A stretch of 64,000 nucleotides of DNA, from assembly GCA_020055645.1 (NCBI GenBank), contig JAECZT010000010.1, forward strand, positions 186,001 through 250,000. Direction: 5' to 3'. Shown piece by piece: positions 1 to 64,000 of this stretch. Numbering within the stretch: the stretch's first letter is position 1; every line of letters starts with the position of its first letter. The translations under genes were made by a program, and so were the position numbers. Under the pieces are notes generated by a model. That model was not told the origin of the DNA. It saw only the letters and a program-made list of their open reading frames with translations, and made no database searches. Origin of the DNA: Tomocerus qinae. Taxonomy: Eukaryota > Arthropoda > Collembola > Entomobryomorpha > Tomoceridae.

Positions 1-547
1 GGTATTTAACATTAAATACCACTACCTAAAAAGTAGTGGTATGTGGTATAAATGGTAAAAATGGTAGGAAATAGTTTCATTTAAATTTCGTGTTTGAATT
101 TTGAACAAAATTCGGGGGCAAAAAACGAAATAGCTTAGCAGATGATCATTGTTGTCACAAATTGATAAGTGTTCATCAATCAGAGTAGGATTCAACCAAT
201 GGGGGCGCTAACAACCCTTGCCGATTGAGAAATTAATTGCAATTAAATTAGCATCAATTTTAAATGGGCGATAACAAATACAATCTTTCTTTCTTCATTT
301 TTATAACTTTTGGTGTACAATCAAATAAATATGATTAATTTAATTGATATTGGAAATATTTCATAGAAAACAAAGTTTTAAAACTTATATTTTAGGAAGT
401 TTAGTGTATCTGTACTCAGCTGTCTAATCAATCGCTAAAATTTACCATTTTTACCATTAAATGCATTTTTACCATTAAGTGCATTTTTACCACTGTGATG
501 GTAAAAAAGGCTAAAAAGTGGTAAATTTTGTACACTGAGTAGCAGCA
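1..547. other. Non-genic leader with short repeats
   Basis: I see no coding signal here. Positions 1-20 form a near-perfect palindrome (GGTATTTAAC then ATTAAATACC). The motif TTTTTACCA recurs three times between 445 and 495, and its complement AATGGTAAAAATGG lies at 51-64, so the stretch could fold back on itself. It ends at the start codon of the 548 frame. Confidence 0.4.
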
Positions 548-1192
548 ATGGAAGCGGTTAGACAAGATAGGACTATGCTTTGCACAAGCATCACTAGGAT
601 AGAGAATCTATTCATTGCGTACGGAGCTACGCATGGCCTGTCAGCCGACCAGCGCCACCTATTGGAAGAAGAAGTAGACGTCCTGCGGGATACATGCAGT
701 AGCCAACTGCAACAGTGTAGCAGCCTCGCTACAACGGACGAGGAATACTATGAAGTCGAACCTCGTTACATCGTCCTACATGATAGACTAGACAAGCTAG
801 CTATCGCTATTGAACAATGCAAAGGAACGTCCATGGAAGGAGAATCCACACGGAACATTTACGGGAACATCGTGCGCGAACATCCCAAAGAACATCCACT
901 CGGATCGTACATCGGAGCATCCACTCACTCATCTCTTAGGAGCAGCCAAGCGGAACATTCACCGGAGTCTCCCGACGGAACGTCCATCGAAACATCCCAT
1001 AGTGCAGCCTCAAGAGTGAACATAAAAGAAAAGCCTAGGAACATCCACTCGGAACATTCGCAGGAACAGAGAAGATCCGCAGAAACATCCGCTGGAACAT
1101 CCACTGAAGAAACTCTCCACTCGGGTCTCAAGCCACCCACCGTACGTGAAGTGAATCTCATTTCATCGCATCGCATCGTGAAACTTTGGTGA
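548..1192 (+). CDS. Unrecognised ORF, 214 codons, His/Ser-rich C-terminal half
   Basis: The product is not recognised. The frame starts with ATG at 548. Its first 90 or so residues look helical and acidic (LLEEEVDVL, DRLDKLAIAIEQC). The rest is low-complexity, rich in E, H, S and T, and comes from a degenerate DNA repeat around GGAACATCCAC. A helical N-terminus followed by a disordered tail would fit a retroelement Gag (BEL/Pao-like was considered), but I see no zinc knuckle or protease motif, so that is only an inference. The stop overlaps TTTGGTGAGTA, a good splice-donor match, so the frame could continue by splicing. Base composition is clearly more GC-rich than the flanks. Confidence 0.35.
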   Translation: MEAVRQDRTMLCTSITRIENLFIAYGATHGLSADQRHLLEEEVDVLRDTCSSQLQQCSSLATTDEEYYEVEPRYIVLHDRLDKLAIAIEQCKGTSMEGESTRNIYGNIVREHPKEHPLGSYIGASTHSSLRSSQAEHSPESPDGTSIETSHSAASRVNIKEKPRNIHSEHSQEQRRSAETSAGTSTEETLHSGLKPPTVREVNLISSHRIVKLW

Positions 1193-2844
1193 GTACAAAC
1201 CTCACACCTAGCATCTTACATGCACCCGTGCCGAAGCACGAACTGTTAAGTGGAACTCTGCACGAGCCTCCACATCCATTTGATGTAAAGTCGTCTACTA
1301 CCGTCAGTGAACGACGCGTAGCTTCAGACGCACCGGCATACTCTACGTCTAGAGTCATGCCAAGTGAAAGTGTAAGTGTTCGTCTTCAGCCGCAAGACAA
1401 CTCTCTACACCCGAAGAAGAAGCTGGAACCTACGCTTCAAATTGAACGTGAACTTTTGGTGAGTAAATGCTTTACAACCATTTCTCACAAGCTTATGTCC
1501 GTGCCGACGCACACATCGACAAATGTAACTTTGTCCCACTCGCTGCAGCCCGCAGCACTCAAGCCGTCTACACCCTCCATGCAGCCACGCACAGTGTCAG
1601 ACGCATCGGCAGATTCTACGTCTAGGATCTCGCCAAGTGTTAAAAGTATTAGTGTCAGTCTTAAACTGATAGACTGTTCTGTGCACCGTGCCGTGCACCA
1701 AAGTGAAGTTTTTTGTTTGTGTCTTATGCTACAAGACAACTCTGTGCACTCAACTGTGCAACTAAATGAACGTTGGTTCGACTACTCGGCTCCTAAGGCC
1801 AGCATCAGCGCACACAAGGTACAGGCGTACCATTACATGAATATTGAACGAAGTGCATGTTCAACTTCTTTAGTACGTCTTACGGATGGCTACATGAAGA
1901 TTGTGCTATATTAACTACGAATCTCGTTAGTGCGTCCTACGGATGGCTACATGAGCATAGTGAAAAGTGTGAGTGAAACCTCGTTAGTGCGTCCTCCATA
2001 CGCCTACACGAGTTTCATCTCAACTTCTGGTGCTCGTACAGCCACCAACTCTGCACCCGTCCAGCATCTAGTCCTGGAGAAGGAAAAGAAGCCACCCGAC
2101 AGAAGTCCTTCAGCCGCAAGGAAGTATCTCGTCGGGCCTCTACAAGCAAATCCTTGTACGATGCAATCTACGCATCTATTCCCACTCGCTACGCAACAGG
2201 CGTACAGCGACGGGGAAGACAAAAGTGCTACTCGACTTAGATACAAGTCAATCGCACAACCTGCTTTAAGTGCACGAAGGCTGCTTGCAATGCAATGCAA
2301 GCAAGACTTTCGACGACTTACGCCAGAACGGCAAATTGTGTACAGTGCTATGATGTACACACTCTACATGCATAAACTGAATCGCACGCACAAACTTCTG
2401 CTGCCCTGCTACGAAGACAGTGCACACGGACTTCTGTACGAAATCACATTGATGGACACTCAACCTGCACGGTACGTAGCTTTGCACAAGCTACGCGAGT
2501 CCACCTCTACGATTGAATCCACGCACGCCACTTTGTTGTGGGACTCTGCAGTCCAAGTGTGCGTACAAGTGAAATGCTATGCACCGCCCGTGCATAGCAT
2601 AAGGAATGAAATGGACTATGTGCTACAACTTGTCAAGCACATCTGCGCTGCATGCACGCAGCCTACTCTAACCTTCTACGAAGAAACTACGGATGGATGG
2701 ACTCTACCGGAATTGTCTGGCTGCCTCCGCCACTTTCTCCGCTCGCCATCCCCATCCAACTGCAACAACGGAATGTACATGCAGCAGCTTCATGGATTGA
2801 TGAATCGAACGAGAGCATCACTACGGACTTCGCGTCGCAAGTGA
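1186..2844 (+). pseudogene. Long plus-strand frame with one stop, unknown product
   Basis: One frame runs from 1186 to 2844 with stops only near 1912-1929, about 550 codons in all, which is unusual here even allowing for the higher GC. The product is rich in Ser, Thr, His and Pro. No domain is recognisable. A segment around TDGYM is repeated on both sides of the stop (DNA motif CGGATGGCTACATGA near 1885 and 1940), so the block contains internal duplication. It overlaps the upstream 548-1192 frame by a few bases in another frame. A decayed Gag/Pol of a retroelement is possible, but no RT, integrase or protease motif was found. A repetitive non-coding sequence that happens to stay open is the alternative. 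Confidence 0.3.
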
Positions 2845-3309
2845 TTAGCTCATCGTTACTACGGCCGGACCGGCCTACTACGTCTGTGCACACACAGCCT
2901 AGCTGTACAGACACTCAACGCTCTTCAGCTATCACCCGCATCTCTTCGCGGGATGAATGGAATGGATGGACATCGCACTCGCCGATCGTCTCATCATTAC
3001 TTCTGCACTCTACAGCTACATCAACTGGATTGGAACTATTTGGACAGCAGATGCTCTCACAGTCTCCACTGCGGAACTACGGGACTCTCGCTACTACACC
3101 AGTTGCACGTAAGTTTAGTATACAGTGCAATAGACATGAATTGTGTTTTGGTGCCTCAGCCGCACCACTTATGATGGAGGACTGGACAGCCGTATCCACG
3201 CATCCTGCTCCTCAACGCAACCTGCAACTCTTCTCTACGAAGATTCTATGCATGTGGAAAACACGCTACAAGTACAACAGTGCTACAAGCGTCAAGCATA
3301 ATGTGTTTA
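2845..3309 (+). other. Tail of the GC-richer block, frames open but unrecognised
   Basis: A different plus-strand frame is open from 2652 to 3338, overlapping the end of the previous one. It is Ser/Thr-rich and shows no motif. Composition matches 548-2844, so this is probably the same unit. It runs directly into the left arm of the giant inverted repeat. Confidence 0.25.
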
Positions 3310-6300
3310 TGTATATGTGGGAGTGCAGAGAAGGATGAGTCTCTCGTTAGTCGTAGCCTCTCAGTATTATAAAAGGCCAAAGGCAGTGCACACTACCCGA
3401 ATTTCCATTGTAATTACACCCTACAACCCTCATAAATTCGATGAATCATTTTGGACAAAATCATTATGTATGTAAATTAGCCTACAGATTTCAAAATCGA
3501 ACACTATGCTTGTGCCCCTACAACCGCTATAGCGGAATGGGGTCATCCACTATATCGGAAACTTTAAACTTTGTAATTAAATTCTATAAAAGCGGATTCA
3601 GATGTTATTGAGTCAGTATACTGATTCCAAAATTGGACACCAATTTCATATCCCATCAACCGCTATAACGGAATGGGGTCATCCACTATATCGGAAACAT
3701 TTAACTTTTGTAATTAAATTCTATAAAAGCGGATTTAGATGTAATTGAGTATGCTGATTTCAAAATTGGACACCAATTTCATATCCCATCAACCGCTATA
3801 GCGGAATGGGGTCATCCACTATATCGGAAACTTTAAACTTTGTAATTAAATTCTATAAAAGCGGATTTAGATGTAATTGAGTATGCTGATTTCAAAATTG
3901 GACACCAATTTTATATCCCATCAACCGCTATAGCGGAATGGGGTCATCCACTATATCGGAAACTTTAAACTTTGTAATTAAATTCTATAAAAGCGGATTT
4001 AGATGTAATTGAGTATGCCGATTTCAAAATTGGACACCAATTTTATATCCCATCAACCGCTATAGCGGAATTGGGTCATCCACTATATCGGAAACATTTA
4101 ACTTTTGTAATTAAATTCTATAAAAGCGGATTTAGATGTAATTGAGTATGCTGATTTCAAAATTGGACACCAACTTCATATCCCATCAACCGCTATAGCG
4201 GAATGGGGTCATCCACTATATCGGAAACTTTAACTTTTGTAATTAAATTCTATAAAAGCGGATTTAGATGTAATTGAGTATGCTGATTTCAAAATTGGAC
4301 ACCAACTTCATATCCCATCAACCGCTATAGTGGAATGGGGTCATCCACTATATCGGAAACATTAAACTTTGTAATTAAATTCTATAAAAGCGGATTTAGA
4401 TGTAATTGAGAATGCTGATTTCAAAAATTGGACACCAATGATATATCCCATCAACCGCTATAGCGGAATGGGGTCATCCACTATATCGGAAACTTTAAAC
4501 TTTGTAATTAAATTTTATAAAAGCGGCTTTAGATGTTATTGAGTATGCTGATTTCAAATTTGGACACCAATTTCATATCCCATCAACCGCTATTTTGAAA
4601 TCAGCATACTTAATTACGTCTAAATCCGCTTTTATAGAATTTAATTACAAAGTTTAAAGTTTCCGATATAGTGGATGACCCCATTCCGCTATAACGGTTG
4701 ATGGGATATAAAATTGGTGTCCAATTTTGAAATCAGCATACTCAATTACATCTAAATCCGCTTTTATAGAATTTAATTACAAAAGTTAAATGTTTCCGAT
4801 ATAGTGGATGACCCCATTCCGCTATAGCAGTTGATGGGATATGAAATTGGTGTCCAATTTTGAAATCAGCATACTCAATTACGTCTAAATCCGCTTTTAT
4901 AGAATTTAATTACAAAGTTTAAAGTTTCCGATATAGTGGATGACCCCATTCCGCTATAGCGGTTGATGGGATATAAAATTGGTGTCCAATTTTGAAATCA
5001 GTATACTCAATTACATCTAAATCCGCTTTTATAGAATTTAATTACAAAGTTTAAAGTTTCCGATATAGTGGATGACCCCATTCCGCTATAGCGGTTGATG
5101 GGATATGAAATTGGTGTCCAATTTTGAAATCAGCATACTCAATTACATCTAAATCCGCTTTTATAGAATTTAATTACAAAAGTTAAATGTTTCCGATATA
5201 GTGGATGACCCCATTCCGTTATAGCGGTTGATGGGATATGAAATTGGTGTCCAATTTTGGAATCAGTATACTCAATAACATCTGAATCCGCTTTTATAGA
5301 ATTTAATTACAAAGTTTAAAGTTTCCGATAAAGTGGATGACCCCATTCCGCTATAGCGGTTGATGTGATATATAATTGGTGTCCAATTTTGAAATCAGCA
5401 TTCTCAATTACATCTAAATCCGCTTTTATAGAATTTAATTACAAAGTTTAAAGTTTCCGATATAGTGGATGACCCCATTCCGCTATAGCGGTTGATGGGA
5501 TATGAAATTGGTGTCCAATTTTGAAATCAGCATACTCAATTACATCTAAATCCGCTTTTATAGAATTTAATTACAAAGTTTAAAGTTTCCGATATAGTGG
5601 ATGACCCCATTCCGCTATAGCGGTTGATGGGATATGAAATTGGTGTCCAATTTTGAAATCAGCATACTCAATTACATCTAAATCCGCTTTTATAGAATTT
5701 AATTACAAAAGTTAAATGTTTCCGATATAGTGGATGACCCCATTCCGTTATAGCGGTTGATGGGATATGAAATTGGTGTCCAATTTTGGAATCAGTATAC
5801 TCAATAACATCTGAATCCGCTTTTATAGAATTTAATTACAAAGTTTAAAGTTTCCGATATAGTGGATGACCCCATTCCGCTATAGCGGTTGATGGGATAT
5901 ATAATTGGTGTCCAATTTTGAAATCAGCATTCTCAATTACATCTAAATCCGCTTTTATAGAATTTAATTACAAAGTTTAAAGTTTCCGATATAGTGGATG
6001 ACCCCATTCCGCTATAGCGGTTGATGGGATATGAAATTGGTGTCCAATTTTGAAATCAGCATACTCAATTACATCTAAATCCGCTTTTATAGAATTTAAT
6101 TACAAAGTTTAAAGTTTCCGATATAGTGGATGACCCCATTCCGCTATAGCGGTTGATGGGATATGAAATTGGTGTCCAATTTTGAAATCAGCATACTCAA
6201 TTACATCTAAATCCGCTTTTATAGAATTTAATTACAAAAGTTAAATGTTTCCGATATAGTGGATGACCCCATTCCGTTATAGCGGTTGATGGGATATGAA

Positions 6301-6628
6301 ATTGGTGTCCAATTTTGGAATCAGTATACTCAATAACATCTGAATCCGCTTTTATAGAATTTAATTACAAAGTTTAAAGTTTCCGATATAGTGGATGACC
6401 CCATTCCGCTATAGCGGTTGTAGGGGCACAAGCATAGTGTTCGATTTTGAAATCTGTAGGCTAATTTACATACATAATGATTTTTTCCAAAATGATTCAT
6501 CGAATTTATGTGGGTTGTAGGGTGTAATTACAATGGAAATTCGGGTAGTGTGCACTGCCTTTGGCCTTTTATAATACTGAGAGGCTACGACTAACGAGAG
6601 AATCATCCTTCTCTGCACTCCCACATAT
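3310..6628. repeat. Giant inverted repeat (foldback) of ~132-bp tandem units
   Basis: The left arm (about 3310-4593) and right arm (about 4594-6628) are reverse complements. Both outer ends carry the same unique flank (GGGAGTGCAGAGAAGGATGA, then TATTATAAAAGGCC) before the tandem units begin. Each unit is about 132 bp and contains the perfect dyad CCGCTATAGCGG, AATGGGGTCATCCACTATAT and ATAAAAGCGGATTTAGATG. The left arm holds about 8 units and the right arm about 14. The centre is near 4593, with almost no spacer. Long inverted arms made of tandem repeats are the hallmark of Foldback/Galileo-type DNA elements. No transposase lies inside. Both arms carry TATAAAA in the non-repeated flank. Confidence 0.8.
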
Positions 6629-6832
6629 GTTTCTCCATGTGTCTGTATGTGTATGTAATATGATGCAATGTTATGTAAGTATGTAACCCCCCTAGATAAG
6701 ATATGTATGAAATTGAATGTATTTTGCGTCTATCTAGTATTGAAATTGTACATTTCAAAGTGGGGAGAATGGAGACGCCATAGGCTTTCTTCTAGTATAA
6801 AGACTAGAGAGGGACAGTGGGAATCTCGTTAC

Positions 6833-6890
<58 letters not shown>

Positions 6891-7788
6891 GAGTTACTCC
6901 CAAAGGCCTCCTGCTACCTTCTTTCATGAGCACCATGGAAGCGATGGAACGGACGGTCGCTTTGGCGTTAGCTCGAAATCTCCTCTTCCACTGTAGACCT
7001 TATGGTGCTATAGTACATAAACGTACTAGGCTAAGTGTGTAAACCCCTTAGTGTAGGCTTCCTAGTATTATGAAATATGCAATGTGTAAGAATGAAATAA
7101 TGTAATGTGTATGTACAATAGTGTGTAGTCTAACCTACCTACCTACTTGTATGAATAATAGCATAGCCTGTAGATGTATTGCCCATACCTACCTATGTTG
7201 TAATGAATGTGTCATGTGACACAACTGCACTTGCCTAGCCCCAAAGTTTGATTGCTAGCAAGTAGTACACTTCCGAATCCTGACGGAGAAGCACGCAATT
7301 TTCGTGCTGTTCTCCAAAACTTAATTAGTGCCCTATTTAAGTTACCTGTGTACTCACCTGAACCCCATTAACTTACCTGCCTTTAGTTAGTAGTTTTAAC
7401 CTAGAATATGTGTGTATAAGTGTGTAATTATTTATAGTACATAAATAAAAGTGTCTTCACACCAAGTCGCGGCTTGCACGTTCACCACATCATTCTAGGA
7501 GCATGGAAAAGTAAGGAAACCTAAAATGACTCATAGCACAGCCTTATTAGCCCTCTCCACAAACCCTTACAAAGAAAATCATTAATACCCCCGTAGACTA
7601 TGATGAGTTTGCTTCTAATATTTCCCTCACTTTTTAAATAACTGTCTCCATATTTCCGCCGTGCGTTAAAGATTTCGCGGCAAAACCATTCACGGCTTTT
7701 GTGAATCGATTTTAAACAAAACTATTTGCTGCATGACATACTTTTGACTAAAATGAAATCAATAAAGTTAATAGTTACTTAGTTATTA
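6629..7788. other. Right flank of the foldback, no convincing gene
   Basis: The stretch continues with TATG/GTATG-rich sequence (6625-6680, 7060-7200). The only open frame, 61 codons from 6668, has no recognisable features. AATAAA at 7444-7449 follows a GT-rich tract and could be a polyadenylation signal, so 6629-7480 may be the 3' end of the unit that begins at 548. I see no long terminal repeat when comparing it with 1-547. Confidence 0.3.
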
Positions 7789-7827
7789 TTAATTTTTACG
7801 TATAATAGAGCAAATAGCGCAACTTAC

Positions 7828-8200
7828 TTCAAAAATAATTTCTATCTTCGTTTTGGCAATGGCTACCGTAGCAATTTCCAACTTTGATGGATCTTCGACG
7901 TGAGTAACCATTTCAAAATCGATAGAAATAATATTTGCAGGGTTTTTTAGCAATCCACCATCCTTCGGCCGTAGTTTTAGTACCTGAGTTGTCCAGTTTT
8001 TTAGAGAACGCTGGCTCCTCATGCAAGGGCGCGGGTTTTTCTGAGATTCCAGACTCCTCAGGCACTGTAGCCTCCACCTTCGACTTCATCGTATAACCTG
8101 CAGTACCTTTCTTCCTTTTCAAGGCTGAGTCCAATAAATTCATCACCTTTTTCATTTTATCCAGAGGAACGGAAAGAAAAATCTTTCTGATAAAATCCAT
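7828..8200 (-). pseudogene. Exon fragment resembling a DEDDh 3'-5' exonuclease
   Basis: The minus strand encodes NIISIDFEMVTHVEDPSKLE followed by IATVAIAK and a hydrophobic strand. This resembles the Exo I block of the REXO/ISG20 exonucleases (hydrophobic strand, D-x-E-M-V, then a second strand). The exon ends at 7828 directly before GTAAGTT, a strong donor. The upstream coding part (about 90 residues, Lys- and Glu-rich, starting near 8200) is in a different frame. The switch falls at a six-T run (7943-7948 on the plus strand), so a one-base indel is the simplest reading, although an unseen intron could also explain it. Exo II and Exo III are absent. The family call rests on one motif. Confidence 0.4.
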
Positions 8201-8453
8201 CCTGTTCCCAATTGTTGTTGCAAGTCAAGAAAGAATCTCCTAATAAAGTCAATAGTGCTTAAATTAATTGCATTTATTTGTACAGATATATTGTAATGGA
8301 TATTAAATTTTTTGAATACAATGACAGTCTTACTTTGCTGATTTTGAGGAAATTGCAAATTAGGTTAAATATTTATATGTGCAGGTGCTGAAGACATTTG
8401 AGTTGTCAATATTTTAGGTATTAGTAGTGGTATTTGACGAATGAAATGCTATT

Positions 8454-9630
8454 AGCTCGCCTGAGGAAGCGAGCTTATAGAACCGCACAGTCTGTCCGTA
8501 CGTCTGTACGTCCGTACGTCCGTCCGTCCCCACGATAACTTTCGAAAGCAATGACGGATATTGACCAAACTTGCCAAAAACAATGCCTATGGACCACTGA
8601 CGATCCCTATTGAATTGGGGGTAAATCGGCCCATTGGTTTCTGAGATACCGCGCGCTCACTTTGTCTTCATTTTGATAGTCAAAGTAAAAATTTGGCATT
8701 AAATGTACATTAAAAAGTTCAATGGCGTTTCCTATAAATTGTTAGCGTGATAGTATAAAATACTTCATTCCGCTTCTACCAAATTTGAGATTTTATAATA
8801 AAGCAAATTAAACTGAAAATAACTATTAGACGATAGAAAAAAATCTATTTTGGTTTTATATTAAATTTAATAGTCAAATTCCTATTTTTTGATTTCCTTT
8901 AAATTTAAATAATCATTATTAACCGATTTTAATTTTCTGTTGATTTTCATGGTCAACATTAATCAATTTTGATTTTCTGTTGATTTTTATAATCAACATT
9001 AATCAATTTTGATTTTCTGTTGATTTTCATAGTCAATATTAATCAATTTTGATTTTCTGTTGATTTTCATAGTCAATATTAATCAATTTTGATTTTCTGT
9101 TGATTTTCATAGTTAACATTAATCAATTTTGATTTTCTGTTGATTTTCATAGTCAATATTAATCAATTTTGATTTTCTGTTGATTTTCATAGTCAACATT
9201 AATCAATTTTGATTTTCTGTTGATTTTCATAGTCAACATTAATCAATTTTGATTTTCTGTTGATTTTCATAGTCAACATTAATCAATTTTGATTTTCTGT
9301 TGATTTTCATAGTCAACATTAATCAATTTTGATTTTCTGTTGATTTTCATAGCCAACATTAATCAATTTTGATTTTCTGTTGATTTTCATAGTCAACATT
9401 AATCAATTTAGATTTTTTGTTGATTTTTGAAATAATATAGCTTCGTTTCTTTATAATACCAATGTCTGAATTTTTAATATTTCATAGCTACATATATAAA
9501 GACCCAATTCTGAAAGTTTGATCAAAATCCGTACGCTCGGTTTTGTACTACGTGCCAGTACTTTTCGTCTATCAAAATGTGTACAAGTTAACCTTTAATC
9601 AGGCGAGCTTCTGTTACGGCTTGCTGTAGG
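8454..9630 (+). mobile_element. Family H element, copy 1 (complete)
   Basis: The element starts AGCTCGCCTGAG and ends GCGAGCTTCTGTTACGGC then TTGCTGTAGG, next to a T run. AGCTCGCCTGA at the start and TCAGGCGAGCT near the end are subterminal inverted repeats. The order is a 40-bp head, a GTCCGTACGTCC microsatellite, a conserved block (CGATAACTTTCGAA, then ACCAAACTTG), CCGCGCGCTCACTTTGTC, then about 12 copies of a 40-bp minisatellite (9000-9430; core TTGATTTTCATAGTCAACAT). There is no coding capacity. The layout recalls non-autonomous Helentron elements (HINE/DINE-1), which is an inference. Confidence 0.75.
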
Positions 9631-10465
9631 TTTTTTTTAAAATGCGAGCGCAACAGTAGCATATGATAGCATTATTCTGCCGGCTTACATTTAAGCAGAA
9701 CCAAAGATGGGCTGAACCACTGACATGTGGAAGTGCTGATGCTTGCCTGGAGCGAGGCCCATCTATAGCGAACATCACATTTTTACTAGCATTTTATAGG
9801 ATTGAATACTTATTCCATACTACATTAAATTTCAACCACACAGTATATCATACATCATATCATATAATTCCACAAATTCAATAATATTAGTTTCATCAAA
9901 ACCATTCTCAAAATTATAACATCAATTTCAACAAAATAATATAAAATCACAAATAATTTATATTCGATGCGATGTATTCTCATTTTTTGTCGACCTCTGA
10001 ACGTAGATTACGTCCACAGGAGCAATATATGGCTATCGTCTTTGCCCAACGATCACAATCATTGCCGTTAATATCATCATGTCCGACCTTGATATCTCTG
10101 TAGCTCTCTCGAAAAATAAGACAAGAATACACATCAGCTCAGAAATACCCACTGAAATTCATCCCAAAAATACAATTAGAACATTTTTATTACATTTTCA
10201 ACAACTTTTTCCATTTTTACCATTTCAAATTAAACCATCAATAATTACTTTCATTACGATTTACCATTGAGATCATAATGCATATTATTTCTTGCTTTCA
10301 GGGGGCATATTTCATTTCTACAAATCAAAATCAACATTGTTTCATTTTTAAACTCAAAATAACTCCAAAAAATCAAATAATAAACTTTTTACTTTTCATT
10401 TCAAAACCACCAAAAATTAAACACATCGTTTCCTTAGTACACTGCACTTTCTTAAACACCTTTTT
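9631..10465. other. AT-rich spacer between family H copies
   Basis: There are no recognisable genes or repeats beyond A/T-rich simple sequence. Small plus-strand frames (63-105 codons at 9663-10595) are rich in I, N, K, F and T, as expected by chance. Confidence 0.4.
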
Positions 10466-11284
10466 ATCTCGCCTGGCTAGGCAGCTTATAGAATCGCACA
10501 GTCCGTCCGTCCGTCCGTCCGTTTACACGATAACTTTTGAAAACATTGATGGATTTCAACTAAACTTGGCAAAAACATTGTCTATGGACCTGTGACAAAG
10601 CCTATTGAAAATGGGCCACATTTGTCTATAGTTTGCTGAGATGCCGCGCGCTCACTTTGTCTTCATTTTAATAGTCAAAATGAAAATGTGACATTAAATG
10701 GACATTAAAAGTTCAAATGTGCTTCCTATGGATTGTTAGCGGGATAGTACAAAATATTAAATGCCGCTTCTTCAAAATTTAAGATTTCATAATAAATTCA
10801 ATAAAACTGGAAAATACCTATTATAGGACGAAAATAAATCTATTTCGCATTTATATGCAAATAGATAGTTAAATTTATATTTTTCGAATTGCTTTCCATT
10901 ATGATAGCCAACATTAATCAATTTTGATTTTCTGTTGATTTTCATACTCAACATTAATAAATTTTGATTTTCTGTTGATTTCCATATTCAACATTAATAA
11001 ATTTTGATTTTCTATAGATTTTCATAGTCAACAATTATCTATTTTGATTTTCTGTTGATTTTCATAGTCAACATTAATCTATTTTGAGTTTCTGTTGATT
11101 TTCATAGTCAACGTTAATCTGCTTTGATTTTCTATTGACTTTGATGGTCAACATTCATACATTTTGACTTTGATACTCAATATTAATCAATAAATATGAA
11201 AATAAACCCGTTTCTACTATTCTATTAAAACTGTGTGCACGGGCCCCTTCACTCAGTCGAGCTTCTGTTACGGCTTGCCGTAGG
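10466..11284 (+). mobile_element. Family H element, copy 2 (diverged ends)
   Basis: The head reads ATCTCGCCTGGCTAGGCAGC, one base off the family start, followed by (GTCC)n, the ATAACTTTTGAA block and a degenerate 40-bp minisatellite (10900-11190). The end at 11284 is CGGCTTGCCGTAGG. Copy 3 begins four T bases later, so the two are head-to-tail neighbours. Confidence 0.7.
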
Positions 11285-11288
11285 TTTT

Positions 11289-13400
11289 AGCTCGCCTGAT
11301 AAGGCAGCTTATAGAATCGCACAGTCCGTCCGTCCGTCCGTCCGTTCGTCTGTTACCACGATAACTTTCGAACGCATTGACCGATTTTGATCAAACTTGC
11401 CAAAAACATTGCCTATGCCCATAGGACAAAGCCTATTGAAAATGGGCCACATTGGTCCATAGGTTGCTGAGATGACGCGCGCTCACTTTGTCTTTATTTT
11501 GATAGTCAAAATGAAAATATGACATTAAATGGACATTAAAAGTTCATTTGTGCTTCCGATGGATTGTTAGCCCGATAGTACAAATTATTAAATGCCACTT
11601 CGAACAAATTTAAGATTTTAAATGTAGTAAATAAACCTACAGCAAGCCGTAACAGAAGCTCGCCTGAGTAAAGGGGACCATGTGCACATCTTTGGTATAA
11701 TAATAGTGGAAAAGATACATTAACAAATTAATTTTGGCTATTAAAATCAACAGAAAATTAAAATAGGTTAATGTTGACTATCAAAATCAGCAGAAATCAA
11801 AGTAGATTAATGTTGACTATTAAAATCAGCAGAAAATCAAAATAGATTAAAGCTGACTAAAAATATCAACAGAAAATCAAAATCAATTAATAGTCAACAT
11901 TAATGCTGACTATTAAAATCAACAGAGAATCAAAATAGGTTTATGTTGACTATTACAATCAACATTATTGCTGACTATTAAAATCAACAGAAAAACAAAA
12001 TAGATTTATGTTGACTATTACAATCAACATTATTGCTGACTATTAAAATCAACATAAATCTATTTTGATTCTCTGTTGACTATTACAATCAACATTAATG
12101 CTGACTATTAAAATCAACAGAAAATTAAAATAGGTTAATGTTGACTATCAAAATCAGTAGAAAATGAAAATAGATTAATGCTGACTATTAAAATCAACAG
12201 ACAATCAAAATAGAGTAAATGTGATTATTAAAATCAATAGAAAATCAAATTAGATTAATGTTGACTATTAAAATCAACTGACAATCAAAATAGAGTAAAT
12301 GTGATTATTAAAATCAACAGAAAATCAAATTAGGTTAATGTTGACTACTAAAATCAACAGAAAATCAAAATTGATTAATATTAACTATCAAAGTTAAAAG
12401 AAAATCAAAATTGATTAATAATAACTATCAAAATTAAAAGGAAATGAAAATCGGTTATAGTTGCTTTAGTATGAAATCTAAAGTCCGTTAGAAGCGGTAT
12501 GAAATATTTTATACTATTGTGGTAACAGTTTACAGTAAACGCAATTGAAATTTTTAATGTCCATTTTCTACTTTTACTATCAAAATTAAGACAAAGTGAG
12601 CGCGCGGTATCTTGGTAACCAGTAGACCAATGTGGTCTATTTTCAATAGGGGTTGTCAGTGGTCTATAGGCATTGTTTTCGCCAAGTTTGGTCAAATCTA
12701 TTAATGCGTTCGAAAGTTATCGTGTTCACTAACGAACGAACGGACGGACGGACTGTGCGATTCTATAAGCTGCCTTATTCAGGCGAGCTAAAACTGCAAA
12801 ATATCTATTATAGGACGCATTTATATGCAAATTGATAGTTAAATATATATTTTTCGAATTGCTTCTCATTATGATAGCTAAAATTAATCAATATTGATTT
12901 TCTGTTGAATTTCATAGTCAATATTAATCTATTTTGATTTTCTTATGATTTTAATAGTCAATGTTTATCTTTCATTGACGAACTGACGAAACAATGTGTT
13001 TACGATGTGTAAGACTATAAATGTAAATGTACGAATGTAAATATAGATGTACTGTTGATTTTCATAATCAACAATTATCTATTTTGATTTTCTGTAGATT
13101 TTCATAGTCAACAATTATCCATTTTGATTTTCTGTTGATTTTCATAGTCAACAATTATCTATTTTGATTTTTTGTTGATTTGCATAGTCAACAATTATAT
13201 ATTTTGATTTTCTGTTGATTTTCATTGAAAATCTTAATCAATTTTGATTTTCTGTTGATTTTCATAATCAACGTTTATCTACTTTGGTTTTCTATTTTTT
13301 GATGGTCAAAATGCATCTATTTTGATACTCAATGTTAATCAATAAATATCAAAATAATTGTCTACTTTGATTTTCTATTACTTTTTATACTCAGCATTAA
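11289..13400 (+). mobile_element. Family H element, copy 3, interrupted by copy 4
   Basis: The head at 11289 (AGCTCGCCTGATAAGGCAGC) runs through the conserved block to about 11635. The sequence then resumes at 12790 with AAAACTGCAAAATATCTATT and the minisatellite to about 13400. Comparison with copy 2, which is uninterrupted here, shows that 11636-12789 is an insertion. The 3' end motif is missing. The minisatellite contains an extra AATGTAAATGTACGAATGTA stretch near 13020-13045. Confidence 0.65.
11636..12789 (-). mobile_element. Family H element, copy 4, nested in copy 3
   Basis: Reading the plus strand, it enters with CCTACAGCAAGCCGTAACAG and leaves with TTCAGGCGAGCT, so the element is in minus orientation and complete. 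The host copy 3 supplies A runs on both sides (ATAAA | insert | AAAAC), consistent with insertion into an A/T homopolymer. The 40-bp minisatellite spans about 11750-12450. Confidence 0.75.
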
Positions 13401-13920
13401 TCTTCTTCGATTTTCTATTTCATTTCTCCAGTTTGGTTATTTATCATGGTAAGTGATACATTTATTTGACACTAACGCTTTATTTATTTCTAACTTGTGT
13501 CACCAAAAAGATCTTTTGTCCGAGAATTCGAAAAATCTGTGAGTGAGGTGCGGTAGATTTATCTTTCTCGGATTTGAAGGTATTCGCTGACTGTAAGCTG
13601 AAACTCTTTACGAACGTAAAAAATACGAAACTACTAAAACTAAACTACTAAAATACGAAACTCTTTACGAACGTAAATTAAAAGAAAATTAAAAGAAATT
13701 GCGGGAAGATAAACGTAGGTGCTGAAATAACGGTATGCAACTGGAACACATAGATTTTCTATTAAGTATTATCATGGTATGCAAATAGATAATCATTATG
13801 ATAGCCAACATTAATCCACATTGATTTACCGTTGATTTTCATAGTCAACAATTATCTATTTTGATATTCTGCTGATCTTACATTTTAGAAGAGGCAAAAA
13901 CCTGAAAATCGAGACGTAAG
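13401..13920. other. Spacer upstream of the Helitron coding region
   Basis: No gene is seen. A small duplication containing CGAAACT and CTTTACGAACGTAAA occurs at 13600-13680. A short remnant of the family H minisatellite lies at 13795-13870. The Helitron 5' terminus may lie here but was not identified. Confidence 0.35.
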
Positions 13921-15703
13921 ATGCCTAGAACAAACAGAAAATGTTTGGATAGGGTACTAGCTCAGCATAAAAGAATAATGGCAAGTAAGAGGTTGGAACC
14001 TGACTATTTAATTAATGAAAGAGTGAAAGAGGCGGAGAGAAAAGCTGCAATTCGAGAAAGCGTAAATGTTATCAGCAGAATCAGAGAGAAAATGTGCTGC
14101 AAAGAGAATGGCCTCGTTACGAAAAATTTTTTCGTTTCGGAGTTTTCGGAATTAGAGAAAAAGCGTGATGCTGAGAGAAAAGCAGTACTGAGAGAAAATG
14201 AAGAGTTAGTGGAAATGGAAAGGCAACGAGACATTGTAAGAAAAGCTATATCGCGGACAAATGAAGCTTTTATTGAAGATGAAAGAAAACGGTACGCTGC
14301 AAGGAAGACTTCATTGAGGGCCGATGAAGAATATCTTTATGAGGAAAGAAAACGGGATGCTGCAAGGAAGACTTCATTGAGGGCCGATGAAGAATATCTT
14401 GATGAGGAAAGAAAACGGGATGCAGCAAGGAAGACTTCATTGAGGGCCGATGAAGAATTTCTTAACGCTGAAAGAAAACGAGATGCAGCAAGGAAGACTT
14501 CATTGAGGGCCGATGAAGAATTTCTTAACGCTGAAAGAAAACGGGACGCTGCAAGGAAGACTTCATTGAAGGCCGGATGAAGAATATCTTGACGAGGAAA
14601 GAAAACGGGATGCAGCAAGGAAGACTTCATTGAGGGCCGATGAAGAATATCTTGACGAGGAAAGAAAACGGGACGCTGCAAGAAAAGCATTACTAAGAAC
14701 AGAAGGAGAATTTCTTGCTGAAGAAAGAATACGGGACATTGCAAGGAAGGCTTCGGCAAGGTCCGATAAAACTTTTCTAGAAAAAGAACAAAAGTGCGAT
14801 GCCTTGCGAAAGACTATTAAAAGGACGGATCCCGACTTTAGAAAACAAGAGCAAAGTATAAATAATGATTCGAAAAAAGCTAAACGCAACCTTGCGAATT
14901 GGGATGATTGTGCAACAATATTTCTTGAAAACATTAAATGTGGACCAACAAATGTTTGTTGCTGTTGTTATAGTTTATGGTTCCCGGATTCTATTCGCAA
15001 ATTTACTTTGGAAAATCTTACAAAGAAAGGATTAAGCAAAACATTTCTCGGCAATGTCATAAACAATGAAAGCGGAGTATTGTGTTTCACTTGCTGGAGT
15101 ACGATAAACAGAGGAGAGATACCCAAACTGTCAGAATTCAATGGCTTCAAATATCCTGAAATTCCAGAGGTACTGAAGGATTTAACTCAACTAGAGGAAA
15201 GACTTTGTGCATTAAGGCTTCCGTTTATGCAAATACGAAATTTAGGTGTATGTAGGCAATATGGATTGAAGGGCAATGTGATCAACATTTTAAACACAAT
15301 TGATTACACTGCAACTGTCCTTCCGAGAAAGTTCAATCAAAGCAGTGTTATTCAATTGAAATTAATGAGGCGAATGTGTTACAAGAATGCGTACCTGTAT
15401 GAAAGCATTAGACATGCTAAAGTTTATAATGCTTGCAAGTACTTATGTACTACGGAGACTTACCTAGAAGAACAAGTTACTTTAACTGACGATTGGGAAA
15501 ACAGATTGCTTGACGAGAATCTTGATTTCATTGTTGATGAGATCGACAAATCAACAGATAAAGAACAAATTATCAAACATAACGAAAGCAATGAAGCTGA
15601 TCAAGAACCCGTAAATCCCGGCGGAAATGAGACATTACTTTTTAGCATTGAACAGTTGAATGACGATAAGGCAATAAAATATGCTCCGGGAGAAAATAAA
15701 TGA
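13921..15703 (+). pseudogene. Helitron N-terminal region with repeated RKRDAARKTSLRADEE units
   Basis: The frame opens at ATG 13921. From about residue 100 it carries roughly 20-residue units RDAARKTSLRADEEYLxEER repeated about nine times, a feature often seen ahead of the Rep domain in animal Helitrons. The units are near identical in DNA, so they are a recent tandem expansion. An extra G near 14574 (GGCCGGATG against GGCCGATG in other units) shifts the frame, and reading continues in a second frame to 15703. That part has a Cys-rich finger (NVCCCCYSLW, then VLCFTCW) and a segment ending KYAPGENK before a TGA. In relatives this run continues into the EELAFPTIY segment, so the TGA is probably a nonsense mutation. 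Confidence 0.7.
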
Positions 15704-15706
15704 TTA

Positions 15707-16570
15707 ATGATTAATGATATGAATGCGGAAGAACTTGCTTTCCCAACAATTTACTGTGGTGTGAAGAGAAAATTTAAAATTAAAGTCAGTTACGGCGATA
15801 TTGCAAAATCAGAGGTACGAAGAGCCGACCGAAGAGGACTCACGGTCACGGTTCTTCTCTCTCACGGTGGTGCCTTCAATGGATATCCAGTAAAATATTT
15901 CTTCTATCGGATAGAATTCCAACATAGAGGTTCACCTCATATGCATGGATTGTTTTGGCTAGAAGGATCTCCTAAATTCAATGATTTAGGTGGATCTGAG
16001 ATGAATGAAGACTGTATTAAGTTTATTGATCAATTTATACAGTGTGAAGTGAATGTTGAGGGCGTTATCCATCAGAGTCATAGGCATACAGATACATGTG
16101 AAAGGAAAACGAAGGCCGGGATCACTTGTCGTTTTGGGATGCCATATTTCCCAATGAAAGCAACTAATATTTTTCTGCCTTTGCCAGACAATTTTCCACA
16201 AACTACCAAATCAAAATTGAGTCAATTAAGTGTCCAGATTAAAGAATTACTGACTGAATTGCATAAAGATAATAATACTGACATCAGTGTTGACGAATTT
16301 ATCAGTCTTTGTGGTATTGACGAAACATCGTATTTACGGTGTGTAAGACAAACTATCAAACGGCCAACCGTATTTTTAAAGCGAAACGTGAATGCGGTGT
16401 TTGAAAATGCATACAATTTGAAAATTGCAACTGTGTGGAGATCAAGTATGGACATTCAATTTATCTTAGACCCATATGCTTGTAAGTGCAATGCAAGTAC
16501 TGCGTATCCTATATTTCGAAATCTTGTCGTGGAATGTCAAAGCTCCTCAAAGCTGTTGTACAAGATGTAG
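15707..16570 (+). pseudogene. Helitron Rep (HUH endonuclease) fragment
   Basis: It is in the same frame as the preceding segment after one TGA. It begins EELAFPTIYCG and SEVRRADRR, the known start of the Helitron_like_N domain. It then jumps within about 20 residues to RIEFQHRGSPHMHGLFWL, which carries the catalytic H-x-H. In full-length relatives well over 100 residues separate these, so there is an internal deletion near 15840-15895. Next come TDTCERKTKAGITCRFGMP, KRPTVFLKRN and MDIQFILDPYACK. The frame breaks inside the sequence encoding the catalytic tyrosines, where about 11 extra bases (near 16489-16499, TGCAATGCAAG) follow TGTAAG. Confidence 0.75.
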
Positions 16571-17925
16571 AATATGGCAATTCTTCCATTCAACATAAAT
16601 TGAGAAAGGTGGCCAACGTTTTTTTAAATTCTACAGATGTTTCAGCTCAAGAGGCTGCATACACGATATTATGCATCCCTCTGAGCATGTGCAGCAGGAG
16701 TGCTACCTTCAATGCAACTGGAGAACGGCATCAGAAAGTGGGATTTGCAAAATCAACCGAAGAAATAGAACAGCTAAATCCAGATTCAACTGATGTGCTA
16801 GCGCCTGGTCTATTAGAACATTATTGTCAGCGACCAGTTGAACTAGAGCAACTTTGTCTAGCAGATTTTGCAGTATACTTTACGTTTTCGAAATCAAAAA
16901 GAGGTTCTGCTTTTTCAAAGAAATTGAATGATGGAGTACAAAATGATGACAACATTGAAGAGGTTGAAGACAGTAATGAAGCAGCTAAAATCTTTAAATT
17001 GCAGGACAATTCGGGCTATATTAGAGAAAGAAGTACAGCAAAGATTATCAGGTATAGAAGATATAATAGGTATCATGACCAGGATAATTACTTCCGTGAA
17101 CGAGTGATGTTATACACCTCTTGGAGAGACGAAGACAAAGAGTTAATTTCGGTCGATATCAAAAGCATATACCATATTAACTTACAAAGAATCGAATCGA
17201 AAAGGAAAGAGTATGAACAGCAGTCTGGTATTGAAGATATGGATTTAGAAGATATTGAGGATGAAAATGGAGAAATCGGCCAATTAGAAAATGAGAAAGA
17301 AAGTATGATTTTGGATATCCCTAACGAAAATTTACTAAATACTGCTGGTAATTTTGACGACGAAAAATTGAAGACGAAAGTATTCAATATCCCGAATATT
17401 TTATCCAATGAAGATTACGCTGTTTTGATGAGGTCTTTAAATAAAGAACAAAGGAGATTTATGTACCATACACTAAATTCTCTAAAAGTAAATGAAGATC
17501 CGTCTTATGAGTTTATAACAGGCGGCGCTGGTACAGGAAAGACGCACTTAATTAAAGCTATTGTGCAATCTTCTTGCAGATACCTCAACTCACTTCCTGG
17601 TGCAAATCCAGAATCTGTTAAAATACTTTTATGTGCCCCAACAGGAAAAGCAGCGTATAATATAAAAGGAGCTACTTTACATGAAACATTTTGCCTACCC
17701 TTGAATCAATCAAGAGGTCAAGTTTCAAGACTAACCAACAATTTCAAGAATACACTGGAATGTAAGCTAAAGGATTTGAAATTGATAATCATTGACGAGG
17801 TATCAATGGTTAGTCTTAATATGTTCATGCAAATTGACAATCGGCTGAAGCAAATATTTGGAAACAGTAATTTATTTGGAGGAATAAGTATTTTACTATT
17901 TGGCGATTTTCACCAGTTTTTCTAA
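16486..17925 (+). pseudogene. Helitron Rep C-terminus plus truncated PIF1-like helicase
   Basis: The frame picks up at KYCVSYISKSCRGMSKLL, containing the Y-x-x-x-Y pair expected of Helitron relaxases. Next come SAQEAAYTIL, CQRPVELEQL and DNYFRERVMLYTSWRDEDKE, linker blocks typical of the family. The helicase part has LNKEQRRFMYH, Walker A FITGGAGTGKTHLI, APTGKAAYNIKG (motif Ia), Walker B LIIIDEVSM and the start of motif III, LLFGDFHQ. It then stops at 17925, so motifs IV-VI are missing. Its role would be strand unwinding during rolling-circle transposition. An acidic insert (IEDMDLEDIEDENGEIGQLE) precedes the helicase. Confidence 0.8.
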
Positions 17926-18299
17926 ATTATACTAACTATTCACCTGGTATTAACCTTCAGGCTATTATTATTATGTACCTGGTATGCTCCTTCAGATTAT
18001 CATAAATTACTTAGCCCTATTTACCTGGCATCAATCTTCAGGTTTTTTTTATTTCTCACTTACACTCTATATTAACTATAGTGAGAAATAACAGGTATTC
18101 TCAAAAAATACACAAACAGTAACCAAAGCAAAAAACGGGAAACCCTTGTACAATATATCACTTCCTTCCCTATGACACTTTGTGGTAACCCTCTCTGTTT
18201 CTCCCAAGAATACACATAATTCCAAACTGTAACCTCTAGGCATAGATTCAGAATTGCCTAGGGTCCTTAAACTAACACTATCATTTCTATTCTACTCTA
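17926..18299. other. Non-coding Helitron interior with CACCTGGTATTAACCTTCAGG-like repeats
   Basis: Right after the truncated helicase, three diverged copies of a CCTGGTATNAAYCTTCAG-like motif occur between 17940 and 18040. No coding sequence is seen. Confidence 0.4.
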
Positions 18300-20190
18300 A
18301 ACATACTCCATTATCTACTCCACACTAACTCCATATTGTACTCCACACTATGTTCATATTTGTGTCATCCCGTGCCTATGGTTTGACCTGAGCGGATGCT
18401 GACACGGGACGATAATAATTTATATGGGGTTAAATCGGGGAGTTATTTAAAGAGAGTGTTTATTTACAAGAGGCAAGACCGGACTGTTTGAATCAGCCGG
18501 GTTAGGGATTAGATAGGCACATGGAACATACGTATGTAATAGCATTATGTAGTACCTATCTAAACAATATTCTACTCCATACTTACTCCATATTCCACTC
18601 CACACTCACTCCATATTCTACTCCACACTTTAGGTCACTTTAGACTCATTCTATTTCTATTCATATCATATCATTAACAGTTTCGATTGCTATTCCAGCA
18701 ACACTTTACACTATTTTTAGATGGTCCTGTTTGCATTGCATTTCTATCGTCTTGGTGTATCATTCATACATCAAATCGAAGGTATAAGGGGGTAAAATTG
18801 ACAAAATTACGAAAAAAACAGGGTGGTGGCACTCCCACTGCAGTGGATCTGTAACTGTGGCAACTAAAAAGAAAAGTCGTAATTTGAGTCCCAACAATTA
18901 CACAAAATGGCTTTCAAAGGGAGTTTCGATTTTCTGAAAGTTGAACTTTGTTCAATTGAGGTTTTTCTTGACAAAGATAGAATTAGAATATGAATAGCCA
19001 GTGTTGGAGCCATATTTCACGTAATATGTATTCATCATATCCACAACGTATTTTGTCCTATACAATTGTGTTATGCATTCTACTGCTCCTTACTGACCAC
19101 GGACCACGTTATCAGTAAATTACTGAGCACGTGATTATTGGGTAGTAAGTAGTTGAATTGAAATGTTTCTCATCTATAACTGTTCTAGTTACGTAGGCAT
19201 ACGAATGTCTGCAGTACATTGTAAGCCATCTATTATTCTTTTGTAAAACTCTTTCAGTACTTAGTTGTGTCTAAGTTTAGTCATTGCAATAGGCTAAATC
19301 ATGTTACTTTTAACCAATAGAAAGTTAGATTTAGCCGTTAATCTAATTCTAAGCATTCTTTCAGACCAGCGTGAACTTGTTCTTTCTACATTCAGTTGCG
19401 TGCCGTGCCGGCGCCAGTAAGTGTCTACTTTGTGTTCTTCTCTACCTTTTCAATTCTGGACGCCATTTTCGGTCATTTGTTACCTTTCTTTTCTTTAAAT
19501 TAATTGTGTGATTTTGCTTTAGTTCGTAATAAATAGTATTTAAGCAAAATACTAGTTTTCATACATATTTATTATAAAAAACACACAATTAGGCACGCAT
19601 CGTCAGTTTGAATCTTGTCACTCATCTATCCTGCACCGCCATCATCATCAATACGACACTGCCAGTGCCCAAGGTACGAAAATTCAGTTTAACGGTCACT
19701 CGTCAGCAGCATGAGTATAAAGTGTCCAAGAATTATATGAATATGAAAGTTATATGAATGTGACAACATCACTAAAACGATACTATCAATCGAACTGTAA
19801 ACTCAAAAATCTGTATAGAAATAGCAAAACGATAGGAATAGGATGAGTCTAAAGAGCCCTTTACTCCATATTCTACTCCATAATTACTCCATATTCTACT
19901 CCATAATTACTCCATATTCTAATCCACACTTAACTCCATACTTACTCCATATTCTAATCCACACTTAACTCCATACTTACTCCATATTCTACTGCATAGT
20001 TACTCCATATTCTGCTCCATACTTACTCCATACTTACTCTTTATTCTACTCCACACTTACTCCATATTCTACTCCACACTTACTCCATATTCTACTCCAT
20101 ACTTACTCCATATTCTACTTCACACTTACTCCATATTCTACTTCACACTTACTCCATAATATTCTACTCCACACTTACTCCATGTTCTAC
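18300..20190. repeat. 23-bp minisatellite (TACTCCATATTCTACTCCAC) in two main blocks
   Basis: Blocks at about 18300-18355 with 18565-18625, and 19858-20190, consist of a 23-bp unit, ACTCCATATTCTACTCCACA plus CTT, in variants. The intervening 18360-18560 has an imperfect hairpin (TCCCGTG ... CACGGGA) and 18640-19855 shows no gene. The array sits just inside the Helitron 3' end, a common place for internal satellite growth in these elements. Confidence 0.7.
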
Positions 20191-20277
20191 TCTACACATC
20201 ATTCAACATTGATCAAAATAAATTTTACAAATTTTGCGCTTGAAATTTTTTAAAGGAATTTAAGCGTTCTGTTACTA

Positions 20278-20307
20278 CCCCGTCCGTAGGACGGGTAACG
20301 TTGCTAG
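20278..20307 (+). other. Helitron 3' terminus: hairpin plus CTAG
   Basis: CCCGTCCGTAGGACGGG forms a stem of 7 bp with a 3-base loop. Ten bases later the sequence is CTAG followed by T. Helitrons end in a short hairpin followed by CTRR and insert between A and T, so this fits. The same terminus is seen on the minus strand at 30801 and 36960. Confidence 0.75.
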
Positions 20308-20382
20308 TATTTAGCAATCTTTCGAAAATGTTACTTAATTAACTAACTAACTAATTAACTAACTTGCTCATTATTATTACAG

Positions 20383-20616
20383 GTATCCCCGGAATGTATG
20401 ATTATCAATATGCGTTAGGCGAAGAAAAGAAGTTTGAGAATTTTCGCGTTGTTGAACATGGAGATAACTGTTTCCGCATTACTTATGACCAACATAGTCT
20501 TAAAGAGTTTGCGGTAGAAAGTCACAATGTAGCTATTGCAAAAACGGGTGATGAAAGCCTCGAAGAATATTACTTGGCACTAAACAAAAACAGATTATAC
20601 CTAATAAATTTAAAGG
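20383..20616 (+). CDS. Orphan internal exon, 78 codons, unknown protein
   Basis: The product is not recognised. The open stretch is bounded by a polypyrimidine-type acceptor (TTATTATTACAG before 20383) and a donor GTAAGT at 20617. Its length is 234 bp, exactly 78 codons, and both junctions are in phase 1, as in shuffled modular exons. Codon use and residue make-up look protein-like: it contains EEKKFENFRVVEHGDNCFRI, HSLKEFAVESHNVAIAKTG and EYYLALNKNRLYLINLKG. The alternation suggests beta-strands. No neighbouring exon was found. A mobile element starts ten bases into the downstream intron, and the Helitron terminus lies 75 bp upstream. Confidence 0.4.
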
Positions 20617-20626
20617 GTAAGTTATT

Positions 20627-21368
20627 AAGTGGTGTGTACACCACTTTATAGGAATGACCGATCTGTCTGTCTGTCTGTCCGTCTGTAAGCTCGATAACTT
20701 TCGAACGAAATGAGATATTCAGTTCAAATTTTTTTTACGTTAACTAGAGGTCAAAAGTAACATCGAGTTTGTAAATGGGCAAAATCGGCCACACCCCCTG
20801 TCCGGGGGAGGGGTTTGAAACTTAAAAATAACTAAAAATCGTTGTAGTTTCGGCCATTTTCACCGTGCAAAGTCGTGAAATAGCTCGATTGAAAGGACAA
20901 AGGTATATATACATACATTACTAAATAGGTTATAGTCATCCCCTGATAGGAGAAGTGGGTGAAATACATAAAAATAACTGAAAATCAATGTAACTTTCGT
21001 GTTATTTGTTCTACAAAGTCGTGTAATGACTCGATTGAAATCTGACATGTCAATAGACACTATTAAGTAGGTTATTGTTATCCCCTGATAGGGAAAGTGG
21101 GTGAAATACATAAAAATAACTGAAAATCGATGTAACTTTTGTGTTATTTGTTCTACAAAGTCGTGTAATGACTCGATTGACAGCAAAAATGTTCAGCGTC
21201 ATTAAAAAGTAAATCCCAGTAACCACCTGATTGGGGAGGTGAGTCAAAACTACAACTGACTAAATATTCATGTAACTTCGGTTAGATTTATCGCATAAAG
21301 TCGTGTTACAATGCAACTCGTTCGAAAGGTCACAAAGACATGTCGTTAATGTCATAACACACCACTTT
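20627..21368. mobile_element. ~740-bp non-autonomous element with AAGTGGTGTGT termini
   Basis: AAGTGGTGTGTACACCACTT opens the element and ACACACCACTTTG closes it, giving 11-bp inverted ends; the opening is itself a palindrome. Inside are (GTCT)n microsatellite sequence, then CTCGATAACTTTCGAACGAA, then about four tandem modules of roughly 130 bp (20790-21330), each with CCCCTGATAGG, AAATACATAAAAATAACTGA and TACAAAGTCGTGTAATGACT. No coding capacity is seen; open frames of about 100 codons arise from the repeats. A partial relative is at 50736. Confidence 0.65.
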
Positions 21369-22609
21369 GTTACACCCATTTGTACATGCTTTATTTTCTC
21401 CACAACTAAATGGATGCATTTTTGACAATTCGGACGTTTGCAGTAAGAAGGGCGTTTTAAAATTGTTGAGAAAAAGTCAGTATCATATAGGACCCGAAAT
21501 CCAATACCATATTCATCCTTAACCGTAGAATATCATATTATCATACTAACGTTGCTATACAAAATTTACCTTAATCTAGGTTTTCAGTGTCACATTTTTT
21601 TCACTTCACAAGCTAAGGAAAATTCATAAATTAAACATTGCCGTTGCCCAAGGTATCGAAAAAGCCGGGTTTATTAGGAAAAAACCTTCGACCCCGGGAT
21701 TTTTGGGTTTTTTGGGTTTAAGGTTTTTTTATATAACTTTAAGTATAAATACAAGCCTATACTATACCATATAATATAAAAATTACAGCTGACAACAACA
21801 ACAACCGTGTCAACTTCTATTACTTACGTCAATGAAAAGAAAAATTAAAGCATAAAAGTTTAATTTTATTATGTTGTAACGTAGCAAATGCAGTATTTTT
21901 GTGAACACCCAAAGTTGCTGCAGTTTTAGCTAGTAGTCATAGTGAGACCAATGTGTATGCGTGCTTTAGGAAGGTTGTCGCCGAGCACAGCTAGCCGGCC
22001 GGCTAAGGCTTCAATCTTTAGACGGCAAGGCTAGTAGATCAATTCCATCCCGGAGTTGCTCGGCTGACATTGGTATTGGGAATAGGTTTTCTTTCCAAAC
22101 GCTCGATGTGTAAATTAATTACCATAGTGAAATTGGTTTTCCTATTCCTAGGTTACTTGAATGAGCAGCACCTTAACATTATAGCCGCTTCACGGCTATC
22201 CTCCCCCGCTCCTTCTGCCTAATCTCTATTACCTTTCCTATCAGTATCCTTATCTTCAGGTATATTTGCATGGTGTGGGCGGCTCAATGTTCTCGTAGGC
22301 TGTATGTGCGGAACGTAATTGTTTCTTATTCACATGTTGGATAAGCCCTGACCCACCGGGTACCTATAAGGAGAAGGTTTAGCCTTCGTTAAACGGGTAG
22401 TAATGGGAGAGGAGTATGGATATCCTCAGGTGTGTGTGTGTCTGTATGAGTTTCTAACCAAGTTGTCAGTTGGTCGGCATAGAGTGGAAGACACTCGAGT
22501 TGGCCTAGCCATGCAAAGATGCCGAAGGAGTATAATCTACAGCGATAGTCAGACTTATGGACCTATGTGCTCGACCAAGTAAGACTTTAAACCACCCCAT
22601 CCCCTTTTT
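21369..22609. other. Mixed unique sequence, no gene recognised
   Basis: The region holds a G/T homopolymer-rich stretch (21690-21730). It also holds a GC-richer segment (21960-22080, 22190-22560) with phrases such as GATAAGCCCTGACCCACCGG. That segment could be the 3' untranslated end of an unidentified retroelement. No open frame with a motif is found. Confidence 0.3.
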
Positions 22610-22778
22610 TGTTGTCTCAAGCGGATATTTAAAAATTGAAAATTCATTTTTTTTATTTGTAGATCTGAATTTGACAATTTAGATCCACAACAAATTATGG
22701 CTTTGTTTGACTACCTATACTACCTAGCACCTTTCATACTTTGTTTCATGTTATGCATAAAATTTCACAGTGAATTAA

Positions 22779-24642
22779 TTGAGCCTTTTAACCCTTTGAC
22801 TTGGTAGTGGGGAAGATAAAATCTTGCGTTACCAAGGGGTCTGACTTTTACATTTTGATCCTAAGTTGGGGAGTGTTCCACGTAGAAAAACAAACAAACA
22901 TGGGGAATAGATCAAATTGGAAATACGTAAACGTGGGGAAGTTTCATATTGCCAAGGTCCCTAAACGGGAGCTACCTGGTATGTCAGTGGGGGTTGGGAT
23001 TCGGGGGTATATGCAGGCTTAAGCCGAAGAGCGGTGTATATAGAATAATGCTCATACTGGTATTTATTTTACAATAGTAACTGTAAACAAACTAATTATT
23101 CATTAGTAACTTTACAACGCACCCAACAACTGAATAATAATGTTAGTAATTGAATGGGATAGTGCAAAAAGTACACGTTTCAAAAACAATGAAATTTTTA
23201 TTTGGAAATCTGTAAAACGGCTGATATATTTTCGAGGTAAGTACCGGACAACCGTAACCTATGTTACCCAAAAAGCTGATAACATTTCCTTATATTGACC
23301 ATAAACGAGGTCAGGGAGTGGGAGCAGTCGTAAACAGCGCTCCAATTTTGCTGGCTGAAAATTATTTTGACTAGCCAGCCGCCTTGTGACCAAAATGGCC
23401 AAAAGTCAATGTTGATTTATTCAGTTCACAGAGCCTTATTTTTGACCATTTTAGCCTATTCGGAAATATTATATAGCGACTGGCTAACAAAGAATTTCAA
23501 CCGTTTTTAAATGGCATAAAAGCCATTTTAGCCGATCAGCCGGCTGGTCATGGACCGTACACTATTCCCAAGGGTCTAACCAAATTGGCTGAATTTAGTC
23601 AGCGTGATATCGTTTCCTCCAATCCCATTTCCTCCAAATTGCCACATAAACTATTATCCTAATATTTTGCCTCCCGTAACTATTTACCCTCTTATCTAAC
23701 CTAACGTAAATAAATCTGAGAAAAAAGATGATTTTTTTCCAAAAATTGCAAACATTTTTTACGCACTAATATGTCCTATTTTTGACTTTATTCTTGGTTG
23801 CGCCCCCCCACCCTTGACCAAATTTCTGGATACGTGCCTGGTTACAAAGTATACTCGTCTAAAAGTGCCCAATCCGCTCTGAATTCCATTGGAAATTGGA
23901 ACCCAGCGCGTTAATGTTTTTAAATCTTTTACAAGTGGATTTAAAAACATTAGCCCGCTGAGTTTACATAAAGAAAAGAAGTTCATATTTTACAGTTTCA
24001 AAATTTTGTTAGAATTGGGTACGGTATGTAAAAAAGATTGCTCTGGGTAGTTCTCATTAATAAAATTTCGTTCTCCGTTCTTTCTTTATAAATCTCCTAT
24101 TGAACTGATCATTTGAATCAGGCAAGAGGTATTTCCACCAGGGGATTCGGCTGTTTTAACCTGCAAGCTACCAACTCCGTCAAATGATGTAGTCGAACAA
24201 ACACTTTCATAGCCCAAAATCGTCATATGACGGTAATAAATTTTCGTAACAGTAAACCAAATACGTCGTAAGACGTAGTTATAGAAACTACTCTAAAAGA
24301 CCAAATTCGCCATGTGACGTATTGCATAAGTTTGTCACTTGGGCCCGAGTCCGTCATAACTTTCAAATATAAAAGTCTTTATTCCTCTATTTGGGCCAGT
24401 AATTTTTCTTGTTTCTCAATATTATAATCCGAATAACAAAAATGCCGAGTTACGTAACTTAGGATATGGAAATCAAAATTTCTTAAAATAATAAAGTCAC
24501 TTTGTCATGGATACCGAACCCATCAGTAGTAGCTTGCAGGTTAAATTTCATAACATTTCGTCGTCCTAAGTAACAACGCTCTAAAAACACCTGGAAACTA
24601 CCTGGATACGAGATAGCAAGTTGATCGTATAAAAGGCTCAAT
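22779..24642. mobile_element. ~1.86-kb insertion with TTGAGCCTTTTA inverted ends
   Basis: TTGAGCCTTTTA at the left and TAAAAGGCTCAA at the right are 12-bp inverted ends. The homologous minus-strand locus near 41260-41280 lacks this segment, so the insertion is directly supported; the target is near GAATTTA(T). A TTA or TTAA-like duplication is possible but imperfect. Only one frame of note occurs (22801-23022, 73 codons, no motif). A second element sits inside at 24160-24540. At 23795-23840 there is a GTATCCAG/GCGCCCCC-type fragment also found at 31516 and 38394. Confidence 0.55.
24160..24540. mobile_element. piggyBac-type MITE with TTAA target duplication
   Basis: The element is flanked by TTAA at 24156-24159 and 24541-24544. 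Its ends are CCTGCAAGCTAC and GTAGCTTGCAGG, a perfect 12-bp inverted pair beginning CC, as expected for piggyBac-superfamily ends. It is 381 bp long and non-coding. Inside, a CGTC-type dyad recurs every 43-44 bp at 24178, 24221 (CGTCATATGACG), 24264 (CGTCGTAAGACG), 24308 (CGCCATGTGACG) and 24352. Confidence 0.65.
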
Positions 24643-24692
24643 TAGAGTACATTCTCTCACTTACACTACGTACAAATTGGGTATTGTTCAAA

Positions 24693-24845
24693 ATGTTCTC
24701 ACTGTGATATCAAAGGATGTCTGACGTAAAACAAAAGATAATAGAGAGGAGTTCGCCCTTCCTCGTATCGCCTATGGCTCTCTAATTGCAGTTTAGAAGA
24801 TAAAGGAAAGGCTATGATAATCGCAACGAGAATGCACGACAAAAA
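24693..24845 (+). pseudogene. THAP zinc-finger start, frameshifted
   Basis: The DNA aligns with the THAP exon at 40388-40644: CACTGTGATATCAAAGG is shared, followed by recognisable matches to the LHRMP, SCSLEDK and DNR coding parts. An extra T after the ATG (ATGTTCTCAC against ATGTCTCAC) shifts the frame at codon 2, and more stops follow, so the copy is dead. It decays beyond 24850. 24850-25021 holds nothing recognisable. Confidence 0.6.
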
Positions 24846-25021
24846 TAATGACATTAGTTCTGAAGAAATTATTTTTAAGACGTTTTTCGTTCAATCATAA
24901 ATTAAATATACATACATATGTTACAACACAAATAGGAAATCCTGACTATTACGCAAATACCTAACATATATACTAATTTACAAACAGTTATAAATAGTTA
25001 TGTATTTTAACTTTCAATTGA

Positions 25022-25190
25022 CTACTCTAATTCCATAGGAGTTTCTCCGCTCCAATCAGCCAGCATTTCATTTTCACTGACCCCAAACAATTGAATTGAG
25101 CTTTCTATATCATTGACACTTTCTTCATCAGGGACGTGCGATGTGCGATCGTAGAAAATGAACAACTTTGTTCCTCCGTTGCATCCGTGT
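25022..25190 (-). pseudogene. Possible C-terminal tail of the P-like transposase
   Basis: The minus strand has an acidic open stretch (RTSHVPDEESVNDIES, then LADWSGETPMELE) ending in TAG at 25022-25024. Acidic C-terminal tails occur in THAP/P-type transposases. It lies in the same orientation as the transposase core at 26309-27140 and is separated from it by the foldback element at 25205-26308. The linkage is inferred from order and orientation only; several hundred residues of the normal protein would be missing. Confidence 0.35.
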
Positions 25191-25204
25191 TGAATTTAGC
25201 GGTG

Positions 25205-26308
25205 GTAGGTCGATTTGGCAAAAGACATTTTGGCAAAAGTTTTTTGCCACGATTTTGACCCCTCGGGATAATTTGGCAAATCGCCTTTTTGCCATGTCGG
25301 AGAGTTTGGTAAAATGTGCAAACGCACAATCTGGCAAAAACCAAAGTTGCTGTAGCTATAGTGATTTGAGTATCAGGTTACCTCTTCAGAATGTTTGAAA
25401 AATTAAAATTCACTTTTTTCATTTGTGGATCTAAATTGGACGATTTAGATCCACAGCCAAATCAGCTCTCAGTTTTGACTTATGAATACTATGACCCAAA
25501 GGTTGGTTGCCATTGGATACCTACAGCTATATGGCTTTGAGTGCAGATTTGGCTGTGGATCTAAATCGTCCAATTTAGATCCACAAATGAAAAAAGTGAA
25601 TTTTCATTTCTCAAACATCCTGAAGAGGTAACCTGATACACAAATACACTGCATACTAGCTAATACTACAGGAACTTTGGGCAAAAACTATACCAGTAGT
25701 ATTGAGTGGATATTGACGGTACTTTAAGGGACGCTCACCTTACATTCTCTTTTTACATGCATGCTCTTACATTCTTTTGAGCGGAGCTGACAGTTTCTTC
25801 TTAGGAATGGCTGAGTCAACATTAAAATTCGTGTCCCAAACACTTAATAAAATAACCCATAAGTTAGCCCGCTACGGAGAATCCTATAGCTTAAGAAGTA
25901 CAAGGAAAGAAAAGAAGTATTGCACTCAAAGAGATTTGTGCACAGCCTGATTAATTGAACGTTTTCCCTTCCAAAAATTCATAAAAATTGTAACACTGAA
26001 TTTGAAATAACTTTTGTTACGACCCTTAATTACATAAATAATGTACTTGACTGCGTGCATAATGCATCTTTTTAACTTTAACTAACGTAATAAATTAAGA
26101 ATTTGCTGGCTTAATGAACCTGATTGCCTAAATAAGACATAATAAAAAAGTGCGACAATGATGAATAAAAATTCAACCCGCACATTATTAACACGTTTTG
26201 CCAAACTATCCTCATCGATTTGCCATTCTATCCACAGCCCATTTCCCAAGTTATCCCCAAAGAAAAAAAAACTGTTTTGCCAAAATGTCTTTTGCCAAAT
26301 CGACCTAC
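25205..26308. mobile_element. ~1.1-kb foldback element with GTAGGTCGATTTGGCAAAAG ends
   Basis: GTAGGTCGATTTGGCAAAAG at 25205 is matched by its reverse complement ending at 26308. The arms are about 140 bp, diverge inward and are rich in TTTGGCAAA. The element interrupts the P-like transposase core at its right end (the coding stretch ...CKEKIERKDD stops at the boundary). Its interior holds a second palindromic element (25370-25639) and about 500 bp of sequence with no coding signal (25640-26170). Confidence 0.6.
25370..25639. mobile_element. Palindromic MITE with ~95-bp arms
   Basis: GTATCAGGTTACCTCTTCAG begins the left arm, and its reverse complement ends the right arm at 25639, with few mismatches across about 95 bp. 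The arms contain TTTGTGGATCTAAATTGGAC, GATTTAGATCCACAGCC. The spacer is about 75 bp. The arm also matches 22640-22690, suggesting a deletion derivative of the P-like family. Confidence 0.75.
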
Positions 26309-27140
26309 AATCATCCTTCCTTTCAATTTTCTCTTTGCATGACAATGTAAATCCGTAGTCCACAAGATTGTTTCTCAGAAGTTTAATTAGGTGAGGTCCA
26401 TCAGGAGAATACCAAACCTTTTCGGATGTCACGGGATGGAGAATAAAAGTTTTGTCAACGGTTATCCCAAGTTTATTCAATATCCCTCGATTAGTTCCTC
26501 CAAGATCACAAACAAAGCCTTTAACTATAACCCCAACTGAATAACATTGTTTAATTACGTTATATATAGTTTCCACCGTCATTTGGTCAAAACTATAATA
26601 CACTGGCTGCTTCCACTTTTCACATTGAGCCCTAATGATTCCTAAAGTCAAGTACTTTTTGTCTCCATAAACTTTGTCCTCCTTACTGTCGTAATAAGCC
26701 TATGAATCAATGGCCATTTCATCAAACGAAAAAAAATTGCCTGCCTTTTCAGCTCGTTGAGTGAAGCAAACTCTTGCCTAAGTAGATTTAACACGCTTTG
26801 TTGGATTCCAGGTTTCATTTCTATTTTCTGGCAGTATCGCTGAATTGTTGACACTCCAGGTAAAGGAATGTTAAAGACTTCTCTGACAAACCTGTTGAGC
26901 AAAATCAACAAACATCCTGTTGATTTTGCTCTTTTGCCACATAGCTTTCTTTTGCTTTGTTTGAATCATTTTCAACTGTATCGGTGTAAAAATATGGGAA
27001 AAGGTCTTCAAAATTTCTTCCCTTCTATGCACAATAGTTTAGATTCCTTACTTTAAAAAAAGTTTTTCTTTAAGAAAAGTCACTTCATTTTTTAATAGTT
27101 GGTGTCGGTTATTATTACGTATTCTCTTTTCGTTTTTCTT
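26309..27140 (-). pseudogene. P-element/THAP9-like transposase core, broken
   Basis: Reading the minus strand, a coiled-coil stretch (NNNRHQLLKNEVTFLKEKL near 27060-27120) precedes the block IPLPGVSTIQRYCQKIEMKP. A one-base change in a T run then leads to FDEMAIDS, followed by an in-frame TAG. Next come KVYGDKKYLTLGI, KQPVYYSFDQMT, VKGFVCDLGGTN and YSPDGPHLIKLLRN. These match the RNase H-like core of P-element transposases, where the D of FDEM and the D of the SD/CD-x-x-x-x-N block are catalytic. The frame is cut by the foldback element after IERKDD. The 5' side is cut by family H copy 5 at 27145, so no THAP domain is attached here. Confidence 0.75.
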
Positions 27141-27895
27141 TTTTAGCTCGCCTGATAAAGCGAGCTTATAGAATCGCACAGTCCGACCGTACGTCCGTCC
27201 GTCCGTCCCCACGCTAACTTTCGAAACCAATGACGGATATTGACCAAACTTGGCAAAAACAATGCCTACGGACCACTGACGATCCCTATTGAATTGGGGG
27301 TAAATCGGTCCATTGGTTACCGAGATACCGCGCGCTCACTTTGTCTTCATTTTGATAGTCAAAGTGATAATTTGCCATTAAATGGACATTAGAAAGTTCA
27401 AAGGCGTTTCCTATAAATTGTTAGCGAGATAGTATAAAATATATCAATCCGCTTCTACCAAATTTGAGATTTAATAATAAAGCAAATAAAACCGGAAAAT
27501 AACTATTAGATGATGGAACAAAATCTATTTTGGATTTTTATTCTATTTTATAGTCAAATTTTTAATTTTTTGATTTTCTTTAAATTTAAATAATCATTAT
27601 TTACCGATTTTGTTTTTAATACTCATAATCAATTAAGATTAAATATCTGTTGATTTTCATAGTCAACATTAATCAATTTTGATTTTCTGTTGATTTTCAT
27701 AGTCAACATTAATCAATTTTGATTTTCTGTTGATTTTCATAGTCAACATTAATCAATTTTGATTTTCTGTTGATTTTCATAGTCCTTATTAATCAATTTT
27801 GATTTTCTGTTGATTTTCATAGTCTACATTAATGAATTTTGATTTTCTGTTGATTTTCATAGTCAACAATAATTAATGTTGCTTTTCGGTTGATT

Positions 27896-28602
27896 AGCTC
27901 GCCTGAATAAGGCAGCTTATAGAACCGCACAGTCTGTCCGTACATCCGTCCGTTAACACGATAACTCTTGAGCACAATGACGGACGTTGACCAAACTTGG
28001 CAAAAACAATGCCTATGGACCAGTGACGAACCCTATTGATTTTGGTTCTAATCGGTCCATAAGTTGCTGAGATACCGCGCGCTCATTTTGTCTTCATTTT
28101 GATAGTCAAAGTGAAAATTTGGCATTAAATGGACATTAGAAAGTTCAATGGTGTTTCCTATAAATTGTTAGCGTGATAGTATGAAATATTTCACTCAGAT
28201 TCTACCAAATTTGAGATTTCATAATAAAGCAAATAAAACCGAAAGTTTACTATTAGAGAACAGAAATAAATCTAATTTGGATTTATATTCAATTTTATAG
28301 TAAACCTTACATTTTCTAATCTCTTTTCATTTTGATAGTCAATATTAACTGATTTTGATTTTGACTTGGTTTTATACCCAATATTAATCAATCTTGATTT
28401 TCTTTTCGTTTTGATACTCAAAATTAATCAATCTTGATTTACTTTTGATTTTAATAATCATTATTAATCACTTTTGATTTTCTTCTGATTTTGATACTCG
28501 ACATTAATCAATTTTTGATTTTCTTTGATTTTGATAGTCAGCATTAATCAGTTTTTGATTTTCTGTTGATTTTGATGGTCAACATTAATCTATTTTCGTT
28601 TT
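27896..28602 (+). mobile_element. Family H copy 6, inserted in the minisatellite of copy 5
   Basis: The head AGCTCGCCTGAATAAGGCAG directly follows TTGATT of a copy 5 minisatellite unit. The (GTCC) tract, CGATAACTCTTGAG block and a longer-unit minisatellite (28320-28602) follow. It is interrupted by copy 7. Which of the two downstream 3' ends belongs to it cannot be decided. Confidence 0.6.
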
Positions 28603-29386
28603 AGCTCGCCTGAATAAGGCAGCTTATAGAACCGCACAGTCCGTCCGTCCGTCCGTCCGTTCGCCAACACTGTAACTTTTGAATGCAACGACGGAAGTTG
28701 ACCAAACTTGGCAAAAACAATGCCTACGGACCACTGACGAACCGTATTTAATTTGGTTCAAATCGGTCGATAGGTTGCTGAGATGCCGTGCGCTCACTTT
28801 GTCTTCATTTTGATAGTCAAAATGAAAAATTGGCATTAAATGGACATTAAAAGTTCAATTGTGTTTCCTAAAAATTAATAGTATGTGATATTTTACTCCG
28901 CTTCGACCAAATTTAGGATTTAATAATGAAGTAAACAAAACAGGATAATAACTATTATAGAACGGAAATAAATCTATTTCGCATTTGACAGACAAATTTA
29001 CATTTTTCGAAGTACCTTTCATGATAGTTGATATCAACCGATTTTGATTTTATTTTGATTTTTATACTCAATATTAATCAATTTTGATTTTTTGTTTATT
29101 TTGATACTCAATATTAATCAATTGTGAGTTTCTGTTGATTGTGATACTCAATATTGATCAATTTTAATTATCTGTTGATTTTGATACTCAACAGTAATCT
29201 ATTTTGATTTTCTGTCGATTTTGATAGTCAATGATAATTTATTTTGGCATTTTGAACAATGATCATCTAATTTGAATTACTGTTCACTTAAGTAATCAAA
29301 ATAAATCTACTTCTACTATTATTCAACCAAAAATGTGCACACGGTCCCTTTTACTCAGGCGAGCTTCTGTTACGGCTTGCTGTAGG
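28603..29386 (+). mobile_element. Family H copy 7, complete, inserted in copy 6
   Basis: The head is at 28603 and the 3' end TTGCTGTAGG at 29386. TTTT precedes the head and TTTT follows the tail, and GTTGATTTAATAG after it continues the interrupted minisatellite, so a T-run target is directly visible. Confidence 0.75.
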
Positions 29387-29534
29387 TTTTGTTGATTTAA
29401 TAGTTATTATACTACCACATTTTAAATTTTTGTTTAATAGTTACTTTAGTAATCAAAATAAATTTGTTTCTACTATTATTCTACCAAAAATGTCTCCTTT
29501 ACTCAGGCCAGCTTCTGTTACGGCTTGCTGTAGG

Positions 29535-30354
29535 TTTTCATAGGGAGACATTCGAGGCAGGCTAACTGTCCTCAGGATTTGTCAATCCCTATGTATCCTT
29601 TTCCCCTTTGAGTCAAAACGACTAGCCAAGCGTACCTCAAAAACCTGAAACTTTTGGGGAAAAATTATAGATACAAAAAGGGTAGATTATTCTTCGAACT
29701 ACGTTGCGTTAGCTCAGCTACTCTGTGGGAGGTCCGATTCTCTGCAATTTTCAAATTCAGTTTCCGTAGATACAGAGTATAGTAGTAGTATAGTGTAGTA
29801 GACTTTCTAATCCGTATCATTACGTCCTCTCAAGCCACTCTGTCATAGTAATATACAAGGTGACTGAATCCCGTCGCCTAGTATACTAATTCAAAGCATT
29901 TGAATTACTAGGTGCAACCATTGGGTGCAACCACAACACAAATCTATCATTCCCCTGACGGGGGTTGGGGGGCAGAGCCCCCCATAAAACCAAATTCTGA
30001 TATCATTCGATAGAGTATTTTATTAATGATTTTAAGAATAAATGATAATATACATTTTACGGATTCCAGCGACGGGAAAAAATTCTAGGGATTTAAAATA
30101 ATTTTAGAAATTGGGAAATTTTCTAGGGGTAGAAAATGATTTTAAAAATGAGGAAAAGAAATATTCCAGGAATAAAAAAAATTGTTTTGCGATTAACAGA
30201 CCTAAAATATTGTTACTTCACTAAGAATATTTTACCTAACCTTCAATATAGCGCTACATTACATATAAACTATATATTCATAAACAATTAAAACTTTAAG
30301 ATTCCCGGTTACCAAGTCACGTGACTTGAACTCGACTATCAAAATAGCTCTAAA
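29535..30354. other. Spacer, no gene
   Basis: It contains CCCCTGACGGGGGTTGGGGG next to GGCAGAGCCCCCC near 29955-29990, a GC-rich imperfect hairpin. A duplicated GGTGCAACCA/GGGTGCAACCAC is near 29910-29935, and the rest is A/T-rich. No open frame with a motif is found. Confidence 0.35.
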
Positions 30355-30651
30355 CTTTTTTTTGGAAACTTGTAACTCCTCCGAGAATACTGCTCGTAGA
30401 AAGACAAGTTTGGACTCTAAAATTCCAGAAAAGGTTGTGTTAACCAAGTACGTTGGAATATTCAACATTTTTACTTCCGATTTTGAGATATTAATGTTTT
30501 TGTGGAAAAAGAAGCAATATCTCGCAACCATAGGTAAAATTTTAAAATTTTCCAACGTACTTGGTTAAAACAACCTTTTCTCGAATTTTAGAGTCCAATC
30601 TTGTCTTTCTACGAGCAGTATTCTAGGAGGAGTTACAAGTTTTCCAAAAAA
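30355..30651. mobile_element. ~300-bp palindromic MITE
   Basis: The arms 30355-30459 and 30549-30651 are reverse complements with few mismatches (left begins TTTTTTTTGGAAACTTGTAA; both contain TACTGCTCGTAGAAAGACAA and TTAACCAAGTACGTTGGAA). The spacer is about 90 bp. Overlapping frames on both strands (80-98 codons) are a by-product of the palindrome. Confidence 0.75.
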
Positions 30652-31515
30652 GTATTTTTCAGTATTGTCATAGAGTAAATTTCTATGCCTCTATGTACTT
30701 TTAAAACGTAGCCATAGATACTTCCCCGTAACCTTTACTTGACCTTTTTTAATGAATTTCCCCGTATTTTGAAAATACCTGAACCTTAAAATAAAAAACA
30801 CTAGCTGGTAAGCCCGTCCTACGACAGGGCCAAGGCAAATAAACTGTTTCCTTGCCTCCCGTTTTCCTCCCTGGCATCAGGTGGGTTCAGTAGAGAAAGT
30901 CCAATAAGAAAGTTTGCACTTTAATATGGCACTTTCTTTTGAAATTAGTCCCATTCCGGTCCCAGACCAAGATGCTGGCAGTCATGGATACCCACCCTTC
31001 AGGAGTATATTCCAAGTCCCATATAAAAGATCAAACTCTCTTATGGGACTTCCCTCTACTGAACCCACCTGATGCCAGGGAGGGGGAAGGGGGCGGGAAT
31101 CAGTCTATTTGCCTTGGAAAGGGCTTTGTTTCACATAAACCAAAATTAAAGATTCAAATATAATTAATCCCAAACTCAAATGCTCTGATATTTCATTCCA
31201 AAGTTTCCTATACAACCTAGCCAATTCATACCCATGTAGTAGTCTCCACCATCCCCCCCCCCCACTAATAACAACTTTTCCACCAGCATGTAGCCTCCAC
31301 CTCCACGCCCCTTCCCAAACAATATACTTATTTCATCATCATGTAGTCTCCACCTTCCCGCTCCTTCCCAAACAACAATTATTTCATCAACTTCTATTCT
31401 CCCACTCCCCGACCCTTCAAAAATAATAATTTTTTCATCGATATTTAGTCTCCCCTTCCCCGCCCCTTTCCTAAATAACATAATTAATTCATCAACATGT
31501 AGTCTCCAACTCCAA

Positions 31516-31663
31516 GCACGTATCCAGAAGGGGAGTGCAGCGTTTCCCTATATAAATCTGAGAAAAAGATATTTTTTCCAAGAATGGCTAAAAATTGAAA
31601 AATAATTTACTTTTACATTACTTTGGTTGCGCCCCCGCTTGACCATATTTCTGGATACCCTTT
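31516..31663. repeat. Small element with GTATCCAG inverted ends
   Basis: CACGTATCCAGAAGGGGAG and, on the other strand, GTATCCAGAAATATGGTCAA plus GCGGGGGCGCAACC face each other. The same pair occurs at 38394-38535 in unit 2, and single ends occur at 23795 and near 51290. It therefore predates the duplication of the unit. Confidence 0.45.
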
Positions 31664-32365
31664 CCGCAAATAAATTATATTGTTTTCATTGACATGTAGT
31701 AACCTACTTCCCACTCCCTCCCCAAATGAAATATACTTTCATCGTCATTTAGGCTCCATCGTCCCGCCTCCTCCCCCTTTCCAAACATAATGGAATGTAG
31801 TCCCCACTTTACCGATCCTCAACTGTACCAAATAAAATATATCTTTTTTCTCGACATGGAGTCTCTACCTCCTGGCACCTTGCTCTTCTAAAACAAAATG
31901 TAAACTTTCATTCGACATGTACTCACTACCGCCTTGCCTTCCTTTCCCAAATAAAACATAACCTTTCCGTTGACATGTAGTCCTCACTTCTTCTATCCTT
32001 CCCCTGTGCTCAATTAAATATAACTTTCATCGACAGGCATTCTTCATCTCTACACCCCTGATAAAACATAATGTTTTCATCAACATGTATCCACCTTTCC
32101 ACCCCTTCCTCTAACAAAATTTAATGTTATCATCAGCATCCAATCTCCACCTTTCGGGAATTTACCTAATATATTATAATTTTATTGATATCCACGTATT
32201 GCGCATACACTAAACCCTTATCCGTCACAATTTACCATACTTTATAAAATAATATAACATCTCGATAGATTGCCCACTTTCCCAAATACCTTCCTCACAC
32301 AAACCAAAAAACACCTCTAAGTAGTATTCATCTCCCCATAAACTCCCCACGGAATTGCAAAGATT

Positions 32366-35300
32366 CAACATGCTCTAATAGTGATTCAACATGCTCTAAT
32401 AGTGATTCAACATGCTCTAATAGTGATTCAACATGCTCTAATAGAGATTCAACATGCTCTAATAGGGATTCAACATGCTCTAATAGGGATTCAACATGCT
32501 CTAATAGGGATTAAACATGCTCTAATAGTGATTCAACATGCTCTAATAGTGATTCAACATGCTCTAACAGTGATTCAACATGCTCTAATAGGGATTCAAC
32601 ATGCTCTAATAGGGATTCAACATGCTCTAATAGAGATTCAACATGCTCTAATAGGGATTCAACATGCTCTAATAGGGATTCAACATGCTCTAATAGGGAT
32701 TCAACATGCCCTAATAGGGATTCAACATGCTCTAATAGTGATTCAACATGCTCTAATAGGGATTCAACATGCTCTAATAGGGATTCAACATGCTCTAATA
32801 GGGATTCAACATGCTCTAATAGGGATTCAACATGCTATAATAGAGATTCAACATGCTATAATAGGGAGTCAACATGCTATAATAGAGATTCAACATGCTA
32901 TAATAGTGATTCAACATGCTCTAATAGTGATTCAACATGCTCTAATAGTGATTCAACATGCTCTAATAGTGATTCAACATGCTCTAATAGTGATTCAACA
33001 TGCTCTAATAGTGATTCAACATGCTCTAATAGTGATTCAACATGCTCTAATAGTGATTCAACATGCTCTAATAGTGATTCAACATGCTCTAATAGGGATT
33101 CAACATGCTTTAATAGGGATTCAACATGCTCTAATAGGGATTCAACATGCTCTAATAGGGATTCAACATGCTCTAGTAGGGATTCAACATGCTCTAACAG
33201 GGATTCAACATGCTCTAGTAGGGATTCAACATGCTCTAGTAGGGATTCAACATGCTCTAATAGGGATTCAACATGCTCTAATAGTGATTCAACATGCTCT
33301 AATAGTGATTCAACATGCTCTAATAGTGATTCAACATGCTCTAATAGGGATTCAACATGCTCTAATAGGGATTCAACATGCTCTAATAGGGATTCAACAT
33401 GCTCTAATAGAGATTCAACATGCTCTAATAGGGATTCAACATGCTCTAATAGGGATTCAACATGCTCTAATAGTGATGCAACATGCTCTAATAGTGATTC
33501 AACATGCTCTAATAGTGATTCAACATGCTCTAATAGTGATTCAACATGCTCTAATAGTGATTCAACATGCTCTAATAGTGATTCAACATGCTCTAATAGT
33601 GATTCAACATGCTCTAATAGGGATTCAACATGCTCTAATAGGGATTCAACATGCTCTAATAGGGATTCAACATGCTCTAATAGGGATTCAACATGCTCTA
33701 ATAGAGATTCAACATGCTCTAATAGGGATTCAACATGCTCTAATAGGGATTCAACATGCTCTAATAGGGATTCAACATGCTCTAATAGGGATTCAACATG
33801 CTATATAGGGATTCAACATGCTCTAATAGTGATTCAACATGCTCTAATAGTGATTCAACATGCTCTAATAGGGATTCAACATGCTCTAATAGTGATTCAA
33901 CATGCTATAATAGTGATTCAACATGCTCTAATAGGGATTCAACATGCTCTAAAAGGGATTCAACATGCTCTAATAGTGATTCAACATGCTCTAATAGTGA
34001 TTCAACATGCTCTAATAGTGATTCAACATGCTCTAATAGGGATTCAACATGCTCTAATAGTGATTCAACATGCTCTAATAGTGATTCAACATGCTCTAAT
34101 AGTGATTCAACATGCTCTAATAGTGATTCAACATGCTCTAATAGTGATTCAACATGCTCTATTTGTGATTCAACATGCTCTAATAGTGATTCAACATGCT
34201 CTAATAGTGATTCAACATGCTCTAATAGTGATTCAACATGCTCTAATAGTGATTCAACATGCTCTAATAGTGATTCAACATTCTCCAATAGTGATTCAAC
34301 ATGCTATAATAGTGATTCAACATGCTCTAATAGTGATTCAACATGCTCTAATAGTGATTCAACATTCTCTAATAGTGATTCAACATGCTATAATAGTGAT
34401 TCAACATGCTCTAATAGTGATTCAACATGCTCTAATAGTGATTCAACATGCTCTAATAGTGATTCAACATGCTCTAATAGTGATTCAACATGCTCTAATA
34501 GTGATTCAACATGCTCTAATAGTGATTCAACATGCTCTAATAGTGATTCAACATGCTCTAATAGTGATTCAACATGCTCTAATAGTGATTCAACATGCTC
34601 TAATAGTGATTCAACATGCTCTAATAGGGATTCAACATGCTCTAATAGTGATTCAACATGCTCTAATAGTGATTCAACATGCTCTAATAGTGATTCAACA
34701 TGCTCTAATAGTGATTCAACATGCTCTAATAGTGATTCGACATGCTATAATAGTGATTCAACATGCTCTAATAGTGATTCAACATGCTCTAATAGTGATT
34801 CAACATGCTCTAATAGTGATTCAACATGCTCTAATAGGGATTCAACATGCTCTAATAGGGATTCAACATGCTCTAATAGGGATTCAACATGCTCTAATAG
34901 GGATTCAACATGCTCTAATAGGGATTCAACATGCTCTAATAGGGATTCAACATGCTCTAATAGAGATTCAACATGGTCTAATAGGGATTCAACATGCTCT
35001 AATAGGGATTCAACATGCTCTAATAGGGATTCAACATGCTCTAGTAGGGATTCAACATGCTATAATAGAGATTCAACATGCTCTAATAGGGATTCAACAT
35101 GCTATAATAGAGATTCAACATGCTATAATAGGGAGTCAACATGCTATAATAGAGATTCAACATGCTATAATAGTGATTCAACATGCTATAATAGAGATTC
35201 AACATGCTATAATAGAGATTCAACATGCTATAATAGAGATTCAACATGCTCTAATAGGGAGGCAACATGCTATAATAGAGATTCAACATGCTATAATAGA

Positions 35301-36905
35301 GATTCAACATGCTATAATAGAGATTCAACATGCTATAATAGAGATTCAACATGCTATAATAGAGATTCAACATGCTATAATAGTGATTCAACATGCTCTA
35401 ATAGTGATTCAACATGCTCTAATAGTGATTCAACATGCTCTAATAGTGATTCAACATGCTCTAATAGTGATTCAACATGCTCTAATAGTGATTCAACATG
35501 CTCTAATAGTGATTCAACATGCTCTAATAGTGATTCAACATGCTCTAATAGTGATTCGACATGCTCTAATAGTGATTCAACATGCTCTAATAGTGACTCA
35601 ACTTGCTCTAATAGTGATTCAACATGCTCTAATAGTGATTCAACATGCTCTAATAGTGATTCAACATGCTCTAATAGTGATTCAACATGCTCTAATAGTG
35701 ATTCAACATGCTCTAATAGTGATTCAACATGCTCTAATAGTGATTCAACATGCTCTAATAGTGATTCAACATGCTCTAATAGGGATTCAACATGCTCTAA
35801 TAGGGATTCAACATGCTCTAATAGGGATTCAACATGCTCTAATAGGGATTCAACATGCTCTAATAGGGATTCAACATGCTCTAATAGGGATTCAACATGC
35901 TCTAATAGGGATTCAACATGCTCTAATAGGGATTCAACATGCTCAAATAGGGATTCAACATGCTCTAATAGGGATTAAACATGCTCTAATAGTGATTCAA
36001 CATGCTCTAATAGGGATTCAACATGCTCTAATAGGGATTCAACATGCTCTAATAGGGATTCAACATGCTCTAATAGGGATTCAACTTGCTCTAAAAGGGA
36101 TTCAACATGCTCTATTAGTGATTCAACATGCTCTAATAGTGATTCAACATGCTCTAATAGTGATTCAACATGCTCTAATAGTGATTCAACATGCTCTAAT
36201 AGTGATTCAACATGCTCTAATAGTGATTCAACATGCTCTAATAGGGATTCAACATGCTCTAATAGAGATTCAACATGCTCTAATAGGGATTCAACATGCT
36301 CTAATAGGGATTCAACATGCTCTAATAGAGATTCAACATGCTCTAATAGGGATTCAACATGCTCTAATAGAGATTCAACATGCTCTAATAGGGATTCAAC
36401 ATGCTCTAATAGGGATTCAACATGCTCTAATAGGGATTCAACATGCTCTAATAGGGATTCAACATGCTCTAATAGGGATTCAACATGCTCTAATAGGGAT
36501 TCAACATGCTCTAATAGGGATTCAACATGCTCTAATAGGGATTCAACATGCTCTAGTAGGGATTCAACATGCTATAATAGAGATTCAACATGCTATAATA
36601 ATGATTCAACATGCTAAAATAGAGATTCAACATGCTATAATAGGGAGTCAACATGCTATAATAGAGATTCAACATGCTATAATAGAGATTCAACATGCTA
36701 TAATAGAGATTCAACATGCTATAATAGAGATTCAACATGCTCTAATAGGGAGGCAACATGCTATAATAGAGATTCAACATGCTATAATAGAGATTCAACA
36801 TGCTATAATAGAGATTCAACATGCTATAATAGAGATTCAACATGCTATAATAGAGATTCAACATGCTATAATAGAGATTCAACATGCTCTAATAGGGATT
36901 CAACA
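32366..36905. repeat. 21-bp satellite, ~216 copies
   Basis: The unit is GATTCAACATGCTCTAATAG plus G or T. Because 21 is a multiple of 3, frames stay open for up to 1027 codons with a 7-residue period (IQHALIG, or STCSNSD in another frame). Variants (AATAGTG, AATAGGG, GCTATAATAGAG) occur in blocks. A block of about 320 bp with the rare GGGAGTCAAC and GGGAGGCAAC units occurs at about 35040-35390 and again at 36550-36860, so the array has higher-order duplication. I regard the long frames as non-coding. Confidence 0.9.
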
Positions 36906-37881
36906 TGTTTAAAAAATGGTTGGACAAAAAAACAAGCAACTGTAAATTATAATATAGTACTAGCTGGTAAGCCCGTCCTACGACAGGGCCAAGGCAAATA
37001 AACTGTTTCCTTGCCTCCCGTTTTCCTCCCTGGCATCAGGTGGGTTCAGTAGAGAAAGTCCAATGAGAAAGTTTGCATTTTTATATGGCACTTTCTTTTG
37101 AAATTAGTCCCATTCCGGTCCCAGACCAAGATGCTGGTAGTGATGGATACCCACCCTTCATGAGTATATTGCAAGTCCCATAAAAAAGTTCAAACTCTCT
37201 TATGGGACTTCCTTCTACTGAACCCACCTGATGCCAGGGAGGGGGAAGGGGGCGGGAATCAGTCTATTTGCCTTGGAAAGGGCTTTGTTTCACATAAACC
37301 AAAATTAAAGATTCAAATATAATTAATCCCAAACTCAAATGCTCTGATATTTCATTCCACAGTTTCCTATACAACCTAGCCAATTCATACCCATGTAGTA
37401 GTCTCCACCTCCCCGCCCCCTCCCAAATAACAACTTTTTCACCGACATGAAACCTCCATCACCCAACCCCTTCCCAAATAACAAATTTTTCGTCGACATG
37501 TAGGCTTCACCTCCCAACGCCTTGCCCAAAAACCTAATTGTTTCATCGACATAAAACATCCAGCCCCTTCCCAAATAACAATTGTTTCAGCGACATGTAG
37601 TCTCCACCTTGCCGCCCCCTCCCAAATAATAAATTTTTCAACGACTTGTAATCTCCATCTCCCCACCTCTTTTCAAATGACAATTTTCCATCGATATGTA
37701 GTCTCTATCTCGTAACCCCTTCCCAATTAATAAATTTTTCTCCACGCCACTACCCAAATAACATAATTGTTACAGCGACATGTAGTCTCCCGCTTCCCGT
37801 CCACTCCTAAATAACAACTTTTTCACCGACATATAACCTCCTCCTACCCGCCCCTTCCCAAATAGCAATTGTTTCAACGAC

Positions 37882-38106
37882 CATGGAAAAACAATCTTCT
37901 TCCACCTAGTAGAAGAGGCAAGTGGTATCTTACGGTGAAGGTGTATTCCTCCGCTCCCGCGCGCAACGTCACAATTTGAGTGGCTAATAAATTCTCTAAG
38001 CCAATCAAGTTCTGACGTTGCGCTCAGCTGATGGATCTATACGACTTCACCTAATCGTTACAACCTAGCGCTTCTATTATCCTAAAAAGTAGATCGTTTT
38101 TCCATG
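37882..38106. mobile_element. 225-bp MITE with 9-bp target duplication
   Basis: TTCAACGAC occurs at 37873-37881 and again at 38107-38115, directly flanking the element. The ends are CATGGAAAAACAATC and GATCGTTTTTCCATG, inverted with one mismatch over 15 bp. It is non-coding. A 9-bp duplication suggests a Mutator-like transposase; an 8-bp (hAT) reading with a shared base is possible. Confidence 0.75.
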
Positions 38107-39235
38107 TTCAACGACATGTAGTCTCCACCACCCCCCTAATAACAACTTTTCCTTTCAACATGTAGCCTCCACCTCCACGCCCCTTCCCAAACAATATATT
38201 TATTTCATCATCATGTAGTCTACACCTTCCTGCGCCTTCCCAAACAACATAATTATTTCATATCAGCTTCTATTCTCCTACTCCCCGACCCTTTACAAAT
38301 AGCAAAATTTTTTCATCGATATTTAGTCTCCCCTTCCCCGCCCCTTTCCTAAATGACATAATTAATTCATCAACATGTAGTCTCTAACTCCAAGCACGTA
38401 TCCAGTAGGGGATTGCAACGTTTCCCTCTAAATCTGAGAAAAAGACTTTTTCCAAGAATGGCTAAAAATTGAAAAATGATTTTCTTTTACATTACTTTGG
38501 TTGCGCCCCCGCTTGACCATATTTCTGGATACCTTTTCCGCAAATAAAATATATTGTTTTCATTGACATGTAGTAACCTACTTCCCACTCCCTCCCCAAA
38601 TAAAATATGCTTTCACCGTCATTTAGGCTCCATCTTCCCGCCTCCTCCCCTTTTCCAAACATAATGGAATGTAGTCCCCACTTTACCGATCCTCAACTGT
38701 ACCAAATAAAATATATCTTTTTTCTCGATATGGAGTCTCTACCTTCTGGCACCTTCCTCTTCTAAAACAAAATGTAAACTTTCATTCGACAGGTACTCAC
38801 TACCCCCTTACCTTCCTTTCCCAAATAAAACATAACCTTTCCATTGACATGTAGTCCTCACTTCTTCTATCCTTCCCCTGTGCTCAATTAAATATAACTT
38901 TCATCGACAGGCATTCTTCATCTCTACACCCCTGATATAACATAATGTTTTCATCAACATGTATCCACCTTTCCACCCCTTCCTCTAACAAAATTTAATG
39001 TTATCATCAACATCCAATCTCCACCTTTCGGGAATTTACCTAATATATTATAATTTTATATATATCAACGTATTGCGCATACACTAAACCCTCATCCGTT
39101 ACAATTTACCATACTTTATAAAATAATATAACATCTCTATAGATTGCCCACTTACCCAAATACCTTCCTCACACAACCCAATAAACACCTCTAAGTAGTA
39201 TTCATCTCCCCATACACTGCCCACGGAATTGCAAA

Positions 39236-40072
39236 GATTCAACATGCTCTCATAGAGATTCAACATGCTCTAATAGGGATTCAACATGCTCTAATAGGGA
39301 TTCAACATGCTGTAATAGGGATTCAACATGCTCTAATAGGGATTCAACATGCTCTCATAGGGATTCAACATGCTCAAATAGGGATTCAACATGCTCTAAT
39401 AGGAATTCAACATGCTCTAATAAGGATTAAACATGCTTTAATATAGATTAAACATGCTCTAATAGGGATTCAACATGCTCTAATAGGGATTCAACATGCT
39501 CTAATAGGGATTCAACATGCTCTAATAGGGATTCAACATGCTCTAATAGGGATTCAACATGCTCTAATAGGGATTCAACATGCTCTAATAGGGATTCAAC
39601 ATGCTCTAATAGGGATTCAACATGCTCTAATAGGGATTCAACATGCTGTAATAGGGATTCAACATGCTCTAATAGGGATTCAACATGCTCTAATAGGGAT
39701 TCAACATGCTCTAATAGGGATTCAACATGCTCTAATAGGGATTCAACATGCTCTAATAGGGATTCAACATGCTCTAATAGGGATTCAACATGCTCTAATA
39801 GGGATTCAACATGCTCTAATAGGGATTCAACATGCTGTAATAGGGATTCAACATGCTCTAATAGGGATTCAACATGCTCTAATAGGGATTCAACATGCTC
39901 TAATAGGGATTCAACATGCTCTAATAGGGATTCAACATGCTCTAATAGGGATTCAACATGCTTTAATAGGGATTCAACATGCTCTAATAGGGATTCAACA
40001 TGCTCTAATAGGGATTCAACATGCTCTAATAGGGATTCAACATGCTCTAATAGGGATTCAACATGCTCAAAA
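39236..40072. repeat. 21-bp satellite, ~40 copies
   Basis: It has the same unit as the 32366 array but is nearly uniform (AATAGGG type), with rare GCTGTAATAG variants recurring at about 180-bp spacing (39310, 39645, 39830). That spacing points to a short higher-order unit. It ends in CTCAAAAAAGGGTTGGACAA, matching the end of the larger array. Confidence 0.9.
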
Positions 40073-40385
40073 AAGGGTTGGACAAAAAAACAAACAACTG
40101 TAAATTATAATATAGTATGATGATTACAGGTAAAAACCTTAAAAAACTCATAGGGAGACGCAAGGAAAACCAGAAAACAAGGAAAAGTAGTTATATTGTA
40201 CGTGATTTTTATGACTGTTCCATTTTCTAGTCTTGCCAAAAAGAAGTTATTCTGTTTCTTTCTTTCACAATCAGGTAGTTTAATAGTGTACTGGCGGTGA
40301 GGCAGCATTTCTAATATCCTAAAATGGTAGTGTAAATTGATTTTACCGGCATTGTTCTGGTTATTTTCAATTACAGTATAAATAC

Positions 40386-40644
40386 CTGGAAGATTTTGAG
40401 TAGGTACAACTCTATCTATGAGTTTGGTACGACCCTTGGAATCTTTAATAAAATCCCGAGTTTCAAAATGCCTATCGCATATTTTGCGATTATCTTTGCC
40501 TTTTCGCTTATCTTCTAAACTGCAACTAGATAGCCATATCGAACGTAAAATAGGATCCACCGGCATACGATGAAGAGTAAATTCTTCCCTATTTTCTTTT
40601 GTTTGTCGATTGTTCAAACACCCTTTGATATCACAGTGAGACAT
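40386..40644 (-). CDS. THAP-domain exon (P-like element or derived gene)
   Basis: The minus strand starts ATG at 40644 and reads MSHCDIKGCLNN, then FTLHRMPVDPILRSIWLSSC, KICDRHFETRDF and LIDRVVPTQNLPG. This is the C2CH zinc-coordinating THAP layout (C-x4-C, a central W, then C-x2-H) with the closing AVPT-like box (VVPT). THAP domains bind DNA, and in P elements form the transposase N-terminus. CAG|GTATTT at 40386/40385 is a plausible donor after LPG; unspliced, the frame stays open to 40105 with no further motif. The THAP frame itself has no lesion. Immediately upstream is the SINE-like insertion, so expression from the original promoter is doubtful. Confidence 0.7.
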
Positions 40645-40680
40645 TTTGAATAAAACTACAATTTGTACGTAGTGTAAGTG

Positions 40681-41244
40681 TGGGCGTACAGGTCTGTCTA
40701 GTGGTCTAAACAGCCGCTTCTCAGGCTGATGTCTGGAGTTCGAATCTCTGGAGCGCCTCAGGTCCATAAGGTGGTAGTCTGGAGCTGGGAGAAGCTGTCA
40801 TTGCAGTATATTCGTTATTAGCATTGATTTGCTTATCTTAGTGACAATATGATTATCTATCAATGCCCTGTCTGTAGTGTATAGATTGTTCTGTTGGTCT
40901 GTATACGTGCTACGAGTTCTACCTAGCACAAATCTGGACAATGGGATGCACATGAGGTGATAAGGTGGGTTGAAGTAGACTGCCATAAGTGATTTGGAGA
41001 TGGTCACTGGTGGTCGGCTTACATGTCCCGGTCCCTCTCTGCCTGCTCACCAGATCGAGTTGCGGGACAGTGTTGAGTCGTTCCGTCTCATGGTTCAGTA
41101 CTCTTCACTAAGTCTCTTCGTATAAGTCTGTACACTTAGTAAAGTTGTTCCGGGAGTCACTGCAAGTAAGCCCTCGCGGCTTGAGCGGTAGCATAGATCT
41201 ACTAATCAATAGTATAGTAGCCGTGCTCTCCCCCTAACACACAC
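40681..41244 (+). mobile_element. 564-bp SINE-like insertion with tRNA-like head
   Basis: ACGTAGTGTAAGTG occurs at 40667-40680 and again at 41245-41258, a perfect 14-bp duplication. The related locus at 24640-24690 has this motif once with continuous flanks, so it is the empty site. The head at 40690-40762 resembles a tRNA: CTGTCTAGTGGTCTAAACAG fits a D arm with A box, and GGAGTTCGAATCTCT fits a T arm with B box. The tail is CCCCCTAACACACAC. The middle 480 bp has no coding signal. The pairing in the acceptor stem is poor, so it is not a functional tRNA. Confidence 0.7.
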
Positions 41245-41258
41245 ACGTAGTGTAAGTG

Positions 41259-41349
41259 AGAGAATGTACTCTCATAAATTCAGTGTGACATTTTATGCAT
41301 AACATGAAACATAAAGTATGAAAGGAACCAGACCATAAATTATGAACAG
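41259..41349 (-). other. 5' remnant of the THAP/P-like element
   Basis: AGAGAATGTACTCTCATAAA, then ATGCATAACATGAAACATAA, aligns in reverse with 22690-22778 plus 24643-24660. It is cut by family H copy 8 at about 41350. Confidence 0.5.
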
Positions 41350-42464
41350 GTGCACATTTTGGTTGTAATAATAATAATAGAAATTTTATTTTGATTATTA
41401 AAGTAAGCACTAATTCAAACTAGATTATTTAATTCATAATTCAATATAAAAACCAACAGAAAATCAAAATAGATTGATGTTGACTATCAAAATCAACAGC
41501 AAATCAAAATAAATTGATGCTGATTATCAAAATCAACAGAAAATCAAAAATGATTAATGTAGGCTATGAAAATCAACAGAAAAACAAAATTGTTTAATGT
41601 TAATTATGAAAATCAACAGAATATCAAAATTCATTAATGTAGACTATGAAAATCAACAGAAAATCAAAATTGATTAATGTTGATTATAAAAATCAACAGA
41701 AAATCAAAATTGATTAATATTGACTATGAAAATCAACAGAAAATCAAAATTGATTAATGTTGACTATGAAAATCAACAGAAAATCAAAATTGATTAATGT
41801 TGACTATGAAAATCAACAGAAAATCTAAATTGATTAATGTTGACTATGAAAATCAACAGAAAATCAAAATTGATTAATGTTGACTATGAAAATCAACAGA
41901 AAATCAAAATTGATTAATGTTGACTATGAAAATCAACAGATATTTAGTCTTAATTGATTATGAGTATTAAAATCTAAATCGGTTAATAATGAGTATTAAA
42001 ATCTAAATCGGTTAATAATGATTATTTAAATTTAAAGGAAATCAATAAATGGAAATTTGACTAGAAAATTGAATAAAAATCCAAAATTGATTTTTTCCAT
42101 CGTCTAATAGTTATTTTCCGGTTTAATTTGCTTTATTATAAAATCTCAAATTTGGTAGAAGCGGATTGAAATATTTTATACTATCGCGCTAACAATTTAT
42201 TGGAAACGCCATTGAAATTTTTACTGTCCATTTAATGCCATATTTTCACTTTGACTATCAAAATGAAGACAAAGTGAGCGCGCGTTATCTCAGTAACCAA
42301 TTGACCGATTTACCCCCAATTCAATAGGGATCGTCAGTGGTCCATAGGCATTGTTTTTGCCAAGTTTGGTCAATATCCCTCATTGCTTTCGAAAGTTATC
42401 GTGGGGACGGACGGACGTACGAACAGACTGTGTGGTTCTATAAGCTACCTTATTCAGGCGAGCT
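41350..42464 (-). mobile_element. Family H copy 8, 3' end truncated
   Basis: It is in minus orientation: the head is at 42464 (plus strand ...TTATTCAGGCGAGCT) with the conserved block 42090-42440 and about ten minisatellite units (41450-41940). The 3' CCTACAGCAAGCC motif is missing; the sequence enters at GGTGCACATTTTGG. 42465-42641 has no gene. Confidence 0.7.
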
Positions 42465-42641
42465 AAAAATGAATTTTCAATATTCAAATATCCGCTTGAG
42501 ACAACCTTTGGTGAACACCTATATTATATACATTTTATTACTGTCTCAAACTGAGATTGCCTTCAGACACAGCAGAATAATTCAATAACGAAAAACAGAA
42601 ATGTAAAGTAATAGTGTTATGAAAAGTGAAATAATATGACA

Positions 42642-43631
42642 TTATATTTGAGATTTAAATAAATGGTTCTGTAAAATTGATGTAGATCCTTTTATAGCAA
42701 TAATTGCCACTTCCTCCAAAATCTCAGTAGGAATTTTGAATCTATTACAGAAATCTTCAAGAAAAGTAGAAATTGTTCCGCGAGCCCCAATAAAAAGCCC
42801 AATTACTTTAAAACGATAATTTATGGAGTATTTACGTTGGAGATCTGCAACACAATCTTCGTAAATACTTTTCTTTTCTAAATCCACCGTTGTCGCCTGA
42901 TCAGAATTACTTTCAAAACGTATGGTGGGATCTAGAATGAGAGCTGATTGTTCCAAATGGTTTAATACAAGAATGTCAACCCTTCTATTTGAATTGTTAG
43001 TAGCTATAGTATGAATTTCTTTATATACATCTAGTCCTTTGTTGCGAAATGCGTTTGCGATAATTGTTCTGATTTGGTGATGCCTACTGTTGCGATGTTG
43101 TAATCCAAATGGACAAAAACCAAGAATATGGGGTAAAGTTTCACTAGTCTCATTACATCTTCTGGAATGGGCCCTATCTTGGGATTGTCCAGGGATAGAT
43201 CTACTGGCAGTCACATTTGGAATCATTTTCAAGTAATGAGTCCATTCTGTACTAGTCAGGCCTGTCTTATAGAAAAGGGATTTATTGATTTTCTCACATT
43301 GTTTGAATTCACTGACACCTCTGCCATGAAAATTAAGAGAGCACCATGATGAAAATTCTCTGTTTCTCAAAATTTCCCGAATTTTTTGGGAAACTTGTCT
43401 TACTGAAAGACTAGGTATATCTATATTTTTCACTTCTTCAATGATATCCATCCTTTCGAGACATTTTTCCTGATGTTTGTTTAAGTCACGTAATTCCAAA
43501 ACATATTTATTGTTGTATCTTAACAAAGTAAGACTGATGTTAAAATTTTGGAGGAGCTTCCCATAAAGATCGTATAACGCCCAATCCTTTGTGTTTTGGA
43601 CTTGAATACATACAATTGTTAGGGAAATCAC
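42642..43631 (-). pseudogene. R2-type LINE C-terminus with REL endonuclease
   Basis: The block RRCNETSETLPHILGFCPFG followed by RNSRHHQI is the C/H-rich finger that precedes the endonuclease. RRVDILVLN and ALILDPTIRFE form the PD...D-x-x-x-x-x-E core, where V replaces the usual P. The block ends in KKSIYEDCVADLQRKY and FIGARGT, as in the family. The stop is at 42642, and only about 180 bases of possible 3' UTR remain before family H copy 8. Confidence 0.7.
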
Positions 43632-44948
43632 TCGGTAACATCAACATTTCCTTGACGGAACTTCTAATGATTTTGTCGATATCCTCAAGAAAGCATTTAG
43701 ATAGATTGCATAGAGGTGTTGATTGTATAGAATATACAAATTTAGGCCAAATGAATATGTTGACTATGCTTAACTTTTGATTGGGGAAAAGCAATGGAGT
43801 TGAAACTAGAGCATTAAGACCAAATGTTAATTCCTTGAGGAAACCTTTTTTATCCAAAACTATTTCATTGGAAAAATTTATCCCAAGATATTTTATAACA
43901 GTTCCTTCTTGAATTGATGTAATGCTTTGATCAGCTGTAATTTGCAAGCTCTTTTCGATTAATTTTCCATTTTCTATGTTGATGACATTGGTTTTCTCCA
44001 CATTCAAGGATAATCCGATTTCATTGAAGAGATTGTTAGCCATATTAAAGAGAACTGTAGCACTAGATTTTGAATTAGCTAAAAGTGCGGTATCATCCAT
44101 AAAACCGAGTAATGATAGGTTATTAAGAAAGTCATTAACCTTAAAACCAAATTTCTTGGATACCTCCACTTCGGCTATTTGCTTAATAATATGATCAATG
44201 CTCATATTAAACAACAATGAAGAGAGTGGGGAACCTTGGAAAATTCCTCTGAAAAACGATATTTCATCTGATCTTTTTCCATTCACTTCTAATCTTGTAG
44301 TATTATTGATAATAAGATTTTTTAGGACTCTTCTCAATATATCTGGCATACGAAGTGAATTTAGTGTTAAAAGTAGATGTTTATGTCCAGCCATGTCATA
44401 TGCCTTAAGAATATCCAAAAATAAGATAACTAGATCTCTTCTTTTTGATTTAGCAAGCTTCAAACATCCATCTAATATAGACGTATTGACAAAAGTTCCT
44501 GGAGAATGAGCAGAACCAGACTGGAAAGAGCAAGTTGAGTAATATCGACTAACCATTGAGATGATTACTCTTTCGTATCTTAATGTGGAACATATGCTTA
44601 TCGGTCTCCAATTTTTTGGATCCTTCTCACAGCCACTTTTATATACTAAGATAGTCTTAGCTTTTTTCATTGAGTTTGGTATTATATTATTCTTCAGCAT
44701 GATCGTAAATATTTTAGCAATGGTTTTCGGGCAATCAGCAACTTTAATTGTTCTTGCATAAATAAAATCGATATTCCTTTCAAGGCTTCATTAACTTGAG
44801 CCTTACATACTTCTGTTGAAAAGCAAATGTCCAATCTATCCTGTTCAAACAAAGTAGGCCCGGGCTCATATTCAGGACGAATCTGGTTATTAACAGTAGA
44901 CCATCTTAATGTAAAAGACCGATGAAGTTCTTCAATGGGAATATTACA
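43540..44948 (-). pseudogene. R2-type LINE reverse transcriptase
   Basis: A frameshift near 44775 separates the linker (EYEPGPTLFEQDRL) from the RT proper. The RT shows KNWRPISICSTLRY, LVILFLDILKAYD (motif A), GIFQGSPLSSLLFNMSID (motif B) and GFMDDTALLA (motif C). Motif C has F-M-D-D where most R2-type enzymes have F-A-D-D; the two Asp needed for catalysis are kept. NVEKTNVINI and VIKYLGINFS follow as in the palm/thumb. The frame is lost again near 43550. Confidence 0.75.
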
Positions 44949-45505
44949 TTAAACTTTCGATTTATTATTCATCAAAATATCCACGCATCTTTTCCTATTA
45001 AAATAGTAGAAATGTTGTATGAGCTGATTTTGATAGTCTTGGCGGTTCCTGTTTCTCCGTTCTTTATTACTGCGTGATGGATTACTTGATTGAGAAAATC
45101 CGATGGCATTAGGTTTTTTAACAAAGCCAGCCTTCTTACTTATGTTATAGTATCTTTTCGCAGGATGAGTTATAGCAGGTAATTTATCTTGGGTATCTCG
45201 TAATGTACAGATAAATTCATCATACAAAGTTAGAAAACCATTTTCATCAAAAGAATCATCATCATTTATAAAGACATCAAATCGTTCTTCGAAATGTTTA
45301 AGTTTTTCTTTCGCTTTATCTAATTCGGTAATAATAACAGGAGAGTCAAAGATACTTGAGGATTCATTCAAAATTTGCTGAGATTGAGAATACTGGCTGG
45401 TTATAGAAATTCTAAAACTTTTGATGTGTGAATTTTGAGTCCTCGTTCTCCTTTACAAGATTTGCCGCAAATTGTGCAAGTAGAGCATTGCGTATTAGTA
45501 TCCAT
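44949..45505 (-). pseudogene. R2-type LINE N-terminal region
   Basis: ATG at 45505 reads MDTNTQCSTCTICGKSCKGE, then RGLKIHTSK, the single finger with G-L-x-x-H usual in this group. The frame is lost just after it (near 45425), and the next frame carries an acidic region, then RSNKERRNRNRQDYQNQLIQ and KRCVDILMNNKSKV before TAA at about 44949. The matching sequence after the stop (CNIPIEELHRSF) shows that the TAA is an in-frame nonsense mutation in the linker ahead of the RT. Confidence 0.6.
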
Positions 45506-46252
45506 ATGAACACTTGTTTATGTATGACAGAATATGTTGCAAAAGTCATTGATATACATTATCTTTAGACATCATGATTACATGAAAAAAGATAAGACTC
45601 CAATCCAAAAGGAAAGAGTACACGAAATTCCTCCGATGCTTTCCAGAAAAATAAAGATCTTCAAATAGAGCAAGTCTCAACGAATCGAATGATATATTTT
45701 AAAGTATAACATTTAAGGATAAAACACGTCAAAAAAAAGAAATTTGAGGAGCGAAATATTTTGCGTCCGTACCTACTATTTGATAACAACTATAGTTCAT
45801 TTGTAAATAAAGGAAACTTGAAAAAAGGCTTACAAATGCATTAACTTTTGAAAGGTAATTGTGCAGAAATTGGCGAAATCTATGACAACCTGAAAATTTT
45901 TGCGAAAACGAAACAGGGCCATATTGCAGTTTATTATTTATTTTGTTATTTCTGTAAACCATTTCAGCTAACCTCTCAGAATTTCCAAGTTTCCTTTATT
46001 TACAAATGAACTATAGTGAAATTTTAAGCATTATAAAATTTTACTGATTATATTAACTTTATGAAATTATTCCTTTATTAATTTGAAGCTTTAACTGCAA
46101 AGCATTGCAGTAATGAATATGTAAGTGATGAATGGACGAATTGAAATTATGTGTACAACAATATTGTAAACATAATCTTCACAATGCAATGACTAAAGTA
46201 CACATTAAACTAACATTATTATAGTCTTCACATTACGATACAATGAATTATA
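45506..46252. other. Spacer between two LINE relics
   Basis: It carries the short inverted-repeat element at 45789-46017 and AT-rich unique sequence. No gene is seen. The 5' end of the R2-type LINE probably lies in 45506-45600 but has no diagnostic mark. Confidence 0.4.
45789..46017. mobile_element. 229-bp MITE with perfect 32-bp inverted ends
   Basis: ACTATAGTTCATTTGTAAAT, then AAAGGAAACTTG, at 45789-45820 is perfectly repeated in reverse at 45986-46017. The interior is non-coding. A TA target is possible from TATA near the ends, but the exact duplication is ambiguous. Confidence 0.75.
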
Positions 46253-47041
46253 GTGATTTATATAAGTAATAAGTATCAATACCAAATCCTGGATGAGGAA
46301 ATGGGAAAGCTAACAAAGAATATAGAAATCCATTATAAAGTGGTATTAATTAGAAGAGATGGACTTGCACCAATACTAGTTGTTACAATTTATAGTCACC
46401 CCAATCTTGTCCTAAAAACAGAGTTTCGTGATTTCTTCTGTAATCTTTTGCAAGGCTTAAGATACTATAAATATGAAATCGTAATTATGGGTGATATAAA
46501 TTATGATCTGTCTGAGAAAAATGATTATGCTGCAAAGCTTAAAGAAATATATACGGAATTTGATTTGTTTCAGATAGTTGATAAACCAACAAGGGTTACT
46601 CAGACTTCTTCTACGCTTATAGATCACATATATGTATCTAATAAGAACAATTATAGTTTATATGGTCAATTCCCTTTTGCAGGGTCGGATCACAATATGA
46701 CATACGTAGTTAGAAAAACTCCAAAGAGCAAACTGTCTCCTACGCTGATAACTGCTAGAAGCTACAAGAGGGTAGATTGGGAAATATTTTCTCAAGAAAT
46801 TCTAAATCAAAATTATGACTACTTGGATGTCGATGACACGGAGACATCGTGTATGAACTTTGTGGGTTCTATTATTAATATAGTAAATAGGTTTGCACCA
46901 GAAGGAAAAAAGTGGTGTAAGAATAGACAAGCACCTTGGTTTTCTAGCAGTATTAAGGAGTTAATTAACATTAGAGATATATTAAAAACAGAAGCTATTA
47001 GAATAAATGTATTTCTAGTAGTTGGAAAAAGTATAGAGTAA
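46253..47041 (+). pseudogene. LINE apurinic-type endonuclease, N-terminally truncated
   Basis: The visible motifs are EIVIMGDINYDL, TQTSSTLIDHIYVS and FAGSDHNMTYV, the central and C-terminal catalytic blocks of the EEP fold (the final SDH carries the catalytic His). The first motifs of the fold are absent. The part after QAPWFSSSIKELI leads toward the RT. The frame ends at 47041, and 47042-47229 continues in other frames with stops. Confidence 0.75.
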
Positions 47042-47229
47042 TGAAAAATTATGTGATTAATGTTATTAGAAAATGTAAGAGCTTGTATTTTGTCAGGAAA
47101 CTGGAAGAAAACCTGAAATCAGAAAATACATGGAAAATAATTGATTAAATAACTAATTTTAGAGTAAGAGAAGCTAGTAAAGTATGTAGATTAGTAGATA
47201 GCGATGATACTGTAATAGAGGATGATGAA

Positions 47230-48138
47230 ATGTTATGTGATATATTTGCGGCGCACTATATCATAAAAAAACAAGACAATGTGGTATCTGATGAGCTCGT
47301 TAAAGAACGTATAGATGAATACTGTGATAAGTTCAATAATCAGAAAGAATTTGATGTAAATAATGAGGAGGTGATAAAATCAATTGATGTAATTGACAAG
47401 GGATACAACTCTTCCACTAATATCCCTGTCAAAGTTTTCAAACAGACCAAGAATGTGATTTCCATTCCAATTGCTATTCTCTTTACGATGATACTGCACA
47501 CTTCTATCATTCCTGCTTACTTTAAAAGTGCTGTATTGATACCCTTGTATAAGAAAAAAGGCTCTTTTCTTGATGTAAAAAATTACAGAGCAGTAGTTAA
47601 CTTATCATTCTTTGCAAAAATATTTGAGAAAATAATCTTTAATAGGTTAAACCGTATGGTTGATGAATTTTTAAACGCCAATCAATTCGGCTTTAGAAGA
47701 AAGCTGGGATGTGAGAATGCACTTCACAAGTTCTCACAGAGCTTATATGAAGGGTTAGACAAAATGAATGGAAGAGTAGTGGCAGTTTATTTAGATTTGA
47801 CCATGGCCTTTGACACCTGTCAATTCAATTGTCTAATTTTAAAACTGATTGCCAATTTTAAACTAGAGCCATACATGCTTAAGTTATTGCAAAATCATTT
47901 GTCAAATCGAACATTTAGGATTAAAAATGGTAATTATATGTCAAAGACTACTTATGTGTTTCAAGCCGGCACTGGAGCTAGTTCGTCACTAGGTCCGCTA
48001 CTGTTTTCACTATATATAAATGACATAGGTGAGTGTATAGACATTAACTATTGCATGTATGCAGACGATGTCGTTTTATGGACATGTGACACAGATGTAA
48101 ATGCAGCGATTAAAAAAATTAATGAAAATTTAGCTTGA
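47230..48138 (+). pseudogene. LINE reverse transcriptase fragment
   Basis: SAVLIPLYKKKG and NYRAVVNLSFFAKIFEKII precede NQFGFRRKLGCENAL, the usual start of a non-LTR RT. AVYLDLTMAFDTCQ is motif A, GASSSLGPLLFSLYINDI motif B and MYADDVVLW motif C with both catalytic Asp present. The frame ends at 48138 and continues in another frame from about 48195. Confidence 0.8.
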
Positions 48139-48194
48139 ATTTTTGAATGGTGTGAAAAAAACTACTTGATTGTGAGCTTAAAAAAACCCAGTAC

Positions 48195-48959
48195 ATGATA
48201 TTTCATAAATCACATGACTTGAAGGTAGCTGGAGTAGAATTTAATAATGTAATGATAAATGGTAATAGATTAGAAAGAGTATATGTATTTAAATATTTAG
48301 GAATATACTTTGATTCAACGGTATCATTCAAATATCATTATGAATCAATTGATACTAGATCAAAGTGCGCAATAGGTAGACTATATAGAATAAAAAGATT
48401 GGTTCCGTTACGTGTAATAAAAATGTTAATACATTCATTTGTAATTTCGATAGCAGATTATGGATTGTTAGTATGGTCAATTCAAACTGAATTACAATTA
48501 TGTAAAATAGATGATAAAATTAATAGATTTATAGTTAATTATTTTTATCCAAGATTGTGTAAGTTGAATAGTTTTAAGAATAAATGTAAGAAGAAAAGAA
48601 AGTGTAATCAATTAAATGTGTGTGATATGCTAGGAAAATGTAATATATTTAGCATTAAGGAAAGACGTAATGTATATGCGATCAAATTTGTATGGAAAAA
48701 TTTAAATTATGGCTATAAAGGTACCGAAGGTTGGTTTACCATCAAACAGGATTACCTTGCCAGAAGGGCAAAGCCACTATGTAATATTAGTCATTGTAGA
48801 ACAGCTCTAAAAAGGAAATCTGTGCAGCATTTTGCCGCATTAGTTTGGAACAGGTTACCAAGAAGCTTTGTATATAAAGAGCTCAATTTGAATATTTTGA
48901 CGGAAAAAGTGCAGCAACTCATGATAACTGAAAGGAAAAACGTCATAGCGAAGTATTAA
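48195..48959 (+). pseudogene. LINE RT thumb and C-terminal region
   Basis: RVYVFKYLGIYFDSTVSFKY is the YLG block after the RT palm. HSFVISIADYGLLVW follows, and the C-terminus FAALVWNRLPRSFVYKELNL matches the W-N-x-L-P ending common in this group. It stops at 48959. The overlapping relative at 63461 shows the same blocks. Confidence 0.7.
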
Positions 48960-49167
48960 TTACTAATATCACTGTACAATTTAGTTACTAGTAATGTAAT
49001 AATAATGTAATAGTAAGTAGGATATACAGTAATAAGTAGTGAGTAGTGTGTCATGAGTTGGAAAGCAGTGACCTGTCTATGACTGTGCCTACTGATATTA
49101 ATCTTGTATTGATTGGACTATTTTTGACACTTGAATAAAGCTAACATAACATAACATAACATAACAT

Positions 49168-50735
49168 TAATTACCCGTAGAAGTGTAGAATAGAACGCTA
49201 TATTTGTTTCCCCCTGATTATGCATTTGTTTACATTTTCGAATAGAAATTAGTATGTATTGCGTATCTAGATGGAGCTGTAGTGCACATTTTTGTATGTT
49301 TTGTAAAAAACCCTTAAGTAAAGCAGGTTGGGTTTTTTCCCAAAAAACCCCGACCCACAACGGCGTTGCCCCAGGTAAGGTCATTTGGAATTTTAGGCAG
49401 AATAAGTAACTGAATTATCCGCTTTTCAGGAGGAAGTGAAACGGAAAGTGACACTCAAAACGTAGCTTTACTCTATTTTATTCTATTGTCATAACGGCAA
49501 AATACCCTCGTCAGTTTTATGGACAGTTCGTTCCTCAACTAAGTCAACGTTTTAGTAGTTAACATTGGTCAGATTGGTATTAAACCCATATTTTTAATGA
49601 CTCGACTCCCACTCTCACGAATTTTTAACACACTTTTTCGAGGGTGAAGGGTACCTCAATACGTATTGTCCCCACCAGCTAACTTCTTTTGTACAGAAAA
49701 GATAGGGAGCCTATATTCAGTGTATTATGTCTGTTGTAATGAAATGTAGTAAACAACAATAAACATTCCCTTTTGGGGTGATTTGTGGAAAGCATATAAA
49801 ATTTTGTAATTGAAAGCTGCAATCCTATTGGCTAAAAACAATTTGAATCCACCAATGAGAAGAGACTTCGACTGAGTTCGACTGCGGTTTTTATGATACC
49901 CATATCCCGAATTCGTGATAGCAACAGTATTTGCAAGGCAAATATTAGGTCTAGTACTAGACAAGTGTCACTCTATTACCAACAGCAAATAGGAAAACCT
50001 GAAATGAAAATTTTTGCGGCTGATTTGTGATTGTGGTTGTAGCCCAGCCCAATTATGTATGTCATTTCTTTACCAAATAATATTTTTGATCTTTGATTGA
50101 TTAATTATTTGCATTTTAATAATTTCAACTTTTCAAACAACTGTAGAATCTATGTGACACGAAACAAAAAAGTTAGAGTATACAATAATACTGACTACAT
50201 GAAATTTTGGGGAGTTCATGTTTTATGTTTTTTATGGGTGAGAGTGGGCAGTATTTAGTAAAAGGTAGTAACCCAAAGAGCCAGCCTTAAAATCCAAAAA
50301 GTTTTTCTCGAAAATTTTTTCTGGCTGCGTCCCTGGGTGTGCTGCACAATTCTGAAACTTACGTATCACATTTTAACCCTAGAATGCAAGCAGTGGTCCA
50401 TCCATGGATTTTGGGTCTTTTTTCTATCCTATAGGTTCGAGCAGATATGCCTAACAACCTCAAGGAATTTTGTATTTGTCAAGAATGCGTTTCTCTCGTT
50501 GTGTAGAAAATTTCCTTAAAATCAGTTGATATTTAAGGCAAAATAAAAAAAAACCAAAATAAAAGAAAAGTGGGACCACTTTTCAGGCCATGCCCAAGCT
50601 GGTCCATCCATGGACAGTGATGGTTTAAAAATCCCTGAGTTCAAGGGTGGGGGTGGACCACCTCTTGTAAAAGTATTGGTGGGGTATCCACCCTTGGACT
50701 CAGGGACTCAGGGATTCAGAGGAGTTTACTCCAAT
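49168..50735. other. Unique sequence, no gene recognised
   Basis: The only open frames (60-98 codons, both strands) have no motif. CCGACCCACAACGGCGTTGC occurs near 49350. GGTCCATCCATGGA recurs at 50396 and 50601. 50640-50735 is G-rich. Confidence 0.35.
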
Positions 50736-50930
50736 GTATGCGTTTACCCTTTCTGTCTGTCTGTCTGTCCGTCCTTATCCGTGATAACATTAGAACGGTT
50801 ACACCTATAATACTCAAATTTTCAGAGCACAATATTGAGGTAAAAATTAAGACCGAGTTCGTATGTGAGTAAGATTGGTCACACCCCCTGACCGGGAAGT
50901 GTCGAACTGTACGGTTATAATTTACGAAAA
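50736..50930 (+). repeat. Fragment related to the 20627-21368 element
   Basis: (TCTG)n sequence, then GATAACATTAGAACGG, ACCGAGTTCGTATGTGAGTA and GGTCACACCCCCTGACCGGG match, in the same order, 20654-20815 (CGAGTTTGTAAATGGG, GCCACACCCCCTGTCCGGG). Only this module is present. Confidence 0.5.
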
Positions 50931-51702
50931 TTGGAAATATAACAATTTTAAGTCACCAACTTATAAATTGAACTAAACCTTTTCGTGATCACAAGAGTTA
51001 ATGATGAGGAGGAAGCCGGGAATTTTTATTTTACGTGAATTTAAGTTTTGATATCTTAGGATCAAAATAATAACTTAATGCAACCGGTATTAAAAATGTA
51101 CTACCATTTATATAGATGACCATTAATAATATTATGTTCGTCGTATTCGCATGGTACGCAAACTCCTCTGCTGTTATACCCGTTTTGCAACGGTTTATAT
51201 TATTTATGAAACCGTGCTGCGAACTCTGATAGTCAAAAATTTCCAAGCAATCCACACGTGGAAAACCAATCACAACGCACAGCCACAAGCACGTATTCAG
51301 TAGGGGGCGGGAGGGGCGCAGCGCCACCCCTAAATCTAAGAAAAAGGGAGACTTGTATGTATGTGTATTTTATGGCTTCTATGTATGAATTTAATTTTAT
51401 AAACATTTTTGACTTATAGGTGGAAATTCAAATTCGAATAAAAAAACTTGCGTTTTACATGGGAGCGGATGGATGGAAAAGATCCAACAATCATCCTACG
51501 AGCATGGACTCTACTGTCAGAAACGTACGTATATGCAGTAGACAGTGACTACTTCTTAATGCAGAGCCCCCAGCCGTGACGGCCAGCCACTGCCGCCGCC
51601 GTCTTTTCCCGAAACTTTCAGCCGCCGGCTGAAAAACACGGCGCGCAGTCAGCCATGGCCGCTGGTAATAAATACGGCAAGCCATTACAAAAATTGATTT
51701 TT
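50931..51702. other. Spacer with small GC-rich segment
   Basis: A minus-strand frame at 51031-51327 (98 codons) has a hydrophobic start and two further hydrophobic stretches but no recognised domain, so a short membrane or secreted peptide cannot be excluded. 51565-51660 is GC-rich, and part of it (GTGACGGCCAGCC, GCCGCCGCCGTC) recurs inverted at 57127-57165. GCACGTATTCAGTAGGGGGC at 51288 is one end of the GTATCCAG-type repeat. Confidence 0.3.
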
Positions 51703-52212
51703 AGCTCGCCTGAATAAGGCAGCTTATAGAATCACGCGGTCTGTCCGTACGTCCGTCCGTACCCACGATAACTTTCGAACGCACCAACGGAAGTTAATCA
51801 AACTTGGCAAAAACAATGCCTATGGACCACTGACGATCATTGAAATGGGGGTAAATCGGTCCATTGTTTGCAGAGATACCGCGCGCCCACTTTTTCTTCA
51901 TTTTGATAGTCCAAGTAAAAATTTGGCATTAAATGGACATTAAAAAGTTCAATGGCGTGTCCTATAAATTGTTAGAGTGATAGTATAAAATCCTTCAATC
52001 CGCTTCTACAAAATTTGAGATTTTATAATAAAACAAATTAAATCTGAAAATGACTATTAGACGATGGACAAAAAATCTATTTTGGATAGTCAAATTTCCA
52101 TTTTTTGATTTCCTTTAAATTTAAATAATCATTATTAACCGATTTTAATTTTCTGAAGATTTTATTACTCATTATTAACCGATTTTAATTTTCTCTAGGT
52201 TTTAGCTTTAAA

Positions 52213-53001
52213 CCTACGGCAAGACGTAACAGAAACTCGCCTGATCAAAGGGGACCGTGTACACATTTTTGGTGGAATAATAATAAATTTATTTTGATTA
52301 GTACAATGTAATTCAAACTAGATCAATATTTATAATTATTGGAAAAATTTTCACATTAACAGAAAATCAAAATAGATTAATATTGACTATTAAAATCAAC
52401 AGAAAATCAAAATAGATTATTATTGACTATTAAAACCAACAGAAAATCAAAATAGATTATTATTGACTATTAAAATCAACAGAAAATCAAAATAGATAAT
52501 TGTTGACTATGAAAATCAACAGAAAATCAAAATTGATTAATGTTGGCTATCATAATGGAAAGCAATTCGAAAAATATAAATTTAACTATCTATTTGCATA
52601 TAAATGCGAAATAGATTTATTTTCGTCCTATAATAGGTATTTTCCAGTTTTATTTACTTTATTATAAAATCTTAAATTTGGTCGAAGCGGCATTTAATAT
52701 TTTGTACTATCCCGCTAACAATCCATAGGAAGCACATTTGAACTTTTAATGTCCATTTAATGCCATATTTTCATTTTGACTATCAATATGAAGACAAAGT
52801 GAGCGCGCGTCATCTCAGCAACCTATGGACCAATGTGGCCCATTTTCAATAGGCTTTGTCTTATGGACATAGGCAATGTTTTTGGCAAGTTTGATCAAAA
52901 TCGGTCAATGCGTTCGAAAGTTATCGTGGTAACAGACGAACGGACGGACGGACTGTGCGATTCTATAAGCCTGATAAGGCAGCTGCCTTATCAGGCGAGC
53001 T
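52213..53001 (-). mobile_element. Family H copy 10, nested in copy 9
   Basis: It enters as CCTACGGCAAGACGTAACAG and leaves as CAGGCGAGCT on the plus strand, so it is a complete minus copy. Its head carries an extra duplication that creates a perfect palindrome at 52969-52996. Confidence 0.7.
52969..52996. repeat. Perfect 28-bp palindrome at the head of copy 10
   Basis: GCCTGATAAGGCAG is followed directly by its reverse complement CTGCCTTATCAGGC. Other family H heads have this sequence once, so the palindrome arose by an inverted duplication at the terminus. Confidence 0.85.
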
Positions 53002-53699
53002 AAAACTATAATCAATCAAAATTGAATATAATATAAATTATAATAATTTTGATTTTCTGTTCATTTTCATAGTCAACATTAATCAATATTGATTTTCTGT
53101 TCATTTTCATAGTCGACATTAATCAATTTTGATTTTCTGTTCAATTTCATAGTCAACAATTATCAATTTTGATGTTCTGTTGATTTTCACAGTCCACATT
53201 AATCAATTTTGATTTTCTGTTGATTTTTCCACATTAATCAATTTTGATTTTCTGTTGATTTTCATAGTCAACATTAATCAATTTTGATTTTCTGTTGATT
53301 TTCATAGTCAACATTAATCAATTTTGATTTTCTGTTGATTTTCATAGTCAACATTAATCAATTTTGATTTTCTGTTGATTTTCATAGTCAACATTAATCA
53401 ATTTAGATTTTTTGTTGATTTTCATAGTCAACATTAATCAATTTTGATTTTCTGTTGATTTTTCAAATAATATAGCTTTGTTTCCTTATAATATCAATGT
53501 CTGAATTTTTAATATATCTTAGCTACATATATAAAGACCCAATTCTGAAAGTTTGGTCAAAATCCGTACGCTCGGTTTTGTGGTACGTGGGAGTACTTTT
53601 TGTCTATCAAAATGTGTACACGTTAACCTTTAATCAGGCGAGCTTCTGTTACGGCTTGCTGTAGGTTTTGACCTATAACCTATAACCTAATACCGTCCT

Positions 53700-54035
53700 A
53701 TCGGAAGTAAGTTATATTTCCGTTTTTAAATGGTTTATTATAAAATATTAAGTTTGTTAGAACCAATGTGACATATTTAATACTCTCTGGCAGCAATTTG
53801 AATTTTTGATGCCTATTTTCTAATTGGACTATCAAAATCAAGTAAAAGTGAGGGAGCGGTATCTCAAAAGCAATGGATAGGACGGATGTATTCCAGAATC
53901 AATAGAAATAATTGTCAAATAATAATCAATAGAAATATCCATAGGCATTATTTTGGCCAAATGTAGTCAATATCCGTCATTCCATTTGAAAATTATGGTG
54001 GGTACGGACAGACTGAGTGGCTCTATAAGCTCGTT
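53700..54035 (-). mobile_element. Old, diverged family H head (copy 12)
   Basis: In reverse it reads CGAGCTTATAGAGCCACTCA, GTCTGTCCGTACC, then blocks resembling the conserved interior (GAGGGAGCGGTATCTCA on the plus strand). There is no minisatellite and no 3' end. Confidence 0.5.
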
Positions 54036-54068
54036 AGGAAGACTTAAATAACACTTATATATATTTTA

Positions 54069-54297
54069 GAACTCGAATTTATTCGGAGGACCTCAAATTG
54101 TTTTGGTAGAACTCGAATTTAATCGTAGGAACTCGAATTTATTCGGAGGAACTCGAGTTTATTCGGAGGAACTCGAATTTTTTCTGAGGAACTCGAATTT
54201 ATTCGAAGGAACTCGAATTTTTTCGGAGGAACTCGAATTTATTTGGAGGTGCTCGAATTTGTTTGGAGGTGCTCGAATTTATTCGGAGGAATTCGAA
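54069..54297. repeat. 20-bp minisatellite, ~11 copies
   Basis: The unit is GAACTCGAATTTATTCGGAG with variants. A frame from 54103 (RNSNLFGGTRIFSEELEF) is a by-product of the repeat. 54298-54555 beyond it has no gene; a GGCTCCGCCGAACCTTTGGC motif is repeated there at 54402 and 54456. Confidence 0.85.
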
Positions 54298-54555
54298 TGG
54301 CGCTCCGACATTAGTCAGGTGTTGGTTGCAACCATGTTCAACTACTAACTAAGATTGCGGTAGTGCAATAGCAATACAACATAGAGGTCTCATAGTACTT
54401 TAGGCTCCGCCGAACCTTTGGCACCTGCTAGTTCGTATTTATAGTTTCAGCTTAGACTCCGCCGAACTTTTGGCTTCGGCTGAGTGAGCGGAGTGGAAGG
54501 AAAGCAAAGCACGATGAGTCATCGTGTCACACGTCGACACCAAAGTCCCAATAGT

Positions 54556-55431
54556 AGAGTAGATTGATTATTAAAATCTACAGAAAATCAAAATAGATTA
54601 TTATTGACTATTTAGGTTAACAGAAATACAAAATGGATAAATATTGACTATTAAAATCGAAAAAAAATCAAAACAAATTAATATTGACCATTTAAATCAA
54701 AAGAATGTCAAAACAAAATTAACATTGATTACTATAATCAACAGAACATCAAAACAGGTTAATATCGACTATTTAAATCAACAGAAAATCAAAATGGATT
54801 AACATTGACCATTAAAACCAACAGATTATCAAAATAGATTAAAATTGAGCATTAAAACCCACAGAAAATGAAAATAGAAAAATATAGATTATTAAGATCA
54901 ACAGAACATCAAAAAAAATTAATGATGACTATTTAAATCAACAGAAAATAAAAACAGATTAATATTAATTATTAAAATCAACAGAACATCAAAACAGATT
55001 AATATTGACTATATAAATCTACAGAAAATCAAAATAGATTAATATTGATTTGTAAAATCTACAGAAAATCAAAATAGAATAATATTGACTATTTAAGTCT
55101 GCAGAAAATCAAAATAGAATAACATTGACTAATTAAATCTACAGAAAATCAAAATAGATTGACATTGACTATTTAAATCTACAAAAAATCAAAATAGATT
55201 AATATTGACTATTAAAATCAACAGGAAATCGACATAGATTAATAATGACTATTGAAATCAAGAGAAAATCAAAATAGATTGATATCGACTATTTAAATCT
55301 ACAGAAAATCAAAATAGATTAATATTGACTATTGAAATCTACAGAAAATCAAAGTAGAATAGTAGAATAATATTCACAATTTAAATCAACAGAAAATCAA
55401 AATGGATTAATATTGAATATTTAAGTTAAAA
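54556..55431. repeat. Diverged ~40-bp family H-type minisatellite
   Basis: Units of the type ATTGACTATTTAAATCTACA, GAAAATCAAAATAGATTAAT repeat about 22 times on the plus strand, equal to the minus form of the family H core. No head or tail is attached on the left. Confidence 0.75.
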
Positions 55432-57115
55432 CCTACAGCAAGCCGTAACAGAAGCAAGCCTGAGTAAAAGGGACCGTGTGCACATTTTGGTTGTAATAAT
55501 AATAGAAATAAATTTATTTTGATTATTAAAGTAAGCAGTAATTCAAACTAGAATATTTAATTCATAATTCAATATAAAAACCAACAGAAAATCAAAATAG
55601 ATTGATGTTTACTATCAAAATCAACAGAAAATCAAAATTGATTAATGTAGACTATGAAAATCAACAGAAAATCAAAATTGATTAATGTTGATTATGAAAA
55701 TCAACAGAAAATCAAAATTGATTAATGTTGATTATGAAAATCAACAGAAAATCAACAGAAAATCAAAATGGATTAATGTTGATTATGAAAATCAACAGAA
55801 AATCAAAATTGATTAATGTTCACTATGAAAGTCAGCAGAAAATCTAAATTGATTAATGTTGACTATCAAAATTAACAGAAATTCAAAATTGATTAATGTT
55901 GACTATCAAAATTAACAGAAATTCAAAATTGATTAATGTTGACTATCAAAATTAACAGAAATTCAAAATTAATTAATGTTGACTATCAAAATTAACAGAA
56001 ATTCAAAATTGATTAATGCTGACTATCGAAATTAACAGAAATTCAAAATTGATTAATGTTGACTATCAAAATTAACAGAAATTCAAAATTGATTAATGTT
56101 GACTATCAAAATTAACAGAAATTCAAAATTGATTAATGTTGACTATCAAAATTAACAGAAATTCAAAATCAATTAATGTTGACTATCAAAATTAACAGAA
56201 ATTCAAAATTGATTGATATCGATTATCATGATCAACAGAAAATCAAAATTGATTAATGTTGACTTTGAAAATTAACAGATATTCAAAATTGATTAATGTT
56301 GATTATTAAATCAACAGAAAATCAAAATTGAATAATATTGACTATTAAAATCAACAGAAAATCGAAATAGACTAACATTGACTGTTTAAATCCACAAAAA
56401 ATCAAAATAGATTAATATTCAGTATTTAAATCAACAGAATATCAAAATAGATTACTATTGAGTATATAAATCAACAGAAAATCAAAATAGATTAATATTG
56501 ATTATTAAAATCAACAGAACATCAAAACAGAATAATGTTGACTATTTAAATCTACAGAAAATCAAAATAGATTGACATTGACTATTTAAATCTACAGAAA
56601 ATCAAAAAATAATATTGACTATTTAAATCAGCAGTAAATCAAAATAGAACAATATTGACTATTTAAATCTACAGAAAGTCAAAATAGAATAATATTCACT
56701 ATTTAAATCTACAGAAAGTCAAAATAGAATAATATTCACTATTTAAATTTGCAGAAAATCAAAATAGAATAATATTCACTATTTAAATTTGCAGAAAATC
56801 AAAAAGGATTAATATTGACTATTTAAATCAACGGAAAACCAAAGTAGAGCAATATTGACTATTTAAATCTGCAAAAAGTCAAAATAGATTAATATAGATT
56901 ATTAAAATCAACAGAACATCAAAACAGATTAATATTGATTATTTAAATCAACAGAAAATCAAAACAGATTAATATTGACCATTAAAATCAACATAAAATC
57001 AAAACAGATTAATATTGACTATTTAAATCAACAAAAAGTCGAAATAGATTAATATTGACTATTTAAATCAACAGAAAATCCAAATAGATTAATATTCAGA
57101 ATCGAAATAAGCAAA
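55432..57115 (-). mobile_element. Family H copy 11, 3' end plus long minisatellite
   Basis: CCTACAGCAAGCCGTAACAG at 55432 marks the 3' end of a minus copy. The minisatellite then extends to about 57110 in two sub-types: an AATTAACAGAAATTCAAAAT block (55870-56220, very uniform) and an older AATCTACAG type. The head and conserved block are missing. Confidence 0.65.
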
Positions 57116-57237
57116 AAATCGTGTGCCAAAAATGACAACGGCGGCGGCTGGCCATCACGGCGGGGTTCTCTGTTTTTAGACATCTTGAAATACTAATGTC
57201 ATGAATCAAACTTGTAGCTATTTTAATATTATCCGGA

Positions 57238-57732
57238 TTGATCTTTGGTCTGGCTTTTGTTCCGTTTTTTCTAAGTGGATTCACAGAATGGATTTATTCT
57301 GTCGACGAACTAAATATTGCTGCCGGATTTGAAGCCGTACTCTCAAGAAGCGTAGCTCACTTAATAACCGAACTGATATTGAATTTGGTGCTTTTTATTC
57401 GGATTGTTAGAAATATCTTTCAAAACAAGGGTTTCCCCAAAAATATTAGGGAATATTTCTCTATATATTCGTTTGTGTTGAAGAACACGGCAAGAGATGG
57501 ATTTCTGAATGTAGTTAACCACGCTATAATGAAGCCGTTTTCCGCCGTCCACATTAAAATCGTATGTTGCATTGTGGGAAAACTATTATGTCAGGAAATA
57601 TACTCTGTGGTTGTAACAAATTTTATTGTGGAATTTTTTGTCGGACTGTCGGCAAAATATTTAGTAAAGGTAAATTTGTGTACGAACGGGTACAATGCAA
57701 TACACTGGTCCTGTAAGAGTTTAGAAAAGTAA
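57238..57732 (+). CDS. Unrecognised hydrophobic ORF, 164 codons
   Basis: The product is not recognised. The frame is open for 495 bp in AT-rich DNA, which is more than expected by chance but not compelling. It has three or four hydrophobic stretches (IFGLAFVPFFLSGF, ELILNLVLFIRIV, IKIVCCIVGKLLC, FIVEFFVGL). The first codon lies inside the 57116-57240 spacer, which also carries the GC-rich fragment shared with 51570. It ends 77 bp before the left end of the transposon at 57809. The opposite strand has partial open frames over the same bases, so which strand, if either, is coding is uncertain. Confidence 0.2.
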   Translation: MIFGLAFVPFFLSGFTEWIYSVDELNIAAGFEAVLSRSVAHLITELILNLVLFIRIVRNIFQNKGFPKNIREYFSIYSFVLKNTARDGFLNVVNHAIMKPFSAVHIKIVCCIVGKLLCQEIYSVVVTNFIVEFFVGLSAKYLVKVNLCTNGYNAIHWSCKSLEK

Positions 57733-58116
57733 TTGTAATTATAATTGAGAGATTCCTGTGAATAACAACTTATCATAATTTCGGAATTGGGAATCAAATT
57801 CAGAAGCCGGGGGAAAGAAGGGCGTGGCGCAAAATTCTGAATTTGTAAACAACTTTTCAAAAAGTATCGAACGTATAAAAGACCCGAAACCCGAATGTTC
57901 TGATACCTGACAAGAGAGAGATTTTGAGTGTCTGGCCGAAATAAGTTGTAACAAACAGCAGTAATGATGGCATTCATAAAAGTATAAAATAATGAAATAA
58001 CAACTGTATTGTATAATACAATGTGATGCACATCTTGGTTTTCGTTTTAACAATGCTACAATACTTTATTACAAAAACCAAAAGTTATCTGAACGTAAAC
58101 AAACTCTAGTAGCAAT

Positions 58117-60094
58117 CTATATGTAAATTTTACATCTTTTAGCGCACAACCAATAGTGTGGAAGATTTCTATAGAAATCACGGTATTGTGGATCCAGAAA
58201 TTCTAACATTTTCATCAAATCTGCATATTTTTTAGAATCAATCAGCAGATCAGCTTCATTTCTGACTCTAAACGCAACATTGTCTAACCAATCATCTGTC
58301 CACGAGGCTCGCTGACTGTGTTGTAAACCAGCCAGAAACGGTTGAGGAATTTCGTGACGAGTAAAATAATGAGAATTATGACGCTCTTTACTCAAAATGC
58401 CAGACGTGTCACCCAAAGTTATTCTAAACCATAGAGATTGGGAAACTTTTAAAGTGTGAGGTTTAGGAACCATTTCTAATAAGTCATCGAAGGCCAAGAA
58501 GTCTTCCCTTTTCATTACTTGGTACTGAAAAGAATTGCTAGGTCTTGAATTTTGAAACACAGTAAGCCACTCTTCGGGTGAAAATACTTTCCCATTCTTC
58601 TTTTGTTTCTCAATGAGTCCGAATAACCGATCGCAAACTAGGAAAGAATGGCCGCTACTCAAAAATTTTTGATCTACAGCTGTAGATCAAAAATCCGAGC
58701 TGTCAAATCAAAGATTTTTTACTACTGTATACAGTAGTAAAAAATCTGTGCTTGATCAAAAGTTTGGCAAATACGAGTGTTAAGTAATTATTATTTTGAC
58801 CCGAGCAGCGGTCACTCCACAAAATCAGACTTCTATCTTGATTTTCCGCCAAAGGGAGAAAATTGGTATTTATATAACGCCACAGACACGAAACCATCTC
58901 TTCGGATCCTCTAGTGGCCATTGATTCAGTCCAACAACTCATAGTAGTAGCATCAGTACCAGTGTTGTAAATGCAATAATTATATGAGGAATATTGCCTT
59001 AGATAAAACATATCTTTGTGTACCAGCGTAGGGGAAAACAGAACTTGCTCCAAGTCTACACATAGGACGATAACCGAGCGATCCAATTTGGCTATTTCTA
59101 TGTCATTTCTCATGTGTGTATACCCGTCATTTGCAATCTGATGGTGTAGTTCGGTTTGTTGACGAATTCTGTTACGCTCTTCCGTACTACGGGCATTTTT
59201 TCGGATATATAAAGTTTTTCGCATTCGCTTCATGTGTCTGAACGTAGCTTAGAAAATCGTAGTCCTGTTGTTTTTGGTTCCTTGCAGTATGCGTCTTTTA
59301 GGAACGGTACTCGAATATCTTCTGGGTTTGCGTCCACTAACATCCTCAAAAATTTTTGACATATTTAGTCCCAGTGGAAGATATTCTCGTTGCGGATCTC
59401 CCACGTTTCGAATGTAGTGCGATAACGTTGTTGGAAAGCTGGATATGTGGACTCGGATCAAATCCAAGACATAGGCGTTTAAACGATGAGGTCGAGTATT
59501 GTGTCTTCCACGTTGATCCCTACCAAAAATTTCTCTTTGGAGCAGTTTTTGCTGGATAACACGAATGCGTTTCTGTTTAACCTGTAGAATATGCATTAAA
59601 CTCGCTTGACAAATTTCATTACGTTCTCCATTGGAAGGGAGGGGATATGTGAAGGTGTTCACACGTCTGTGGTTTTCATCATTCCTATCATCTTCATCTT
59701 GGGTGACACAGGCAAGCAAGAATGTATTTTGCATTTCGTAATTTCCGTTTGAGTAGAATCTCCTAAATATCTCTTGCTTTGAGTCAACACTCAGTAGACA
59801 ACCTTTGTTTTGACAACTTGCAGGACATACTTTGCTTGCCAAGCATTAATAGTTTTAGCATTAATATTTTTTTGATATAAAAAAGTGACAATTTATGTAG
59901 AATAAGTTTGAAATTTTTACGTTGGGAGGAACTTTACCCGGTACAAGATATCCTGCGGAAGAGAGATACGGATGTGCACTATTTCTGTTTTTCTTCCTCA
60001 CTTCGTTTATCCTAGATTGTAGATTTATTGCTCGTTTTCTTCGACCGTTTATTTCACTCAGTTGCCGTTCTGTAAGTACCACCTTGTGCTCCAT
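58117..60094 (-). pseudogene. Putative transposase of transposon A (DUF7869-like)
   Basis: Exon 1 runs from ATG 60094 to 59921 (58 codons; LTERQLSEINGRRKRAINLQ) and ends at GTAAAA. The next part (59842-59249) has VCPASCQNKGCLLS, RIRVIQQKLLQREIFG and HNTRPHRLNAYVLDLIRVHI. A frameshift near 59340 and a TGA at 59230-59232, where copy B has Cys (SDTC-x-x-C), break it. Next comes IVLCVDLEQVLFSP, TRGSEEMVSCLW and LILWSDRCSGQNNNYL. After the palindromic segment at 58666-58746 comes SSGHSFLVCDRLFGLIEKQK and LMKMLEFLDPQYRDFYRNLP. D in VDLEQ, D in WSDRC and D in CDR could be RNase H-like catalytic residues; that is inference. Confidence 0.65.
58666..58746. other. Two perfect palindromes at an intron position of transposon A
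   Basis: TTTTTGATCTACAG/CTGTAGATCAAAAA (28 bp, 58666-58693) and GATTTTTTACTACTGTA/TACAGTAGTAAAAAATC (34 bp, 58713-58746) lie 19 bp apart. They interrupt the coding sequence between FFTTV and the GHSFL exon, where copy B has a GT-AG intron. Half of each palindrome is coding sequence and the other half is its inverted copy. A 52-base GTAGTA...CTGTAG intron here would restore the frame. Confidence 0.6.
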
Positions 60095-60280
60095 TTCAAT
60101 ACAGGTTTCTCGATATTATTTCTTGCTTTTTTAAATTTCAAATTATGTTTATCGAAATAAGATTTAAAATGCTATTGGAATATTTCCGCCAAGTAGAATT
60201 TCGGGTCCCGTGTTCGTGACCCAAAAGGTCACTTCATAAGTTGTCAAGGAAATTAAAAACCCCACGCCCTTCTTTCCCCC

Positions 60281-60749
60281 AGATAGATTGTAGTCATAGA
60301 AAATAAACAAGGTTTCTCCAAAGGGAAAATTAAAAAAAAATTTGTCATTCCCCAGTGGAAAAATGATGGTTTCAGTTTCAAGTAATATTAAATGGTGAAA
60401 TAGTGAAATATTATCAGCGTCTCGACGGGCCTGTAATTTCTTTGAAATGACATACGCGGATTCGAATCGGTCAGCTAACACTCAAAAAGGCAAGCTGGAT
60501 TTTTGTAGCCTGATAAAATGGACCACTTATATGGCAGGCAGTTTGGTGACAAGCCGGTAAAAATGGCTAACTGGTTGTTTTAAATCTTGGTTAGCCAGTG
60601 GGTGAAATAGTTAAATATTTGAGCTAAAATAATCACTCTTCATTGAACAACAGTTCAAAACTGTAATAGTATTTTACGATTTGTAACATTTTAGTCGGCT
60701 GAGTCTTTAGTCAAGAAGTGGATAAGTAAGCATTTAAGATTTAACACGA
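60281..60749. other. Spacer between transposon A and the LINE relic
   Basis: A minus-strand frame (60481-60164, 105 codons) runs from unique sequence into the end of transposon A. Its outer 65 residues (FHHLILLETETIIFPLGND and so on) look protein-like but are not recognised. TGGCTAACTGG and GGTTAGCCAGTGG at 60563-60602 form an inverted pair. Confidence 0.25.
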
Positions 60750-60958
60750 CAGCTACAAATATAAGTTTTTAGTTCTAATTTGAACGAAGCAAGAGAATGT
60801 TGCATTTTATACCATTAGGGAGACAATTCCATAACATTGTTGCTCTATATCTATATGATTTTTTTAAATTCTGTTTTAAAAGAAGGAACAGGCATATTTT
60901 TCAACCGACTATCTTTCGTGTTTACATCATACTTCCATAGGTTAATAATCACATCAGG
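60750..60958 (-). pseudogene. C-terminal end of the LINE split by transposon B
   Basis: The minus strand downstream of transposon B reads INLWKYDVNTKDSRLKNMPV, then TEFKK, and in a shifted frame RATMLWNCLPNGIKCNI. W-N-x-L-P-x-x-I is the usual C-terminal block of CR1/Jockey-like LINEs, also seen as WNRLP in the 48195 piece. It continues the relic at 63412-64000 across the insertion. Confidence 0.6.
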
Positions 60959-60962
60959 ATAT

Positions 60963-63407
60963 GACTGGGTGGCTGGAAAAAGAACGTATATCCGTTGCCA
61001 AAATAAATCTTTGGGTAACTAGGTGTGATAATTGAAATTGGTAAACAATTTTTAACCCTTTACTCAACAACTCAACTCAACAAGATCAATATACCACTTG
61101 GTGGATAACGAATTTAAATCATAAAGTACTACATTAATTTTGCAAGAATTCCCAAAATCGTCTTGCAGTCGCAGGAAGGTACTTCTGCATGGAGAGTAGG
61201 TCTTGTGTAAGTGCTACATCTAAATGCAAGGGAGCATGGTATTTCTGTTGAGGGATTATTGTGTTTAAATCAATGACAGTTGGTGAAAGATGTTGTTCCC
61301 ATTGCTCATTATTGTGGTCCTGTTTGGTAAATATGGAGTTCGGATGTTGTGACTCCACTTTTATCACCATCGCGTGAGTGACTTTAAGCGTCGCAGGTCG
61401 TCTAGCAGCTTGAACGATGATATCAAAATCCAAAATTGTTTCTTGAGTCATTCTTTGTACTTCGAATGGATTAGTAATACAGGCTTCTTTGAGCATGTTA
61501 ATGCAATCATCGACATGTAAAATAGGTACTCTTTTCATTTTTCGTTCAACTAAGGCAAACTGCCGATCACACGGCAGAAATGAATGCCCTGTGCACAAGA
61601 ACTTTTGATGTATCTAACAAATAGATAAATTCCAATTAGATTATCATTGGCATCATTGGTTATAATTTTGCAAAAATTTAGAGTAAAAAATACCTCTGTA
61701 AAATATTTTAAAGCTACAAGGTAGCGGTACCCGCAAATCGTTTCAAAATTATTATTTTGGGCACAACATCTATCAGACCATACAACTAAAGTCCGTTCTT
61801 GGCCGTCAGGTAAGACTTCGAAATTGCGTGTGCAAAACTGGTACATACTCGAAAAAATTTCGCTGGCTCCTCGATTTCCTTCTCTTTTGTGCCAGAAGCA
61901 CATAACTGTTTTATCTGTATCAGCGCGATGAATTGCAACATTGTAACATGGGTATTTCAGCTTGTAATACTGTACGCTGTTGGTTAACTTTCATGGCTGT
62001 TTTGAAACATGCTTACAAATTGTAAGTAAACTTACCGCTTGCATGTCGATTGACAATACAGTGTAGTTCGGATTCGTTTTACTTAACATGTAATCATCTC
62101 TGAGATTTTGAAACCCGTTCTCTGCTTTCAGATGATGCTCAACCATCGTTAGCCACAAATCACTTAGTTGATTCTCATTTTCAATATTTGTTTCGTCTAG
62201 ATTTGAAATGGCTACAAAAAGCTCATCGCATTGATTACAAGTGTCGCTCCTTGGGGGACGAAATCTTAGATTCAGCTCCCTGAACGTATCATAATAGACT
62301 TTTTGATGTGAGAATACATCCTCCCCAATTGCTTCACAATACATTTTAAACATCTTAGAAACGTTTAAATCAGTTCCCAAATATTGGCGTAATGGGTTTC
62401 CAGCCTAGAAGCGGACAATTTTTTTGTAATTTAATCTTTTCCCAAAATTTACTATAGTTAAAAAATATCTTACAGCGCGAGAATAGTGGCTTAATTCTGT
62501 TGGAAAAGATCTTATGTGGGATACAATATTTGCCTTTACGTCGGGACTGTGCTTATGAGGCCGATTTAAATGTTGTCCTCTTAACTCTTAAATCTATTGC
62601 TGCAAGGTTCCCAGAACACAATTTCTGCTGAATTGTTCGTAAACGTAACTCACTTAATCCGAAAACTGCTAGAAATGACTTTTTGCAAACACATACTTTG
62701 TTACTATTTTCATCTGTTATCCAGTAAATGTATGTGCAGCTTCGTCGATGGACTTCTCCGTTCACTTTTCGTTGCTTTACAAGTTTCTTTTCAATTAAGT
62801 TCAACAGCGATGTCGATTGGACATTCCAATTTGCTAAATTCCAAAACTCTTGGAATAATTCCACTTTTCTTTGTTGGGAAACTAAGCAGCCCTCATTCAG
62901 ACACCCTGGTTCGCAATAGTAATCCTTTGAGTTGAAATAAAATTTTCTTATATGAAAGATTAAGGTGACGTGTTTTTGATTTAATATTAATTTCATGTCA
63001 TAGAATGATAAGTTTTACATACCTCATTTATTGGCACAGCTCCTTGATTTTCTTTGCCATTCCGCCCTACGTGTGAGTTTCCTGAATTTTTCTTAATTTT
63101 TGCACAATTGTCTGCCCAATCGGCTACATTTATTTTTCGTCGTCTTCCCACATTTAAGCCAGCTAATTGTCGTTGTGGAATGTTAAAGTGTGTATCCATT
63201 TTATAGCAATGAAAGATGATTGATTTAAATAAGAAGGAAACGAACACTGTAACCAAAAGTTTTAAGCCATCAAGCAAAAACTACATCATTATTTTGAATT
63301 GGCGGGTTGAGAGGGTTAAAAATTGTTTTCCAATTTCAATTATCACACCTAGTTAACTAAATATTTTTTTGGCAACGGATATACGTTCTTTTTCCAGCCA
63401 CCCAGTC
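60963..63407 (-). mobile_element. Transposon B: ~105-bp inverted ends, inserted in a LINE
   Basis: The left end 60963-61067 (GACTGGGTGGCTGGAAAAAG, AACGTATATCCGTTGCCAAA) and right end 63303-63407 are reverse complements with few mismatches over about 105 bp. ATAT flanks both sides (60959-60962 and 63408-63411), consistent with a 4-bp duplication, though TA or AT with a longer terminus is equally possible. The flanks are the two halves of one LINE C-terminal region, so this is a genuine insertion. It carries one minus-strand gene with four short introns. Confidence 0.85.
61134..63199 (-). CDS. Putative transposase of transposon B, five exons (DUF7869-like)
   Basis: The proposed exons are 63199-63023, 62924-62474, 62404-62035, 61969-61694 and 61613-61134, each with GT/AG borders (donors GTATGT, GTAAG, GTAAGT, GTATTT). 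The protein would have about 580 residues. It starts MDTHFNIPQRQLAGLNVGRR. Exon 2 has CEPGCLNEGCLVSQQRK and RLRTIQQKLCSG. Exon 3 has LNVSKMFKMYCE and PPRSDTCNQCDEL, and ends LSIDMQA. Exon 4 has GNRGASEIFSSMYQF and TLVVWSDRCCAQNNNF. Exon 5 has CTGHSFLPCDRQFALVERKM. One base near 62580 breaks the frame in exon 2 between AIDLRV and NRPHKHSPDV, so the copy is probably inactive. The exon 3/4 junction is the least certain. The family resembles uncharacterised animal proteins, not a transposase I can name. Confidence 0.65.
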
Positions 63408-63411
63408 ATAT

Positions 63412-64000
63412 AGTGTTTTATGCATAATTAGAGGGTACAAAGTTGTAAGTATAACATAATCTATATATGTTCACTGACAGATGATATTCCAAACGTATCA
63501 TATAAGTTATACATATTTGGATATGGCAAGTTACCGGCACGCATGCGAGCTACTTTCTTCGTGCTATAAAAATAATTTAGTAAGAAATTATCAACTAGGG
63601 ACTGTATTTTAACAATGTTGGCATTGGATGTAGCAGAATAGATAACAATGCCATAGTCAATAATAGACATAACAAAAGCCTTAAAAAGAGTTGTCATTAC
63701 TGCTAAAGGAAAATTTCTTCTATAATACAAAAGCTTATAACGACGATAACTAATTTTGTGGCAGACAATGCTTACATGTTTATTGAATGACAAGTCACAC
63801 TCCAAATGTAAGCCTAGATATTTAAAGGAATTAACTTTGCAAATTGTATTATTATTTACAGTCACAGAAGTATAGTCTACATTAGGGGGTGTACAGTTAG
63901 GGTTATAAAATACCATAAACTCTGATTTCTGCCAGTTCGGATCAGATTTGTTGTCTGTACACCAAGACTCAAGACTGCAGCCCGGACATAGAGGACTGTA
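63412..64000 (-). pseudogene. LINE relic, RT thumb region, runs off the window
   Basis: On the minus strand it enters from beyond 64000 with LESWCTDNKSDPNWQKSEFM, then VNSFKYLGLHLECDLSFNKH (the YLG block) and FKAFVMSIIDYGIVIYSATS, as in the 48195 fragment. The frame breaks near 63461, and the last LINE bases before transposon B read in another frame (YRLCYTYNFVPSNYA). It is one element with 60750-60958. Confidence 0.7.

What the first reader, a model, noticed from the sequence alone, without database searches (positions are those of the whole stretch)
60963..63407. TIR transposon encoding a WSDRC-QNNN/GHSFLxCDR protein, caught inside a LINE
The gene belongs to a protein type seen as uncharacterised (DUF7869-type, from memory) in animals. 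Here it sits as the only gene between ~105-bp inverted ends with a 4-bp ATAT flank, and the two sides join into one LINE C-terminal region. That makes it direct sequence evidence that this protein family rides, and probably moves, a cut-and-paste DNA transposon with introns. Three conserved Asp positions (IDMQ, WSDRC, LPCDR) suggest an RNase H-like nuclease.
Basis: partly seen in the sequence, partly recalled or inferred. Interest (0 to 1): 0.78.

Follow-up and report, generated by a model that had tools for sequence, protein, structure and literature searches.

The report
Sola-like transposon with DUF7869 transposase
A jumping gene whose enzyme is filed in databases only as a protein of unknown function was found inside an older mobile element, and its many relatives in the same genome show that this protein family is very probably a transposase.

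Summary
A 2445-bp element (60963-63407) with ~105-bp inverted ends, flanked by ATAT, sits inside a LINE. Two empty copies of the same LINE site elsewhere in the genome carry one ATAT, so the duplication is real. Its only gene encodes a DUF7869 protein. This copy has a frame break and an in-frame stop; a related copy has an uninterrupted five-exon frame of 590 aa.

Ten element families in this genome show paired inverted ends, with a matching 4-bp target duplication at 27 of 28 paired sites: ATAT 15, AATT 9, ATTT, AACT and ACAT one each. The non-palindromic ones fix the length at four bases. Copies of eight families are 98.7-99.96% identical, so they spread recently. AlphaFold2 predicts an RNase H-like core with three conserved Asp at DDE/D positions; structural matches are integrases and transposases.

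DUF7869 is thus very probably a DDD cut-and-paste transposase. Size, ends and target fit the described Sola superfamily, Sola2 group. No Sola2 protein sequence was at hand to compare, so membership is likely but not shown. What seems new is the identity of DUF7869.

The parts
60959..60962 (.). left copy of the target duplication, ATAT
   Evidence: single ATAT in two empty LINE sites
60963..61068 (+). left terminal inverted repeat
61134..61613 (-). exon 5 of the DUF7869 gene; GHSFLPCDR, third Asp codon at 61566-61568; stop codon at its end
   Evidence: borders by comparison with L016
61694..61990 (-). exon 4 (upstream border uncertain); WSDRC, second Asp codon at 61772-61774; TGA at 61991-61993 directly upstream in frame
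62036..62404 (-). exon 3; SDTCNQCDE and IDMQ, first Asp codon at 62045-62047
62474..62924 (-). exon 2, with a frame change near 62586-62600
63023..63199 (-). exon 1 with the probable start codon
63306..63407 (-). right terminal inverted repeat
63408..63411 (.). right copy of the target duplication, ATAT
57799..60284 (-). second, older DUF7869 element (family D), 91% identical to L053 over its length; its right tip is degraded

Best explanation
This is a damaged copy of an autonomous cut-and-paste DNA transposon whose only gene makes a DDD transposase of the DUF7869 family. The transposase would bind the inverted ends, cut with an RNase H-like metal site made of three Asp (IDMQ, WSDRC, LPCDR), and join the ends to a 4-bp staggered cut at A..T sites, mostly ATAT or AATT, leaving a 4-bp duplication; short copies without the gene would be moved by enzyme made elsewhere. 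Shown from sequence: ends, 4-bp duplication, empty site, recent spread of several families. Predicted: the fold and the position of the Asp. Inferred: binding, cutting and joining by this protein. It most likely belongs to the Sola superfamily, Sola2 group (my odds for that part alone about 0.7).
Against: No activity was measured. Foldseek had no match at E <= 0.001 (best 1.2e-3) and the profile has no solved relative. One paired site lacks the duplication (L064) and one gene pair lacks visible ends (L059/L060). Two of 27 duplications (AACT, ACAT) are not AWWT. Tips of families D, E and F2 were set by hand on imperfect repeats; without these six rows the count is 21 of 22. No sequence link to a Sola2 transposase was tested.
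Confidence: 0.9

Rival explanations
1. A DDD transposon of a superfamily separate from Sola, not yet described, that shares a 4-bp AT-rich target duplication with it.
For: No sequence link to Sola could be tested; no protein listed is named transposase or Sola; AACT and ACAT are not AWWT.
Against: DDD triad, 4-bp duplication, AWWT at 25 of 27 sites, size and ends all fit the descriptions of Sola and Sola2.
Confidence: 0.22
2. The DUF7869 gene is a passenger, and another enzyme moves the elements.
For: Copies without the gene move too.
Against: No other gene in the 2.4-kb element: the other frames of 50 aa or more are short; the gene recurs in ten families with different ends; the predicted fold is that of a transposase core.
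Confidence: 0.06
3. A mariner-like element with a TA duplication in an A-TA-T context, or a piggyBac-like element with TTAA.
For: The ATAT sites alone could be read as TA; Mos1 and Metnase are among the fold matches.
Against: ATTT, AACT and ACAT duplications need four bases, and TTAA is at none of 27 sites. No Pfam transposase family matches at E <= 0.1 in the 7 homologues and the L016 protein tested.
Confidence: 0.02

Closest known systems
Sola superfamily, Sola2 group (eukaryotic DNA transposons)
   Same: DDD triad, 4-bp duplication, AWWT at 25 of 27 sites, TIR and element size in the described range
   Different: Sequence relation of the transposases not tested. Published Sola2 elements whose ends I saw described are amoebozoan, with short TIRs of 12-21 bp and in some a Fanzor1 protein; this one has about 105 bp and one gene. 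Two of 27 duplications are not AWWT.
DUF7869 (Pfam PF25273)
   Same: The gene belongs to it by the L016 copy (40.8 bits against a cut-off of 26)
   Different: Pfam gives no function; here it is tied to a transposon and to a DDD core
Retroviral integrases, MuA, IstA, TnsB and Mos1/Metnase transposases
   Same: Predicted catalytic core fold and place of the acidic residues
   Different: No sequence hit among solved structures at E <= 1; target duplication of four bases, TA for mariner (recalled)

Membership tests
Sola superfamily | DDD transposase | tested here: met
   three Asp conserved in 90% or more of 24 homologues and placed at DDE/D positions of a predicted RNase H-like core; catalysis not tested
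Sola superfamily | 4-bp target duplication | tested here: met
   27 of 28 paired sites, three types non-palindromic; empty site; definition from PMC10741241, passage
Sola superfamily | element mostly 2-9 kb, TIR 11-1124 bp | tested here: met
   window 2445 bp, TIR about 105 bp; gene-bearing copies of the other families 1537-2655 bp, those of 1537 bp (F2) with a partial gene
Sola2 group | AWWT target duplication | tested here: met
   25 of 27 duplications are AWWT, the others AACT and ACAT; definition from PMC3627910, passage
Sola2 group | transposase homologous to Sola2 transposases | not testable with these tools
   no Sola2 protein sequence at hand; the founding papers are not held
DUF7869 (PF25273) | score over the family cut-off of 26 bits | tested here: met
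   L016 protein 40.8 bits; single exons of the window copy fall below it (16.9 and 11.7 bits)
piggyBac | TTAA target (recalled) | tested here: not met
   0 of 27 duplications
Tc1/mariner | 2-bp TA duplication (for plant members) | tested here: not met
   ATTT, AACT and ACAT duplications

The most novel reading that the evidence does not exclude
DUF7869 defines a transposase superfamily of its own, separate from Sola, abundant in animals (at least 131 profile matches in this one genome), with a DDD core and a 4-bp A..T target, that has gone unnamed because its proteins are filed as uncharacterised.
Probability: 0.22. Interest if true: 0.65.

Novelty: new member of a known kind. Interest (0 to 1): 0.45.

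Why it matters
It gives a probable function to a Pfam domain of unknown function, and says that many 'uncharacterized' animal proteins with this domain are transposon genes and not host genes. The near-identical copies and the uninterrupted frame point to recent movement, so activity could be tested directly; a transposase with a short, nearly fixed 4-bp target would interest people who build gene-transfer tools.

Tried and rejected
Passenger gene, mariner-like and piggyBac-like readings: see the rivals. Relatives in other collections: 43 pattern matches in prokaryote genomes and 44 in viral contigs, none confirmed as a relative; no match in the 14 control genomes. A Sola sequence or name: two founding papers not held; searches of the paper library and passages of PMC3627910, PMC10294476, PMC10741241, PMC4455052, PMC7728395 and PMC12477816 gave descriptions and no sequence; no protein named transposase or Sola among the 24, 120 of 249 and 120 of 195 listed. 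The term DUF7869 is in no paper held.

Rows left out of the 28: loci with one end in view, L013 and L015 (second end outside the stretch), L059/L060 (no end found). Among one-ended loci, L034 has no ATAT at its end, and L007/L011 (one place) read TTAT. Four elements that appear in two loci each (L030/L031, L036/L037, L041/L042, L046/L047) were counted once. VIA-align covers mainly residues 181-472 of the model, so the N-terminal part is barely tested.

Full report
What is there. The window lies in a 334-Mb genome (G000, contig C10:186001-250000). At 60963-63407 an element of 2445 bp ends in inverted repeats (92.7% over 110 columns, ATAT included) and is flanked by ATAT on both sides. Its gene is on the minus strand. 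I inferred five exons by comparison with a related copy, L016 (C2:50671200-50676200), whose exons join with GT-AG introns of 101, 71, 79 and 81 bp into an uninterrupted protein of 590 aa (another choice at the last intron gives 593 aa). By tblastn the window copy matches that protein at 56-69% per segment; its frame changes near 62586-62600 and it has a TGA at 61991-61993. Exon borders of the window copy are GT/AG except the start of exon 4, which I could not place.

The insertion is real. The two flanks joined with one ATAT match LINE copies elsewhere in this genome (22 matches, two of them the window's own halves). I read two of the other 20. Both cross the junction with one ATAT (273/288 and 283/306 identical). 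A frame beside one of them matches reverse transcriptase. So the element entered a LINE and duplicated ATAT.

A family of families. The window's end sequence finds two more paired copies with the same tips, 2130 and 1813 bp long, and a sister family with five gene-bearing copies that match the window element at 66% over 2.1 kb, plus many copies of about 1.5 kb. Seven short copies (L009, L010, L012, L031, L037, L042, L047) show no DUF7869 coding (best E 0.49). In the whole genome the conceptual protein has 121 exon-level matches (75 of 486 candidates scored) and the Pfam profile 131 (150 of 183 scored); both are lower bounds. I picked nine pairs of equal or near-equal score. Eight are bounded by inverted ends (L049/L050, L051/L052, L053/L054, L055/L056, L061/L062, L063/L064, L065/L066, L067/L068), the two copies 98.7-99.96% identical, the printed flanks different. 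The ninth, L059/L060, is 99.9% identical over nearly the whole stretch taken and shows no end.

Target duplication. In ten families, 27 of 28 paired sites have the same four bases on both sides: ATAT 15, AATT 9, ATTT 1, AACT 1, ACAT 1; random 4-mers of the window agree in 0.6% of draws. The exception is L064. All 12 rows of the window family and its sister are ATAT, a palindrome, which alone could not tell a 4-bp from a 2-bp duplication; ATTT, AACT and ACAT do. Tips of families D, E and F2 were set by hand on imperfect inverted repeats with the duplication in view; without these six rows the count is 21 of 22 and ATTT remains. In L048 two copies stand end to end with one ATAT between them, as expected if one entered the duplication of the other.

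How it most likely works. The DUF7869 protein binds the inverted ends, cuts them with its three-Asp site, and joins them to a 4-bp staggered cut at A..T sites; repair leaves the duplication. Short copies would be moved in trans. Shown: ends, duplication, empty site, recent spread. Predicted: fold and active site. Inferred: the chemistry.

What it is called. Sola transposons are described as encoding a DDD transposase, with 4-bp duplications, most elements 2-9 kb and TIRs of 11-1124 bp (PMC10741241, passage). Sola2 elements of amoebozoa have AT-rich 4-bp duplications (AWWT; ATAT, AAAT, ATTT), which that paper calls consistent with the Sola2 family (PMC3627910, passage). I recall that Sola was founded on such DDD transposases in 2009; that paper is not held. 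Here 25 of 27 duplications are AWWT. Sequence similarity to a Sola2 transposase could not be tested. I put membership at about 0.7. No paper held contains the term DUF7869, so its identity as a transposase appears not to be in print under that name in that library; it may be in Repbase under Sola names, which I could not see.

Interest. The element kind is probably known since 2009. The tie of DUF7869 to it, with target duplications and an empty site, is useful and testable, hence 0.45.

Noticed in passing
window 57799-60284: A second DUF7869 element on the minus strand, 91% identical to family D (L053) over 2507 columns; left flank reads AATT before the tip, the right tip is degraded, so no matching duplication.
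   Followed up: partly
L048 (G000:C2, about 3165969-3166068): Two copies of the sister family stand end to end with a single ATAT between them.
   Followed up: partly
L059 and L060: A DUF7869 gene with an open frame of 748 aa in two places, 99.9% identical over nearly all of 4.6 kb and without visible inverted ends: a larger element, a segmental duplication or a gene that has lost its transposon.
   Followed up: no
G000, e.g. C1:98153958-98155400 against L016: Some families hold the matched part of the gene in one open frame (556 or 567 aa without stops), others in five exons.
   Followed up: no
window 56800-57159: A tandem array with a 40-bp unit.
   Followed up: no
L009: The flanks of this short copy share a longer stretch (AATATAAACGC) near the ATAT on both sides, unlike the other copies.
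   Followed up: no
L057, minus strand: Beside the empty LINE site lie frames that look like the polymerase of an LTR retrotransposon (motifs recalled).
   Followed up: no
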